A DNA stretch of 64,000 nucleotides from Alloascoidea africana (Eukaryota > Ascomycota > Alloascoideomycetes > Alloascoideales > Alloascoideaceae): the NCBI GenBank assembly GCA_030581615.1, contig JAKTTT010000014.1, positions 62,001 through 126,000 of the forward strand. The letters are read 5' to 3'. A program made the translations under genes and the position numbers. The notes beneath the pieces were generated by a model. The model searched no databases. It was not told the origin of the DNA and saw only the letters and a list, made by a program, of their open reading frames with translations. Shown here piece by piece: positions 1 to 64,000 of this stretch (position 1 is the stretch's first letter; every line of letters starts with the position of its first letter).

Positions 1-2187
1 ACCGTGGCCGTTATTGCAACAGAATATATACGACCGATTGCTGGAGGTGGTGATAAGCTCATGTTTAGAAGAGGTCACATACCCGATGAATTCAAAAGAT
101 CAAACCAGCACACAGTGAGTACAGATGATGATAATGATGATGATGATACCATTAAGAAAGATATTGAAAAGCAAGCCAGTGGTGGAGATAACGTGGAGGG
201 CAAAGTAGCAGGTGGTGAAGAACTCCGAAACATTTTTAAAGAGGCGGATTTGGCAGGTACTGATGTTTTCTCTTGGCAACATGTCAACTATACGATTCCA
301 ATTAAAAGAGACACAAGACAGTTACTCGATGATGTCCAAGGATATGTCAAACCGGGCACTTTGACCGCGTTGATGGGTGAATCTGGTGCCGGGAAAACAA
401 CTCTTTTGAATGTTCTTTCCCAACGTATTCATTTTGGTGTAATAACTGGTGACATGTTGGTAAATGGACACAAAATCGACGAATCTTTCCAGAGAAGAAC
501 AGGCTATGTGCAACAACAAGATTTACACATTGCAGAGCTAACCGTACGAGAATCCCTCCAGTTCTCGGCAAAGTTACGACAACCCGCCAGTGTTCCATTA
601 TCTGAAAAATTGGACTACGTGGAGAAAATCATCCAGCTGTTGGGCATGTCTGCTTATGCAGAAGCAGTGGTTGGTGATCCCGGTGTTGGATTAAACGTTG
701 AACAGAGAAAGAAATTGTCAATTGGTGTTGAACTCGTGGCCAAGCCCAGTTTACTACTATTTTTGGATGAGCCCACTTCAGGTCTCGATTCCCAAAGTGC
801 ATGGGCAATTGTCCAATTTTTGAGACAGTTGGCTGCTGCTGGTCAGGCAATTTTGTGTACAATTCATCAACCTTCTGCAACGTTGTTTGAACAATTTGAT
901 CGATTGTTGTTATTACAAAAAGGAGGTAAAACCGTTTATTTTGGTGATATTGGCCGAAATTCCGAAACGGTTATTGAATATTTTGAATCTCATGGGGCTC
1001 CCAGTTGTAAACCCAATGATAATCCAGCTGAGTACATTTTGGATTGTATTGGTGCTGGTGCAACTGCATCAGTGGATCAAGATTGGAGCATTATTTGGAA
1101 AAATTCTGCACAGTTTGAACAAGTTGCAAATACTGTTTTACAATTACAAACGGTTCAACAGAACAATAGTACTATGGCTCATGAAAGCAAACATTCATTA
1201 ACCGAAAAATACGCAACCAGTTGGTTCTACCAGTTGAAAATGTTGACAAACAGAACTCTTACTCAACTATGGCGAGATCCAGTATACATTGGATCCAAAT
1301 TTTCGCTTCTAATTGTTAGTGGGTTCTTTATGGGTTTCAGTTTCTTCAACATTCAACACACTTTGGCCGGTAATCAAAATGTTCTTCTCGCAATTATCAT
1401 GTCCCTTATTGTATCCGCCCCAATGATGAATCAGATCCAGGCAAGAGCAATGGCCGCTCGAGAACTGTTTGAAGTTAGAGAGAGCTCTAGCAATACTTTC
1501 CATTGGTCAATCATGATTTTGTCCCAGTTTTTGGGAGAATTGCCTTTCAATTTTGTAGGCACTGCTCTTTCCTTTTTCTGTTTTTATTTCCCCTTGAGAG
1601 TGGATGACAGCGCAAAATTTGCAGGTTATTACTTTTTGGTTTATTCGATCTGTTTTGTACTCTATTACACCTCTTTCAGTCTTTTGGTGTTGTACATGGC
1701 ACCAGATTTACCTTCTTCCGCAGTCATTGGTGCTCTACTTTTCAACTTTGTCATTTCATTCTGTGGTGTTTTCCAATTGTACAGTCTAATGCCCGGTTTC
1801 TGGACCTTTATGTACAAGGTTTCACCATTCACATATTTTATTCAATCTCTTGTTGGTACAGTTTTGCACAATTTTAAAATCAAATGTGATGATAAAGAAC
1901 TTAGCTTTTTCGAACCACCAAGTGGACAATCATGTGGAGAATTTGCAAATGCATTTGTGGATGCAAATAGGGGATATCTGTTAAATCCCCAAGATTCTTC
2001 CAATTGTGGATATTGTCGTTATTCTGTTGGTGATGATTATTTGGCGACTGTTGGTATCAATTTTAACCAACGTTGGAGAAATTTTGGATTTTTTTGGGTT
2101 TATGTTATTTTCAACGTCTTTGCAATGTTGGGACTTTATTGGCTTTTCAGAGTTCCAAAGAGTTTTAAATTGTTTAAAAGGAAATAA
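1..2187 (+). CDS. PDR/CDR-type ABC drug transporter, C-terminal half (5' end outside window)
   Basis: Plasma-membrane full-size ABCG/PDR exporter; only the second half is here, open from base 1 to TAA at 2185-2187. The linker runs into a sequence typical of the region between the halves (GHIPDEF). The second nucleotide-binding domain has Walker A GESGAGKTT (about 376-402), the degenerate C-loop LNVEQRKKLSIGVEL (about 687-731) and Walker B LLLFLDEPTSGLD (about 750-789). Hydrophobic segments of the second membrane domain fill the rest, with a Cys-containing external loop before the last helix (about 1880-2030). An acidic Asp run lies at about 124-147. A family of this type usually has about 1,500 residues, so about half is missing upstream. 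Which PDR/CDR/SNQ paralogue it is cannot be decided from this half. Confidence 0.93.
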   Translation, partial: TVAVIATEYIRPIAGGGDKLMFRRGHIPDEFKRSNQHTVSTDDDNDDDDTIKKDIEKQASGGDNVEGKVAGGEELRNIFKEADLAGTDVFSWQHVNYTIPIKRDTRQLLDDVQGYVKPGTLTALMGESGAGKTTLLNVLSQRIHFGVITGDMLVNGHKIDESFQRRTGYVQQQDLHIAELTVRESLQFSAKLRQPASVPLSEKLDYVEKIIQLLGMSAYAEAVVGDPGVGLNVEQRKKLSIGVELVAKPSLLLFLDEPTSGLDSQSAWAIVQFLRQLAAAGQAILCTIHQPSATLFEQFDRLLLLQKGGKTVYFGDIGRNSETVIEYFESHGAPSCKPNDNPAEYILDCIGAGATASVDQDWSIIWKNSAQFEQVANTVLQLQTVQQNNSTMAHESKHSLTEKYATSWFYQLKMLTNRTLTQLWRDPVYIGSKFSLLIVSGFFMGFSFFNIQHTLAGNQNVLLAIIMSLIVSAPMMNQIQARAMAARELFEVRESSSNTFHWSIMILSQFLGELPFNFVGTALSFFCFYFPLRVDDSAKFAGYYFLVYSICFVLYYTSFSLLVLYMAPDLPSSAVIGALLFNFVISFCGVFQLYSLMPGFWTFMYKVSPFTYFIQSLVGTVLHNFKIKCDDKELSFFEPPSGQSCGEFANAFVDANRGYLLNPQDSSNCGYCRYSVGDDYLATVGINFNQRWRNFGFFWVYVIFNVFAMLGLYWLFRVPKSFKLFKRK

Positions 2188-2434
2188 TGATTCGTATAGC
2201 ATGTAATAGCTAGAAGTAATAGGTTTTATGAATAGAAAAAAAATTATAGTTAATACACCACTATTTTATGTTATTTTCTTTTCCTCAAGTAAGGCCAACT
2301 CTCGTGTTCTTTTTGGAATATTCTGTCTCCAAAGATTACATGATCAAGTGTGAATTCCTAATACAGATGACAAGTTATAGACAACTCAATGCTGATAATT
2401 ACGTATTAGAGTTTTTTTCCAGCATGCTCTAGAT

Positions 2435-2624
2435 CTTTGCTCTAGTGTGCAAAGTGCGCACATTTCGCGCCCTTTGGTTGCCCAAGACTTGATGCAGCAA
2501 AGTTCTGTAGAAAGTGCGCACATTTCGCGAGCTCTGGTTCAACATTAGAAAAAAAACTCCATATATACAATAGCATGACACTTTGAACATGGCAAAAATA
2601 GCTCAATTGAAAATGATATAAAAG
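2435..2624 (+). promoter_or_regulatory. Promoter of the metallothionein gene with duplicated metal-element-like boxes
   Basis: Two exact 19-bp direct repeats, AAAGTGCGCACATTTCGCG, lie at 2451-2469 and 2511-2529, exactly 60 bp apart (about six helical turns), so both face the same side of the DNA. The core TGCGCAC matches the TGCRCNC core known for metal-response elements, and a TTTGCTC (about 2436) resembles yeast copper-regulator sites. A TATAAAA box follows at about 2617-2624, some 90 bp before the metallothionein start codon. The repeat and the TATA box are seen directly; binding by a metal-sensing factor is inference. Confidence 0.5.
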
Positions 2625-2709
2625 GGCACTACCATCACCTATTGCTCAACAGTTTCCAGCTTTACCAGCCAAAGTCAATTCATTATTCTTCGCCAATTCT
2701 ACTTTCAAC

Positions 2710-2847
2710 ATGTCTTCCTGCTGCTCTTCTGATAAGACAAAGACCGTCTGCACCTGTGAAAAGTGCTCTCACGACACAAAGACCTGTCCCTGTGTCACAA
2801 AATGTGAATGTCCAGCAAAATGTGACTGTCCTGAAGCCAAAAACTAA
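2710..2847 (+). CDS. Metallothionein, 45 aa, 11 cysteines
   Basis: Small cytosolic metal-binding protein, probably buffering Cu(I), Zn or Cd. It reads MSSCCSSDKTKTVCTCEKC and continues Cys-rich to PEAKN. The eleven cysteines are at residues 4, 5, 14, 16, 19, 26, 28, 32, 34, 38 and 40, giving one CC, a CxCxxC and four CxC pairs in total. There is no aromatic residue and Lys/Thr/Ser are abundant, as is usual in fungal metallothioneins. It is too short for a 60-codon ORF cut-off and an unrelated longer frame overlaps it. It has its own TATA box and a strikingly duplicated upstream element. Sequence identity to a named CUP1 or MT family cannot be judged from here. Confidence 0.85.
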   Translation: MSSCCSSDKTKTVCTCEKCSHDTKTCPCVTKCECPAKCDCPEAKN

Positions 2848-3325
2848 TGCTGGTTATCACTTTCTCAGAACGTTTATCAAAGAATGCGTGGCAATAGCCA
2901 TACAAATGCAAAATTAGTCTATGTCTATTGAAGTTGTATTTATGCTGCCTGTAAAATGCTACCCTTCTTTGATATTTCTGTTAGTGTAGAATTATTTAAT
3001 TGATATTTTTCTAGTAGCTTTCCCCAGTAATATTCTACTTATAACTGATTTACTTTCTCCATCGATGAGTTGATATATGGCCCGACACTTAAGAGATTTT
3101 ATAGTGTATTCATTCCTTGTTGTGAAGCAAATGCCTAACCGCAGAGCAAACACACATATAAATTAGAAAAATATATGTTAGCACTCATTTATCAGAAATA
3201 TAGTTATCTATTGAATTGAAAGATGTCCCCCCGCTTATATATCATTGACCCATCCATATACAAACCGGAGGAATACGCAAGCTCCCTGGCACAAATAACA
3301 CACTAAAGATTACTGTCAGATTTAG

Positions 3326-3463
3326 ATGTCAGCAAACAAATCTCGTCACCACGCCTACATGTCCCCTGGTACCCGTGAAGTTATTGGTAACTTAACCAGA
3401 AAAAGGAACAATCTCCAAGCGCTCCACTTTGACGTCGATTTGGATTACATGGGACTTTATTGA
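3326..3463 (+). CDS. Candidate 45-aa small protein, unknown
   Basis: Short ORF beginning MSANKSRHHAYMSPGTREVI and ending DLDYMGLY, followed by TGA. It is not recognised. Support is indirect: a TATATAT box about 90 bp upstream (about 3235-3241) preceded by a C-rich stretch, plus mixed codon use and composition that look coding (basic N-terminal half, acidic-aromatic C-terminus). The surrounding 1.5 kb has no other coding signal. It could equally be a chance ORF; conservation in relatives would decide. Confidence 0.35.
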   Translation: MSANKSRHHAYMSPGTREVIGNLTRKRNNLQALHFDVDLDYMGLY

Positions 3464-5127
3464 ACTCACCATTGCAACCAGTTCACTATGTACAGTAGAG
3501 ATAGCTTCTGTAAGGAGCTAGTCTCATTTTCAATTTTTTTTTTTTCAAAAACATGTGCTTGAAAATGTGGGTTTTCTTTATTTCTTTTCTTTGTTTTTAT
3601 ATTCCCTTTGAAGAGAGATTGAAATATTACAAAGAGCTTGTGTCGTCAATCTTGTTTCTGAACTTTGTGTTTGCTTAGGTGGGCCTGCACGTTTACATTA
3701 TACCTCCTGTTACCTTTCTTTCCTGGCTGGTGTCTTCTGACTCTTCTACCAAAGATGAAGATTCAGTGATCCTGTTATAATAGGACTTGAATAACCGTAA
3801 CTTCTATTTGCGAATAAGAATGGATTATTCACAGATTACGGATATCTATTCGTTGACTGTGGCTAGTATTAACAGAAAAACAAGACATGCAGGATGAGGA
3901 AGCAAGCAACTTATGAACTCCCATATAGCTTTGTCCTAGTAGAGTGAAGTTACAGAAAAAGATCTGACAAGAATATTGGAATCTAGTTACTGAATTTTCT
4001 ATACTAAGAAACAAGCACGCTATTTAAGTTGTGTTAAAGATGGATTGACCATGGCTGCCATTTAAGAAAAGCATAGCAAGGCAGACTTAATGAGAATCTG
4101 GCTAGTCACATATTACAACTTTCCTATTTTTTTGAAAGAAAATGCCTCTGTTCTGTGTTTAATCCTCGAATAACTGTACAAACCGACCATTGAATTTATC
4201 CATGTTTCAGTCCTCAGTCAGCTGTATCCGTAGTATACAAGTTTTACCGAGCTAAGCAATTCCATGTATGTGCTGATTACAATTGAACACTTGAGCTTAT
4301 TATTACTAAACCATGCAAAATGAATTGGTTTAGTAAGAGAAGGGAGAAAATGCAAAGATTTCACAAATTTGGTTGTATGCCTGGTAAAGCGCATCTCAGC
4401 TGCTTGTGCAAGCTGATCTCGGGCGGGAACACCCATGTGGTTATAGACTCAAGCACATCTAATTGGAACGTTTTCCTCCGATCAAAGCTCTGAATTGATG
4501 TGCCAAAGGCGTAGACCAAGACTTGCTGCCAGCATCTACAAGATGTTTGGCCCAGACACACTTCTAGCTCAAAGTTGGTAGACACACACTAGGGAACAAT
4601 TATGAAAGTTTCTTTCCACATTAGACACAAAACAACAACAACCTAATCAAGAGGGTAAACAAGGAGGTTGGCAGTGCTTAAAACTCATGGCTTGGTAATA
4701 AGGTTTAGGCCAGGGCCCTCCGAGTGGCTTGTTCATGGAAACCTCGGTCTCGGTCTCGTGCCCGTTTCCTTCTCTTCAAATCTGCTCAAGAAGAAATTAT
4801 TCTGCCCAGCAGAGGCGGATACCGGCCTTGTCTAAGACAAGTCCTTGATTCTTTGGCTTCCCATCTCGTCTGCAAGATGCCCTTTGTGTACAGACACCTG
4901 CAAGGAGCATGCACGCGTCCCGTTTGGGCACAGCCTACCACAACAGCACGGTGGCCGGGTAACAGCGACACACCCGCCAAGCGGCACAAGTGCAGCGCCC
5001 GCCGCCGCGGATATGCCGGCACCACAGGCCTTTTTTTAGTCGCCCTATAATCTCCCTTAAACAGAAGCGTGAAGAACGATTTTTTCCCTTTCTTTCCTCT
5101 TTCTCTTTCTGACCCACCAAACTAATA
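3464..5127. other. Long intergenic region upstream of IRE1
   Basis: About 1.66 kb without a gene I can support. The left two thirds are AT-rich with scattered T-runs. The right third (about 4690-5050) turns GC-rich, holds a CCGGGTAAC site and runs into pyrimidine-rich sequence before the IRE1 start, as expected of a promoter. Open frames of up to 108 codons on both strands overlap each other here and show no recognisable motif. Confidence 0.5.
4955..4963 (+). promoter_or_regulatory. Reb1-type site CCGGGTAAC upstream of IRE1
   Basis: Exact match to the core bound by the general regulatory factor Reb1 in S. cerevisiae (CCGGGTAA). It lies about 175 bp before the IRE1 ATG in the GC-rich promoter segment. 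Function here is inferred from the motif and its repeated promoter placement in this window. Confidence 0.5.
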
Positions 5128-5166
5128 ATGGCCAAAACATGTTCTATTGGCATACGATATCACTGA
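5128..5166 (+). CDS. Short uORF overlapping the IRE1 start codon
   Basis: An ATG with A at -3 and G at +4 opens a 12-codon frame (MAKTCSIGIRYH) that ends at 5166, past the IRE1 ATG at 5139 and in a different frame. If the transcript starts upstream of 5128, ribosomes must leak past this codon to translate IRE1, so it could lower basal Ire1 synthesis. Whether it lies in the mRNA is unknown. Confidence 0.35.
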   Translation: MAKTCSIGIRYH

Positions 5167-8100
5167 TACTGCTATTTGGATTCATTTTGCACATCGTCCA
5201 TGCCGACCCCAATCCAATCCTGTTCCCTGGCGTCCTGGAAGCTCTGGAGAACGACAAGAGCAAAATTCCATCTACCTTGACCCTGGCACAGAGAGATTTG
5301 GTGCCGCGTTATGACCTCCAGAGACAGCAGGAGGGGCACTCGGGTTTGAAAGGGGAAGGCCATGGGAGTCTCAAGGCCTCCTCAAGCAGCTTGCCTTACA
5401 CCTCCTACTCTGCAGAGCTTCGCGACATTCATGATTTTGAGGTAGGGGATGTAGTACTCGTTTCGACCATTGACGGCAATCTCCATGCGTTGAATAGAAG
5501 CAGTGGGGAAACTCTGTGGACTCTGAAAGGCGACGGCCCTCTGGTCAAGGTCTCCAACCCGATTGACGAACTGGCGGGAACAGGCTCCGTCGATGGCACT
5601 GTGGGGAAAACCATTTGGATCGTTGAGCCCAAGGAAGACGGGACTCTCTACTATTTCTCCATAGACGGTTTGCAAAAGCTCCCAGTGAGTATCAAACAAT
5701 TGGTACACGACTCGCCGTTCTCGCTATTTGACGACAGGATCTACACCGGCAGCCGTAGCTCTGTGCTGCTGAACATCAACCTACGAGATGGCAAAGTTAT
5801 ATCCCAATATGGCGGCAATACGGCAATCCGCGCTGCAGAGGCAAAGTGTACTGGATCCCAGGTGCCTTGGATCGATCCAGACGTTTGTGAGTTTGACGAT
5901 GAGGAAGAGGTGCCTTCAATAACGATCGGAAAGACGGTCTACATGCTTTCTATCCACTCCAAAAACCAGCTAATCTGGAGCGTGAACTATACCACTTTCA
6001 CCCCTTCCATCATCGACAAGGACTTGATGAAGCAAAACCAGAGATCCAGTGATGGAATATACATTTCTGCGTACAGCGACAACTCTTTGGAGGCTCTGAG
6101 CCCCGATGGACTGGCCTGGGCTAGAATGCTGGATAGCCAAGCAATTGAAGTCTACGATATTTTTAAACCAAAGCGCGGATCTACCCCAACAAGAGAAGAA
6201 TTCTTCATCAGCTCTACTCCTGTTCCAAAGAAGGAGCCAATGGTCCTTTTGCCACATCCGATATTGAAAAGCGTAGGAGAGACTGCTGAGGATGAACGCT
6301 GCTACATTGACAGAATTCCAGAAGAAGGTGGCGCATGGTACGCCTTATCGGAACGATTTTTCCCCCAGCTGGTGCTCGGAGCCTCTCCAGCACGATGGTA
6401 TCAACTTCTGCTTTCAGGCTTTACAAACTACAAAGCCCTGTTTCAAAATTATGAGGAATTATCGGTCACAATAACGGGCGTTCACAGACAGATTGATCTT
6501 GCAGCACAATATGTCAAACATCGGCTTGAAAGCGCTACCATGATTTACCCCAATGATGGCAGACCCTTGAGAGAAGCACTTCCTGAAGGCTCAAGCGCAA
6601 ATTCTAACTCGTCGAATCATGACTCACCAGAGAAATATGTGTCTATTGCCAAGATGGTCTACAATTACCTCGTAAATCCTATTCTGATCTTGATCGGCTA
6701 CTTTCTTTTTCACACCATCAACAAGTATATCGCAAGCACTAAATGGTCCAACTTCAATCTCCCTCTTCAGATTGCAATTATCCCTTCTCCTCCTACTACT
6801 ACCACCGCCACTATTGATACCAAACAAACACAGGATCTTTCCTCACCACATTTTGTAGAAAAGGCCACTGGAGTCCAGGTTCATGAAATTATAAAACCTG
6901 AAGATGCTACGAAATCCTCAAAAGCCGTTTCGTTTGCCGTAGACAGCAATTCTAACGAGGATAAAGATTCAAAGGACAAAGAGACTCCTCTGGATGGAAC
7001 TGTAAAGAAGCGGAGAAAGCGAGGTACACGAGGAGGAAAGAAAACTTCTGCTGCAAAGGCTAGGGCTAGAGCACTTGCAAATGGCGAGAGTTCTACTGAG
7101 TCTCAACCTGGAGATGAAGATGGAGCAGTAAAGATTGGAGCCTTGACCATCAGTCGGAACCCATTAGGATATGGAAGCCATGGAACTGTTGTTTACAGTG
7201 GTTTGTTTGAAAACAGACCTGTTGCAGTGAAACAAATGTTACTTGATTTTTATGATTTGGCAACCCATGAAGTAAGAGTGTTACAGGAAAGTGATGATCA
7301 TCCGAATGTCATTCGGTACTACTGTAACCAGCAAAACGACAAGTTTTTGTTCATTGCCCTTGAACTCTGTCGATGCACATTGGAGGATGTGATTGAAAAC
7401 CCAGATAAATACAGCGACATTGTGGGCCAGCTGCCACCAAACAAAGTTCTCTATCAAATTGCTGCAGGTGTTAAACATTTGCACTCTTTAAAGATTGTCC
7501 ATCGAGATATAAAACCCCAAAACATTTTGATTGCTAGCCAACCCGCCAAAGGATCAAAGCCTTCCAGTGCAAGAGTATTGATCTCTGATTTTGGATTATG
7601 CAAAACGCTGGACACAGATCAATCCAGCTTTCGAACTGCCACTCCAACAGGCTCATGTGGCTTTAGAGCCCCCGAAATTTTGGTAGATAGTGACTCTGTT
7701 CACAATACGACGGCAACAGCCTCTTCCACTTCTTCTGATGGACAAAATTCTTCACCCAACTCATCACAACAACTGGTAAATGATCCATTATCGCAGCGAC
7801 GATTAACCAAGGCAATTGACATCTTCGCCACTGGATGTGTTTTTTACTACATTCTATCCGGAGGCAGGCATCCTTTTGGCGATAGATACTTGAGAGAAGG
7901 AAATATTGTCAAGGGAGAGTATTCTTTGGAAGCTCTAAGCGATTTCAGTTTCGATTCCAATTGCGAGGCATTTAACTTGATCACAAACATGATTGCGCGA
8001 AATCCAGATGATCGCCCCACAGCAACAGATGTTATAATACATCCATATTTCTGGCCAAATTCCAAAAAGTTAGATTTTCTGTTGAAATTCTCAGATAGGC

Positions 8101-8456
8101 TGGAAAGTGAACCTCGAGATCCGCCTAGCGAACTTTTGGAAATGCTAGAGGAGAATGCAGGCGAGATTGTAACGGATAACTGGTACGATAAGCTGGATAA
8201 ACAGTTGATTGAGAATCTCGGTAAATATAGAAAGTACCATGAAGACCGAATAAATGATCTGCTGAGGGCGATGAGAAATAAAGCACATCATTATAACGAC
8301 CTACCCGATAACGTAAAGAACTCATTGGGTCCTTTACCAGAGGGATTCTATCTTTACTTTGCAACGCGATTTCCAAAGTTGTTGATGCATGTTTATACCT
8401 TTGTTGAACAGGAATTAAAAGATGAAACGATCTTCAAGAGTTTTTTTGAATGCTAA
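5139..8456 (+). CDS. IRE1: Ire1, ER stress sensor kinase/endoribonuclease
   Basis: Single-pass ER membrane protein that senses unfolded proteins and starts the unfolded protein response by splicing HAC1-type mRNA. 1,105 aa. An N-terminal signal peptide (about 1-22) is followed by a beta-propeller-like luminal domain with typical Ire1 openings (DGNLHALNRSSGETLW). A transmembrane helix lies near residues 509-527. A basic, low-complexity linker (about 620-660) leads to the kinase: glycine loop GYGSHG (about 677), VAVK lysine (about 698), HRD (about 788), DFG (about 817), with a Ser/Thr/Asn-rich insert after the activation segment. The C-terminal RNase (KEN) domain (about 975-1100) carries NKAHHYNDLP with the catalytic-region His. 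No intron is needed. The start at 5139 gives the signal peptide; an overlapping uORF sits just upstream. Confidence 0.96.
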   Translation: MFYWHTISLILLFGFILHIVHADPNPILFPGVLEALENDKSKIPSTLTLAQRDLVPRYDLQRQQEGHSGLKGEGHGSLKASSSSLPYTSYSAELRDIHDFEVGDVVLVSTIDGNLHALNRSSGETLWTLKGDGPLVKVSNPIDELAGTGSVDGTVGKTIWIVEPKEDGTLYYFSIDGLQKLPVSIKQLVHDSPFSLFDDRIYTGSRSSVLLNINLRDGKVISQYGGNTAIRAAEAKCTGSQVPWIDPDVCEFDDEEEVPSITIGKTVYMLSIHSKNQLIWSVNYTTFTPSIIDKDLMKQNQRSSDGIYISAYSDNSLEALSPDGLAWARMLDSQAIEVYDIFKPKRGSTPTREEFFISSTPVPKKEPMVLLPHPILKSVGETAEDERCYIDRIPEEGGAWYALSERFFPQLVLGASPARWYQLLLSGFTNYKALFQNYEELSVTITGVHRQIDLAAQYVKHRLESATMIYPNDGRPLREALPEGSSANSNSSNHDSPEKYVSIAKMVYNYLVNPILILIGYFLFHTINKYIASTKWSNFNLPLQIAIIPSPPTTTTATIDTKQTQDLSSPHFVEKATGVQVHEIIKPEDATKSSKAVSFAVDSNSNEDKDSKDKETPLDGTVKKRRKRGTRGGKKTSAAKARARALANGESSTESQPGDEDGAVKIGALTISRNPLGYGSHGTVVYSGLFENRPVAVKQMLLDFYDLATHEVRVLQESDDHPNVIRYYCNQQNDKFLFIALELCRCTLEDVIENPDKYSDIVGQLPPNKVLYQIAAGVKHLHSLKIVHRDIKPQNILIASQPAKGSKPSSARVLISDFGLCKTLDTDQSSFRTATPTGSCGFRAPEILVDSDSVHNTTATASSTSSDGQNSSPNSSQQLVNDPLSQRRLTKAIDIFATGCVFYYILSGGRHPFGDRYLREGNIVKGEYSLEALSDFSFDSNCEAFNLITNMIARNPDDRPTATDVIIHPYFWPNSKKLDFLLKFSDRLESEPRDPPSELLEMLEENAGEIVTDNWYDKLDKQLIENLGKYRKYHEDRINDLLRAMRNKAHHYNDLPDNVKNSLGPLPEGFYLYFATRFPKLLMHVYTFVEQELKDETIFKSFFEC

Positions 8457-8586
8457 TCTATCCTTTTTTTTATTTTTTTTTTATGACTGAGTTTACAGTT
8501 TATCTATGTTATATGCATTTTTTTAAAATTCAAGTATTCTGTTGGGTGCATGTTATATTTTAAATATTAAAGAGAAGAGTTTTTTT

Positions 8587-8616
8587 ATCTTTATCTTTAT
8601 CTTTATCTTTATCTTT
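8587..8616. repeat. Hexanucleotide microsatellite (ATCTTT)5
   Basis: Five tandem ATCTTT units in the convergent gap between IRE1 and PEX10, followed by a T-rich run. It probably lies in 3' untranslated or terminator sequence. Nothing else is visible in this 415-bp gap. Confidence 0.8.
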
Positions 8617-8871
8617 TTGTTTTTTTTTCTTCTGACAATTTTAGTCTGGATAACAATATTAAACATACATTGGAAAGTTGCGACACAATGTATTCTCAGT
8701 TTAAATGCTGGAATTTTTTTAAGGTAAAAAAGATTTAGAAAAAAATGACTGTGTAAGAAAGCGATCACTAAACAAAACATAACTATGCAAATTCAAAAAG
8801 TATCAATAAAGCCAATCAAAACTATCTTTTGGTCTGGATACATCCTTCATCATAAAAGTCTATTTCCGCCT

Positions 8872-10196
8872 TTACCTTATAGGCAGAAGATTGTACTCAA
8901 ATACAACCTGTCTACATAATGGACATTCAGGCTAAATTTTAAGAGTTAGTAGAGATTAAAAACCAGAAGAGCGTACAAAAAACTTACTCTTTCACGACAC
9001 CAGTCGTTAATACAATTCCAGCAAAAGATATGGCCACATGGAGTAGCTGTAGGATTCTTGATAGGGGAAAGACATAGCGTGCAATTGCGAGATTCTTCCG
9101 GTATATAGGCAAGCACATTTGGATCTGCTAAATCTATAACGTCTTCAGAGTCGCTTTCATCTTCTTCGAGGTAAGATGAAGACGACAGTTGAGCTCTCTT
9201 TTTAGGAATTCCATGGATGATATCTGGATCCGAAATCAACGAATGGACGTCTATTGGACTGGCTTTGTCGACGCTAGGGAACCTCTCTTCAAAATATGTA
9301 GAGACTTTGCTACCGGCTTTGTAAATGAGTTGGAAGAATATCAGGGCACCAAGAACCTCATAGCCACTTCCTCCTGCACCTTCTTCTTGTTGGTTTGGAG
9401 GAGCTGGATGTCCTGATGCATACCTCAGACCAAATAACCTCTTTGAAAATTGGTAGTAACGACCAAAGAAGTAGAAAAGGGCAAGATGTGCTGTGGAAAT
9501 TGTTGTGAAAACGCTGGTTGGAATCTCGGCAATCATGTTGAAGAATCTCGTAGTGCCGATATACTTTGCTATCTTTACCATGGAAAAAGTCTTGTTCATT
9601 TCGCTCGGTCTAAGCATTCTGTTTTTCACAGATTTGATATAGTTAATGATGCGTTTTAGAGTATATGGAATAACTGCAAATGAGAGGACAAATCCTAGTC
9701 TCCTCTAAGCATTGATTATGTTAGTTTCAATATTCAAGAGGTACTGTCCACCAGATTATACAGGAACAAACTCACCAAAAGACCAGGTAGTCTATTCCCA
9801 GACCGCGATATATAGAATAGATCGCAGTATTCTTCACCTAGAGTGCGTGTTCCAATCAATGTCGTTAAACCAAGATATAGTGCCTTGGAGAAGAGAGTAA
9901 TTTCCTCAGGGTGAGAGTGTAAGAAACGAGATCCTTCATGAATTAGTACACCAGAAACCTAAACATGAATCAAAATCATCGACAATACCTTTCACTATCT
10001 GTATAACATCGGAAAGGTTGCTTTGGAGCAAAGTCTCAAAGTAGGCGTCTTTCTGATTAGCCCTAACTAGATGTCAACAAACACAAAAACTGTTAACATT
10101 CTCGGTCTTCTATTTTCAATCCGCAAAAATGAAATAGATCAAATACACACTTATACTAGGAGCATCAGCATCCGGGAATCCGTACTTGTCACTCAT
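8872..10196 (-). CDS. PEX10: Pex10, peroxisomal RING E3 ligase (5 exons)
   Basis: Peroxisomal membrane RING protein; with Pex2 and Pex12 it ubiquitinates the import receptor Pex5. Reconstructed exons: 10196-10151, 10066-9989, 9933-9776, 9704-8988 and 8931-8872, giving 352 aa, the usual size. The N-terminus has FPDADAPSIIRANQKDAY, then GSRFLHSHPEE and the family signature TLGEEYCDL, followed by membrane helices. The RING ends exon 4 (CTLCLSPIKNPTATPCGH) and is completed by the 60-nt last exon, PECPLCRQ, which supplies the final CxxC. The last intron (8987-8932) has GTAAGT, CTACTAAC and TTTAG. Intron 3 has GTGAGT and ACTAAC. Introns 1 and 2 have weaker donors (GTGTGT, GTATTG) but restore the conserved sequence and frame. 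Confidence 0.92.
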
Positions 10197-10287
10197 TTAG
10201 GAACAGCTTCAGAACCAAAGAAGACGAAAAGAGAGGCTGGCTGGTTTCTCCAGATGTTTGAAGCAAGATGGGCAACTGGCCTCTAGG

Positions 10288-10295
10288 CCGGGTAA
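10288..10295 (+). promoter_or_regulatory. Reb1-type site CCGGGTAA between PEX10 and ERD1
   Basis: Reb1-like core 92 bp upstream of the PEX10 ATG, in the divergent gap. A TATAAAA follows at about 10299, pointing rightward to the candidate non-coding transcript. Confidence 0.45.
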
Positions 10296-10298
10296 GAC

Positions 10299-10584
10299 CG
10301 TTTTAGTATAAAACGAAATAATTTTTCTCTTTCACTTTGCATCTTCTTCCAGATCTCAAAGAACAACAGCAAAACCAATTTGTAAGTTAAGACTCTATTA
10401 GTTGTTATTATTTAGTATTGAAAGCATTTTATGATGAGAAGTTGTCGCCCCAATCGGACATCGTAACGTGACGATTCGACAATTTAGCCAAACACTATTC
10501 TATCTGATTATTGCATTCATTTATACTATTTCGTTCTTTTCTGGTTGGCTTGAGAGCGTTCGGTAGCTAACTATGAGTTTATAG
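10299..10584 (+). ncRNA. Candidate spliced non-coding RNA with an intronic C/D-like snoRNA
   Basis: A TATAAAA box (about 10299) is followed by pyrimidine-rich sequence and a short ATG-less exon ending at 10381. A good donor GTAAGT (10382) and a CTAAC branch site with TTTATAG acceptor (ending 10584) define an intron of about 203 nt. Inside it are a box C match ATGATGA (10431-10437) and a box D match CTGA (10504-10507), about 75 nt apart. Between them a nested hairpin can form (TTGTCG with CGACAA, enclosing ATCGT with ACGAT). This is the layout of a snoRNA host gene, but no guide target was identified, no strong terminal stem is seen, and it may be chance. Confidence 0.33.
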
Positions 10585-10932
10585 TAATGTAAGAATTATA
10601 TAAATAATAAGATCTTGGTGCTGATGAGGATTTTTACCATGCTAATCATGAATTGGCATTGATTTAACAACTTTCAGTTGTGTATCTCTGCTGAGAATGA
10701 TTACAAAATTTTATTTGACTGAGGCATTCTCAAAATTTGGCTCTGAACTACTATAAATAAGTGGGATATAAAACTAACTGCTAGGATTGCGATATAGTTG
10801 CTATTATAAACCAGCTTGTGTGCTGTGTCTAGTGAATCTTTAATTTTCGTAGATGAAGCTTCCTTCTCTTCTTCCTCCATACTCAAAAAAACCCCAACAC
10901 GTCACCATCATCTTCTGAGGTTCGTGACAGAT

Positions 10933-12290
10933 ATGGCACAACTAGACCCAGACTTGTATTTCTCGACGACACCGTCGTCGGTGTCCATATCTCTCGCGGA
11001 ATCAATACTGATACTTCCATACAGAGTTCTTTTCCTGATATCGGCCGCGGTCTGGTTATGGGCGCTAAACATCAAGGCCTGTACTAGGTACAAAGTCAAC
11101 ATGGAGGCAGTATTAAACTACAAAGAAGAAGAATCGAGCTTCATAATATACAAATCCTGTGAGACTCTCGCTGCTATTGTCAGTTCTATAGTTGCTGCCT
11201 CGTTTTCCATCTTTTTCATCTTTGGAAGAAGCAGCAATATCGGTACGAGTGGAGTCACAGAAACCGATACAAATGGGCTTTCGGTGACTGGTGATATCTT
11301 GCCCTTTTTCACTTTAATCATTGTTATTTCCGTTATTCTATATCCTGGTGTGAAAAACGTTGGAAGAAGGAGATTATTTGGGTATGTTTTATTGCTCTGT
11401 ATTTCAGAGTCTTGAACTTCAAACGACTAACGTTTCTCCAAAGGTCGCTGAAAAGGGCATTGGTAGGAAACATCGACATAGACCATAGAACGGCAGACAT
11501 TGTTTTATCAGATACAATAACGTCCTATGCAAAAGTTCTTGTGGACTTGGTTCTATTTGTCTGTCACTTTTTCAACAATAGGTCAGTTCTTGGCAAAGTC
11601 GACAGAAGTTGTGGGTCCGCTTACTGCTTGGTTCCTGTGGTTAGCGCAATACCTTCAGCTATTCGATTCAGACAGTGCATCATCGAGTATAAACGAAGCG
11701 GAAAGAGAAATAAAAGTCATGCTCTTAATGCTGTCAAGTACTGTACAAACTTCCCAGTGGTCATTTCAGCTTATTGGCTGGGAAATGCTGGAGACGGTGA
11801 AGAAAAAATGTTCTATTACAGAGTGTGGGCATTTTTCTCCTTTATAAACTCTCTTTATTCTTTTATTTGGGATATTGCATGTGATTGGGATCTACTGTTG
11901 TTGAAATACATTGTTAGTCCTTCGTCTATACAGCACAACGGACTACGGCAAGTTCTGTATTTCCCTTCCCGGTATATTTACTATACAGCCTCAGTCATTG
12001 ATTTTATACTTCGGTTTTTTTGGATTACTCGTTTTTTCCCTCAGAATACGGAGTGGAACAATATTGGTGAAAATGGAAACAGAGCGGTTGAAGCTTTTGC
12101 AAGCGCCAGTTCATTCCTTTTCATTCTTTCAAACTTGTTCAATTTTGAAATGGGAGGATTTATTCTGCAAATTCTCGAAATTCTCAGAAGGTGGATATGG
12201 ATTTTTTTTAGACTCGAAACAGAATGGGTTAGGATTCAGAATAGTGTTGATATTCAACTGGACATGCTTGAGAAGGATGTTGGGTATTGA
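10933..12290 (+). CDS. ERD1: Erd1-like EXS-domain membrane protein (2 exons)
   Basis: Multi-pass Golgi/ER membrane protein of the EXS family; in S. cerevisiae Erd1 is needed for retention of luminal ER proteins and Golgi glycosylation through phosphate recycling. Exons 10933-11381 and 11444-12290 give 431 aa. The intron has GTATGT, GACTAAC and CCAAAG. Hydrophobic helices start near residue 20 (ILILPYRVLFLISAAVWLWA). The EXS signature spans the junction and beyond: SLKRALVGNIDIDHRTADI, LSDTITSYAKVL, then IRFRQCIIEYKRSG. The start is the first in-frame ATG, just before MAQLDPDLYF. A frame read through the intron stops at once, which supports splicing. The other EXS proteins (Syg1/Xpr1 type) carry a long SPX domain, absent here. 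Confidence 0.82.
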
Positions 12291-12455
12291 CATTGGCGTT
12301 GTCTAGGAGTGTGCAAGCTTTCCTTTTCTTTTTTTTGGCCTTCTTCTTTCTGGAAGATATCATTTGTATTTTAAAAACTAGCATTGTTTCCATAATATCT
12401 AGACCATAGAAGAAAATAAATGCGTTTTCTTTTGCTCCTGCCCCTACTTCATGCC

Positions 12456-13400
12456 TTATGGTTTCGCCTTGGACTTTGCCTTTGCTTTGGATTGCCTCTG
12501 TTTTGCATTATTCGCCCTTCGCTCACCCTTGGTCAAATATCTAAACTTCCTCTTCTTTTTCTTTGGTTTCTCATCTGCCACACCAACTAGTTCTGCATAT
12601 TTTTTGGCACGCAGAATGCTTGCATCCAGAACTTCTTGTGATTTTTCCAGTTGCACAAATGGGTCTATATGTGCTTGTTTTGAAAAAGATTCCATAGGTT
12701 CAATTTCAACTGTTGTTGATCCATTAGCTTGTGCTTGTGTAGTGGGCGAACTCGTTTCAACAGTCTCATAGATCTGCCTTCTTTTTAAAATGCCCTTTGA
12801 TGGGGTATCGTCAAAACCTTTCCATTCTTCTTCATCCTCGTTTTCTTCATCAGAATCATCTTCATTTGATTTCTCTTTGATGCTTTCATCATTGTCCTTT
12901 TTCTGTCTTTTTCTGTTTGTGTTTTCATCCCCAGTTTCACCTTCACTTTCATTATCAGAAGAATCATTGTTTTCTTGCTCTTGCATAGATTTCAACGCTT
13001 CCAACTTCTGTTGAATTTCCAGTTTACGTTCGTCTCGAATCTATCCCCATAACGATTAGCACAATCTCATGAGCATTCTCAAGTCATTGAAACTTACTCT
13101 TTGACGTTCCTCAATTCTCTGTTTCCTTTCCATCTCCTTGGCAACTTTCTGAGCATGCTTCTGTCTTGCAACTTTCCTCTTATGAAACCCAGTTAAGAAC
13201 TCGCTGTTTTAACAATCAAAGTACTGTTAGCAAAAACACTTTCTCGAGCAAGTTACAACTAGGACATATCATTCCTACCTTCTGGCATCTTTATCAAACT
13301 TGATTTCTTCAACGCCAAATCTGTCCGTTTTCTTACGAGCATAGATGTCATCACCTTTTGTGAGCAGCTCTCTGTTTCGTGCTTTTTGCTTTACCGACAT
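12456..13400 (-). CDS. RRP17: Rrp17/Nop25-type nucleolar 5'-3' exonuclease (3 exons)
   Basis: Nucleolar protein needed for 60S ribosome biogenesis; yeast Rrp17 is a 5'-3' exonuclease. Exons 13400-13279, 13203-13098 and 13040-12456 give 270 aa. The N-terminus MSVKQKARNRELLTKGDDIY leads to FGVEEIKFDKDARSEFLTGF and HKRKVARQKHAQKVAKEMER, the conserved Rrp17 core. An acidic Ser/Asp/Glu stretch and a Lys-rich tail (KKKKRKFRYLTKGERRANN) follow. Introns use GTAGGA and GTAAGT donors; the first has a GCTAAC branch site. The frames close exactly. Confidence 0.87.
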
Positions 13401-13834
13401 GTTACTGGCTATTGAAATTCAAGCACAAATGCTGACTTGATAACTTTGTTGCTGTTCGTTTAGTTAATCACAGGACTGTATTTTTTGTTCCTGGTTCTCA
13501 ACTAAACTGAATTTGTTTCACTTGATTTTTGTAAAAATTAGCACAAGTGACTAGGAGCTTCCTAATTTGAAAAGTGTTTGCACGTGATGTTTTGGTTTGG
13601 GTCTAACTTGGCGGGGTAACTCAGATTATTTACAATTGAAATCTCCAGGTCATCATTACAGAAGAATTAAAGATGTATTTCTGGTTCTATAAATTTATCT
13701 ATATCCATAAGATACTAGCTTTTTGTACATGAATTAATCCAGATCTAGAATCAAAGCTAGGTGAATAAATACCTTATAAATCATGATGATGGACAAAAAG
13801 TAATAGTCACTAAAATGGGCTAAAAAAAATTGGT
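13401..13834. other. Intergenic gap between RRP17 and HEL2
   Basis: 434 bp of AT-rich sequence holding the RRP17 promoter (right of 13400) and the end of HEL2. A GCGGGGTAAC (about 13611-13620) is one base off the Reb1-type core. No RNA gene or repeat recognised. Confidence 0.5.
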
Positions 13835-16265
13835 CTAAATACCCATATGAAAAACCAGCTTCTTCTTTCCTTTCTTTCCTTTCGTGGTGGATTCAAATCC
13901 AGCTAGAAAGTTGTCTTGTGAATGGGAACTAGAGCTGGTAGTGCCAGTTGCGATGCTGCCATTTGAGGTATTGCTGTTTGCACCCCATGCAGTTTTAGTA
14001 TGCACTAGGCGTTTCACCGGGGGTGGTCGGGCCTTCATCTTTGGAAGCTCTGGAAAGTCACTTGTTGATATATTGCTTGTTTTAGGTTCTGGTGGAATCA
14101 CGGGTCTGGTAGATGTATTTGATGGTTTTGAACTGCCACTACTGTTGATATTATTTGATCTTGGTGTAGCGATGCTGTAACTGGAATAGTCAAAAACTGA
14201 TCCATTGCCATTGCCATTGCCATTTGTCATTGAAGATAAAGAAGTTGACGACGATGAAGCGGAACTTGGTACACTCGTGGATTTCTTCTTAAGCACAAGC
14301 TTCTTCTTTGACGTTATAGAAGTTGTTGATTTTTGCTGTGGGAGAGCAGGAAAGTCTTCCTTTGTGGTCTTTACAGGTTTATTCCCCGATGCTGATGAAT
14401 TGCTACTCAGCCAACTTGGAGCGCCCACACCTGATGAGCTGGATGACTGAGGCAGGGCAGGAAAGTCTTCAATTCCTCCCCCTCTTCGGATCCTATTAGC
14501 GCCGGATGCCGTGGCAGTAGTGACTCCCCTTTTCGATTTCAGTACGGAGGATTGTGATGACGACGGAGTTGGAGTGGCACCAGGGAGTAGCGGGAACTCA
14601 CTCTCGATAATATTGCTTCGTTCTCCTTCTCTTAACAAATCCCTCCGCTGGTCTGTATTCTCAGGTATCGTTTCCGCAAACTCTCTCACTAGAATTCCAA
14701 TTTCAGCCTGTGAGTTTTTTGAAAATAAGGAAATGTATTCATCCACAAGAGCGCGTGCAGTAATCTTGCCATGCCGATACGAGTCGTTCAGATATTGAAA
14801 TTGCAGGTGTTTCTGCGAGTCGGAGAGATAATGTCTTGCCCTTTCATCAAGCCGTTTCTGTTTCACCTCTATACTGTTTGGGTCATCCTGTGCGGTACGG
14901 GCCTTTGTATTCCCCAGCGCAACAAAACCTTCGTCAAGTGCTTGATAGTTTGTGTTAAAAGTAGACAGTTGAGATTGGAACCTAGAGTTTCTCGATACGC
15001 CTCCGAACCCCAAGCTTCGTATCGTCCGATCATTATTTCCCAAAATGTTGCCGTGTTCCTCTAGTAAATGCGCTTTAAAGTCAATCTCAGTTGCAAAAGC
15101 AACAAATTTTTTCTCAAGGCAAGAGGGAACATTACATATGTAATGCGCCTCGGTGAAATGTCTGAACAAATGGTCATAGTCTTTAAACCACCTGGGCTGC
15201 GTGCTGTCCAGCTGGTGACACACTTGGCATTTAAAATGGTGATCTCTCATATGCACGTTTAGTTCATCATCGCCATAAAACCTCTGATTTTGACAAAACG
15301 GACACTGGGGGTGGCCCTTTGATCCATCTCGTGAGTCACCCTTATTTTGATGATGCATAAGTTCTCTCTTGTTGTTGAAAACAGGGTATTCAAAGGGGAA
15401 CACCATCTTGTGTTTTGCACAAATGTTACAAAACAGTTTGTGGTGAACTATCCTCAGATGTTCCCCCAAATCTCGAAAATTGCGTTCTACAACGTCACAG
15501 CCCCGGATTGGACAAGAATACTTGAGTAAATTTAAACTGGCCTCGTAGCATTGTTTTGAGGTGAAATCGATATTGTAGATATCGTCCTTGATACGAATAT
15601 TTTCGGGTGTAAACTCGTCGTACAGTTTTTCGATAAAAGTGTAATCCGCAAAGATCACCCTTGGTGTTTCGGTCCGGCAAACCAAACATGTGTCTTTCTT
15701 ATATAGTGCTTTCATCCTGAATGCACAAATGTGACACACTCTGTGATTACAAGGACTTATAGCAACATATTTGATTGGGTCAGCACAAATCAAGCAAAAC
15801 TCTCTATCGTGGTTTTTGTTGCCCTCGTTGTGATCCTCTCCATTATCGGGATTATCTTGCTGATCTATTTCTTCATTATACAGTTTTTCAGAAGAGCCTT
15901 GAGGATCTTTTATCCTTGTAGAAGTCAATTGTTGTGGTTCACCTTCTTGTTGATTCGGATGATCCCATTTTCTACCATTATTACTGGATTTGACCTTGCC
16001 AGGAGCGTTTCGCGTTCCGTTAGACCCTTCTCGAGCACCTAAGAGCCGTGAAGTTAGCATGTCATGGTCTTGGCCTCTCGTTGAGCTTTCCTACTAGGCG
16101 CTTGAAAAAGAGCGAGGGAAAAAAAAACTCACCTCTAGGCTTCCTGTTCCTTCCTCCGGCCCCTCCGCGGTTTCCCCCCCGTCTCCGCCTATTGTCATTG
16201 TTATCTGACCGAGATCCGGCACTTGAACTATTGTTTGAAGGCGCACTGTTTGTGGTGGATGTCAT
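13835..16265 (-). CDS. HEL2: Hel2/ZNF598-type RING E3 ligase of ribosome quality control (2 exons)
   Basis: Ubiquitin ligase that recognises collided ribosomes and ubiquitinates 40S proteins to start ribosome-associated quality control. Exons 16265-16133 and 16038-13835 give 778 aa. The intron has GTGAGT, a GCTAAC branch site and CTCTTAG. The N-terminus is Ser/Asn-rich with an RRRRGGNRGGAGGRNR basic stretch. The RING follows (FCLICADPI, CNHRVCHICAFRMKALY, DTCLVC), then the C2H2-type zinc fingers of this family (CPIRGCDVVERNFRDLGEH, FKCQVCHQLD, YICNVPSCLEKKF). Repeated short FPALPQ/FPELP motifs mark the C-terminal half, which ends in a Lys-rich tail. Confidence 0.94.
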
Positions 16266-16404
16266 TCTGACAGTGTTGTATGCTATCGTGATATGCTCTT
16301 TTCAGTTAGGATTAACTGTAATGAATGGCCCTCCAAATAAACTGCGAAGCACTCTCTAAACCACCCATACACCCCTTATTACTCAGAATGATCCATAGTG
16401 TGGG

Positions 16405-16413
16405 GTTACCCGG
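16405..16413 (-). promoter_or_regulatory. Reb1-type site (GTTACCCGG) between HEL2 and the PhyH-like gene
   Basis: Reverse-strand CCGGGTAAC, 140 bp upstream of the HEL2 start codon and just past the end of the next gene. It may mark the HEL2 promoter or insulate it from upstream transcription. Confidence 0.45.
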
Positions 16414-16486
16414 AAACAGTCATACATTGGACAAAGTACTGGAGGTCAAATATAGATTACTGTGGAGGAATCCTTATCTAGTAAAT

Positions 16487-17368
16487 CTAGCCGTCGAGGG
16501 AATACCCCAGATTTGCATCTTTATTCTCCTCGTACACTTTTTGCAAACCGGCGTGAATCATCTTCAACTTTTCATTTCTCGGTTCGAATCTGGGGAGCCA
16601 ATCGCCCACGCCGTGTTGGAGAATAAGTCTAGCTCTTGTCTGGCCGTGATCGGGGTGTCCGTAGCAGCCATGTAGCGTTGCCCTTTTCTGATTTGCAAAG
16701 TATCTTGCGCGGTGCAGGATGTTACTGTTGTAGAAAACTGCGTCTCCCGGTTCCAGTTTTACGATAAGTTCACCGGAGATATATTCCTGTTTGGATTCAT
16801 TCGTCGTTTTCAACCGCTCTTCAGATGTCCGAACGCGCTTGTGCGAACCGGGGACGACAATGAGACATTCGTCTTGGTAGAGTGCAATGTTATATTGTGT
16901 TCCTGCATATGGAACGTCAAGCTGGTTTGCCTCTTCTGTTTCGTCAACATCTGGCTTCACGTCGTCTCGGTGCCAATCGAGTTCAAAATCTGTGAGTGGG
17001 TTGATGAGCATGTTTAACAACTCCATGTTCAAGGTCTCTTCAGGAGTTTGAAGAATGTCGCTTGCAACGGCCAAAATCTTGTCGGAAGCATAAAAGTCGT
17101 GGAACTCGTATGACAGGTCGCCAAGATCTGGATGCAAGAGGCCGGTGACCCCCCAAATATCGGGACTAAAATTTTTAGGCCATGGAGGGAATTGTTTACC
17201 TCTGGTGCGGACGTGGGGCCATTTCCCGGCTCTCGCGTGGTCGATCACTTTGTTTGCAGCGTCTCGATAGAGAGTGACTTCTTCTGGAGTCAGGAATCCG
17301 CGGATTACAGCAAAGCCAAGGTCTTCGACCTGATCGTGGTACTTGTGGGGGAGTTGAGCAGAAGGCAT
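16487..17368 (-). CDS. Phytanoyl-CoA dioxygenase (PhyH) family Fe(II)/2-oxoglutarate oxygenase
   Basis: 293 aa, intronless. The fold signature is present: HxD as WHRDD (His132, Asp134), a distal His in ILHRARY (His218) and a downstream Arg (about 228) for 2-oxoglutarate. The N-terminus has the GFAVIRGFLTPEEV opening usual in PhyH proteins. No peroxisomal PTS1 is visible (ends YSLDG), so a fatty-acid alpha-oxidation role is not supported. Substrate unknown; fungal PhyH proteins act on very diverse molecules. It ends 221 bp upstream of HEL2 on the same strand. Confidence 0.85.
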   Translation of the reverse strand: MPSAQLPHKYHDQVEDLGFAVIRGFLTPEEVTLYRDAANKVIDHARAGKWPHVRTRGKQFPPWPKNFSPDIWGVTGLLHPDLGDLSYEFHDFYASDKILAVASDILQTPEETLNMELLNMLINPLTDFELDWHRDDVKPDVDETEEANQLDVPYAGTQYNIALYQDECLIVVPGSHKRVRTSEERLKTTNESKQEYISGELIVKLEPGDAVFYNSNILHRARYFANQKRATLHGCYGHPDHGQTRARLILQHGVGDWLPRFEPRNEKLKMIHAGLQKVYEENKDANLGYSLDG

Positions 17369-17610
17369 TCTATAAGATGTGTAGAAGAAGAGTAGTAACA
17401 GAGAGAAAGAATCTACGGCATGGATCTCCTTTGGTTTTGACTTCTTCGTCTGGGGTATCTACGAGCGAGATTTAGTGTAATGTGGAGATGGGTGAGGCTC
17501 TGCGATTGCAACAACGTTCCATGCCAGTCTGGAGGGAGCGAGATTTATCGGAATCGAGTTTATCACACGCCACTGGTCAGTCAAAAGAGCCAAAGACAAA
17601 GACAAAGCCA

Positions 17611-17656
17611 GATCGGGAGCCTAATCGGGAGCCAAATCTGGAGCCAAATCTGGAGT
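17611..17656. repeat. Imperfect tandem repeat, unit about 12-13 bp
   Basis: Roughly four copies of a unit like GGAGCCAAATCT, the first two with CGGG in place of CTGG. Preceded by three AAAGAC-like steps. Possible cluster of protein-binding sites or simple replication slippage. Confidence 0.6.
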
Positions 17657-17756
17657 AAGCTTTTCGTTCCTTGACATTTCCCCAGACACAAAGGGCCGAA
17701 TTTGTCCTTTTTCGCTTTCTCTCGCTGCTCCAAAACAGTCACATGACACACTGCGA

Positions 17757-17765
17757 CCGGGTAAC
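17757..17765 (+). promoter_or_regulatory. Reb1-type site CCGGGTAAC
   Basis: Exact core in the divergent gap between the PhyH-like gene and GUT2, about 390 bp from the former. Confidence 0.45.
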
Positions 17766-18627
17766 GCCTCCCAATTCGCTCGGGATAAAGATGAGCAGTT
17801 CCGGCGTCTTTCGCCCGAGGCTGGCGGATTTGCGAGGACAGGCCTGAGGAGCTCTGGATTTATTAATCATTATTCTGGACAGACGTGCGCGTGCTTTGCC
17901 AGACCATACGGGATCATGGCATGACGTAGGACTGGCGACCAGATCACGAAATCGTTAAGGTTGGACGAGAATCCAACAGCCATTATGGTTTGGCCCTTTC
18001 GGGATTGCGCTGCCTGTACGAACTCTAACATAACTCTCATCCGAACCTCAGCAAATGGATGGCCGCGCAAAAGCCAGGTCCGGAGGCACTGGCAGGGCCC
18101 TGGCAGGCCCTCGGAACCAGAGACTGTCGCCGGAAATGCAGCGAGACAACGGCTGGGTCGGTCTTGGCTGTCGGTGCACTTCCGTGGTGTGCTTTTTGTC
18201 CACTGGCCGCACAAAGCAGGCCCAATGGCTCTGGACATAAACAAGGTCTCGACATCGATTGTGTCTGGAGATATAGTTGGCCAACGATGGCTTCGGCCTC
18301 GCGCTCCAGCACGGAAACAGGCCCTTTGGAAATGGTGTGTGTGCCTCGTAGTCCTCCCCGTTAGCGTCCCTCGTCCTATCTCCCCGGAAGTCTCGAAAGC
18401 ACGAGCAGATTACTAGAAAATAGCCTTTGGAAGAGTGGCCGTGGCCGTCTGTCGACCCAATTCCATTTAGTCTCCAGTTATTACTCCTGCTAGACAAACG
18501 TGGACCAATCCTCAATTGCCAGTTTTTTTTCTTCCCTTCTTTCCTGTCTTCTCCTTCCACACCTCTTTTTCTCTCCTTTCTTCTTCTTCTTCTTCCCTTC
18601 CCTGTCCACAACCCTCTCCATTCTAAT

Positions 18628-20430
18628 ATGTCAAGACACTTGCTCAAGTACGGGCTGGGCGCTCTGACCGCCGCAGCAACCGTAACCACAGGTTCCATAG
18701 TCTACAGCGATGCCAACGCCGCAAAGGCCAAACCCCAGTATGCTCCCCCGACCCTTGCCGAGGCTCCTCCTTCTAGAGCCGCGCAGCTAGCAAAAATCAG
18801 GGACGCAAAGGGCGACTCCAAGTTCGATCTGGTCGTCATTGGCGGCGGAGCTACGGGTTCGGGTGTCGCTCTGGACGCAACCTCGAGGGGCCTCAAGGTG
18901 CTTCTTTTGGAGAAGAACGATTTTGCCTCGGGAACAAGTTCAAAGTCCACAAAGCTCGTGCACGGTGGTGTCAGGTACCTTGAAAAAGCCTTTTGGGAAT
19001 TGGACAAGAACCAATATGATCTTGTCACTGAGGCTCTTGATGAAAGAGACACGTTCCTCAAATTGGCCCCCCATCTCGCCCATACCTTGCCCATCCTGAT
19101 CCCAGTCTACAAGTATTGGCAGGTTCCTTATTTCTGGGCAGGATGCAAAATGTACGACTTGACCGCCGGCCGCAAAAACCTCAGGTCCTCCTTCTTGTGG
19201 AGCAAGTCCAGTGTCGCCCAAGAGTTTCCTACTTTGAAAATCGACGACTTGGTCGCCGGCCTCGTTTACCACGATGGCTCTTTCAACGACGCCCGGATGA
19301 ACGTCAGCGTCGCCCTCACTGCCGTCGCCAAAGGTGCCACTGCTTTAAACTATGTCGAGGTCGCAGACTTTGTCAAGGATCAGGCCAACGGCAAGATCAC
19401 CGGCGTGGTTGCGACGGATAGACTCACGGGTGAAAAATACACGGTCGAGACAAAATCCGTCATCAATGCCACCGGCCCATTTGCCGATAGCATTATCCAT
19501 CTCGACGACCCTTCGCTGCCCGCTGACCGTAAACTGATCGTTCCTTCCACCGGTGTCCATCTCACTTTGCCCAAGTACCTCATCTCGGAGAAGTACGGAA
19601 TCCTAGACCCTGCAACCCCAGACGGCCGTGTTCTCTTCATCTTGCCATGGCAGGGCCAAATTCTCGCAGGTACCACAGACAAAAACATCCCGGCTTCCAC
19701 AGAATATCCCGAACCTGAGGCCGACGATATCAAGTGGATTTTGGACCAGGTCAACTCCTATCTCACCGTCCCTGTCACTGAAGACGATGTTCTCAGCTCA
19801 TGGTGTGGTATTCGTCCCTTGGTTCGCGACCTGTCCAAGAGCAACACCGAGTCTCTTGTGAGAAGCCATCACATTGAAACCAGTGTTTCTGGACTCGTTA
19901 CAATCACCGGCGGCAAGTGGACCACCTATAGACAAATGGCCCAGGACACGGTTGACGAGCTTGTGAAGAATACAGGTCTCACCAAGGCTGCTACACAGAC
20001 CAAAGAGACTCCTATAATCGGCTCGGATAACAACTATGATGGCATCAGCCTTCCAATCTTTTTGTCCAAGCAGTTCCATATTCCTTTCAGTGTTGCCAAA
20101 CATTTGAGCAGCAACTATGGTTCTCGTGCTGTTACTCTTCTTTCCAAGTATAACGATCCTGCCGGAACCGTGCAGTATCTGAATGCAAAAGACGTTGAGT
20201 CCAACATTACAGTCGCAGAGCTGCTCTACGACATTCACTACGAGTACACCGTTCACGCCGTTGATTTTTTGACGAATCGATCAAGATTGGCGTTTTTGAA
20301 CCTTAAGAGCGCAAAGGAAAGTTTACCCCGGATTGTTGAAATCATGGGGAATGAACTTGGTTGGGATTCTTCTAGAAGAAAGGAAGAGTTGGCTCTAGGT
20401 GCGAAGATCTTGGGCTCTTTCAAAAACTAG
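18628..20430 (+). CDS. GUT2: Gut2, mitochondrial FAD glycerol-3-phosphate dehydrogenase
   Basis: Inner-membrane flavoenzyme that oxidises glycerol 3-phosphate to dihydroxyacetone phosphate and passes electrons to ubiquinone; part of glycerol use and the G3P shuttle. 600 aa. The chosen ATG at 18628 gives MSRHLLKYGLGALTAAATV, a typical presequence, although the frame is open further upstream through the pyrimidine-rich leader. The FAD site VVIGGGATGSG starts near residue 69, followed by DATSRGLKVLLLEKNDFASG and STKLVHGGVRYLE, all hallmarks of the family. ITGGKWTTYRQMAQDTVDE is near the C-terminal domain. GC-rich, C-ending codon use suggests high expression. Confidence 0.96.
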   Translation: MSRHLLKYGLGALTAAATVTTGSIVYSDANAAKAKPQYAPPTLAEAPPSRAAQLAKIRDAKGDSKFDLVVIGGGATGSGVALDATSRGLKVLLLEKNDFASGTSSKSTKLVHGGVRYLEKAFWELDKNQYDLVTEALDERDTFLKLAPHLAHTLPILIPVYKYWQVPYFWAGCKMYDLTAGRKNLRSSFLWSKSSVAQEFPTLKIDDLVAGLVYHDGSFNDARMNVSVALTAVAKGATALNYVEVADFVKDQANGKITGVVATDRLTGEKYTVETKSVINATGPFADSIIHLDDPSLPADRKLIVPSTGVHLTLPKYLISEKYGILDPATPDGRVLFILPWQGQILAGTTDKNIPASTEYPEPEADDIKWILDQVNSYLTVPVTEDDVLSSWCGIRPLVRDLSKSNTESLVRSHHIETSVSGLVTITGGKWTTYRQMAQDTVDELVKNTGLTKAATQTKETPIIGSDNNYDGISLPIFLSKQFHIPFSVAKHLSSNYGSRAVTLLSKYNDPAGTVQYLNAKDVESNITVAELLYDIHYEYTVHAVDFLTNRSRLAFLNLKSAKESLPRIVEIMGNELGWDSSRRKEELALGAKILGSFKN

Positions 20431-20970
20431 ATGTTTTTCTGATTTCGATTCTATCTATCGGAAATAAAAAAAAAAGGAAATTTATATATGAAAGGAAAAG
20501 ATGTAAGGACTATTACAGACCACAAAAAAGAAAATATAAAGCCAGGACGTTCTAACCAGATAGGTCTATTTTGCACTCTCTAAGTCTTTATAGTTGTTTC
20601 TTTTGTATTATTTTTTTTTGTATAAATGTTATTGTTTCCATTACTGTAGAATTAAACGTAGAATGAATGTTAAATATGCTAATGAAAGAAAATAAAGGCT
20701 TGCATACTTTCTCTCTTTCTTGAGCAGAGGCAGAGAGTGTGTGTGTATATAGGGATCATAAAACAATCAACGATTTTTATCCAAATGGGATGTGGAGCTG
20801 CGATGAGCCCCTGATAATTATTGAAAAACCACATGAGAGAGGTGTGATTATCGGTGACTGGCTTAGACCAAAAAGTGTTATTTAAACAGCTCTATTTAGT
20901 TCAAATTTGCCACTTTCCAATTTCTTTTTTTTCATTTTATTTTGAACTCTCTAGATTATTGAGATTGAAT
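20431..20970. other. Intergenic region GUT2 to PGPP-rich gene
   Basis: 540 bp, AT-rich, with GUT2 3' sequence, a short TG run (about 20739-20746) and the promoter of the next gene. No RNA gene or mobile element recognised. Confidence 0.5.
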
Positions 20971-21885
20971 ATGTCTTTTAAGTTTGGTCCTCCAAGTGCT
21001 AGTATTAGCACTCCTTCAACGTCCCAGATCTCATCTGCTCAAGACAATGTTGAAACATCCAAGGCTAAAAAGGAAATCGTTGATTATATTGTGAAAAGCA
21101 ATGGGGAAGAAGAGAGCGGAAATAATGCTCTTAAATCTCTCAGTTTACAATTTTTGGCCAAAGTTAGAGATGAGCATTTTTTGGAGGAGATCAATGAATT
21201 GATCCAGAATGATGAACTCCCAGATATTGAAGAATCAAAACGTCAGGTTCTAGATGATTCTGGTAAAGAACCTAAAGAACCTAAAGAACCCCAAAGGCCA
21301 GGTCCTCCCCCAGGTCCTCCTCCAGGTCCTCCAGGTCCTCCAGGTCTTGAACCCCCCAAACATGGCCATCCTCCTCCTCCTCCAGGTCCCTATTCTTCAA
21401 TTCATATTCATTTTGATGGTCCACCACCTCCTCCGTTCCCTCTATTTGAAGACCCCAGGAAACGAGGAGTTCCTCCAGGCCCACCAGGTCCGCCAGGCGC
21501 ACCGCCGCAAGGACCTCCTTCTGGTCCTCCTCCCCCTCCAGGTCCTCCCTACCCAGCTATTCACATTCATCTAGATGCCCATCCTCCAGCTCCACCGCCT
21601 CCGCCTCCTCCTTCTGGAGTACGACCTTGGGGTCCTCCGGATTGGCACAGACCAGGCCGTCGTGGCCCACCACCATATGCTCCAGGGAGATTCTGGAATT
21701 CCTCTCGAATCAACTGGTCTCCATCAGGAAATGAAAGATCCGATCCAGATGATGATGGGGAGGGCGAGTTTGACTACGACGCATACCCACCTGCAACTGG
21801 TGAATATGGTTATGGACGCCCACGCCATGAACGCGGTGGTTTTGGACGTGCCAGAGGATTTCGCCCTCATCGCCATTATGACTAG
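20971..21885 (+). CDS. Proline/glycine-rich protein with collagen-like PGPP runs, unknown function
   Basis: 304 aa, not recognised. Residues 1-95 are mixed and likely helical (SLQFLAKVRDEHFLEEINEL). From about 100 to 240 come runs of PGPP/GPPGPP. Two similar modules stand out: YSSIHIHFDGPPPPPFP and YPAIHIHLDAHPPAPPPPPP, suggesting an internal duplication. The tail is Asp/Glu-rich, then Gly/Arg/Tyr-rich (GRPRHERGGFGRARGFRPHR), as in RNA-binding or condensate-forming proteins. No signal peptide. The codons in the repeat are mostly CCT/CCA/GGT, so nearby frames are also open and should be ignored. Confidence 0.75.
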   Translation: MSFKFGPPSASISTPSTSQISSAQDNVETSKAKKEIVDYIVKSNGEEESGNNALKSLSLQFLAKVRDEHFLEEINELIQNDELPDIEESKRQVLDDSGKEPKEPKEPQRPGPPPGPPPGPPGPPGLEPPKHGHPPPPPGPYSSIHIHFDGPPPPPFPLFEDPRKRGVPPGPPGPPGAPPQGPPSGPPPPPGPPYPAIHIHLDAHPPAPPPPPPPSGVRPWGPPDWHRPGRRGPPPYAPGRFWNSSRINWSPSGNERSDPDDDGEGEFDYDAYPPATGEYGYGRPRHERGGFGRARGFRPHRHYD

Positions 21886-22268
21886 GTACCAAATCACAAG
21901 AACCACAGGTCCTATATATGACTAATAGAGCATTCTCCCTTAGCGGCCGATATCCGATTATTACATTCTCCTTATGCCTTTTGTTTTATATAGCTGAACC
22001 CTCGTTGACGACTCTCTAGATAGAAAGAATAACCATATATTCAAGTTCAAGAATCCCATATGATCGTAACTTCTCCGTGCTCAAATAAACGCGCTATGCG
22101 GGTACATTTCATCTTCGCGAATCCCCCTGCCCTTTTCTCTACAGGCGTGTGGGTGTATTCCAAAAAGGGGCGACTGGGCTTGAAGCGACACAGGCTGACT
22201 GGATTGAATTGAGAGACAGGACTGGGCTATTACTGGTGCTGGTCGAACATCATCGTCATAACTAGAAG
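21886..22268. other. Intergenic region upstream of PPH3
   Basis: 383 bp without a gene. Contains the 3' end of the proline-rich gene and the PPH3 promoter; nothing else recognised. Confidence 0.5.
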
Positions 22269-23691
22269 ATGCCAGAACGGGGGCCAGATTTATGGCTTGA
22301 AGAGATCAAGAAATGCCGATCTTTACCTGAGTCGGATATGAAGCAACTGTGCGAGATGGTGAAAGAGCTTTTGATGGAAGGTGAGTTGAAGCAAGCGAGA
22401 TTCTGAGAAGAAAACACAGAACGGCCTTTCTTTGCATTTGTCCTCTTGATTTCCTGGTATTGGACTATTGCTGCTGTATTGTAGTGATGGTCGGGCAACG
22501 ATTTTGAGACCCAAAGCGAGTTCCCCAAAGCCTTTGGAAAACTTGATGTATATCTAACATGGCTGGTCTCATCTCCAGAATCGAACATTCAGCCGATCAA
22601 GTCTCCAGTAACTGTTTGCGGGTATGTTTGGCGATTATCTCTTGCTCTATTATCAACTGTTTATATTGATCTAACAAATTCCGTCGGTTGAAAGTGGTAC
22701 GAATCATACGATAGCGCAAGGATTCATGATTCCGGAAAACTTGCTAACAAATCAACATTTTGCCAATTTTTTTTTTTTTACAGATATACATGGTCAGTTC
22801 CACGATCTGTTGGAACTGTTTAGGATAAGTGGAGGACTCCCAGATTCGGTGAACTATATATTTCTCGGCGACTATGTGGATAGAGGATACTTTAGTCTGG
22901 AGACTTTTACGCTCTTGATGGTTTTAAAAGTCAAGTAAGGGACATTTGGGTTTGTGTGATTATCGGGATATGGGCTTTTACTAATGGGATTGAATCACAG
23001 ATACCCTAGTCGAATAACGATGGTTCGGGGAAACCATGAGACAAGACAGATCACCCAAGTTTACGGGTTTTATGGTAGGACGAAAAATCAAGGAGTAAAT
23101 TGGGGAGGATAAATCGAACTGACACATGCTTTTTTGTTTCTAGAGGAGTGTCTTAACAAGTATGGAAGCACCACGGTGTGGAAATACTGCTGCCAGGTTT
23201 TCGACTTTCTCACGCTGGCAGCCATCATCGACGGGCAGATTCTATGTGTTCACGGCGGACTGAGCCCAGAGATCCGGATGCTGGACCAGATCCGCGTTCT
23301 CTCGCGGGCTCAGGAGGTCCCCCACGAAGGAGGCTTCTGTGACCTGGTCTGGTCGGACCCAGACAATGTAGACTCCTGGGCAGTCTCACCGCGAGGAGCA
23401 GGCTGGCTGTTTGGAGCGAGGGTCGCACGCGAGTTCAACCAGGTCAACAACCTGTCGCTGATCGCGCGCGCGCACCAGCTCGTGATGGAGGGCTTCCGGT
23501 ACCATTTCGAAGAGAAGGACGTGGTGACGGTGTGGTCCGCGCCCAACTACTGCTACCGGTGCGGGAACGTGGCGTCGGTGATGAAGATCGAAGAGGATCT
23601 GGTGCCCAAGTTCAAGATCTTCAGTGCGGTTCCGGACGACACCGCGCGAATGGCGCCGCAGAGAACGCAGCGCAGCGAGTACTTTTTGTAG
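22269..23691 (+). CDS. PPH3: Pph3, PP4-type protein phosphatase catalytic subunit (6 exons, one of 2 nt)
   Basis: Ser/Thr phosphatase of the PP2A/PP4 group, acting in DNA-damage recovery. Exons 22269-22380, 22579-22621, 22695-22696, 22784-22934, 23001-23074 and 23144-23691 give 309 aa, matching Pph3 (about 308). Metal and catalytic motifs: [37 protein letters not shown], then [47 protein letters not shown] and the C-terminal YFL methylation tail. EVPHEG and the tail favour PP4 over Ppg1 or Sit4. GDIHG can only be made by joining GG (22620-22621), TG (22695-22696) and AT at 22784. Both flanking introns have CTAAC branch sites. Codon use becomes GC-rich in the last exon. Confidence 0.93.
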
Positions 23692-23883
23692 GTCTGTCCG
23701 GGCGTTCGGGTGTAGCGTCCGGGCGTCGAATATATTTCCCGTTTTGTCACCGCGCAGCTCCTGTGCTTGGGGGGACCCTGACCTGTGTAGACTCGGGCCG
23801 TTATATGTGCGTGTGTGTTCGGCCCGAGCTGGCTCCAGTTGGAATTGCTCGCTCCTCCGAATCCTGTCTTTCTCCCAGCCGCC

Positions 23884-25961
23884 ATGGCTTCCGTTGAACA
23901 GCGCGAGGACAGCCCAGCCCAAGCGTCCCGTAGACGGAGGAAGCGAGTGAGAACCGGTATGTGTCCCCGTCGTCCACGCTGCCCTGCCCCTGCTGCTCCA
24001 TTAACAATCTCAAACAGGATGGTAAGCGTCACGTCCGCTGGCATCAGAGTATCCTTCACCTCTAACAGCACCCGGCCCATGGATCGAATGCCCTGTTAGC
24101 TTGACCTGCCGCAAGAGACACCTCAAATGTATGGCTTTGGTACCGCGCCGCCCGTCGGCTTGTGTTTGTGTCCCAAGGTCTAACCCTTTTCCTTTTTGGC
24201 CTCGTTTAGGCGACGAAAAACGGCCTTTGTGCGGCGTATGTGTGATCCAGGACCAATTTTAATCGCCGTTTTCTAACACCCTGGGGAATCAGAACTGTCT
24301 ACGTTCCAAAAGAGACTGCAGATGGGGGCTCTCGCTCACATTCGTGGAGACCCAACTGTGCAAAAACGGTCATTTTCTCGAAATTGCAAACAATTACAAC
24401 TGTAAGTTGGGGGACTAAAAAGCCAAGAAAAAAATACACATATATGGCCCATGCAACTAACACATGTGTGTGCAAATACGCAAAAGGGAAAATAATCGAC
24501 GAGTCTCTGCTCGTGGCCTCGGACTATTTGACAGATGAAGAATTGCTCACCCACCAGAAAAAGCTACAGAGAGAGGTCACCACGCCATACTCCCAGTGTA
24601 TGCCCGTGCCAAAGCCTCTGACAGCGTCCCCGATTCCGGCCTCAGTTCGCACGGTCGACAGGAAAGTCGTTTCCAAGGGGATAGCGTCTCCGGCAACAGA
24701 CGTCGAGGCCGCGACTTTTTTACGATTCTTTATCGAGGATACGGCGTTCCTGTACGATGTTTTCAACCCTTACAACATTTTTACAATTGTTGCTCCGGCC
24801 TTAGCCGACTCGGAGCCCTTTTTGATGAATGCTATCCTTGCGTGCGGCTCCACCTCTTATCTCAAACTATTCCCAAATCAGAAACCACTGCATAGACCAC
24901 AAGAGTACCATCAAAAAGTCCTCGAGTTGAAAATGGCTGGAACTTGTTCAAACATGGAGGCGAAAAGTATGGCCTACACTTTCCTCCTTACCTATAATCT
25001 GATGCACGCTAAAACAAATTGTGAACTCGATCGGGCCTGGTTTTATGACCTTTACAACCAATTGGAATCGGATTATGAATGGGATCCAAACCCTCAACCA
25101 GGAACTTTCCCCGTGAATTCCATGGTGGCTGAAGCTTGTTTTTGGGCTTGCGTTTCCCTCGACTTTATCACCTCTTTCTGCCGCAGAATACCCCCTTGCT
25201 TCGATCCCAACGTCTGGGGTGCTAAAGTAAACATTGAAACTATCCCTGAAGATGCTTCAGATGTTTGGTGGCTTCATTACGTCATTTACGCCAATCTCAG
25301 AGTGTATTGGTTCAAATCAACTTTTAAGAATTCAACATCTGCAGAATCAATTACTTATTGGAATCATATGGTAAGTACAATTGAAGCTTGGGAGGCAAGA
25401 ATGCCTTACCCCTTGACTGCAATTGGCAAAGTCCCAGCACGTAATGAAATCCCCCAGGCTGAACAACATTTGTACCAGGTAATCTATACTCTTAATTCTC
25501 AAAAATATTTCCCCAAATTCTTGTTTCTGTCTCGAGCCTCTGCGATTCTTCATATTTTTTGTCAAACTTTGCTCATAATTGCGTTTGAGATAAGGCCTAG
25601 TCATCCAAGCGCTAAGCAGTTAAAGTCGAAATGGCACAATTCAAATGATGAGAACAATGGTCAGCAACAGCAAGAACCCTCGAGTAATCGTAATGGTTCC
25701 TCACCCATCCCAATGTTTGAAGTTTTGCATTCTTTGCTGGGTGCATTTCTCTCTATTAAGGACTGGAGATTAGGAATGATTTTGATCCCTGCAGTATACG
25801 CTGCTGAACCGTTTTTCATGATGGATGAAGAGAGAAAAATCATAAAGAAACATGTAACTGAAGTGCTGAGCAATCATGGATATCACAAGGGATATCTCAA
25901 GTATCTTCTTAGTGGACCACTAACCTCTTCGGATCTACTAGATACGTCTCTGAAACGATGA
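23884..25961 (+). CDS. Zn2Cys6 transcription factor (6 exons, one of 4 nt)
   Basis: Fungal binuclear zinc-cluster regulator. Exons 23884-23956, 24018-24021, 24100-24128, 24210-24235, 24293-24401 and 24487-25961 give 571 aa. The DNA-binding domain is spread over five exons: basic RRRRKRVRTG, then CLTCRKRHLKCDEKRPLCG plus NCLRSKRDC, exactly CX2CX6CX6CX2CX6C. The 4-nt exon GATG supplies the end of Gly and the first two bases of the first Cys codon. Introns use GTATGT, GTAAGC, GTATGG, GTATGT and GTAAGT donors, most with TAAC-type branch sites. The rest resembles the fungal-specific regulatory domain (VEAATFLRFFIEDTAFLYDV, ACGSTSYL). The regulated pathway is unknown. Confidence 0.88.
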
Positions 25962-26608
25962 ATTTTCAAATGTCCTAGACATTTTCCTGTCCTTTTTTTT
26001 TCCCCCTGTATAGTATGTGGGCTATTTGAAAATTCTAGCGAGATGATTTGGATTTATGGACCTTTTCTCCCCTAATTCTTTTTCCTTTCTTTTTCTTTTG
26101 ATTATGTTTTAAAAATGACGACAAAGAAACAGTTTAAAACTCATGTTAGATATCAAATATAAGTTATAGATTAATGTAAATGGTTTTGAGAAATTCTCTT
26201 TTTTTAATTTTGCATGCAGTTTTCATTTCACTATTTTTTTTCGCTACCAGTTTATGAGGCGCTCATTCATCAATCAATCAATTAATTAATCCTAGAACGC
26301 ACATGATCATCATAATCAGTATTGGGGAGACATAACCCATTTGTAAAAACTTTCAGCGATTTGATTTTTTTTCTGGTCATTTTTGGCATGACATTTTTTC
26401 ACAAATGCAAATAATCCATGCATCTATGACATCACATAAAATTTGGGATGGTACCAGAATTTGTCTGGATTTACAACCACGGCATTCAACTTTTTTTTTT
26501 CTCAATCTCAATTATCATGGCTATATGCATACAGAACAGTTTCACCAGTGATTTTTTTTTAATTTTTTTTTTTTGATTTGGGCAATAAGTCATGTCAAAA
26601 TAATTGGC
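25962..26608. other. Convergent intergenic region, T-rich
   Basis: 647 bp between two convergent genes, rich in T and A runs and with ATCAATCA/ATTAATTA steps near 26270-26290. Probably overlapping 3' untranslated regions. No RNA gene or repeat recognised. Confidence 0.5.
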
Positions 26609-29600
26609 TCAGGAAAGTGGCTCAAAATGTTGCTTGAACCATTTCCCAGGACAGCATTGAATCCCCCGTATATTTGCACGAGCACTTAGACTTTTGCTGT
26701 CGGTTACCAAAACTCCAAATGGGAACGAATCCACTTCTTCATCGCGAATCTGTGGTGGGATAAAGTTTTGTGCAACTAAAGAACGATACTCAACCATTGT
26801 CATTGTATTGTAACATCCGACTCCTTCCACAATAATGTCATCTGTCGATCTGGTGTCATGTCCATCAGTGCCAATTGCATTTTTGCTAACAATCTTGGAC
26901 AGTTCTCGAAGCGTTCTTATACTTTCAACTGATCTGTCAAAATCTCCATCTGGATATATCACTGTAGCCTTTCTCATGTAGAAAAGCTGTTTCATTATCA
27001 ATACTGCTCTTGACGCCGTTTCACTAATCCGCGTGTCTCTACTCGTTCTCAACTCGCGTAGATCCTGATAGACAACCAAAGAAACCGCACACCGGATAAT
27101 CTTTAACTCAATAAGACGATATATTGTCCCTGAAAAAGAAAGCCACATGTTTGTGTCAAATATAAAATAGACGAAATCTCCATGATCTTCGAGCGCTTTG
27201 AGCAGTGGAGTATAAATCAAATCATCAAGTTTCTTGGGGAACTGATGAGGTTGTAATCGTGCCTCGACATTTAATTGCTGAATCTGCTCTTCCTGAATAG
27301 CAGCTATTTCCGATTCTGCTCTTCCAAGGTCTTTGTACATTGCTTGAAGACTCGAGATAATACCATTTTCAAAAAACCGCTCCACAAACTGGTCGCCTGT
27401 CGTACCCCATATACTCTGCTCTTCCAGTCCAGCGATAAATGATGGATTCATGCAAACAGATTCTGCAGATATCTGAAATCCAAATACACCTTCCTCTGCT
27501 AGATAAACTGCCAAATCCCAAATCTTTCTGTACCTCCTTTTGCGTGTTTCTGATAAATCCAATTCTCCTTCAATTGGAAGATCAAATGCCCCATAGGGTA
27601 TCCGTGAATTAAACCAGTCTTCAACATTCTCTCCACGACAGATTAGATCCATCCATCTCATTCCTAGCATTTTCCATTCTTCATGCAATATGGGGTCCGA
27701 AACGCCATTCCACCCACCCGATATCGAATCACTACCTGTACTATTGTTCTGTGTTGAATGGGGCTCTTCATCTCCTTCAAGAGCTAAAACAGTCTCCAAT
27801 TTTTTCAGATAATCAAACAAAAGATCGTAACAAAATGTCTTGCCAATAAACAAATCCACAAACTTTTTGGCCTCTGGATACATGCATGTTGCAATATGCA
27901 ATGATTTTAAAAAGTAAAGCCAAAGCAAAACTTGGTGAGCACCGACTTGGATTGGGAAAGTCAGATACTCTGCAGTTGTCATCATTATCGTAGAAACAGC
28001 TTCTGGTTTGATATGTGTTAGACTCTCAATCCATTGCTCTGCGGTTAGCTCACTGGAAAGATGGAATTCAATTCCTTCCATAAACTGCTCTGTTGATGAA
28101 GATTCTTCCGATTCACTTCTTTTATCCTCTTTTCTGCCAAGGGATGAAAAAGATCCAGCTTTGCTTGCACTACTAGTCAAGTTAAATAACACATAAAATG
28201 GATTCTGTTTATCCATGCCAAACCCCATTAACTGCGCAATGTTAATTACAAATGTGTTTGTGCTATGCAGCAAGGGAGCAATGACGAGTCTAGGTGTGCC
28301 TCTTAGCGAAAGCTTTTCTTTTAATAGGAGCGTCACATCCTGTTCTGTTTCATCTGCTAGCCGATCCGAATAAACATCCTTTCTGGTTTGGGCAAACAAA
28401 GAACGAAGAGATCTGAAAACTGTTAGGAAATCTTCCTCCTGACAATCCAAATCAGCCGTTGACGATATCATTTTGTGAAGTTTTAAAAATTCATTCACAT
28501 AGTCCTTTCCTACAGGACTCCTTGGGGATAGAGTATTGCTTATAAAAGAAGAAACCATATTGGGAATTAACTCGAACGGCTTTCGAGATATAGAGCTTTT
28601 CGCAAGTAAAACACATGCTTCCATTTTATCCTGCGATACGAGAGCCTGATGGTAATAAATTCTTCCAGCACCAAAAGTAGTTCTTGATGCCACGGTATAC
28701 CAGTACTCAGCAGCCAATTTCCAGCTGATTTCATTTACGTGATATAACGATATTGAAAACCTCGATAAATCCCCAAGAGCTTCCGCCCAATATGCTCTTC
28801 TGTCAAAAGGCTTATCCAAAAATGACGATATAATGTCGAAAGAGTTTGAAATGAAAAACACAACCAGCTCCGGATCGATAAATACTGGAATGACCAGTTT
28901 TAGAACCTCCAGATAATTAAAGATACCAAACGTCCAAAGCCTTAACGGTATTTTGTATTTTCCAACAAGTGCTGGTCCAATGTTGTTGGTGTCTCTAGAG
29001 CTGCAATATGCCTGGAACATAAACTCATGATAAGTGCCCAGTAAAGAAATTTGTAGTTTGCACATGTTCCAAAGGGTTTCTGTGAAAGCAGAATGGTTTT
29101 TCGCCGATTTGAGCTTTTGTTTCATTAATTTTGTGCTTCTGTTTGATTCTCTTTCCTTCCGCCATAAACTGGAATATGTTTCTTGTAAATCAGCTATTAG
29201 TGCCTTGTGACTAGCACATTTATCTTCATTCGTGGTGGATTTCGTACTGCACTTGTCATTGTCAGAGGTAACTGAAACGGTCTCAGAATAGTCCATGGGC
29301 TCGGTGGACTCGTTCAGTTCGCACACAGAGGCTGCCGGAGTCGAGGTTTCTGAATTCATCGAGGACTCTATCTGAGAAGCCTGCTGAACTGAATCGTTTA
29401 CCGTCATGCTTCCTGCAGTTGCGTCTTCGGTTAGAAACGAGAGGTTGTCTGTGTTGGTATTTTCCTTTCGAAGCAGTAATCGCGGTCTTCCTATCGGACT
29501 CTGGCTCTGGGGTTGAAGCTGGGGCTGGGACTGCGGTGACAGTCCAGCACTGTTGCTGCCCGGGGTAAAATTTGATCTGCTATTTCGATCCTGGGTCGTC

Positions 29601-29941
29601 TTGCGAGGAGTAGAAACTTTTAGTAAACCCTGGGGTTTTTTCCGTAGGATATCCGGAGTTCCCGCACATCTCTTCGATCTCGAGTAATCGCTATTTGCAT
29701 TGACGCTAATGTTACGTTTTGGCTGTTGCTGTTGGCCCTGTGCTTGGGCCTGGACTTGGGATTGGCTCTGGCTCGACTTTGTGGGAATGGGGTCCCGGCG
29801 ATGGTTGAACAGAACGCGCTCGCCTACCGCCGGAACGGAGGCGATGGTGCCATCGGCTCCCGGCAGAAGGCTGCGATCGTAGTCTGGATCAGTCTCATAG
29901 TATCGGTTTGGAGTATCACGGCGACCAGATGGTGGGGTCAT
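26609..29941 (-). CDS. ESL1: Est1/Smg-like protein with C-terminal PIN domain (Esl1/Esl2 type)
   Basis: 1,110 aa, intronless. An unstructured Gln/Ser-rich N-terminus (about 1-240) leads to the Est1-like 14-3-3/TPR region (ETLWNMCKLQISLLGTYHEF; LGDLSRFSISLYHVNEIS; AAEYWYTVASRTTFGAGRIY). The C-terminus is a PIN nuclease-like domain: FVYFIFDTNMWL carries the first acidic site, with VVYQDLRELRTSRD, and VLVTDSKSLSARANIRGI near the end. This order matches yeast Esl1/Esl2 and metazoan SMG5/6 rather than Est1, which lacks PIN. S. cerevisiae Esl1 is about the same length. The likely role is in mRNA decay or transcription control; nuclease activity is not proven by the sequence. Confidence 0.87.
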   Translation of the reverse strand: MTPPSGRRDTPNRYYETDPDYDRSLLPGADGTIASVPAVGERVLFNHRRDPIPTKSSQSQSQVQAQAQGQQQQPKRNISVNANSDYSRSKRCAGTPDILRKKPQGLLKVSTPRKTTQDRNSRSNFTPGSNSAGLSPQSQPQLQPQSQSPIGRPRLLLRKENTNTDNLSFLTEDATAGSMTVNDSVQQASQIESSMNSETSTPAASVCELNESTEPMDYSETVSVTSDNDKCSTKSTTNEDKCASHKALIADLQETYSSLWRKERESNRSTKLMKQKLKSAKNHSAFTETLWNMCKLQISLLGTYHEFMFQAYCSSRDTNNIGPALVGKYKIPLRLWTFGIFNYLEVLKLVIPVFIDPELVVFFISNSFDIISSFLDKPFDRRAYWAEALGDLSRFSISLYHVNEISWKLAAEYWYTVASRTTFGAGRIYYHQALVSQDKMEACVLLAKSSISRKPFELIPNMVSSFISNTLSPRSPVGKDYVNEFLKLHKMISSTADLDCQEEDFLTVFRSLRSLFAQTRKDVYSDRLADETEQDVTLLLKEKLSLRGTPRLVIAPLLHSTNTFVINIAQLMGFGMDKQNPFYVLFNLTSSASKAGSFSSLGRKEDKRSESEESSSTEQFMEGIEFHLSSELTAEQWIESLTHIKPEAVSTIMMTTAEYLTFPIQVGAHQVLLWLYFLKSLHIATCMYPEAKKFVDLFIGKTFCYDLLFDYLKKLETVLALEGDEEPHSTQNNSTGSDSISGGWNGVSDPILHEEWKMLGMRWMDLICRGENVEDWFNSRIPYGAFDLPIEGELDLSETRKRRYRKIWDLAVYLAEEGVFGFQISAESVCMNPSFIAGLEEQSIWGTTGDQFVERFFENGIISSLQAMYKDLGRAESEIAAIQEEQIQQLNVEARLQPHQFPKKLDDLIYTPLLKALEDHGDFVYFIFDTNMWLSFSGTIYRLIELKIIRCAVSLVVYQDLRELRTSRDTRISETASRAVLIMKQLFYMRKATVIYPDGDFDRSVESIRTLRELSKIVSKNAIGTDGHDTRSTDDIIVEGVGCYNTMTMVEYRSLVAQNFIPPQIRDEEVDSFPFGVLVTDSKSLSARANIRGIQCCPGKWFKQHFEPLS

Positions 29942-30477
29942 AACGTCATTCCTCCCTCAGTTGAAACTAATAGGGATATCTTCACAGCACACAGGAAAAA
30001 CAAAAAAACAGATGGGTCTGGCTCAACACAACCTGGAGCAATGGGACTGAAGAGTAAAAGAACTGGGTGTAATTGTTCTCTCGTGGAAGCAGACTTGATC
30101 GAGGACCATGAAAAAGCAATCAAGAGAAACCCGGGAATCTACTTTACACAGGCCACTGGATTTCTAAGCAAAGATGGAGTTGGGATGGCTTTATGGCTCT
30201 CCTTAGTCACACAACAAGGGGAAAAGCAACAAACGGGACTCTTCCAAAACAGGCTGCTGCTGAGTAATAGCAAGGGAATAACCGAGTAAGTGATCAAGGG
30301 CTTTGAAAGCGAAAAAACGTTTCCTTCACGACCTGTCTTTTGAGCTTGCGGGCTTTGGCAAAGATCGTTATAGTAAGAGAGAACAAGTAGAGCTTTTGCA
30401 CAGGCCCTGTGGTTACCCGGCCCCATGGGGCAGTTCTTACGGTTACAAGTCTATATACAATTAGCTATGGGAAATCG
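29942..30477. other. Intergenic region upstream of the ESL1-type gene
   Basis: 536 bp with the ESL1 promoter, a Reb1-type site at 30412-30420 and the 3' end of the methyltransferase gene. An overlapping open frame of 187 codons on the opposite strand looks like a shadow. Confidence 0.5.
30412..30420 (-). promoter_or_regulatory. Reb1-type site (GTTACCCGG)
   Basis: Reverse-strand CCGGGTAAC about 60 bp past the stop of the MidA-like gene and 470 bp upstream of the ESL1-type start; position suits either a promoter or a transcription roadblock. Confidence 0.45.
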
Positions 30478-32229
30478 CTAGCTGTAGAGGAATGCCGCGT
30501 TCTTGTAGAACGATATCATCGGGTTTTCCCCCGTCTTCGTCGTCGTGTCCTCCAGCTCGGCCCACTGGCTGAGAAACTCGCCGTGCGACCCCGTGTTGGC
30601 CAGCTTGCCGCACACCTGGCGATACAGGTCCGAAGCAACATCAAAGTCCGTGGGAAACAGAATGTCGAAATACCCTTGGAGCACCAGATAGGTCGACGCT
30701 GTCACCATCGTTTCGTCGAGCACCGTTTGCACCACGGGAGCCTGATATCCAGGCGTTGCATCTGGCAAAGTGGTGAAGTCAGCAGCTAGCAGTCGATGCT
30801 CAGGGAATTTTTGTTTCAGAATGTACAAAAACTCAAGGTATCTTGTGGGTATGTATTCTGGATCCGAGAGATTGCCTCTGAATGGATATAGTCGATTCTT
30901 TGCGTGCCTGAACCATGCAGGCTTTTGTAGAGGGTGCTCCCCCCAGGTGAAATTACTAGGAGCTTCAGGAATTCTGGGGAATTTTCCCTGCTCTCGCAAG
31001 TACAAAAACCTCATAGCCCAGGGGTCCAGCTCTGGAGAATAAAACTCGGAAAACTCGCCATTCTTGTCTATTGTAACATATGCTTGATAAGGCTGACCCG
31101 TAGTGTTGTCATAGCGGATGATATCATGTGCAAAGTTGTCAAAAACCTCCAAGGCAATGAAAAAGCAGGGATCCGGAACCACTGGTTTCCAGTCGAATAT
31201 GCTTGAATTGATAATCTCTATCTTGTCCTCATGTCCTGAAGACTGTGCCTTTTGAACTAGAACGTTGCTCTTCTGCTTCTTTGCCAGTTTGCTCGAAATT
31301 TCAATTATTCGATATCTTGTTCGACTATACACTTCTGGCTGATTGTCCCGAATGAAATTCAAAATGTTGAGCATTAGTGTTCCGTTGCCGCCTCCCATTT
31401 CATATATGATCAGATCTTTATAAGGATACAGGCTCAGCTTGTAGTTCACCACCAAGTAGCGTGCTAGGGCCTCTCCATAAAAAGGCTGGAATAACTCTGT
31501 TGGTGTGTGCCAAAGTTGTAATGATGCTGATTTGGAGGCACTCGCGTGCAATTCCACCTTGTTGCTGTCTTTATCCTTGATAAACTTGTGAACTTGAGCT
31601 GGTTTCCCCTCGTCTTTTGGTATCTGAGTCTGATCATAATGCTTATATTCATTTAGCCAATGTCCCATGAAATCGTCTACATCTTTAATGTTCCCATAAT
31701 CGAAAGGCTTTTCAGGGTGAAAAATCTCCACCTCTTTTGAAAAATATCCATATGCTGGGTTATATAACGAATCATCGATAAAATCCTTCGCTTGCATTTT
31801 CACGGTTCTAGGACGGTCGGTCTTTCTAGACAGCCTTTTTGCATTCATCAAGGGGTACGAGGCAAATTGAGCAACCTGCGAATCTGAAGCCACTGCGCTT
31901 TTCACACCGGCAATATCCAAAAACTTTACAAACGCGCTGCTCTTTACCCATTGAGAACTATCCTCCGCATCTTTCTGACCCATTTTATTTGTTGCATTCG
32001 GTAATACAAAGCTATACATGCTTGGAGTTACTGAAAAGTCGGGAACATAGATATCCTTTTTGGGATTTCCTTTCCCATTTGCTTTACTTTTGTTACCCCC
32101 TTCCTGGGGCTTCCGGTTTGAAGATCTTACAAATGAAATAGATCGTATTTGGTGTGCACTCCGTGGAATATATAATGGTTCTTTTAGGCTGACCTGGCCA
32201 AATATGTTCAAATGGTGCTTTATGACCAT
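30478..32229 (-). CDS. MidA/NDUFAF7-type mitochondrial SAM-dependent methyltransferase
   Basis: 583 aa. In animals and amoebae NDUFAF7/MidA dimethylates an arginine of the complex I subunit NDUFS2 during assembly. The start at 32229 is the first in-frame ATG and gives a basic, Ser/Arg-rich targeting sequence (MVIKHHLNIFGQVSLKEPLY). The family core is clear: DFIDDSLYNPAYGYFS, LWHTPTELFQPFYGEALARY, and the SAM-binding YEMGGGNGTLMLNI. Family members without complex I also exist (S. cerevisiae has a divergent one), but this genome also encodes NDUFS6, so a complex I role is plausible. Confidence 0.85.
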   Translation of the reverse strand: MVIKHHLNIFGQVSLKEPLYIPRSAHQIRSISFVRSSNRKPQEGGNKSKANGKGNPKKDIYVPDFSVTPSMYSFVLPNATNKMGQKDAEDSSQWVKSSAFVKFLDIAGVKSAVASDSQVAQFASYPLMNAKRLSRKTDRPRTVKMQAKDFIDDSLYNPAYGYFSKEVEIFHPEKPFDYGNIKDVDDFMGHWLNEYKHYDQTQIPKDEGKPAQVHKFIKDKDSNKVELHASASKSASLQLWHTPTELFQPFYGEALARYLVVNYKLSLYPYKDLIIYEMGGGNGTLMLNILNFIRDNQPEVYSRTRYRIIEISSKLAKKQKSNVLVQKAQSSGHEDKIEIINSSIFDWKPVVPDPCFFIALEVFDNFAHDIIRYDNTTGQPYQAYVTIDKNGEFSEFYSPELDPWAMRFLYLREQGKFPRIPEAPSNFTWGEHPLQKPAWFRHAKNRLYPFRGNLSDPEYIPTRYLEFLYILKQKFPEHRLLAADFTTLPDATPGYQAPVVQTVLDETMVTASTYLVLQGYFDILFPTDFDVASDLYRQVCGKLANTGSHGEFLSQWAELEDTTTKTGENPMISFYKNAAFLYS

Positions 32230-32408
32230 CTTGGCATCCAGAACTGCTCTCGGGGGTGAACCACTATCTGCCCACACAACCTTCTATTAACGTCGATCAC
32301 GTGACTTTCCAATTCTGGCGGCTAAACTATGAGAGATTCTTTTAGATGCTTATAGTTGTTTCATTCATTATTTATGGTAGAAATGTTTATGCTAAATTAG
32401 TTGGTTCA

Positions 32409-34557
32409 TTATAAAGATGGGCAGGGGCTAGTGCTCCTCTTTTTATCAAAAAAAGAGCCAGTTCCAAAATCTGAGTCAGAATCAGAATCTTCGCTTAGCT
32501 CCACCATCCCATCTTTCGATGACACAAGGGTAGGGTTTGTTTTATCTACCCCTTTATAGCCCCATGCTAGTTGTCTCCGTTCTAGAGACTCTTTCCCAGG
32601 TGACAAACGAATTTCTCTTCTTTCCTTGCCGGTTATTTCCAAAGATTTTGGATGCTGTGTCTTTGTATGGTTTGTCAAGTCTGCCAGCCTCTTAGTTGGA
32701 TCGTATCCGATCTTGTTAATTGCTCCGCCTCCAAAGGCTTCTTCTATCAATTGCATATCTGATTTCACTACAGCATCATTGTTCGAATCGCCATCTGCAC
32801 ACATAGATTCTGCTTGAGTCTTGTGGCCAAGTCGCAGACTCTCTCCTCCGCGGATTTTTGAAAGCCTTTTGATCAAAAGTTTCTCGTTCTTTTGATTTTT
32901 CAGTTTTTGCTTTTTTTCCACAATGTTTTGTACCATATTAGGATTTGAATATTCATCGTCAAAAAATGCTCGCCCTGCTTGTGGATTGGAAAAATAGAGC
33001 ATTCCTCCTCGATTCATTCCATCTGTTTTCGGTCTGTAAATATCTTCTTTCAAACCATAATTCTTTTCGTTTTTCCCCGATAATTTCCCCTCTCTTGATG
33101 ACATGTACATATGATGCTTGACTCCATTTTTCGTTGGTGAAATAAGACCGACGCTTCCATTCAACTCCACTCTTTTGCTAGCCGTTTTGCGAAAATTCAT
33201 CTCTGTATGATATTCGCAATACGTCTGCTTCCTTTTGTTTAACCAGTGGCCACACTTGGTTCGATTCTTGTTCAAAAAGGGACAAAATCCCAAATCTTGG
33301 GATTTTCCAATCTCAACAATTGACTCATAATCTTCTTTCAAAACAATATTGAAATGTCGAGGAGATTTATCGTCTGTTCTCCAGGGCCAAATTACCGGGT
33401 TTAGAATCCCTATTATATCTCCAACTCTTAGTTTCCAGTATTTTTCCAGCGCTCTTCCAAAAAGCATAAAATCAATGCTAGTTGTAAAATTCGTAAGCGT
33501 CATCTTCATGAATTTTCCTTTCTTTGTTGATGTCTGTTTAGCCTCAGATTTGCTTGCAATTGTGCCAACTACCACCCAGTTGGAATAATTCGGCTCCTCA
33601 AATTTAGGGGGGAAGACCTCTGCACATAACGTATCGACACCAAATACTTTCTTGTCTTTGAGCACTTTGTCGAGGATTTCTGTCGTCAAGTAGAGCTTAC
33701 TTACGTACATCTTTGAATAGCTCTCAAATGATTCCTTTTCAATAACTGCTGAATCATTTTTCTTGTCATAGTCATCCATTGTCAAGCCGAAAGTGAACAC
33801 TCTTGACTTTTTTATGGCCGTCTGCTTTTCCTTTTCCACTTTCAAATTCTGTCTATTTAATGCTATTCTTTCTGCAAAAGACGACTCTTCTTTCGCTGGT
33901 TGTTTTGGCCTTGCTGATCCTGATGCCGACTTTAGAGAGGTGTTTGGGTTGCTACTGAATGGCGACTTTCTAGATTTGGGTCTTTTCAGACTCACCTCAT
34001 GTGCATTTTTGGTTTTAAACCCCAAAATTTCTCTCATTGGCGACTTCTTGGGAGACTTTCGTGGTGACCTCTTCTCGGGAGTGGCAGTTACCTCAGGGAT
34101 AGCTTCTGCTTTTTTGGACGGCGTCTTGGGACATTCTTTTGGGCGAATAGATGTTTTTGGCTCTTGGTTAATGGGATTTGGTCGGTGCCGTTTTGTTGGT
34201 GAAGCTGATACCAGCATTTCTTTCTTATCTGGAGATCTGGAGTTTTTCGAACCCTTCAAGTCATCGCGGGTGATGTTGTCTGGATTCTTCTTCCTTGGGC
34301 TATTATTTCCTTCCTCCACATTTTCACTAATATGCCTTTGGTTAGTACAAGATACTCAAAAACCTTTTTCTTTCCCCGAACTCACCCTTTCCGGCTCTTT
34401 AGTTTCAGTTCTCGTTGCTGGAGAAGACGCTTTTCTATCTCGCGTACCTTTTGAAGCTTTCGCTCCAGCGCTTCAAGATCCTCATTATCTGCTTGTTGAG
34501 TTAGTTTTATCGGCATTTAAAAGTGCCAGCAAACCACATTTTGATATTACCACTCAT
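32409..34557 (-). CDS. MCM10: Mcm10, replication initiation factor (3 exons, first of 7 nt)
   Basis: Nuclear protein that activates the CMG helicase and contacts DNA polymerase alpha. Exons 34557-34551, 34488-34386 and 34326-32409 give 675 aa. The first coding exon is only ATGAGTG; the acceptor is a tandem AAG-CAG, so MSADNEDLEAL or MSDNEDLEAL can be made. Then come a charged coiled coil, a Lys/Ser/Pro-rich region and the conserved OB-fold (FEEPNYSNWVVVGTIASKS; FMLFGRALEKYWKLRVGDII). The zinc finger is CX9CX11CX2H (GFCPFLNKNRTKCG, YCEYH), followed by ASKRVELNGSVGLI, a Mcm10 hallmark. Intron 2 has GTGAGT and TACTAAC. Confidence 0.92.
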
Positions 34558-34637
34558 ATATTCAGATCTGAAATAAATGTTAAACGCGTATGAAAAGATC
34601 AAGATTAGTATTCCGAAAGAAGTAATAGCTTTGGACA

Positions 34638-34646
34638 GTTACCCGG
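34638..34646 (-). promoter_or_regulatory. Reb1-type site (GTTACCCGG) upstream of MCM10
   Basis: Reverse-strand CCGGGTAAC about 80 bp upstream of the MCM10 ATG, followed by a TATATAT stretch in the divergent gap to THS1. Confidence 0.5.
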
Positions 34647-35418
34647 ATATATATCATCATTGGGTTTTTAGCTGAAATCATCAACTAAACTCAGGAACAC
34701 ATAAACGATCAGTAGTCAAAGTAGAATATGTAGCACAAAGGGTTGTACGACTAACAGTGCAGTTTACTAATTTGACAATTGCTACTCAAAAACGTTGGCC
34801 AGATCTCAAAACGAAGCCTAACCTTGCGCCTTTTGGCTGGAAGAAGATGCCATATGACCTTCTGGACACCAACAGCGAATGCATTCCTTCGCACATCTTA
34901 AGCATCCATAGCTAAAACTTGAACAGTCCAATTTACCAAGCTTCAAAGTTGAAGAGTGCGCCTGTATGAGCTCTAATAAAGGTGGTTTCTTTCACACCAT
35001 GTAAGCAAGATCGTCGAGATCGTTATTGGACATGGCACTAAAAATAAAAAATAAAAAAAAAACGGTCATTTTCTTGCAACTGTCGTATCAGCAACAGACT
35101 GGGGGGAATGCGAAATGAAAAATGTTTCTTCTGGAGTTATTTTATGTTCTGCTGTTTTAAACGTGGCCGCCAACACGCAGGCGTGCCATTTGCGCCTGGG
35201 AAGAAGCCATGACCAGCGAAAGCACCAAGAAAAGAACTCTAGTAAATTAAATATTCTATTTTCCTAGAATCAGATATGACCCATATATTCTAGACAATGG
35301 TGGGTTTGATATCTTGCCAAAGCTCTGTTGGGGACAGATTACCCTGACACGATACGGTGTGAACTTTTTTTCTGATCGGTCTCCAGTTCTATTCTGTAAA
35401 CTTTTCACACACAACGAT
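34647..35418. other. Divergent MCM10/THS1 promoter region
   Basis: About 770 bp with no gene supported. The THS1 frame is open back to about 35284 but without an in-frame ATG before 35419. An A-rich run sits at about 35041-35060. Confidence 0.5.
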
Positions 35419-37632
35419 ATGACTCACGCAGAGGAAGAACTGGCCAAACAGGTTCAGCAAGTTGAGCTCAATGACAAGGCTGCCAAGCCAGAGCAAGGAA
35501 AACAACAGGCCAAGCCCAAAAAAGAGAAAAAGTCGAAAAAGCAAAAAGGCGCTGCTGCTCCAAACAGTAATCCCTTAGAGCTTGATCCTAAACCAGCGTT
35601 TCTTGACCACCGCATCAAATTGTTTGATGAACTGAAAAAAGAATTTGATGATGAAATAGCTTCGAAAGCTCGTGAGCCCATTACCATCTCTCTTAAAGAT
35701 GGCGCTGTCAAGGAAGGAGTTTCATGGGAGACGTGTCCTTTAGATATCGCTCGACAGATCGGTAAAAGCTTTGCAGAGAGAATGATCATCTCAAAGGTAG
35801 ACGGCGAACTATGGGATCTTGAGAGACCATTTGAGGGAAATGTAGAGCTTCTAGAGTTTTTTGACTTTGATTCTCCCGAGGGTAAACGTGTTTTCTGGCA
35901 TTCATCTGCTCACGTTCTTGGTGAGGCCTCCGAAAGACATTACGGTTGCCATCTGTGCATTGGACCTCCTATTGAAGAAGGTTTCTTTTACGAGATGAGC
36001 ATCAACGATGGTGAAACTTCTGTTTCATCTTCAGATTTCCCAGTATTGGAAAAACTAATTCAAAAAATCACCTCGGAAAAGCAAAAGTTTGAACGGCTAA
36101 TTGTTTCCAAGGAGAACTTGCTCAAGATGTTTGCTCATAACAAATACAAACAACAAATCATTCAGAGTAAGATCGCTGATAACACATCTACCACTATATA
36201 TAGATGTGGTCCTTTGATTGATTTGTGTGTCGGTCCTCATATCCCCCATACAGGCCGTATCAAGGGCCTGAAGCTACTGAAAAACTCTGCCTCTTACTTT
36301 TTGGGTGACTCCGAGAACGACTCTCTTCAAAGAATATACGGTATTTCCTTCCCCGATAAGAAGCTTTTAGCAGAACATATGAAGTTTATCGAAGAAGCTG
36401 CTAAGAGAGATCACAGAAAGATTGGTAAAGACCAAGAGTTATTTATGTTCCATGAACTTAGTCCTGGTTCTTGCTTCTGGCTCCCCCACGGAACTAGAAT
36501 TTACAACACTCTTGTTGACATGCTACGAGATGAGTATAGAACCCGTGGCTACGAAGAGGTTATTACTCCAAACATGTACAACCACAAACTCTGGGAGACT
36601 TCTGGACATTGGCAAAATTACCAGGAAAATATGTTTACCATTGATGTTGAGAAGGAAAAGTTTGCTTTGAAACCCATGAACTGTCCTGGCCATTGCTTAC
36701 TGTTCAAGTCTAGAGAGCGAAGTTATCGTGAACTGCCCTGGAGAGTTGCTGACTTTGGAGTAGTTCACAGAAATGAGTTTTCTGGTGCTTTGAGCGGACT
36801 TACCCGTGTGAGAAGATTCCAACAAGATGATGCCCACATTTTCTGCACTGTAGGCCAGATTGGGGACGAGATCTCGGGAATTTTTGATTTTCTGCAAAAG
36901 ATTTACGGCATCTTTGGCTTTGAGTTCAAGATGGAGTTGTCTACCAGACCAAGCAACTACGTTGGAGAGTTGGAGACATGGAACAATGCCGAGAAGATGC
37001 TTGAGGAGGCTTTGAACAAATGGGGTGGTAACTGGGAATTGAACCCTGGTGATGGTGCCTTTTATGGCCCCAAGATTGATATTGTTATCTCTGATGCTCT
37101 GCGGAGATGGCATCAGTGCGCCACAATCCAGTTAGATTTCCAGCTTCCTCAAAGATTTGATCTTTCATACCGCACAAAAGAGTCCGAAGGTGACAATGAT
37201 TACCAGAAGCCTGTTATGATTCACCGTGCCATTTTGGGAAGTGTTGAGCGTATGACGGCCATTTTGACCGAGCATTTTGCAGGGAAATGGCCTTTCTGGC
37301 TTTCTCCAAGACACGTTCTGGTTGTTCCTGTCGGTGCAGGCTTTTTTGACTATGCAGCAAAGGTTAGAGATGCTTTGAAGGAAGCTGGCTTCTATGCCGA
37401 AGCGGACCTCACTGGAAACACTTTGCAAAAGAAGGTTAGAACTGGTCAATTGCAACAGAACAACTTTATCTTTATCGTTGGTGCCGAGGAGGAAGCGAAC
37501 GAGTCTGTCAATATTAGAAATCGTGACATTCAAAATCTACAGGGAAAGAACGAGATGGTTCCTCTCAAGGAGGTTATCCCTCAGCTTAAGGAGCTCCTTG
37601 CATCAAAGCGATCCGACAACAAGCTCCTGTAA
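35419..37632 (+). CDS. THS1: Threonyl-tRNA synthetase, cytosolic
   Basis: Class II synthetase charging tRNA-Thr with threonine. 737 aa from the first in-frame [18 protein letters not shown] Lys-rich eukaryotic extension is followed by the TGS domain ([20 protein letters not shown]), then the editing domain with [10 protein letters not shown] and CVGPHI (the HxxxH and CxxxH sites). The catalytic core has the three zinc ligands in MNCPGH, DDAHIFC and MIHRAILGS. The anticodon-binding domain ends the protein (NKLL). It begins with a lysine-rich sequence rather than a presequence, so it looks cytosolic; a non-AUG upstream start that could add a mitochondrial signal cannot be ruled out. Confidence 0.96.
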
Positions 37633-37868
37633 TTTAGTAGAGAAAGCGTGTGATTAACTTAATATAATGTCTGTGGGTATTCATAGAGACTAATCTACAG
37701 TAGTTCATCTAACCCTGTGCCAATCTCATTTCTTTGGAATTGGTAGTGGAGGTGGAGGTGTATACACTTGTTGTCCAATAGGTGCAACCGAAAATGATCC
37801 TCCCTCCATACTGAGAAAAAGATTTCAGCTTCCACCACTCCACGATCGCAAAGCAGACAGTAGTAGCC

Positions 37869-39251
37869 ATGCTTCCATCTTCTGCATCTGTCCTTGGGAA
37901 GTCAGGGAGACTTGGTCTTGGATTCAAACTTCGGCAGCCCCTCCAGCCCGCTTCCAGAAACTTTTTGGTGTTCAGCCGAGCAGCATCAACGGGTAAAGGG
38001 AGCAATCCAACAACTGCCCTAAGATCGAGAAAGGTTCTCAAGGCAGGAGCACTGGGCAATTCTGTTTACGGTCTTGTGGGACTCGCGGTAGCTCTAGCTG
38101 GCGGATACTATCTGTTTGACGCGCGATCTGCGATCCACCAGTATGTTCTAACCCCAGTACTCCGTTTGACGACCAGTCCCGAGACCAGTCACTATTTGGG
38201 AGTTCAGTTGATGCATCACGGACTTTTCCCAAGACTTTATGAAGATAATGATGATCCTGCTCTTTCTGTTACGGCATTTGGAACAAAGTTGACAAATCCT
38301 TTGGGAATTGCGGCTGGGTTTGACAAACATGGACAGGCTATTGACTCACTCTTTGGACTTGGATTTGGTTATGTTGAGATTGGCTCTATAACGCCAGAAC
38401 CACAGCCTGGAAATCCTCAACCTCGGGTTTTCAGACTACCCAAGGATAAGGCTGTTATTAATCGTTATGGATTTAACTCGGTTGGCCATTTTGCAGTCTT
38501 GTCTAATCTGCGACTTCGTTTAGAGAAGTGGTATCAATCCCATCCAGCTGGTGAAGAGCCGGTTAATAACGCCTTGAATCCTAATAAAGTGCTGGCTATC
38601 AATTTGGGCAAGAATAAAACTGGTGATGAAGTGAACGATTTTGTCCTCGGCGTACAAAGGATGGGCCATTTGGCTGATTTTTTGGTTATCAACGTTTCCA
38701 GTCCCAACACTCCAGGCCTTCGAGATTTGCAGCAAGAGTCCAAGCTAACAGGGTTGTTATCTGCTGTTATTGCTGAGAGGAACAAGCTCGATGTAAAACA
38801 GAAACCTCCAGTGTTGGTTAAAGTTGCCCCAGACCTAACTGAACCTGAAATTGAGTCAATCGCGAGCTCGGTAAAAGCAGCCAAGGTAGACGGTATAATT
38901 GTTTCAAACACTACGATTTCAAGACCCGAAACGATGAGAACAGAGCGAATTGGTGTGATTAACGAGGTTGGCGGTTTATCTGGCCCACCAGTTAAGCCAT
39001 TAGCTCTACAAGCTCTGCGAACTTTGCGAAAGTACACGGCAGACTCGAACATTGTTCTTGTTGGTTGTGGAGGCATTAGCAGCGGTCAAGACGCGATCGA
39101 GTATGCAAAGGCTGGAGCCACTCTTGTTCAACTATACACCTCGTTAGTTTACCAGGGTCCCGCTACTGCGATCAAGATAAAGGATCAAATAGTGGCCGAG
39201 TTGAAGAAGGAAAACAAGACCTGGTCCGAGATCATTGGAACTGAAAAGTGA
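37869..39251 (+). CDS. URA9: Class 2 dihydroorotate dehydrogenase, mitochondrial
   Basis: Fourth enzyme of pyrimidine synthesis; oxidises dihydroorotate and gives electrons to ubiquinone in the inner membrane. 460 aa. A Ser/Arg-rich presequence is followed by one membrane helix ([16 protein letters not shown], about 75-90). Class 2 hallmarks: [44 protein letters not shown], and the catalytic-serine loop [14 protein letters not shown]. The C-terminal FMN phosphate site is [13 protein letters not shown]. cerevisiae instead uses a cytosolic class 1A enzyme, so this is the ancestral, respiration-linked form. Confidence 0.95.
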
Positions 39252-39430
39252 ACAATTCCACAAATACAAAAAAAATCCAATCGACACTTTTCCGCATTAT
39301 TTCATATATAGAATATAGTGAAGTTTAAATAATCGTTAATGAAATACGATAAAGCATATAGCAAACAGACTAGGCATTCAATAAAGATAAACAAGTCAAA
39401 AACAAAAAAAGATGTCCTTTTGCGTGTGTT

Positions 39431-40468
39431 TTAAAAGAAATTCGATGCAATGCCAAAGATGATGACAACGACTGACATGTCAACCAAAAATATCCAAAGT
39501 AATTCCCAATACTTTGCAATAAGAAACAAGAATTCTTTATAGCGATTAGGCAAAAATGGAATAAGCTTGGCAACTTTCACAATCTTGCTGTTTGGAGGGG
39601 GGCTTCCTCTTGTCAAAAGCAAAAATCGAGCAGACTGGAGACATATTTCCACAGTGGCAAAGTAGTAAAAGAAAGGCGACAGTGGCATAGTTTCTCCTTC
39701 AACCCGTAGTAAACTTACTTGAGAAGGATAAAGAGAGTACCGGAATAAACAAAAAACTGATAAAAGCGTCATCAAAACGACATGCAAAAGAGACCATTTT
39801 GCTTGCGTCTTCCGGTGTTCCCAGTCTTTCAAAGAAGCTTCATACTGAGCTTTTAGATTCACCTCATGGTTTACATTTTCTTCAGGAACTGAAGATCCAT
39901 TGGCCATCTGTTCTTTGAAGAAATCCTGAAATTTGGACATGCCAAAGGGAAACATGCTGTCTATTTGGTCTCCATTAGGCAATGGCGGCTGTTGATCGTT
40001 CATACTGGCAAGCTCTCTCAAATTAGGGTCCTGTTTCATTGATTCGAGCAAATTTTTCAATTCATCCAGATCATCATCGGAAGTTTGGCGGGGAGCAGTA
40101 TTGATATGACTAAATTGTTTGGGATCAGATATATCTATATCTTTGGGATCATCGTCGTGTTCCTCTTCCGTCGTTACTGCCCGCTCGGTTGGACCATTTC
40201 TATCATGCTCTTCTTCAACATTATCATTTGGACTAGCAGCCACTGATTCAGAACTAGCAGCTGTTGGGGATTTTGAATTGCCTTGATCAATTGGAGTTTC
40301 AGGGCTAGTGGTCACTTGCTCACTGGGCTTCTCTTCTTCTTTGAAAGAGTTTGTGATTTTCCCTAAGCGATCAGCACTGGCTTTCGCAGTGAACTTGGCA
40401 GCCCGTCTTTCTCTTAAAATCCGCCTCTTTTCGGCAGCTGAAAGGGTAGAAACATCAACTTTTTCCAT
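39431..40468 (-). CDS. GET2: Get2, ER receptor subunit for tail-anchored protein insertion
   Basis: ER membrane subunit that with Get1 docks Get3 and inserts tail-anchored proteins. 345 aa from the ATG at 40468 (MEKVDVSTLSAAEKRRILRE). The N-terminal Get3-binding segment is present: EKRRILRERRAAKFTAKASA. A long acidic, Ser-rich linker follows, then three C-terminal membrane helices (LHVVLMTLLSVFCLFRYSLY; FYYFATVEICLQSARFLLL; LLWIFLVDMSVVVIIFGIA). The frame is open to 40510 but only through a GTG. Confidence 0.87.
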   Translation of the reverse strand: MEKVDVSTLSAAEKRRILRERRAAKFTAKASADRLGKITNSFKEEEKPSEQVTTSPETPIDQGNSKSPTAASSESVAASPNDNVEEEHDRNGPTERAVTTEEEHDDDPKDIDISDPKQFSHINTAPRQTSDDDLDELKNLLESMKQDPNLRELASMNDQQPPLPNGDQIDSMFPFGMSKFQDFFKEQMANGSSVPEENVNHEVNLKAQYEASLKDWEHRKTQAKWSLLHVVLMTLLSVFCLFRYSLYPSQVSLLRVEGETMPLSPFFYYFATVEICLQSARFLLLTRGSPPPNSKIVKVAKLIPFLPNRYKEFLFLIAKYWELLWIFLVDMSVVVIIFGIASNFF

Positions 40469-40650
40469 TTTCCGAGTCTGCTGGGTTGAAACCTTTTGGT
40501 GAGTTGGCACAGCGGCAATTAGACCACCAAAAAAAGAATGGAAGCGGATGAGTAAGCAAAGCTTTCTGATTACTAAGCACCATCAGCTTTGTGTTTTCGC
40601 GTAGGGCCAGCCAAAAATCGTGGTCAGCAGAACCATACACAGCTCATGAC

Positions 40651-40941
40651 ATGAATCCGGAAGCAACAACCGTAGTATGGCCCAAACGGTACTCCGAAGT
40701 ATCCAGCATAGAAAAGGAGAGAAAACAGCAGGTTATTGCGAACACTCTTGCGCGCCAGGATATGGTTCTTGCACATGCCCTTTCAGCGTCCCAGACCACA
40801 ATCAGCATAGCAACAGACCCAGAACTAAACTCGGATCGCTCATCGACCATAGGGAATGGACTAAGACTGGCGGGCGATGGGTCTACTAGCATGGCTAGAA
40901 TGAGACACAAGTTAAAGAAGAAGCTGGTGGATAGGGATTAA
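40651..40941 (+). CDS. Small hypothetical protein, 96 aa
   Basis: Begins MNPEATTVVWPKRYSEVSSI, has a likely helical middle (RKQQVIANTLARQDMVLAHA), a Ser/Thr/Asp-rich linker and a basic tail (MARMRHKLKKKLVDRD). Not recognised. It is divergent from GET2 by about 180 bp and ends 32 bp before the convergent kinase gene, so it fills the only free space between two solid genes. Orderly composition and lack of a longer competing frame favour a real gene. Confidence 0.6.
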   Translation: MNPEATTVVWPKRYSEVSSIEKERKQQVIANTLARQDMVLAHALSASQTTISIATDPELNSDRSSTIGNGLRLAGDGSTSMARMRHKLKKKLVDRD

Positions 40942-40972
40942 AGATCATTAAAGATACTCAATAAATATTTAT

Positions 40973-42394
40973 TCATGCCATAGGCTCTTTACAAAGGTTC
41001 AGTTTATTTAAATGCAAATACACATCTGTGCCATATCCTTCCAAGCTGATCAGCTGGACGTCGCCTCCAAAGTATCGAGCATATAGCCTACTGATGGGCA
41101 GACCATATCCAAAGCCGGCCATAGGAGCTCCTATCATACCTTGGGCAAAATCAGGCTGAAGCTCCGGTATATTCTTGACCGTTGTAAACATGTAATTCCA
41201 AACTTTAGGAATGTTACTCCTCGCAATACCTCCTCCTTGATCGGAAACTTTGATTGTGATGTCTTCGTTCCCATCTGCCACAATGACCTTGATTGGAGGA
41301 TAGCTCTTGCTCTCCAGCAAGTCTGTACCATACAGCTCCACCGTTGCCCTTAGCGAGTTCTTCACAATCTCAAAGATCATGTGGTTGAGATGAGCTGGGA
41401 TGTACATCATGGTAAGATCTGGTTCGCAATGCAGTTCAACTTTGGGACCTTCAAACAAGCCATACCAGTCTTCGCAGACCTGTTTTGCCAACTCAATTGC
41501 ACCTTCTGCAACGTCCCGAATGCCAGTCCGGGCACAAATTATACCGACGTACTTTTCTTCAATCATCTTCTCCACCACCGAGTTTGGCAGCCTCCCGGTA
41601 CCAACATCACAAAGCGCAACGTGCTGGCCAATAAGAATTCTTATTCCAATTCTCGTTGTATAAAACTTGTCTAAAAACGTTTGGATTGTCTCGCCCATTT
41701 GTGGTGGGACTTTTTTGTTTGGCTGGCTTTGATACTCTTTAACGCCCTGGGCAACGGTCGTAACCACCGCGTCGTGCCGTGTTCTGATATTTGAAATCAA
41801 GTCCCGAAACTTGATGTTATATTGAAGGAGTTCATCCGGCCATTCTGAGGTGGCTGCTGGTGAATGATTCTCGAAGAGATGGAGCACAGAGCTCAGAAAT
41901 CCTCCTTTTCCGTTCTTTTTGCCTTTGAGCGTTGAGTTTCCTCCTCCATCCGAACGGGTGTCAGTTTGCTTATCTGGACTGGATCGCTTATTGATATCCT
42001 CTAAATCCAATGTATATTCTTTCCTATTGGTTCCTTTCTCGGAATTTATGTCAATCAGACCGTGCTGTGAAGAAGCAGCAAAAAGCTGGTTCTTCAACTC
42101 AGGAGAGATATACTTTGAATGCTCCTTATCTTTGAACTCGAGGATATCCACAAAACTGTCTTCATACCATTTTTCAACTCGCTTGATTGAAGGCATGTCC
42201 GAAAGACCATCGGGCAATTGTTGCAAATCTCGAACCCTTTGGGCCAAACGTATGGGTAACTCATCGGTCAAGAACACTGATGACCGGTACAATTGAGGCA
42301 AGGATGGTTTGATCCCGTACCGTGCCATCACCGGAAGAGATAATCGCGTCGATGGGAACCTAGCATAGTGCTGTATTTTGGATTGCAGAGACAT
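40973..42394 (-). CDS. Mitochondrial pyruvate/branched-chain dehydrogenase kinase
   Basis: Mitochondrial protein kinase of the GHKL fold that phosphorylates and inactivates the E1-alpha subunit of pyruvate dehydrogenase (yeast Pkp1/Pkp2). 473 aa. The N-terminal helical domain carries RLAQRVRDLQQLPDGLSDMP; a low-complexity insert follows (about 140-180). The ATP lid has the N-box FEIVKNSLRATVE, G1 DQGGGI and G2 GFGYGLPISRLYARYFGGD. Whether it is the Pkp1 or Pkp2 orthologue cannot be fixed. The start ATG leads a basic N-terminus suited to mitochondrial import. Confidence 0.92.
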   Translation of the reverse strand: MSLQSKIQHYARFPSTRLSLPVMARYGIKPSLPQLYRSSVFLTDELPIRLAQRVRDLQQLPDGLSDMPSIKRVEKWYEDSFVDILEFKDKEHSKYISPELKNQLFAASSQHGLIDINSEKGTNRKEYTLDLEDINKRSSPDKQTDTRSDGGGNSTLKGKKNGKGGFLSSVLHLFENHSPAATSEWPDELLQYNIKFRDLISNIRTRHDAVVTTVAQGVKEYQSQPNKKVPPQMGETIQTFLDKFYTTRIGIRILIGQHVALCDVGTGRLPNSVVEKMIEEKYVGIICARTGIRDVAEGAIELAKQVCEDWYGLFEGPKVELHCEPDLTMMYIPAHLNHMIFEIVKNSLRATVELYGTDLLESKSYPPIKVIVADGNEDITIKVSDQGGGIARSNIPKVWNYMFTTVKNIPELQPDFAQGMIGAPMAGFGYGLPISRLYARYFGGDVQLISLEGYGTDVYLHLNKLNLCKEPMA

Positions 42395-42652
42395 TCCGGA
42401 CCAGAGTTGGATAGCACCAGATCAAACAAAAGCTTCTCCGCGCTATTATGTTCGCCGAGAGTCTGATGTTTGATGTTTTCCCCAGATTCGGTGTGGCCGC
42501 TCCCGGGAGTTTCCCTTGAAAAGTTACGGGAAACGACACCCGTGCACCCATGGCCAATCACAGGATTCTGGTTTGTAGAAATTAACATCGGCTTCTGTTC
42601 AAGATCAGTCTGGCATAAATAGGCGTGCTAATCAACCGTGGACCAACACATT

Positions 42653-43114
42653 ATGTTACGATCATTGTCGACATCTTCACGACAGCTGCTGAGAGCTCCT
42701 GTGTTAAGGGCCGCACTGAACAGGAACGTTGCCGCTGCTTCTTACTCGACATCCGTTACAGAACAGGACAAGACTACAGCTACTCCATCGGTCGTTACAC
42801 AACAGGCACCAAATAGAGCAGAAACCTGGGCTCCCAGTCAAAAGCCAAGGAGCGACGCTTTCAGCGGTCCTAGATTCGAGCAAGTTAACCTAGAAGACCA
42901 GCCCGCTCCATATGCAGCAATTGAGCTGATTGCCAAGCAGCCAATCCGTTATGTCCATGGGCAAAGTGCCGTTTGCGAAGGTGGGAAAGGAGCTCTGGGC
43001 CATCCCAAAATCTTTATTAATGTTGAGGCTCCTGGTGCCCATGATTGTTTGTACTGTGGGTTGAGATTCGCTAATGAAAAGTACAGAGCTCAGCTAGAAA
43101 AGAAAGAGGAGTAG
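42653..43114 (+). CDS. Complex I 13-kDa subunit, NDUFS6 type (zf-CHCC)
   Basis: Matrix-arm accessory subunit of NADH:ubiquinone oxidoreductase, binding one zinc near the Q module. 153 aa. The start at 42653 gives the presequence MLRSLSTSSRQLLRAP. The C-terminal zinc-binding core is CEGGKGALGHPKIFINV followed by DCLYCGLRFANEKY (C, H, C, C ligands). Its presence implies that this yeast retains complex I, unlike Saccharomyces. Divergent from the kinase gene by about 260 bp. Confidence 0.92.
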   Translation: MLRSLSTSSRQLLRAPVLRAALNRNVAAASYSTSVTEQDKTTATPSVVTQQAPNRAETWAPSQKPRSDAFSGPRFEQVNLEDQPAPYAAIELIAKQPIRYVHGQSAVCEGGKGALGHPKIFINVEAPGAHDCLYCGLRFANEKYRAQLEKKEE

Positions 43115-43343
43115 ATGGCTTCATTTACTACAAAATACTATCATATCGTGATTCAGCAGATGGGCTCGGAAGATATTTTATAGAACGGTACTAATAAAGC
43201 TGAAGAGTCCTTCAGTTTTAGTTGCATTTCCTTACAATCATAGTCACAATGTACTCCATTATATAGGTACAATATTCAACGCTTTTTTATGGCCTTTTTA
43301 GAAACGATTAAGAAGCTCCATAATATGGAACACGGATACAAGT

Positions 43344-44283
43344 CTATGTTTTTATCTGTGAAGCGTACTTGTTAACCACTGTGTCAAATAACAAGTTCTT
43401 TTCATCAAAATCCACAACTGCTGGATGACTTGGATCCACTTTTCGTAAACGTTCAACTGCACCTTCGTATCCATCTCCTTCTAGCACAGAACGTGAAATG
43501 TTGTTGGCCAAAAGGTTTGCATCATTGGGATGGGCTTCTAAAGCGCGATCAAGCGCAGTGGATGCCTCAGGTAACTGTTGTAATTGAAGATTCGCAACAA
43601 CAAGGCCAGCCTGTGCTCTGGCAGTATCGGCATGAGAGACAATATCTTCGTAGAAATAAAGTGCCTGACTTGATGATGGGCCTCCAACACGTAGGTTGTA
43701 CCATGCTTCTGCTAGGTTGAAAATGATGCTGTCTTGGGCAAACTTCTTTGCGGTTTTCACAAGCTTTCCTGCCAAATCGACTCGATCTTGAACGAGATGT
43801 AACTGTACCAGGAGGGAGATCGCTTCTAAGCTGCCTTCGTTGTTCGATAGCAGCGTAATAGCCTCTTCTGTTCTCCCTTCTCTTTGAAGAACTATGGCTC
43901 CAAGTACCTCGACAGTTTCAACTTTTGGATAGTTCTCAATCAACTCCTCGATTGTGGACAGACCCTCTGCTTCGCCTAAAATATACTGAGCATAACCTTT
44001 GACAGCTTGAGCACTAGGCGAATCAGACCCGGCCTTGTCAATTGACGCAACAACTTCCTTTGCCTTCCCAAGAGCTATTTGTGCTCGATATATGTATTCC
44101 TGAGCCTTTTCCAAAGCAGATTCATCAAATCCTTCTATGGGTGTTACTGCCACCTTGTCGTATTGACCAGTGAAAAACTGCTCCCTTATGGTGAATAGCT
44201 CTGCAGCAATGTTAGACAATAAAGCACTTGCACAATTTCCTCGCTAACACAAGCTTACCTCCCGAATCAGAAAAAGGGTCCAT
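43344..44283 (-). CDS. SEC28: Sec28, epsilon-COP of the COPI coat (2 exons)
   Basis: Subunit of the coatomer coat for Golgi-to-ER vesicles; a TPR-like helical protein that stabilises alpha-COP. Exons 44283-44259 and 44200-43344 give 293 aa. The 25-nt first exon encodes MDPFSDSG and joins to ELFTIREQFFTGQYDKV, the typical start of epsilon-COP. The intron has GTAAGC, a GTCTAAC branch site and CTGCAG. Repeats are visible throughout (for example AVKGYAQYILGEAEG, LSTIEELIENYP). Ends YASQIKT. Confidence 0.9.
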
Positions 44284-44547
44284 CGCGTAGCTCTGAGTAT
44301 ATGGAATTGTTATCGAGCGCTGTCCTCTTTGGCGTTCTCCCGTGTGTCGAAGCTCAGTACGATCCCGGGAGTTTGGACACAGCGCTTCCGGATTCTAGCC
44401 ACAGTGGATCAGCCACAGAGCTCCGCAATAATAAGAACATCAACCGCTTTTTTGCAATCTCAAAATTGAGATCCGAGAACCGTTTGCTTACCTTGTCTTC
44501 GAACCGGTTTTCTCAAGAAGAGCAAACACGGAATAATATCTACACCA

Positions 44548-45489
44548 ATGGGCACCGGAACACCATCGGAAAGCGGAACTGGTCAAGTTGCGCCGCCTCG
44601 TCCAATCCCTCAGCAGGCAATAGACTTTTATGAAGCCGATAGCAAACTGACTCCAGCCGACAGGACAGACATTGCGAACTGCTATCGAAGGATATCATAC
44701 ACAACTCTAGCTGGAGGCTGGACTTCCTTTTTCATATGCTTCGGCATTCCGTTTCAGGTGAAGAAGGTTTCTGCCGGTCCTAGTTTACTGGCGGGTCTAT
44801 TTGGAATGGCAGGTGCCAGTGCCATTATTGCAGCTCAAAGTAAGAATTGGGCTAGCCAACAGTTCGAAGGACGGGAAGCGCCTTTGCGGATAGTCCAAAT
44901 GATTGGGGCCAATGAGATCCCATTAATGGCCTCCTATTACAAAGAAACGGCATTGCATCCGGAGAAGAGTGTAAAGGATCCGCGGAAGATCAGTGAAGAG
45001 ATGAAGAAGAAAAGAGAGAGCATTATGCAAAGCCGAGATCCTCTCGGGTTGTGGAAACCTCAACTAGAAGAGCGTAAAGCAAAGATGGAAGCGGACCAAA
45101 GGGAACGAGAAAAATCACTAATGGAAAAAGTTGGCTCTTTGTCTGACAGGAAAGAGGATGATGACCCTTCTTATTCAATTACAGATTCTGAACTGGATAT
45201 TGATGGTAAAGACCAATCTTCACCAGATTTATCTAGATTATCACCATGGGAAAAAATCAGATATCAAAACAATGTGCAAATGAGCGGTTCAAATTCATCA
45301 TCATGGGATAGAGTGCGAAGGCAGGGTTTCCAGACAAATAACGACGCTGGATCCCCAGGTTCCCCGATGACGGATAACACAGCTGATTTAACCGAGGAAG
45401 AACAGCGTTTAAAGGCAGCCCAGGAGGAGTTTGATAGGCAATTGGATCAGGAGAGACAGACATCGGGAGATGGTGATAAATATCTATAG
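44548..45489 (+). CDS. Predicted membrane protein, 313 aa, unknown
   Basis: Not recognised. Two hydrophobic stretches (GGWTSFFICFGIPFQV and GPSLLAGLFGMAGASAIIAA, about residues 58-97) could form a hairpin in a membrane. The N-terminus is Pro/Gly-rich without a clear signal; the C-terminal two thirds are hydrophilic, charged and likely coiled coil (EEMKKKRESIMQSRDPLGLW; EEEQRLKAAQEEFDRQLDQE). The size and hairpin recall small organelle inner-membrane proteins, but I would not assign a family. Divergent from SEC28 by about 265 bp. Confidence 0.75.
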   Translation: MGTGTPSESGTGQVAPPRPIPQQAIDFYEADSKLTPADRTDIANCYRRISYTTLAGGWTSFFICFGIPFQVKKVSAGPSLLAGLFGMAGASAIIAAQSKNWASQQFEGREAPLRIVQMIGANEIPLMASYYKETALHPEKSVKDPRKISEEMKKKRESIMQSRDPLGLWKPQLEERKAKMEADQREREKSLMEKVGSLSDRKEDDDPSYSITDSELDIDGKDQSSPDLSRLSPWEKIRYQNNVQMSGSNSSSWDRVRRQGFQTNNDAGSPGSPMTDNTADLTEEEQRLKAAQEEFDRQLDQERQTSGDGDKYL

Positions 45490-45640
45490 TATTCAAGACA
45501 TACACACACTTTTGTATATATTCCCTATTTGTTTGAGAATTTTAGAAAAAAGAGCACACTACATTCATAAGATAAATATGAGCTAAGCTCCCTTCCCTTG
45601 ACAAAGTGTTTAGATTGTTCTTATAGGCAAAGCTGCTGAA

Positions 45641-47281
45641 TCAGCCACCAGCACCAACCCTGAATGATAGAATATCATTCTTTCCAATGTCAATTGTATC
45701 ATCTTCACTAACTTTTATGCCTCCAACCCCTTCTATAGCAGCAATGTTGACATCCCCGATAATTCTCTTCGCGGCAATACCAACTGGCGTGCCTCTTTTC
45801 ATCAGAACGCTGTCCCGAAAGACATGGGAGTCGCCAAATGAGTGTATGTTCTTCACTGGATAGACCGGGATGAGATCAAGCACATCCACAACAGCCTGAA
45901 GAACCTGAACAACGCCAGTTGAGCCAAACCTGTAGAGTACCAAATCTCGAACATTTTCCAATCGACTGAAAGGCATTAATAAGGAGTTGAAATCAGTAGC
46001 AAAGAATTTCTTAACACTTACGTCTGTAATTTTTCGCTAAGCGGTTTCAAATCTGAATCAGGGAGATCCTCCAAAGTATCCACGAATTCCGTTCCTTCTT
46101 CATACTTTATGAAGCCTTGCTTTGCTAGTTTCCTCAGCAAAACTTCTGTGATAGCGGAAGTAAGAATTGCCTTCGATTCGGGGTACTTTCTCATGATCTT
46201 GCTTACATTTTTATCTGCATCCGGGTGATCAATCTTGTTTAAAGCCAGTACAGTTGGGAATTTGTGTTTGCAAAATGCTCTAACAACTTTGGCAATTGTC
46301 TCATCATCCCATTCGGGCAATGGGCCCAACTTCAAATTGCCTATTGCTTTTGCAACAAGATTGGAGGTACTCCCATAACCACTGAATTGATTCTGCAATG
46401 TTTCTACCGTTGATGATTCTAACAGATTTCATTGTCAAAATGGATTTATTCGTTGAATAAACATGATATAAATGCTCACTCTTTGCAATATGTCGTCGCT
46501 TAATTGATCCCCTGTAAAACTATGTTAATATGATAAGTGAAACAATTTTATACAGCAATGACCTACCATTTCTCTTTCAAGTTTCCCTCAATCCATCTGT
46601 AGATCTCGTCCTGTAACCATTCGATATCCTGTAACGGGTCGTATCCCCTACAAATATTTTTAGTCCTCCTTGTCTGTAACTATCATCACCATTATCGCTT
46701 ACCTTGTAGCTTTTCCCTCGGCATCTGTGGTACCCGAGACATCAACAACATGGATCAAGGCGTCAGCATGTCTGAGGTCATCTAAAAACTTGTTCCCCAA
46801 CCCCCGGCCTAGTCATTTTCTGTATTAGGGACTGTTTCATGTCCGATAAAGAAAGAATTGTTCACTATTCGCTCACCTTCGTGAGCCCCAGGAACCAACC
46901 CGGCGACGTCTAGCAACAGTATCGGTACAAATCTCTTGCCATTGTTACACCATCCATAGTTTGGCTTGCATTTTGCTTGGAGTCCGAATCTCACGCAAGC
47001 ACATTCTACCTGTAGATAGCCGGTCGCTTTGTTGGGATCGATTGTGGTAAACGGGAAAGCTCCTGTTTTCGCTGCCGCATCCGTCAAACCTGTGTGTATT
47101 CAACTTGTTAGTCATCTCCTATTGCTATTGGAAATTGTATTAGGGACATGCTATTCAAACTAGGCGTAATCTTGTTAGTGGATGCTATTCATCCAAAAAT
47201 TGCTGATATAATTTGAACTTACGTCGTCGACTTGCCACTAGATGGTTTTCCAACAATTCCTATTAAAGGGTCCCTCGCCAT
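45641..47281 (-). CDS. YGR210C-type Obg/YchF-related GTPase with TGS domain (8 exons, one of 8 nt)
   Basis: Conserved GTP-binding protein of unknown cellular role, found in archaea and eukaryotes. Exons 47281-47223, 47159-47152, 47089-46877, 46808-46703, 46647-46567, 46511-46480, 46418-46022 and 45965-45641 give 406 aa (S. cerevisiae YGR210C is about 411). G1 is [21 protein letters not shown]3 [14 protein letters not shown], with [21 protein letters not shown]4 NKIDHPDA and a C-terminal TGS domain ([17 protein letters not shown]). The 8-nt exon (TTTGAATA) supplies T-L-N-S after the P-loop; it needs a GC donor (GCATGT) and is preceded by a GTAAGT/CTAAC intron. Each exon junction keeps frame. 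Seven introns make it the most interrupted gene here. Confidence 0.92.
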
Positions 47282-47452
47282 CCTTGTATGCTCTCGTGGC
47301 ACCGAACCAACCTGGGGGGTGTAATTAACGGAGCGTTGGCAGGTTCGATTGTTCTTGTGTGAAAAGCAGCCTGTGTGTCCAATTTTTCTCCTCCAATTAT
47401 ATTTTCCTCTGTTCACCACTCATCGCTCAGACATGCCCACTACAGCCAGAAC

Positions 47453-48610
47453 ATGATATTTGAGAAGCATGCTCCACAACGCTTTTCAAAAGTTGGCATC
47501 TCTTTGCTCCAAATACGGTGGATTACGGGCTCTGCTACTCAAGGTAGATGTACAAAACCAACCTTTTTGATGAAAGATGATCTTATTCTCCACCAACGAG
47601 AGCCTGTCTATAGTCTACTCAAGCATACAGCAGAAAAGAATCACTTGGGCCAGTATACAGATGAATTCTCCAAGAGGATATGGAATTCGACAGTTGAAAA
47701 GCAAATGAAGAGAAATAATTTTTACAAAAAGCTGAAAAGCGCAAGAAATGAGGAGAGTAAAAAGCAAGTGTTTGAAGCTTGGGTCTTTAATACCCTTCAG
47801 ATAGCGTACAACAAGCTCACTTCCCGTCAGCTAACACACAGAGAAGCAGTACGACTGAGGTGGAAATATTTGGGGGCTTCTAATTTCATGTATCCCCGGG
47901 GGGCCGTTCAGTTTCTCAGATATTTGAAAGACTCAAATGTGTCGTGGGGAGTAATGACATGGAAGTATGGACCCTTTTTCGAGTCAATAGTAAGAGATGT
48001 CGGGACCCCTTCTTCAAATCCACTACTTGTGGCGGAATCTATAATCTCTTCTAATCCAAAGAAGTTGCAATCAATTCCTATTGTTGCACATGTGAACTTT
48101 GCGAATGAGGGTATTCGACTGCCAGATCCGCAAACCTTTAAGACCCTAGAGGACAAGGTACTTGGCGCATCAACTTTTAGGAATGTATTCTATATAGATG
48201 ATAACTTGGGAGCAGAATTCGCCTCAGCACAGTCGATGAATTACAAAACCATACTCATCACCAAAAGTCTCCCTAAACGATCATCCAATGTCAGGTTTCT
48301 GATGGACCAGGTAGATTCTCAAGATACTTTGTCCTCCTCTAGTAGACAGGGCAGTAAGAGAGAAGACCTAATACAACAACTAAGAGACATGAACTACATT
48401 ATGGTGGAATCTTACACAGAGATTGTACGATACTTGGACTTGACGATACCAGATAGGCCAGGCGCTTACACTACAAAGCCCTTTGACACAAACAGTCGGG
48501 AAGAAGCAGCTCATGGCAGCATTATGGCAGAAGAGAGCACGTCTCTTCTGGATGACGAACTGGAAGACTCTTTTAAGCCTAAAGCACTTCTGATAGATAG
48601 CAACAAATGA
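47453..48610 (+). CDS. HAD-like protein, 385 aa, function unknown
   Basis: The first in-frame ATG is at 47453. The N-terminus MIFEKHAPQRFSKVGISLLQ looks like a mitochondrial presequence. The middle resembles the Rossmann core of HAD phosphatases: VSWGVMTWKYGPFFESIV (motif II-like), RLPDPQTFKTLEDKVLG (compare the KPDP step), and VFYIDDNLGAEFASAQSM with an acidic DD (motif IV-like). No DxDGT nucleophile motif is visible N-terminally, so it may be a degenerate or non-catalytic member. The C-terminus is acidic. It is divergent from the GTPase gene by 171 bp. Confidence 0.6.
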   Translation: MIFEKHAPQRFSKVGISLLQIRWITGSATQGRCTKPTFLMKDDLILHQREPVYSLLKHTAEKNHLGQYTDEFSKRIWNSTVEKQMKRNNFYKKLKSARNEESKKQVFEAWVFNTLQIAYNKLTSRQLTHREAVRLRWKYLGASNFMYPRGAVQFLRYLKDSNVSWGVMTWKYGPFFESIVRDVGTPSSNPLLVAESIISSNPKKLQSIPIVAHVNFANEGIRLPDPQTFKTLEDKVLGASTFRNVFYIDDNLGAEFASAQSMNYKTILITKSLPKRSSNVRFLMDQVDSQDTLSSSSRQGSKREDLIQQLRDMNYIMVESYTEIVRYLDLTIPDRPGAYTTKPFDTNSREEAAHGSIMAEESTSLLDDELEDSFKPKALLIDSNK

Positions 48611-48691
48611 TATAAAACAGCTTTTTAAAAGTTTCTGAAATCTCCAATTTTCACAAATAGCCCTAGGGCGGGGTAACGGTAACCCTAAGAT

Positions 48692-48700
48692 CCGGGTAAC
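48692..48700 (+). promoter_or_regulatory. Reb1-type site CCGGGTAAC
   Basis: About 90 bp past the end of the HAD-like gene and just before a TATAAAAG box at about 48713-48720. It has GGTAACGG-like neighbours. Strong promoter-like layout with no long ORF behind it. Confidence 0.5.
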
Positions 48701-48712
48701 ATTATATTTGTG

Positions 48713-48853
48713 TATAAAAGCGAGCCCTTCCCGACGCTTGTTTATTTTTTTCTTCTTTTCTCTCTCCAAGCCAGAAGGTCGGCATCAAACGAGAATATGG
48801 CCCTTGCCTTTTACCAGAGCCATCCGGGTGCTTCCTTTAATGGCTTTTATTAG
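48713..48853 (+). other. TATA-driven short transcript candidate (18-codon ORF)
   Basis: A TATAAAAG box (about 48713), a T-rich initiator stretch and an ATG at 48797 open an 18-codon ORF (MALAFYQSHPGASFNGFY). No gene fits behind it. It may be a short regulatory transcript, the first exon of an unseen gene, or an upstream promoter of RTR1. Speculative. Confidence 0.25.
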
Positions 48854-49088
48854 TTTTTGGAAATATTTCTCTTTTTAAGAGACTTGCGTGGATTGATTAT
48901 CAATTTGCTTTTTTCAATTTTGAAAGTGAGGCCACTTTTGATTTGGAAAAGAGTCGATGAATAGCGATTGTAGGCGGTAAAATCTTGTAATCTCTTAGTC
49001 TTCTAGCAGTAAAACAGACACGGCGAGCAGACAAGGCCAGAATGGAGGAATTTGTGTAGGGAAGTGTGCAAAGTGGACGTCCAAACAA

Positions 49089-49097
49089 TATAAAAGG
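49089..49097 (+). promoter_or_regulatory. TATA box of RTR1
   Basis: TATAAAAGG 140 bp before the RTR1 ATG, followed by pyrimidine-rich sequence typical of a yeast initiation region. Confidence 0.5.
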
Positions 49098-49228
49098 AGC
49101 CCCTCTCCACCCTTCTTTTCTCTCTTCTCTTTTCTACTCCAGACAAACCACTTTTATCTTACTTATATGCCACAGTATCGCATCTCTCTAGTCCAGCTAC
49201 TCCCGTTTTCTGATTCGCTCAAGCAACA

Positions 49229-50036
49229 ATGTCTTCAAATCAGATACCCCACCCGCAACTGATCCTCCAGATTAACCCATCTTCGTCCCTGGCAGTCTTC
49301 CTCCCCCGTCTCAGGCCCTTCTCGAAACCAGGGAACCTGACATTGGCAGAGTCCAACAGCCTTGCTCTAGAGTTGACAGAATTCCTGCTTGATGGATGTG
49401 ATAGGCAGTTCCTCAAGTTTATTGCTAGATTTCTGACACCCGACCTTCTGGATGAAATCATTACTGAGAGGAATCTGATTCATGTTTGTGGTTATCCTCT
49501 CTGCAATAACGACCCAAAAGTATGCAAACTACTTTTTTTGAAATTCCAGCGCGTTTTACTAATCCTCCATTTAGGGCACCCGCCAGAGACACCAAATCAA
49601 TCACCGTAGAGTCAGTATGGTGCTGCCATCGACCTACCTGTCCAAGTTTTGCTGTAAAGAGCACTACCAGTCTGCACAGTTCTACAGGGCTCAGCTATCT
49701 GACGAATCGCTGTTTGCAAGGCGAGACGTGACCTACTTGCCGTATGGATCAATGTTTTGGGAGAAAGATATTGCCCTGTTGGAGGAAGTAATGGACAAGT
49801 ATAGCACAGAATCGACTACGAAAACTCTAGCTGAGGTTATTACAGATTTTAAAGACTTGCATGTATCCGGGAAGAATAACGCTATTTTCACCAATACCGA
49901 CCCCTTTGTAACAGTTAACAAACTTACCAATGGCTTTGACAAGATTAACATAAACGTTGAGGAAAGAGACCAGGACGTTATTGACCAGGAGAATCTGGAA
50001 GGAATGGAAGAAAAAAACTTAATAAATAATGGTTGA
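49229..50036 (+). CDS. RTR1: Rtr1/RPAP2-type RNA polymerase II CTD phosphatase (2 exons)
   Basis: Zinc protein that removes Ser5 phosphate from the RNA polymerase II tail and aids Pol II import. Exons 49229-49519 and 49575-50036 give 250 aa (yeast Rtr1 about 226). The zinc finger is split by the intron: CGYPLC in exon 1 and SKFCCKEHYQSAQFY in exon 2, a CX4C...CX3H pattern. The intron (55 nt) has GTATGC, TTACTAAT and TTTAG, and the phase-0 join keeps CNNDPKGTRQ in frame. The C-terminus is acidic. Confidence 0.88.
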
Positions 50037-51232
50037 AAGCGACCGCGCCACCTCGTTTCAAATAAAGAACAGCGGGCAATGGCCATGAAGTATGCCATTA
50101 TCTTTCCGAGTTTCCATTTATCAGAAACTGGGAGCAAAGGCGTCCACTGGTGGCGCACTTTGGAATCAATGGCCAAACTGATAGAACGAAACTTGGACCG
50201 TTCGCAATACAGCCTTCAAAGATGATGGCTACGCTTTTGGCACCACAAATGAGCTATAAAACTATTGCTTATTCTCCGTTTCTAGTAGCGCAACTCTCGG
50301 GATTCTAGTCTTAGATGTAGAATCAATGCCGAGAAGTATATCGTCACACCAACCCAGCGTCAAGAAATTTGATCAACCTTTGGTGTGTTGGAAGTGTCAA
50401 AGACCATTTAAGATATATGTCACTATAGTATTATGGAGAGCCTGGCAAAATGACTAGATGATAATGAATAATGATTGATGATGTATACGGATTTATTCTA
50501 TTGCTTCATGAAGATAATTCTTGGAGTATAGGAGTAGCAACCCATCGTTCCTTTGTTAAACCCAAGCAATGTGACTCCAAAAAGCAACTGTGTTTGTGAA
50601 TGTGGTTCTTGCAAAACCAAAGGCTCATCATCAATTCACCGTCGTAGTTGTGGAGATGAGCTCAGGCTAATCAGAACTTAAACGTGCACCCGAACCCGAG
50701 CCCGACAGGGACTTTTCTTCTTGTGTAATCACAGTCTCGGAGGCTGGCCGTAAACATGGTTCACAAAAATGCTGTTTTGTATGCCCGGTCTTGGTGATAT
50801 TCACCACATTGCGCGTGCTTGAATGTCGACAAATCGAAGCGATCAGTGGCACAATTGAAATCTTGAAGCGCCGACGACCCAATATCGCGTGGCGCCAAAG
50901 AATGTTTACAGTTCCATGACCCCCTAACTACCATGTTTTGGGATATCTTCCTTTGTGGCCTGTGATAATCGTAAAGTGTCAAGGTTTCGTACGAAGGAAC
51001 AACTTTTCCGATATATATACTGACTTTTCGTGCGCACATAGAAGGGTTCGCATTACGAATCAATATACCCTCAAACTGGCTTACGAGGACAAACTTTTAA
51101 TACAATTACAAATAGATTTTGAGATGCGTTAGGGTGTGACAATTTAAATTACTAAAAGCTAAACATGTTGTGACTTAAATTACAAGATAGCTCTAACCCA
51201 AGCCAAATAAAGTAGACAAACACATAAGCAGT
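50037..51232. other. Long convergent intergenic region
   Basis: 1.2 kb between the ends of RTR1 and RPS13, unusually long for a convergent gap. I see AT-rich, structureless sequence, with overlapping frames up to 100 codons without motifs. A gene split into short exons could hide here, given how small exons in this genome can be, but nothing recognisable is seen. Confidence 0.45.
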
Positions 51233-51959
51233 TTAGTTAACAAGAGTAGAGGCTGTGGCAGATTCGTATTTCCAAGTTGGAGGCAAAACCTCAACAGATC
51301 TATAGTATCTTGCAAGACGGTGGATTCTGGATTCGATCAAAATAAGTCTGAATTTGGAGTCCTTGTCCTTTCTGTTCTTGTCGAGGTGCTTTCTGACGGC
51401 AACAGCCTTCTTGATAAGGTGGTACAAATCTTCTGGGATCTCGGGAGCCAAACCGTTGGACTTCAAGATTCTCAGAATCTTGTTGCCAGTGACGCTCTTG
51501 ACCTGGGAGACACCGTGGGAGTCACGGAGAACAACACCAATCTGAGATGGTGTAAGACCTTTACGAGCATACTTGATGATCTGATCCTTGACAGCCTCGG
51601 GGGTAAGCTTGAACCAGGCTGGAGCAGCACGAGAGTATGGTGTTGCGGAAGAAGAGATTCCTTTGCCCTGATGATTGAAAAAGAAAACGTTAGAAAGAAC
51701 TGCTATACAAGAATAGGACGATTTGCAAGTCTCGAGATTGAAGTTATTTGGAGAATCAAAGACTCGAAAAACTCGACCAATTCGTATCTTGAGAAGAATA
51801 AAGTCGCTAGTTTCTCTTTCAACAATTTGTCGAAATCTTTCCAACCAAAGTCGAAACTCTTTGAACCAATTTACACTTCCAGAGACTTTACCATATCTTA
51901 TCAAAAAGCAAACTTGAATCTCCAACAATCAAACATACCTTGCTGTGAAGACGACCCAT
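51233..51959 (-). CDS. RPS13: 40S ribosomal protein S13 (uS15) (2 exons)
   Basis: Small-subunit ribosomal protein. Exons 51959-51939 (MGRLHSK) and 51667-51233 give 151 aa, the usual size. The join reads [20 protein letters not shown], exactly the conserved N-terminus. Downstream motifs: [56 protein letters not shown]. The 271-nt intron, the longest here and typical of yeast ribosomal genes, has GTATGT and a TTCTAAC branch site. I looked for a snoRNA in it and found no clear C/D pair. Confidence 0.96.
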
Positions 51960-52764
51960 TTCTAAATGTTGTACTGTTAGATGTAAGTGATGGATACGAA
52001 TCTCACTGTTTGATGTTAGGGTCGTTAGAAAAGTGTCATGCTCAGAATTACTCTGTGACTCCGAATTTGGAAGGAGGAGTCACTTTTCTCGGGTGTGTGG
52101 GTGTAATTCATCACTTAGCAACGTGCAGAAAAAGATTAGGACAGGATTTTGTAATAAAATTCAAGAACAAAGCTTTGTTATAATTTCTGAACAATGAAAT
52201 CACATGTAAAATATTAGATGCTATTCCGAGTCTTGTTTTCCACAAGTCTTCAGAGCTTTCGATTTCATGTAGATCCCTCTTAGTGAGCAAAAGAGCTAAT
52301 CCAGAGTCAGAGGCCTTCCTCGGTAAGCCTGCACCGGTTTGCTTAAAGTCGAATTTAGAGCGAATTAGAGCACGTAATAGGCCCTCGATATATATTGCGG
52401 TATAACTCCAGTCTTGGCTTTAAAAGTAACCATTGGTGTTGGCTACCGTTTCCTAAAGATTCAAGTCTTGAAACAAACCAAGCGGGACACACCTCCTGAG
52501 GGTCCTTTTAACAATTATCGGCTTTATCTGTGCTTTGTGTTTGTATAGTGCTCTGGGCCTACCAGAATCCTTGTTTTGTTGGTAAGGGCTCGAAAGCTTC
52601 TTCGGTTATGTAGAGTTATGCGAGATGAGCCAAAACAAGAAGATGCCCAGCTGTGACTGAAAAAAAATGATTCACATTTTCTCTACTTAACACGTTCAAG
52701 ATCCACCACTCTCGGTGACACATATACCAGCTGCCATTCCGAAAATCAAGAACCTGTTTACTCA
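51960..52764. other. Divergent RPS13/MIS1 promoter region
   Basis: 805 bp without a gene; contains an AT-rich RPS13 promoter and, near 52380-52420, a TATATAT stretch. Nothing further recognised. Confidence 0.5.
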
Positions 52765-55700
52765 ATGTTACTGCGGCGTGCTTTAATCCACAGGAATTCG
52801 TGTGCTCTTGTGTCTAGAGCATTGTCTCCTTGTCCCTTGAGCCTCAAGATCTCTGGTGCATCCCTAAGACCGTTCCATTACTCGGCTTCTCTCCTGGATG
52901 CTGAAAGAATTGAGGGCAAGGCTATTGCAAAGTAAGTGGCCTTTTTAACCGATGAATCTCAAAAGTACTTTCTTGGGTTGGGACTAATGATCTAATATTT
53001 CGCCCTTAGATCTCTTCGGGAGAAGGCAGGTAGAGAGATCCTGGATCTCAAAAAAGAAGACCCAAGTTTCAATCCCAAGCTTGTCATTATTCAAGTTGGT
53101 GACAGGTCTGACTCTTCGGCATACGTGAAGATGAAGCTGAAAGCAGCAAAGGAGACCAATATTGATTGCCAACTGCTAAAGTTTCCTCCCTCAATTACCG
53201 AGTCCGACTTGCTTCAAGAAATTGAAACTTTAAACAATGATTCCTCAGTTCACGGCATTCTGGTGCAACTTCCAATCCCTAAAACCATTTCTGAAACCAC
53301 CGTGACAAACGCGGTGGTCAATGAAAAAGATGTTGATGGTTTTGGAAGGTTTAACGTTGGAGAGTTATCCAAGCGCGGCGGTAAACCATTTTTCATCCCC
53401 TGCACACCAAACGGTGTGATGGAGTTAATCAAAGAGGCTGGTGTTGATCCTCGCGGTAAACATGCTGTTGTTATCGGTCGTTCAGATATCGTTGGAACTC
53501 CAGTTTCGAATCTTTTGAAGAACGCCGATGCAACGGTTACGATGTGCCACAGCAAGACCCAGAACATGCCTGAACTTATCAAGCAGGCTGACATTCTGGT
53601 CGCTGCTGTTGGCGTTGCCAATTTCGTGAAAGGAGAATGGCTGAAACCTGGATGTGTTGTTATTGATGTTGGTATCAATTACGTCCCTGACAGCTCTAAA
53701 AAGTCTGGAAAGCGACTTGTTGGAGATGTAGACTACGAAAGCGCTTCTAAAGTTGCTGGTAAACTCACCCCTGTCCCTGGAGGTGTTGGACCCATGACTG
53801 TAGCTATGCTGGTCAAGAATGTCGTGGACTCGGCCAAGAGATTTCAGAAGGAAAATGAAGCCCAGCAAATAGAGGTCCTTCCCATTGAGATTCAGAGTCC
53901 TGTTCCGTCTGACATTGATATTTCAAGATCACAAACCCCGAAAAAAATAACAAAGGTCGCGACAGAATTGAATATTACGGATTCTGAACTCGAGCAATAT
54001 GGACACTACAAGGGCAAGGTCTCATTGGGCGTATATGACCGGTTAAAACATAAACAAGACGGAAACTACATTTTGGTCGCTGGTATCACACCTACTCCTT
54101 TCGGTGAAGGAAAATCTACAACGACAATGGGACTGGTTCAGGCCCTTGGTGCTCATTTGGGCAAAGTTGCGATCGCCAATGTTCGTCAGCCCAGTATGGG
54201 TCCAACTTTTGGTGTCAAAGGTGGTGCCGCTGGTGGTGGATATGCTCAGGTCATTCCTATGGATGAATTCAATCTCCATCTGACTGGAGATATTCATGCA
54301 ATCTCAGTAGCAACAAATCTTCTTGCCGCTGCTATTGATACCCGCATGTTTCATGAAAGAAGCCAGAAAGATGCTGCTCTGTACAAACGACTTGTTCCAA
54401 CGAAAAAAGGAAAAAGGGCCTTTACCCGTGCAATGCTTACAAGACTAGAGAAATTGGGCATTGGCAAGACAAATCCAGATGACTTGACCCCAGAAGAAAT
54501 CACAAAATTTGCGAGGTTGGATATTGATCCTGATACAGTAATGTGGAAACGGGTAGTTGACGTGAATGACCGCCACTTGAGACAGATAACTATTGGTGAG
54601 GCACCAACAGAGAAGGGTCATATTCGTCAAACAGGATTTGATATCACAGTGGCTAGCGAACTCATGGCTATTTTGGCCCTCTCCCAGGATTTGCATGACC
54701 TTAGACGACGTGTTGGAAGAATTGTAGTTGCCTCCAGCAAATCTGGTTTGCCAGTTACTTGCGATGATATTGGAGCTGCTGGCGCTATCACAGCTCTTTT
54801 GAAAGACACTATAAAACCAAATTTGATGCAGAGTTTAGAAGGCACGCCAGTGTTTGTACATGCTGGCCCATTCGCCAATATATCCATCGGTGCATCCTCA
54901 GTTATCGCTGATAAAATCGCTCTGAAGCTGGCTGGAACTTTTGAACATGAAAATCATGATGAAAAGGCCGGCTTTGTCGTTACTGAAGCTGGTTTCGACT
55001 TCACCATGGGAGGTGAACGATTCTTCAACATCAAGTGCAGAGCGAGTGGTTTGTCGCCAAATGCGGTGGTTATTGTAGCTACTGTTCGGGCTCTTAAACT
55101 TCATGGAGGAGCACCAGATGTCAAGCCTGGGCAACCCATTCCAGAAGTTTACCAGACTGAGAATGTTGACGTAGTGAGAAAAGGATGTTCAAATTTGGCC
55201 AAGCAAATTGGTAATGCTCGAGAATATGGCGTACCCGTTATTGTTGCTATTAACCATTTCGAAACCGATTCTCCTGCTGAGATAGAAGCAATTAAGGAAG
55301 AGGCACTAAAGGCTGGTGCGGTTGATGCTATTTTGAGTGATCATTGGGCTCGTGGAGGTGAAGGCGCCGTTGACCTTGCCAAGGGGGTTATTAAGGCAGT
55401 TCAAGAAGGAAACAAGAGCGAGAGTGTTGACTTTTTATACTCGCTTGATGGAACGCTGGAAGAAAAGCTAACAACAATTGTTAAGAAAATGTACGGTGGT
55501 GATGGTATTGAGTTGAGCGACCTGGCAAAGAAGAAGATTGAAACATTCAAGGCTCAAGGGTTCGGTCATTTGCCTGTTTGCATTGCAAAGACTCAGTATT
55601 CACTTTCTCACGATCCAGCTTTAAAAGGTGTTCCCACGAACTTCAAAGTGCCCATTAGAGACGTTCGTGCTTCCGTCGGAGCTGGCTATTTGTACGCATT

Positions 55701-55797
55701 AGCGGCCGAAATCATGACCATTCCAGGGCTGCCCACTCACTCTGGATTTATGGATGTCGAAGTTGATGATAAAGGAAACATTGAGGGTTTGTTTTAG
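52765..55797 (+). CDS. MIS1: Mitochondrial C1-tetrahydrofolate synthase (2 exons)
   Basis: Trifunctional folate enzyme: methylene-THF dehydrogenase, methenyl-THF cyclohydrolase and formyl-THF synthetase. Exons 52765-52931 and 53010-55797 give 984 aa. Exon 1 encodes a presequence (MLLRRALIHRNSCALVSRAL, then FHYSASLLDAERIEGKAIAK), so this is the mitochondrial form rather than Ade3. Dehydrogenase/cyclohydrolase domain: SSAYVKMKLKAA (Tyr/Lys site), DGFGRFNVGEL, GRSDIVGTPVSNLL, TPVPGGVGPMTVAML. Synthetase domain: TPFGEGKSTTTMGLVQALGA, RQPSMGPTFGVKGGAAGGGY. Intron: GTAAGT, GACTAAT and CCCTTAG. A CTG codon encodes Leu in MGLVQAL, evidence for the standard code. Confidence 0.96.
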
Positions 55798-56973
55798 AAG
55801 CCCTTAATGTTTTTCTGTTGCTTTCCGATATACAACTGTACCATAGGCATTGAATTGATAAATAGATATAGATTCCGCAAAAGTTTGCATTGTTAATAGT
55901 TGTGCCGATATAGATGAACCACTATATCAATAATCAAAAAAGAGAATCCTTTTCCGAATAGCTGAGTTCTATAGAAGAAACGCTGAATGTACAGCTATTA
56001 AGATAATGCTAGATATGTTTTTTTAGGAACAAGAACGACTTAATACGGTTGGCAAGTACTCCAGTTTTGAACCAGGGAAGTGATGAGTATTCAGGCTTTT
56101 ACATGTGCTGTTACACTGATCAAAGAATACCCAGGAACCTAAAATCTCTATACTTTGCGAGTAATCAGGTGTGGACCACAAAACTATTTGCTTCTATTCT
56201 AACCCTTTAACTTTCAAGCGCTTGCACCTAATGATTCATTCTCGATACCAAAAGATGTTTCAGTGATGGCAAACGAAGGAAACTGTGTGTTCCATTGGCC
56301 CAAGGGCACAGTCAAACTAAAACAACGTTAACAAAGACCTGCAGCTGAAAGGTATTCAAGAAGGTACAGATGTTTTGATAGAAGATAAGCTAATGATATG
56401 CTTCCATCTAAGAATACTCTTTCAAATTCAATCTATTTTTTAGTAATCCGAGGGCATTGGATCGTCAGAACAATGGAGATTAGTCAAGGATTCTGATAAG
56501 CAACAATATATGAGACATGCTTGATAAAATTTATGGAATAGACGAAGACTTTCAGTTCTCAGCTTCCAACAACTTCAAGAAACTCTGTACTTAAAAGTGG
56601 AAAGGTCCATTTCATTCAATCTTGTTTGCCTAACAAAATTGTCTGGGCTACTATTGAAGCACAATTTAGGAGACTCAACTAGGAGCAGAGATGAGCTGCG
56701 GCTTGGGCTATTCACCACTTGTTCCATTCAGTTTTGTGTAATTTTTTATTAGAAAGCCTCGCTTTCCAAGCAGGAGCAGATTCTTCCTTCATCAAAGAAT
56801 GGTTTCCGTATCTCGTTATAATTGATACCTAAGATGAACAAAAGCTGGAGATCAAACTATCTTGGAAAAGTGTAGTGACGCTATTACTAATGCTTACTAT
56901 AAGCAGCATCCCCCACACAATCTGATCTCCATCCTTTTTGCACAGCAACAGAACACAATTGAATAACGAGATT
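55798..56973. other. Intergenic region MIS1 to Gag-like ORF
   Basis: 1.2 kb, AT-rich. I recognise no gene, tRNA or LTR boundary here. It may hold decayed mobile-element sequence, as the next ORF is Gag-like. Confidence 0.45.
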
Positions 56974-57663
56974 ATGGTTGGAATTCCAAGTGTTCCGAAC
57001 TTCAATATAATGTCACAGGGAAAAGCAAATGTCCATACTTTTTCTCCTGATGATATTCACCGATTTCTCAACAGAGACCCTTTGAATATAAGCTTTGCAT
57101 TTGAGAACTCTTCGGATTCAAAACCGATTCTTCCAAAGCCAAATCCGTGGGATGGCCGTGTCCAAAGCTTAAATGCGTTTATTCGGAAAGCTGAGAGATA
57201 TCTCCAGAGTTTTGCCCCACGCTTAACTGCGCCAGTCGCTACGCAACTGTATCTTGATTTGTTGCCACCAATCGTGAGAGATGGGCTAGAAGATGGAGCC
57301 CTCCCTTCGGGATTTTTCAGCTCAAATTCACTCTCTACTCCCTCTGACATTTCATATCGTTTGAAAGAATTGTACAAGCCCAGTTACGAGATCTTTACAG
57401 AAACTTATGAGGAGAAGCTTTCAAAACTTACCCTCTCCGAGGATACTTCTTTTGCAGATGTAGAGGAATATGCAAAGAATCACTTTTTGCTAAGCAGGTT
57501 CTTAAAAAAATCTGATTCCTCTTATATTGAAAGTTTTATTTCTGGATTGCCAGAAAAGATGAAATTGGAGTATCAGACAATCGCCAAAAATGAATCCAAT
57601 TACTCTGCATTTGTTGTGCGGATACTCTCTATAGAGAAGGACAGGAGAAACGATCTTATTTGA
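56974..57663 (+). CDS. Lone Gag-like ORF, 229 aa (retrotransposon-derived or domesticated)
   Basis: An open frame starting MVGIPSVPNFNIMSQGK. It has the layout of an LTR-retrotransposon Gag capsid region: WDGRVQSLNAFIRKAERYLQ, a Leu-rich helical middle (QLYLDLLPPIVRDGLEDG) and SFISGLPEKMKLEYQTI, like the FxxGLP step of Ty3-type Gag. There is no zinc knuckle, no pol and no LTR that I can see beside it. The frame itself is whole. It may be a fossil that happens to be open or a captured host gene. It differs from the Gag at 60594. Confidence 0.4.
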   Translation: MVGIPSVPNFNIMSQGKANVHTFSPDDIHRFLNRDPLNISFAFENSSDSKPILPKPNPWDGRVQSLNAFIRKAERYLQSFAPRLTAPVATQLYLDLLPPIVRDGLEDGALPSGFFSSNSLSTPSDISYRLKELYKPSYEIFTETYEEKLSKLTLSEDTSFADVEEYAKNHFLLSRFLKKSDSSYIESFISGLPEKMKLEYQTIAKNESNYSAFVVRILSIEKDRRNDLI

Positions 57664-58393
57664 GTAATGAAATGGGATTGGTTACTGTTCTTTTTTTTTT
57701 GAAGTGGATGCCATTGAATTTTTTTGGCAAAGGAAGGGCTAGGGAACACTAATAAATTTAACTTGAGATGTTGGCATTATCTACAATGATCGTTGTAATC
57801 TCATTGTAGATGGATTGCAGACTCAACTTACTACTCTTAGGTATTGCTTTTGGACGAACTTAAGAAACAAAAAATACTAATGAATGCTATGTTTATAGTT
57901 CAAGTCATGAAGTGCATTCATCTATCTACATCAACCTGTTCATGTTTTTAATGAACGGCTTATATATGGATAATTGTTTATTTCCGTATTTTGAAACCGA
58001 AATCTGCCTCATGCTACTTAATGAAATTGTATTTGTTTTTGATATAATCGCGTTGAAGATCTGACGATGATGCATTAGCAGTTCACTCAAAACTTTTGTC
58101 ATTCATTATCCTCTATAGTTCATTATACTTGGCTCCTGTTACATTGGTTCATCGTTGAAATTAACTTACATTCTAGCTTAGGAACTTTCAACACAAATAG
58201 AACTCATTTTCTGCTAAACAACAAAAAATAATCTCAATCTTGAAGAAGGTTTACTACGTCTTTGAGTTGTAGTAAATTAAAGTATCATTTAAAAGGAACT
58301 GCACGTTAACAAGTTAGTGGGTTGCCAGAATAACAATGGTATCCAGATGAGTAAACTAACCAAAAATATTAATTGTTATCACAAGTTAAAAAA
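57664..58393. other. AT-rich region left of the tRNA-Pro gene
   Basis: 730 bp, AT-rich, no gene supported. Poly-A/T tracts include the Pol III terminator of the reverse-strand tRNA (about 58388-58393). Confidence 0.5.
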
Positions 58394-58485
58394 GGGCTCA
58401 ACCGGGAATTGAACCCGGGACCTCTCGCAAATTATTCTTAGAGTTAAGACCCTAAGCGAGAATTATACCACTAAACCATCGAGCC
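58394..58485 (-). tRNA. tRNA-Pro(AGG) with 20-nt intron, copy 1
   Basis: Acceptor stem GGCTCGA pairs with TTGAGCC; discriminator C. Anticodon loop TTAGGGT gives anticodon AGG, and a 20-nt intron follows the base after the anticodon. Part of the intron (CTCTAAG) can pair with CTTAGGG, as known for intron-containing tRNA precursors. T-arm GGTTCAATTCC. A T-run terminates it. Identical to the copy at 62717-62808. Confidence 0.93.
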
Positions 58486-58497
58486 ACCTCTGGCGTT

Positions 58498-58954
58498 TGT
58501 AACCACAAAAGGTTTTAAGCACCCACTGTTGTTACTTTCAGGTGGAAAAGAAGGAAGAGAGATTGAAGGTTTTTAAAGTGATAGGAGTATTTCTTATTGT
58601 CCTCTTCTCCAGGGGGAAACTGTCCTTTAATTAGTCCCTGTAAGGGTTCGGGGAGCTATACGTTCACAGCTCACACACTTTCTTTATGGCGTCTATTGCT
58701 ATGTAGTAACTAGGCTGTTTATATAGAGGAATGACTCGGCTAAAACCGGGATGCCGTGAGGCAGGGACATCCGGAACCTAACAGTCCTATGTAAACTAAG
58801 AATAACAATAATATGGAATGTTCTAAGAGACAGACATAGCTTAAGGGCAGCGCATGAGAGTAAAAGTAAACAAAATAAAATAAAAACATAGGTGGTATTA
58901 TCAATGGAATCCTCCATATGATTCCATCGGTTCGTTGCTACGGTTTCTCTTACA
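58498..58954 (-). mobile_element. Solo LTR, family C, left copy
   Basis: Ty3/gypsy-like LTR fossil. Reading on the minus strand it starts TGTAAGAGAAACC and ends GGTTACA, 12 nt before the mature tRNA. It has 5-bp flanks GCGTT and GCGAT, a likely target duplication. It is longer than the right-hand family C copy (62066-62395), apparently through an internal insertion. Confidence 0.65.
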
Positions 58955-58959
58955 GCGAT

Positions 58960-59149
58960 TGTAAGAATTGTGATTCTTATGAAGAAACGGCTCGGTATAT
59001 TCAAGAATGTGTTTAATAATGAGACTGAAGCCAAGGAGTATAAATAGAACTTTGTTTGTGTTTTTAGTTTTCTTCTTCTTAAGCTACTTAATGTTAATCT
59101 TTTGAGCCATAAACTTGAGAGTTCAGGACAGAGGTTCTGCTTTTTCACA
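58960..59149 (+). mobile_element. Solo LTR, family B, diverged left copy
   Basis: 190 bp starting TGTAAGAATT and ending TTCACA; the length equals the other family B copies (59829-60018, 61870-62060), but the middle is much diverged, so this looks the oldest of the three. Fossil. Confidence 0.5.
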
Positions 59150-59156
59150 ACCGGTT

Positions 59157-59450
59157 TATAAGAGAACTAGCTTGGGGGCAGGCTCTCTTATGATCAATGT
59201 GAGCAGGGCTGTGCACAGGACAAAGGCAAAGAGAGAGAGAGAGAGAGAGAAACTAGATGTATTCAGGGTCCGTGGATTGTTAATGATCCAAGGACGGGGA
59301 ACTAACTAGGATTTACATAGTTCTAGAACTAAGAGGGATATAATATGTACTAAGGAACCGGGCCGAGGGCAGGATCGGGTTAGGACCGATAGACCTGGAT
59401 TTAGGACTAGGGACCGGGTCTAACTAATAAGAGAAGCTATTTCTTTCACA
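59157..59450 (-). mobile_element. Solo LTR, family A, left copy
   Basis: 294 bp, inverse orientation to the copy at 62400-62703, with matching landmarks: the GGATCGGGTTAGGACC segment and the CTTCTCTTA-rich start. Flanks CGGTT and CGGCT resemble a target duplication. Contains an (AG)n run at about 59231-59250. Fossil. Confidence 0.65.
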
Positions 59451-59455
59451 CGGCT

Positions 59456-59823
59456 TGTCACAGATCGTTTCCTGATGCAAGGTGAGTACTAAGAGATGAG
59501 ACTCTAATAAGAAGAACGGTTTTTATAAAGAGAGAGAGAGACAATCCGTAAAAGGCTTCTTGTTAAATACTTCTTGATAATTTTCTGATAACTATTGATG
59601 CTTGTACTCCATCTCAGGGAGACAAGCTTCTTATATAATTCCTGAAACTAATTCTAAATCAATTACGACAATTATTGTTCCTTTGTGAACTTTAATGCAA
59701 TTGTCTTGTTCTGTAATGTGTCTCACTTCTAGGCCCAAACCAAAGTGTTAGGACTCATGTAACTTACAAAGGTAGGTAATCAGCTTTTTGATCTCTTTTG
59801 CATTTTCTTCAGCATCTCTTACA
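59456..59823. mobile_element. Probable solo LTR, family E
   Basis: 368 bp bounded by TGTCAC and CTTACA with flanks CGGCT and TGGCT. Ends and size suit an LTR; no second copy seen in the window, so the family is assigned by boundaries only. Orientation uncertain; the TGTAAGAG at the reverse-strand start favours minus. Confidence 0.45.
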
Positions 59824-59828
59824 TGGCT

Positions 59829-60018
59829 TGTAAGAATTCTGATTCTTACTCTTTGTTTGTATAGCACAAATGATCACATGTGTAAATTGAATACTGATGA
59901 TGTGTATTTAAAGTTAGTTCATGTAGTTTCTTGTTCTTTTCTACAAGTTACCTCAATATAAGTTTTACGAAGCAAACCACAACCTAAGAGTTCAGATCTA
60001 AGGCTCTGTTCTCTTACA
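59829..60018 (+). mobile_element. Solo LTR, family B
   Basis: 190 bp, starting TGTAAGAATTCTGATTCTTA and ending CTCTTACA, with TATTTAAA in the middle; clearly similar to 61870-62060. Flanked on the right by AGGT. Fossil. Confidence 0.65.
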
Positions 60019-60022
60019 AGGT

Positions 60023-61233
60023 TGTGACGATTATTGCTCTGGCGTCTCTATACTTTACCTTCTTTTACAAACTATTTCCTTTATTATCTTTATAACGTTA
60101 TACTTTATCTTTTGTTCTTCTTAACGTTATACTTCTTCTTTTCTTTTTATGTACTATATTGCAATCTTGCTATGATTACTCTTTATTGTTATTGATTATC
60201 TTTTCTTTCTTAATTGCTATCAAGCTATATTCTTTTCTTGCTAGCAATAATCTGTTATTGACACGTTTACTTTTATTCTTGATAGTGTATAATCTTTATT
60301 TATTGTTGAGGTCTATATAAGAGCGTCTTTTCGCCACTTTTTAATATAAGAATTAACAAGTTTTTCTTCTAAATCACTTCCGTGATATTTGGTAGCGATG
60401 CGCTAAAAGTTCTGGGGCTATTTTTTCTTATTATCTACTGTTGTTCTCTACTGTTAATACTACTATTTGTTACTACTATTTGTCACTACTACTGATTGTT
60501 ACTACTGATTGTTACTACTGATTGTTACTACTGATTGTTACTACTGATTATTACTATTTGTTATTTTTTTCTTTGAGCCTTATACTTTCTGCGATGTCAA
60601 CCAATCTCGATCCTTCAGAAGTTTTTACGGGGCCGTCAGAACCTGTTTCAACCCATCAAGAGGCCAAAATAAAGTTCAAAATCCCTACCCTGAAGACTTA
60701 CAAAGGGGAAAGGGACGCGGACAAATTGGACGGATGGTTGAACGGTTTAGACCTACGATTTGACCTCTCTGATATTACCACTGACAAGGAAAAGCTCAAG
60801 TACGCGGGACTATACTTGGAGGATCAAGCTCTCAAGTGGTTTAGGACTTGCAAAACCAAAGACACTTGGGACCAATTCGTCAGTGCACTTAAGGGTAACT
60901 TCTACCCTCCTCATTATCGGGAAACCCTAAGCCATACCTTCTCTAAACTCCGACAAGTGCCAAGTAAAGGAGTTAAAGAATACGCACTAGAATTCCAATT
61001 GCATACTCCTCTGAGACCCAGTCGTCTCCCATCTTGGAGAGTAGCAATTGGAATTCTAGTGCGTATTCTTTAACTCCTTTACTTGGCACTTGTCGGAGTT
61101 TAGAGAAGGTATGGCTTAGGGTTTCCCGATAATGAGGAGGGTAGAAGTTACCCTTAAGTGCACTGACGAATTGGTCCCAAGTCTTTTTAATATAAGAATT
61201 AACAAGTTTTTTTTCTAAATCACTTCCGTGATA
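60023..61233 (+). mobile_element. Ty3/gypsy-like retrotransposon remnant, family D
   Basis: Parts in order: 5' LTR 60023-60387, a TGGTAGCG primer-binding site (60390-60397, matching initiator tRNA-Met as in yeast Ty elements), the front part of a gag ORF from 60594 (landmarks KTYKGERDADKLDGWL and ALKWFRTCKTKDTWDQF), an inverted duplication within it, and a short 3' LTR piece ending at 61233. It is flanked by AGGT and AAGGT. The element is broken, with most of gag and all of pol absent; at least two rearrangements are visible. Medium age: the LTR still aligns well with the copy at 61616-61864. Confidence 0.7.
60864..61182. repeat. Inverted repeat, two 139-bp arms with 41-bp spacer
   Basis: Arms 60864-61002 and 61044-61182 are reverse complements over their whole length as far as I can compare. 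They lie inside the family D remnant. Such a hairpin could arise from template switching or from an assembly fold-over. Confidence 0.75.
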
Positions 61234-61238
61234 AAGGT

Positions 61239-61610
61239 TGTAACAAGTGTGCCCGAGTAGAGAGTTTTGGGACAACTTGTTAGGAGAAGAGAGAGAGAGA
61301 GCGAGAGAGAGAGCGAGATATAGAGATGTAGAGAAGAGAAGAGAAGATATATTGCTTGTCTGATTTCCGAAGAAGAGGAATCAGAGTCTTTATATAGTTT
61401 TCTAAATCTATGTAAATTATGTAAACGAAAGAAGTGGGAATCGACGAGTATATCGGAGATTTCCCATTTACAAGATCTAGATTCAACAGCAAGTGAGGGA
61501 ATTAATAAGATCGACAAGAAGTTTGTGATTGCATATCGTATATGCAGAAATCGAAATAAAGAAACTCAAAGAAGTTGAATTCCAGAGCTGAGGAGGTCGT
61601 ATTTGTCACA
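61239..61610. mobile_element. Probable solo LTR, family F
   Basis: 372 bp, TGTAAC to GTCACA, flanked by perfect 5-bp duplications AAGGT (61234-61238 and 61611-61615). Contains an (AG)n stretch at about 61288-61316. Orientation uncertain; no second copy in this window. Fossil. Confidence 0.6.
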
Positions 61611-61615
61611 AAGGT

Positions 61616-61864
61616 TATCACAGAAGTGATTTAGAAGAAAAACTTGTTAATCCTCTATTAAAAAGTGGCGAAAAGATATCATTATATAATCTTCAGCGAC
61701 AGATAAATATGGTATACGAGCAAATTAAAAGTAAAAGTATTGCTAACACGAAAAGAGTATAGATTGATAGCAATTGAGAAAGAAAAGCATAAAGTTGATA
61801 AGAGACTAACGAAGTAGTTAGTAAAAGAAAATAAGATAGAGACGACAGAGCAATAATCGTCACA
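61616..61864 (-). mobile_element. Solo LTR, family D, inverted copy
   Basis: Reverse-strand LTR similar to 60023-60387 (starts TGTGACGATTATTGC, ends TGTGATA), shorter than that copy. Flanked on both sides by AAGGT. Fossil. Confidence 0.65.
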
Positions 61865-61869
61865 AAGGT

Positions 61870-62060
61870 TGTAAGAATTATAATTCTTACTCTTTGTTTC
61901 GATGGCACATTTGGTCACATGTGTATAATGAATACTGTTTTGTGTATTTAAAGTTTGTTTCTATAGTTTCCTTGTTCTTTTCTACAAGTTACTTTAATAC
62001 AAGTTTTTCGAACCAAACCCACCACCTAAGAGTTCAGAGCTGAGGCTCTGTTCTCTTACA
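61870..62060 (+). mobile_element. Solo LTR, family B, right copy
   Basis: 191 bp, starts TGTAAGAATT, ends CTCTTACA, flanked on both sides by AAGGT. Similar along its length to 59829-60018. Fossil. Confidence 0.7.
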
Positions 62061-62065
62061 AAGGT

Positions 62066-62395
62066 TCTAAGGGAAACCACGGCAACGGACCAATGGAATC
62101 CTAAGGAAGATTCCATTGACAATGCCACCTATGCTTTATTTTATTTTGTCTATTTTTATTTCTATGCGCTGTTCTTAAGCTATGTTTGTCTTTTAAGAAC
62201 ATTCTATACAATTCTTATTCTTAGCTTTACATAGGACTATTTAAGAGGGCGGTTCCACCCTGGAGAAGAGGACAACAATAATAAGAATCATTATCTTTTA
62301 CTAAAAACACTTTTACCTCCTAAAAACCTTCTCCTCTTTTCCTCTTTTCCTTCGAAAGTAACAACAGTAGGACCCCAAACCCTATTGTTGTTACA
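62066..62395 (+). mobile_element. Solo LTR, family C, right copy
   Basis: 330 bp, from CTAAGGGAAACC to TTGTTACA; aligns in reverse with 58498-58954 (AATGGAATCC, TTCTTATT, GTAACAACAG blocks). Flanked by AAGGT and AGGT. Fossil. Confidence 0.68.
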
Positions 62396-62399
62396 AGGT

Positions 62400-62703
62400 T
62401 GTAAGAGAAACAGCTTCTCTTACTAGAGACCCGGTACCTAGACCTGAGTCCAGGTCTATTGGTCCTAACCCGATCCTGTCCTCGGATCGGTCCCTTAGTA
62501 CATATTATATAGTTACCCTCTTAGTCCTAGAACTATATAAACCCTAGTAGTTCCCTGTCCTTGGATCATGGAATCCACGGACCCTCAATCTACATCATAG
62601 TTTCTCTCTCGCTCTCTTCCCTCTCTCTCTGCGTGCCCTTGCCCTGTGCACTTGCCCTGCTCACGCGATCATAAGAGAACCCGCTCCCAAGCTGTTCTCT
62701 TAT
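62400..62703 (+). mobile_element. Solo LTR, family A, right copy, next to tRNA-Pro
   Basis: About 304 bp from TGTAAGAGAAACAGC to TTCTCTTATA; aligns in reverse with 59157-59450. Flanked by AGGT on each side; its end lies 12-13 nt before the mature tRNA at 62717. By stacking order it should be the youngest insertion in this array. Fossil. Confidence 0.7.
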
Positions 62704-62716
62704 AAGGTTGTGAATA

Positions 62717-62808
62717 GGCTCGATGGTTTAGTGGTATAATTCTCGCTTAGGGTCTTAACTCTAAGAATAATTTGCGAGAGGTCCCGGGTTCAATTCCCGG
62801 TTGAGCCC
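62717..62808 (+). tRNA. tRNA-Pro(AGG) with 20-nt intron, copy 2
   Basis: Identical to the reverse-strand copy at 58394-58485: acceptor GGCTCGA/TTGAGCC, anticodon AGG at 62749-62751, intron 62753-62772, discriminator C at 62808 and a T-run terminator right after. 72 nt when spliced. Confidence 0.93.
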
Positions 62809-62910
62809 TTTTTGCCAGTTAGTTAGAATGCAGATTGTTTTCTCTAAATTTTTACTCCTCATTTACAAGTTCTAAGTGAAAATAATATCAATTCCCGTTT
62901 TCTTTCAGTT

Positions 62911-63227
62911 TGTAAGAGGAATGCCTGGCGGGTTTCTCTCAATCAAGGGGTGACAGGGCTCAAAGGTCAAGAAACCTCCAGAAACTTAGAATCAAGAAAA
63001 CAATGTATTCAGTACCGAGTGCCTTCTCCCAAGACTCAGGGAGAAAAACACTTTTATATAGAGCTTAGAAACTGCTAGAAACTATGTAAGCAACTGAAGG
63101 ATTATTAGAATAACTGCTTGTAGTTACTAAATGCAAACTAAGACGAGATAATGGTAACTAAGAGCGAATGTGAGAATGAGAAACTAAATGTTACCAATCT
63201 GAGGTTAAGGGAATCATTTCTCTTACA
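62911..63227 (+). mobile_element. Probable solo LTR, family G
   Basis: 317 bp bounded by TGTAAGAGGAATGCC and TTCTCTTACA, matching inverted ends; LTR-like size. A single copy in the window, so the family cannot be named. Fossil. Confidence 0.5.
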
Positions 63228-63230
63228 CAG

Positions 63231-63825
63231 TGCAAGAAAACCTACGGAGCCAGACCCTCTGGATGGGATGTCACTTCAGAATATGCAATCATGTGGCACG
63301 AAGTATTTGTTTGAAAGAGAACCTGCACCCATCTTCAGCAGCAAGGCCTTGATATTCGGTAAGAATATCAATGCTGTTTTAAGTATGCTTAGGATAATGT
63401 ATAGTTGATTTAGATACTATGGCAGCTACTTAAAGAGTCTGATCTCCCTAAAGGAAAAGGGGACAAGGACAAGAATACAAAAGTTAATTAAGAATACCAT
63501 ATGATGTATAGGGTGTATGAACACTAGCCCAGTCTACCTGTTCTTCCCTTTCTTTGGGTTTCTTCTTAATTAAATTTTTTTTTTCTCTTTCTTGTCCTTT
63601 TCCCCTTTTCCAGGCTCTTTAAGTAGTGCTTCCATAATATCTAAATCAACTATACATTATCCTAAATATACTTAAAACAACATGGATATTCTTACTAAAT
63701 ATTAATGTCTACTGAAGATTCTACCACGGTGCAGGTTCTCTTTCAAACAAATACTTCGTGCCACATGATTGCATATTCTGAAGTGACATCCCATCCAGAG
63801 GGTCTGGCTCAGTAGGTTTTCTTAC
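63231..63825. repeat. Fold-back structure: two inverted about 265-bp repeats
   Basis: Arms 63231-63495 and 63562-63825 are similar in reverse complement (shared blocks: GAGCCAGACCCTCTGGATGG, TGTTTGAAAGAGAACCTGCA, ATGTATAGTTGATTTAGATA). Outer ends read TG(T/C)AAGAAAACC, so each arm could be a repeat of one LTR-like family, head to head, or the pair could be a fold-back DNA element. Similar short open frames on both strands here are just the two arms. Confidence 0.65.
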
Positions 63826-64000
63826 ATGAGGGGGTGTGCAGAACCTCTGTTCTGGACTCCCAAGTATGGCTCGGACAATTAACAAAAAGTAACTTAAGAA
63901 GAACACTAAAAACACAAGCAAAGTTGTATTTATAATCCATGGCTCCAGTTCCAATATTACACTATACTTCAATATACTGAGTCATTTCTTAATAAGAATA
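63826..64000. other. Unassigned end of window
   Basis: 175 bp, AT-rich, no feature supported; continues the repeat zone. Confidence 0.5.

Follow-up and report, generated by a model that had tools for sequence, protein, structure and literature searches.

Recursive splice sites, at which an acceptor abuts a donor, are used sequentially and leave no exon behind. Among the closest described systems is the Fusarium CYP621A gene, which contains a 1-nt exon that is RNA-confirmed and occurs in 20 orthologs, and the same paper refers to earlier reports of 2 to 5 bp exons in Arabidopsis, Drosophila, and humans (PMC12940212). In plants, 1-nt exons of APC11 and VPS55 are experimentally proven (PMC8831610); the Arabidopsis APC11 exon, also experimentally proven, lies in a 422-nt interval, and for it Guo and Liu proposed intron definition plus recursive splicing, in a paper that treats recursive splice sites as well (PMC4674806). 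A further arrangement is that of the stwintrons sensu lato in the reticulon gene of Lipomyces, where packed U2 introns are excised in consecutive reactions (PMC7138796). Because 1-nt exons are RNA-confirmed in Fusarium and in plants, spliceosomes are capable of handling such exons, and the view of the initial annotation that a 2-nt exon stands at the edge of what spliceosomes are known to define is therefore overstated.

The window analyzed here is a 64,000-nt stretch of the yeast Alloascoidea africana (C14:62001-126000 of a 23.18-Mb genome in 138 contigs), and on its plus strand, at 22269-23691, it contains a PPP phosphatase gene with six predicted exons and five introns. Exon 1 (22269-22380, 112 nt) begins with the ATG and is followed by a 198-nt intron (22381-22578, GTGAGT..CTAAC..CCAG) and by exon 2 (22579-22621, 43 nt), whose 3' end reads GTT TGC GG. 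The first of two flanking introns (22622-22694, 73 nt, phase 2) runs GTATGT..CTAAC..AAAG with its branch-site-like CTAAC at 22671-22675, and the second (22697-22783, 87 nt, phase 1) runs GTACGA..CTAAC..T13..ACAG with its branch-site-like CTAAC at 22744-22748; in each, the acceptor is the first AG downstream of that element. Between them stands the putative 2-nt exon TG (22695-22696), which would complete the Gly codon of the GDIHG motif with its first letter and open the Asp codon with its second, and exon 4 (22784-22934, 151 nt) starts AT ATA CAT GGT, the remainder of Asp followed by Ile-His-Gly. A 66-nt intron (22935-23000, GTAAGG..CTAAT..ACAG), exon 5 (23001-23074, 74 nt), a 69-nt intron (23075-23143, GTAGGA..CTGAC..CTAG), and a last exon of 548 nt (23144-23691) running through the TAG stop complete the gene. 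The coordinates and motifs given around TG by the initial annotation are all present in the sequence from 22621 through 22784. Its reading of the junction as GGT GAT ATA CAT within a 309-aa protein also stands, as the six joined exons give a 930-nt coding sequence that is open up to a sole stop at its end, and, judged by eye, CTG read as leucine suits the conserved positions of this protein.

Against the Pfam Metallophos model (PF00149), the 309-aa protein scores 153.2 bits with a curated cut-off of 21.5, which places it among the PPP phosphatases; in NCBIfam it matched bacterial phosphatase models only, all far under their cut-offs, and no subfamily name was obtained from that collection. The gene had been called PPH3, and it is this name, not the 2-nt exon, that fails from the original reading, since the exon is upheld by splice signals, frame, and alignment. 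Identity of the protein is 84% with Sit4 and 65% with PP6C versus 56% with Pph3 and 61% with PP4C, and 55% with Ppg1 and 59% with PP2A, where the PP2A value comes from the PP2A alignment and the other reference sequences were drawn up informally when the window protein was already known. Because identities are highest to Sit4 and PP6C and a Pph3-like gene lies at another locus, the window gene is most likely SIT4/PP6, as far as these informal references can place it. That other locus is an ORF on contig C54 (L016, 8374-9270) whose protein is 73% identical to Pph3 and 72% to PP4C, with 58% to Sit4 and 60% to PP6C, and an ORF on contig C26 (L017, 27500-28357) encodes a protein nearest to Ppg1 (69%), both measured with the same informal references. 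These two ORFs, which are of similar length, are likely the PPH3/PP4 and PPG1 genes of the same yeast, and they are intron-free over the matched span, compared with five introns in the window gene.

Among 11 scanned paralogous loci, the motif GD[IVT]HG is unbroken in 10, the exception being L023 on contig C25. In two PP1-like loci, L027 and L028 (contigs C22 and C51), an intron appears by eye to stop two codons short of GDIHG, at sites that seem, also by eye, to differ from the intron positions of the window gene. Such a genome is expected to contain a PP2A gene, with higher similarity than any of these. A close PP2A catalytic subunit (PPH21/22) was not found in the genome, where human PP2A is matched best over a long stretch by the PPH3-like ORF (60%), and the gene may lie in a gap, in DNA outside the search, or among unscored candidates. 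Short pieces of the window gene match human PP2A at 66-71%. A pattern search for relatives of the window protein gave zero matches in viral contigs and 25 in genome contigs, none of the latter encoding a relative.

The case for the TG exon begins with the reading frame. As had been claimed, joining 22621 directly to 22784 puts the frame wrong; the product stops after residue 64. With TG included, the protein aligns to human PP2A, whose structure is solved, over residues 7-308. In the three alignments listed, all to PP2A alpha, there is no gap across the SPVTVCGDIHG junction, and the PP2A residues that face the region around it are CPVTVCGDVHGQFHDL. The Asp and His of the GDIHG motif are ligands of the catalytic metals. 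We then enumerated the ways in which the motif could be made, requiring the conserved protein on either side of the junction. For single introns, the enumeration covered all deletions of 25 nt or more that begin no earlier than 22595 and end no later than 22799, whatever their end letters; for pairs, it covered GT/GC..AG introns with the same minimum length, in either order and whether nested or serial. Exactly one GT/GC-AG pair restores VCGDIHG, namely 22622-22694 with 22697-22783, a serial pair that is reached in both orders of removal. The single-intron solutions are two, with ends GT-AC or TA-CA, so that TG is the unique solution when splice ends are standard. The TG thus identified stands between two complete GT-AG introns, each with a branch-like site, and is required for both the frame and the conserved motif.

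The quality of the splice sites was assessed with an ab initio gene model that had learned from 63 genes and 32 introns in 264 kb of the same contig, a set that did not include the phosphatase gene. The donor GTATGT at 22622 scores 6.02 and GTACGA at 22697 scores 3.72, and these rank first and second among the 10 GT dinucleotides in 22601-22790; the acceptors at 22694 and 22783 likewise rank first and second among the 4 AG in that interval. At the other three introns of the gene, donor scores are 7.43, 4.39, and 2.08, the last belonging to the intron at 23075-23143, so that GTACGA is weak, yet not the weakest. It is absent from the 32 training introns, of which 6 have AAG acceptors. The distance from the branch A to the acceptor end is 20 nt in the first flanking intron and 36 nt in the second. 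Among the 32 called introns, the median length is 76.5 nt, the 75th percentile 140, and the 90th 251, and the two flanking introns are short, at 73 and 87 nt, which is what recognition of an intron through the pairing of its own ends would lead one to expect.

Over the 2.8-kb neighborhood, the model returned the exact six-exon structure, TG included, in 3 of 10 settings and was without the gene in the other 7; with training penalties 19/14, no gene was called at the locus. In every setting in which the gene is called, 22697-22783 is an intron. Over the full 264 kb, for which the score thresholds were chosen after the local results, three of the four settings called TG. Run 14/8 gave 34 internal exons, of which TG alone was no longer than 15 nt, and the gene scored 5.3 with the threshold, set after the local results, at 5. 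Runs 12/8 and 14/14 contain respectively three and four further exons of 15 nt or less besides TG (53 and 48 internal exons), and run 16/14 contains none, TG included, among 18. From the other tiny exons in runs 12/8 and 14/14, it follows that the model yields false tiny exons. In both of these runs the model of the gene also carries a 4-nt exon at 24018-24021, and in run 14/14 the gene is fused to its downstream neighbor, for which reasons the gene ends given by the model are untrustworthy. The 4-nt exon and an 11-nt exon at 37747-37757 were rejected as artefacts, as their models fuse neighboring genes; elsewhere on the contig, the 264-kb runs gave further tiny exons of 3 nt (one run), 0 nt, and 15 nt.

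Considered together, these features indicate that the locus is very probably a SIT4/PP6-type gene in which the 2-nt TG is a constitutive exon separating two short complete introns of U2 type, and four other explanations were weighed against it. One is an assembly error, in which two bases are missing at the exon edge, a single normal intron of about 162 nt is present, and TG arises by chance. An intron of 162 nt would be ordinary among those called on this contig, a T13 homopolymer (22767-22779) ends 4 nt upstream of the exon, and the only match of the stretch in the genome is itself, which leaves no second copy for comparison. The T13 run is a likely slip site in sequencing, though not where two bases are needed, as the missing bases would have to lie outside it. 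How often chance alone would supply such an exon was estimated with the pattern AG-NG-GT, each half being at least 45 nt, with a donor of at least 3.7 and an acceptor of at least 8.9. Placed between the fixed ends of the 162-nt interval were either its own dinucleotide-shuffled interior (20,000 shuffles) or one of 20,000 windows from the same contig outside called genes. An equally good NG exon never appeared in the 20,000 shuffles and appeared once in the 20,000 genomic windows, which argues against a coincidental TG. With thresholds relaxed to 2.0 and 6.0, the counts were 7 and 20, and with lengths of 2, 5, 8, 11, or 14 nt allowed they were 57 and 240, in each case per 20,000 shuffles and 20,000 genomic windows. 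As the site was picked from the whole window, these relaxed figures need multiplying by the number of introns inspected; the chance stays small after such multiplication, and a coincidence with a 2-nt frame gap would be needed too. We therefore regard an assembly error as improbable.

Even less probable are two explanations that draw the introns differently. A single 160-nt GT-AC intron (22622-22781) would leave an exon beginning AG AT ATA CAT, reading GGA GAT ATA CAT, and is one of the two single-intron solutions found when any end letters are allowed, the other having TA-CA ends. It would require cleavage two bases upstream of a well-placed CAG, and its donor GTATGTTT departs from the U12 consensus; the U2 and U6 snRNAs were found in the genome and those of U12 and U6atac were not, a negative that is no proof of absence given that the search gave no match in a control genome. 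The other would have only 22622-22694 as an intron and would read 22697-22783 as coding, giving a protein of 338 aa in which 29 additional residues separate Gly from Asp. The frame is indeed open across all 87 nt, but the insert, which includes FFFF from the T run, disrupts a GDxHG motif that is unbroken in nearly all the paralogous loci scanned, and a donor, CTAAC, T run, and ACAG are all present in the stretch, which the model makes an intron in every call of the gene. The most improbable of the four, to the point of being negligible, is a pair of nested introns of stwintron type without an intervening exon. It has a precedent in the stwintrons described in the intron-rich yeast genus Lipomyces (PMC7138796), but zero nested GT/GC-AG combinations in the enumeration restore the motif, the only solution being serial. 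As a separate observation, there are four reticulon-like loci in this genome, on contigs C61, C38, C87, and C18 (L009-L014), and those on C38, C87, and C18 seem to be intron-split within the conserved domain.

With the constitutive TG exon as the preferred reading, each flanking intron is equipped with a donor, a CTAAC branch-like site, and a first-AG acceptor of its own, and each may be recognized by intron definition, through the pairing of its own ends. The two introns would be excised consecutively and not together, because sites 2 nt apart could hardly be occupied at once. Whichever intron is excised first would consume a site that is needed for skipping, which would then be impossible. 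Were the first donor instead paired directly with the last acceptor, TG would be skipped and the protein would end at residue 64. Translation of the remaining products gives a stop after residue 74 if the first flanking intron or both are retained, and retention of 22697-22783 alone adds 29 stop-free codons between Gly and Asp within a 338-aa open frame. The different products raise the thought that TG might act as a splicing switch on Sit4/PP6, with inclusion giving an active enzyme, skipping a truncated message, and failure to excise only the weak-donor intron 22697-22783 a full-length but catalytically dead subunit perhaps able to compete for regulatory partners, though we consider such a switch doubtful.

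As for the origin of the arrangement, Nelson and Syed suggested for the Fusarium gene that the loss of a base at an exon edge was compensated by a cryptic intronic exon (PMC12940212). The TG exon may have arisen in this way, a cryptic exon rescuing an exon-edge loss, or else a second intron may have been gained 2 nt from an old one. An origin of the flanking introns by duplication of one another was tried and rejected, the best local match between them being 14 columns around CTAACAAAT, with a shuffle test value of 0.50.

If confirmed by RNA, TG would rank among the shortest known exons and would add a yeast housekeeping phosphatase to the genes that have ultra-short exons. It would also offer a compact natural test case for intron definition, because skipping, one-intron retention, and inclusion yield distinct readable products. 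Automatic annotation would probably miscall the SIT4/PP6 gene. In the literature searched, no paper was found with phrases for a 2-nt exon, and since exons of 2 to 5 bp were reported earlier, as the Fusarium paper states (PMC12940212), we make no claim that TG is the first of its length.

The putative TG exon is another case of a known type of ultra-short exon for which Fusarium CYP621A provides the precedent, and in both fungi the exon lies in a conserved enzyme motif, is essential to the frame, and stands between GT-AG introns; the interval, 162 nt here against a median of 76.5 nt, is counted as a further likeness. The two differ in that TG has 2 nt rather than 1 and belongs to a phosphatase rather than a P450, and in that the Fusarium exon is documented by RNA reads and 20 orthologs, whereas TG is predicted from the sequence (PMC12940212). 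With the 1-nt exons of plant APC11 and VPS55, it shares its extreme shortness and its necessity for the frame (PMC4674806, PMC8831610), but unlike the experimentally proven APC11 exon, it is in a yeast gene and in an interval shorter than 422 nt (PMC4674806). Like the reticulon stwintrons of Lipomyces, the locus has two packed U2 introns in an intron-bearing yeast, their excision here being presumably consecutive, but the Lipomyces introns are nested with no exon bases between them, and those described here are serial around TG (PMC7138796). Finally, the near-abutting acceptor and donor resemble a recursive splice site, from which TG differs in that two coding bases would be kept.
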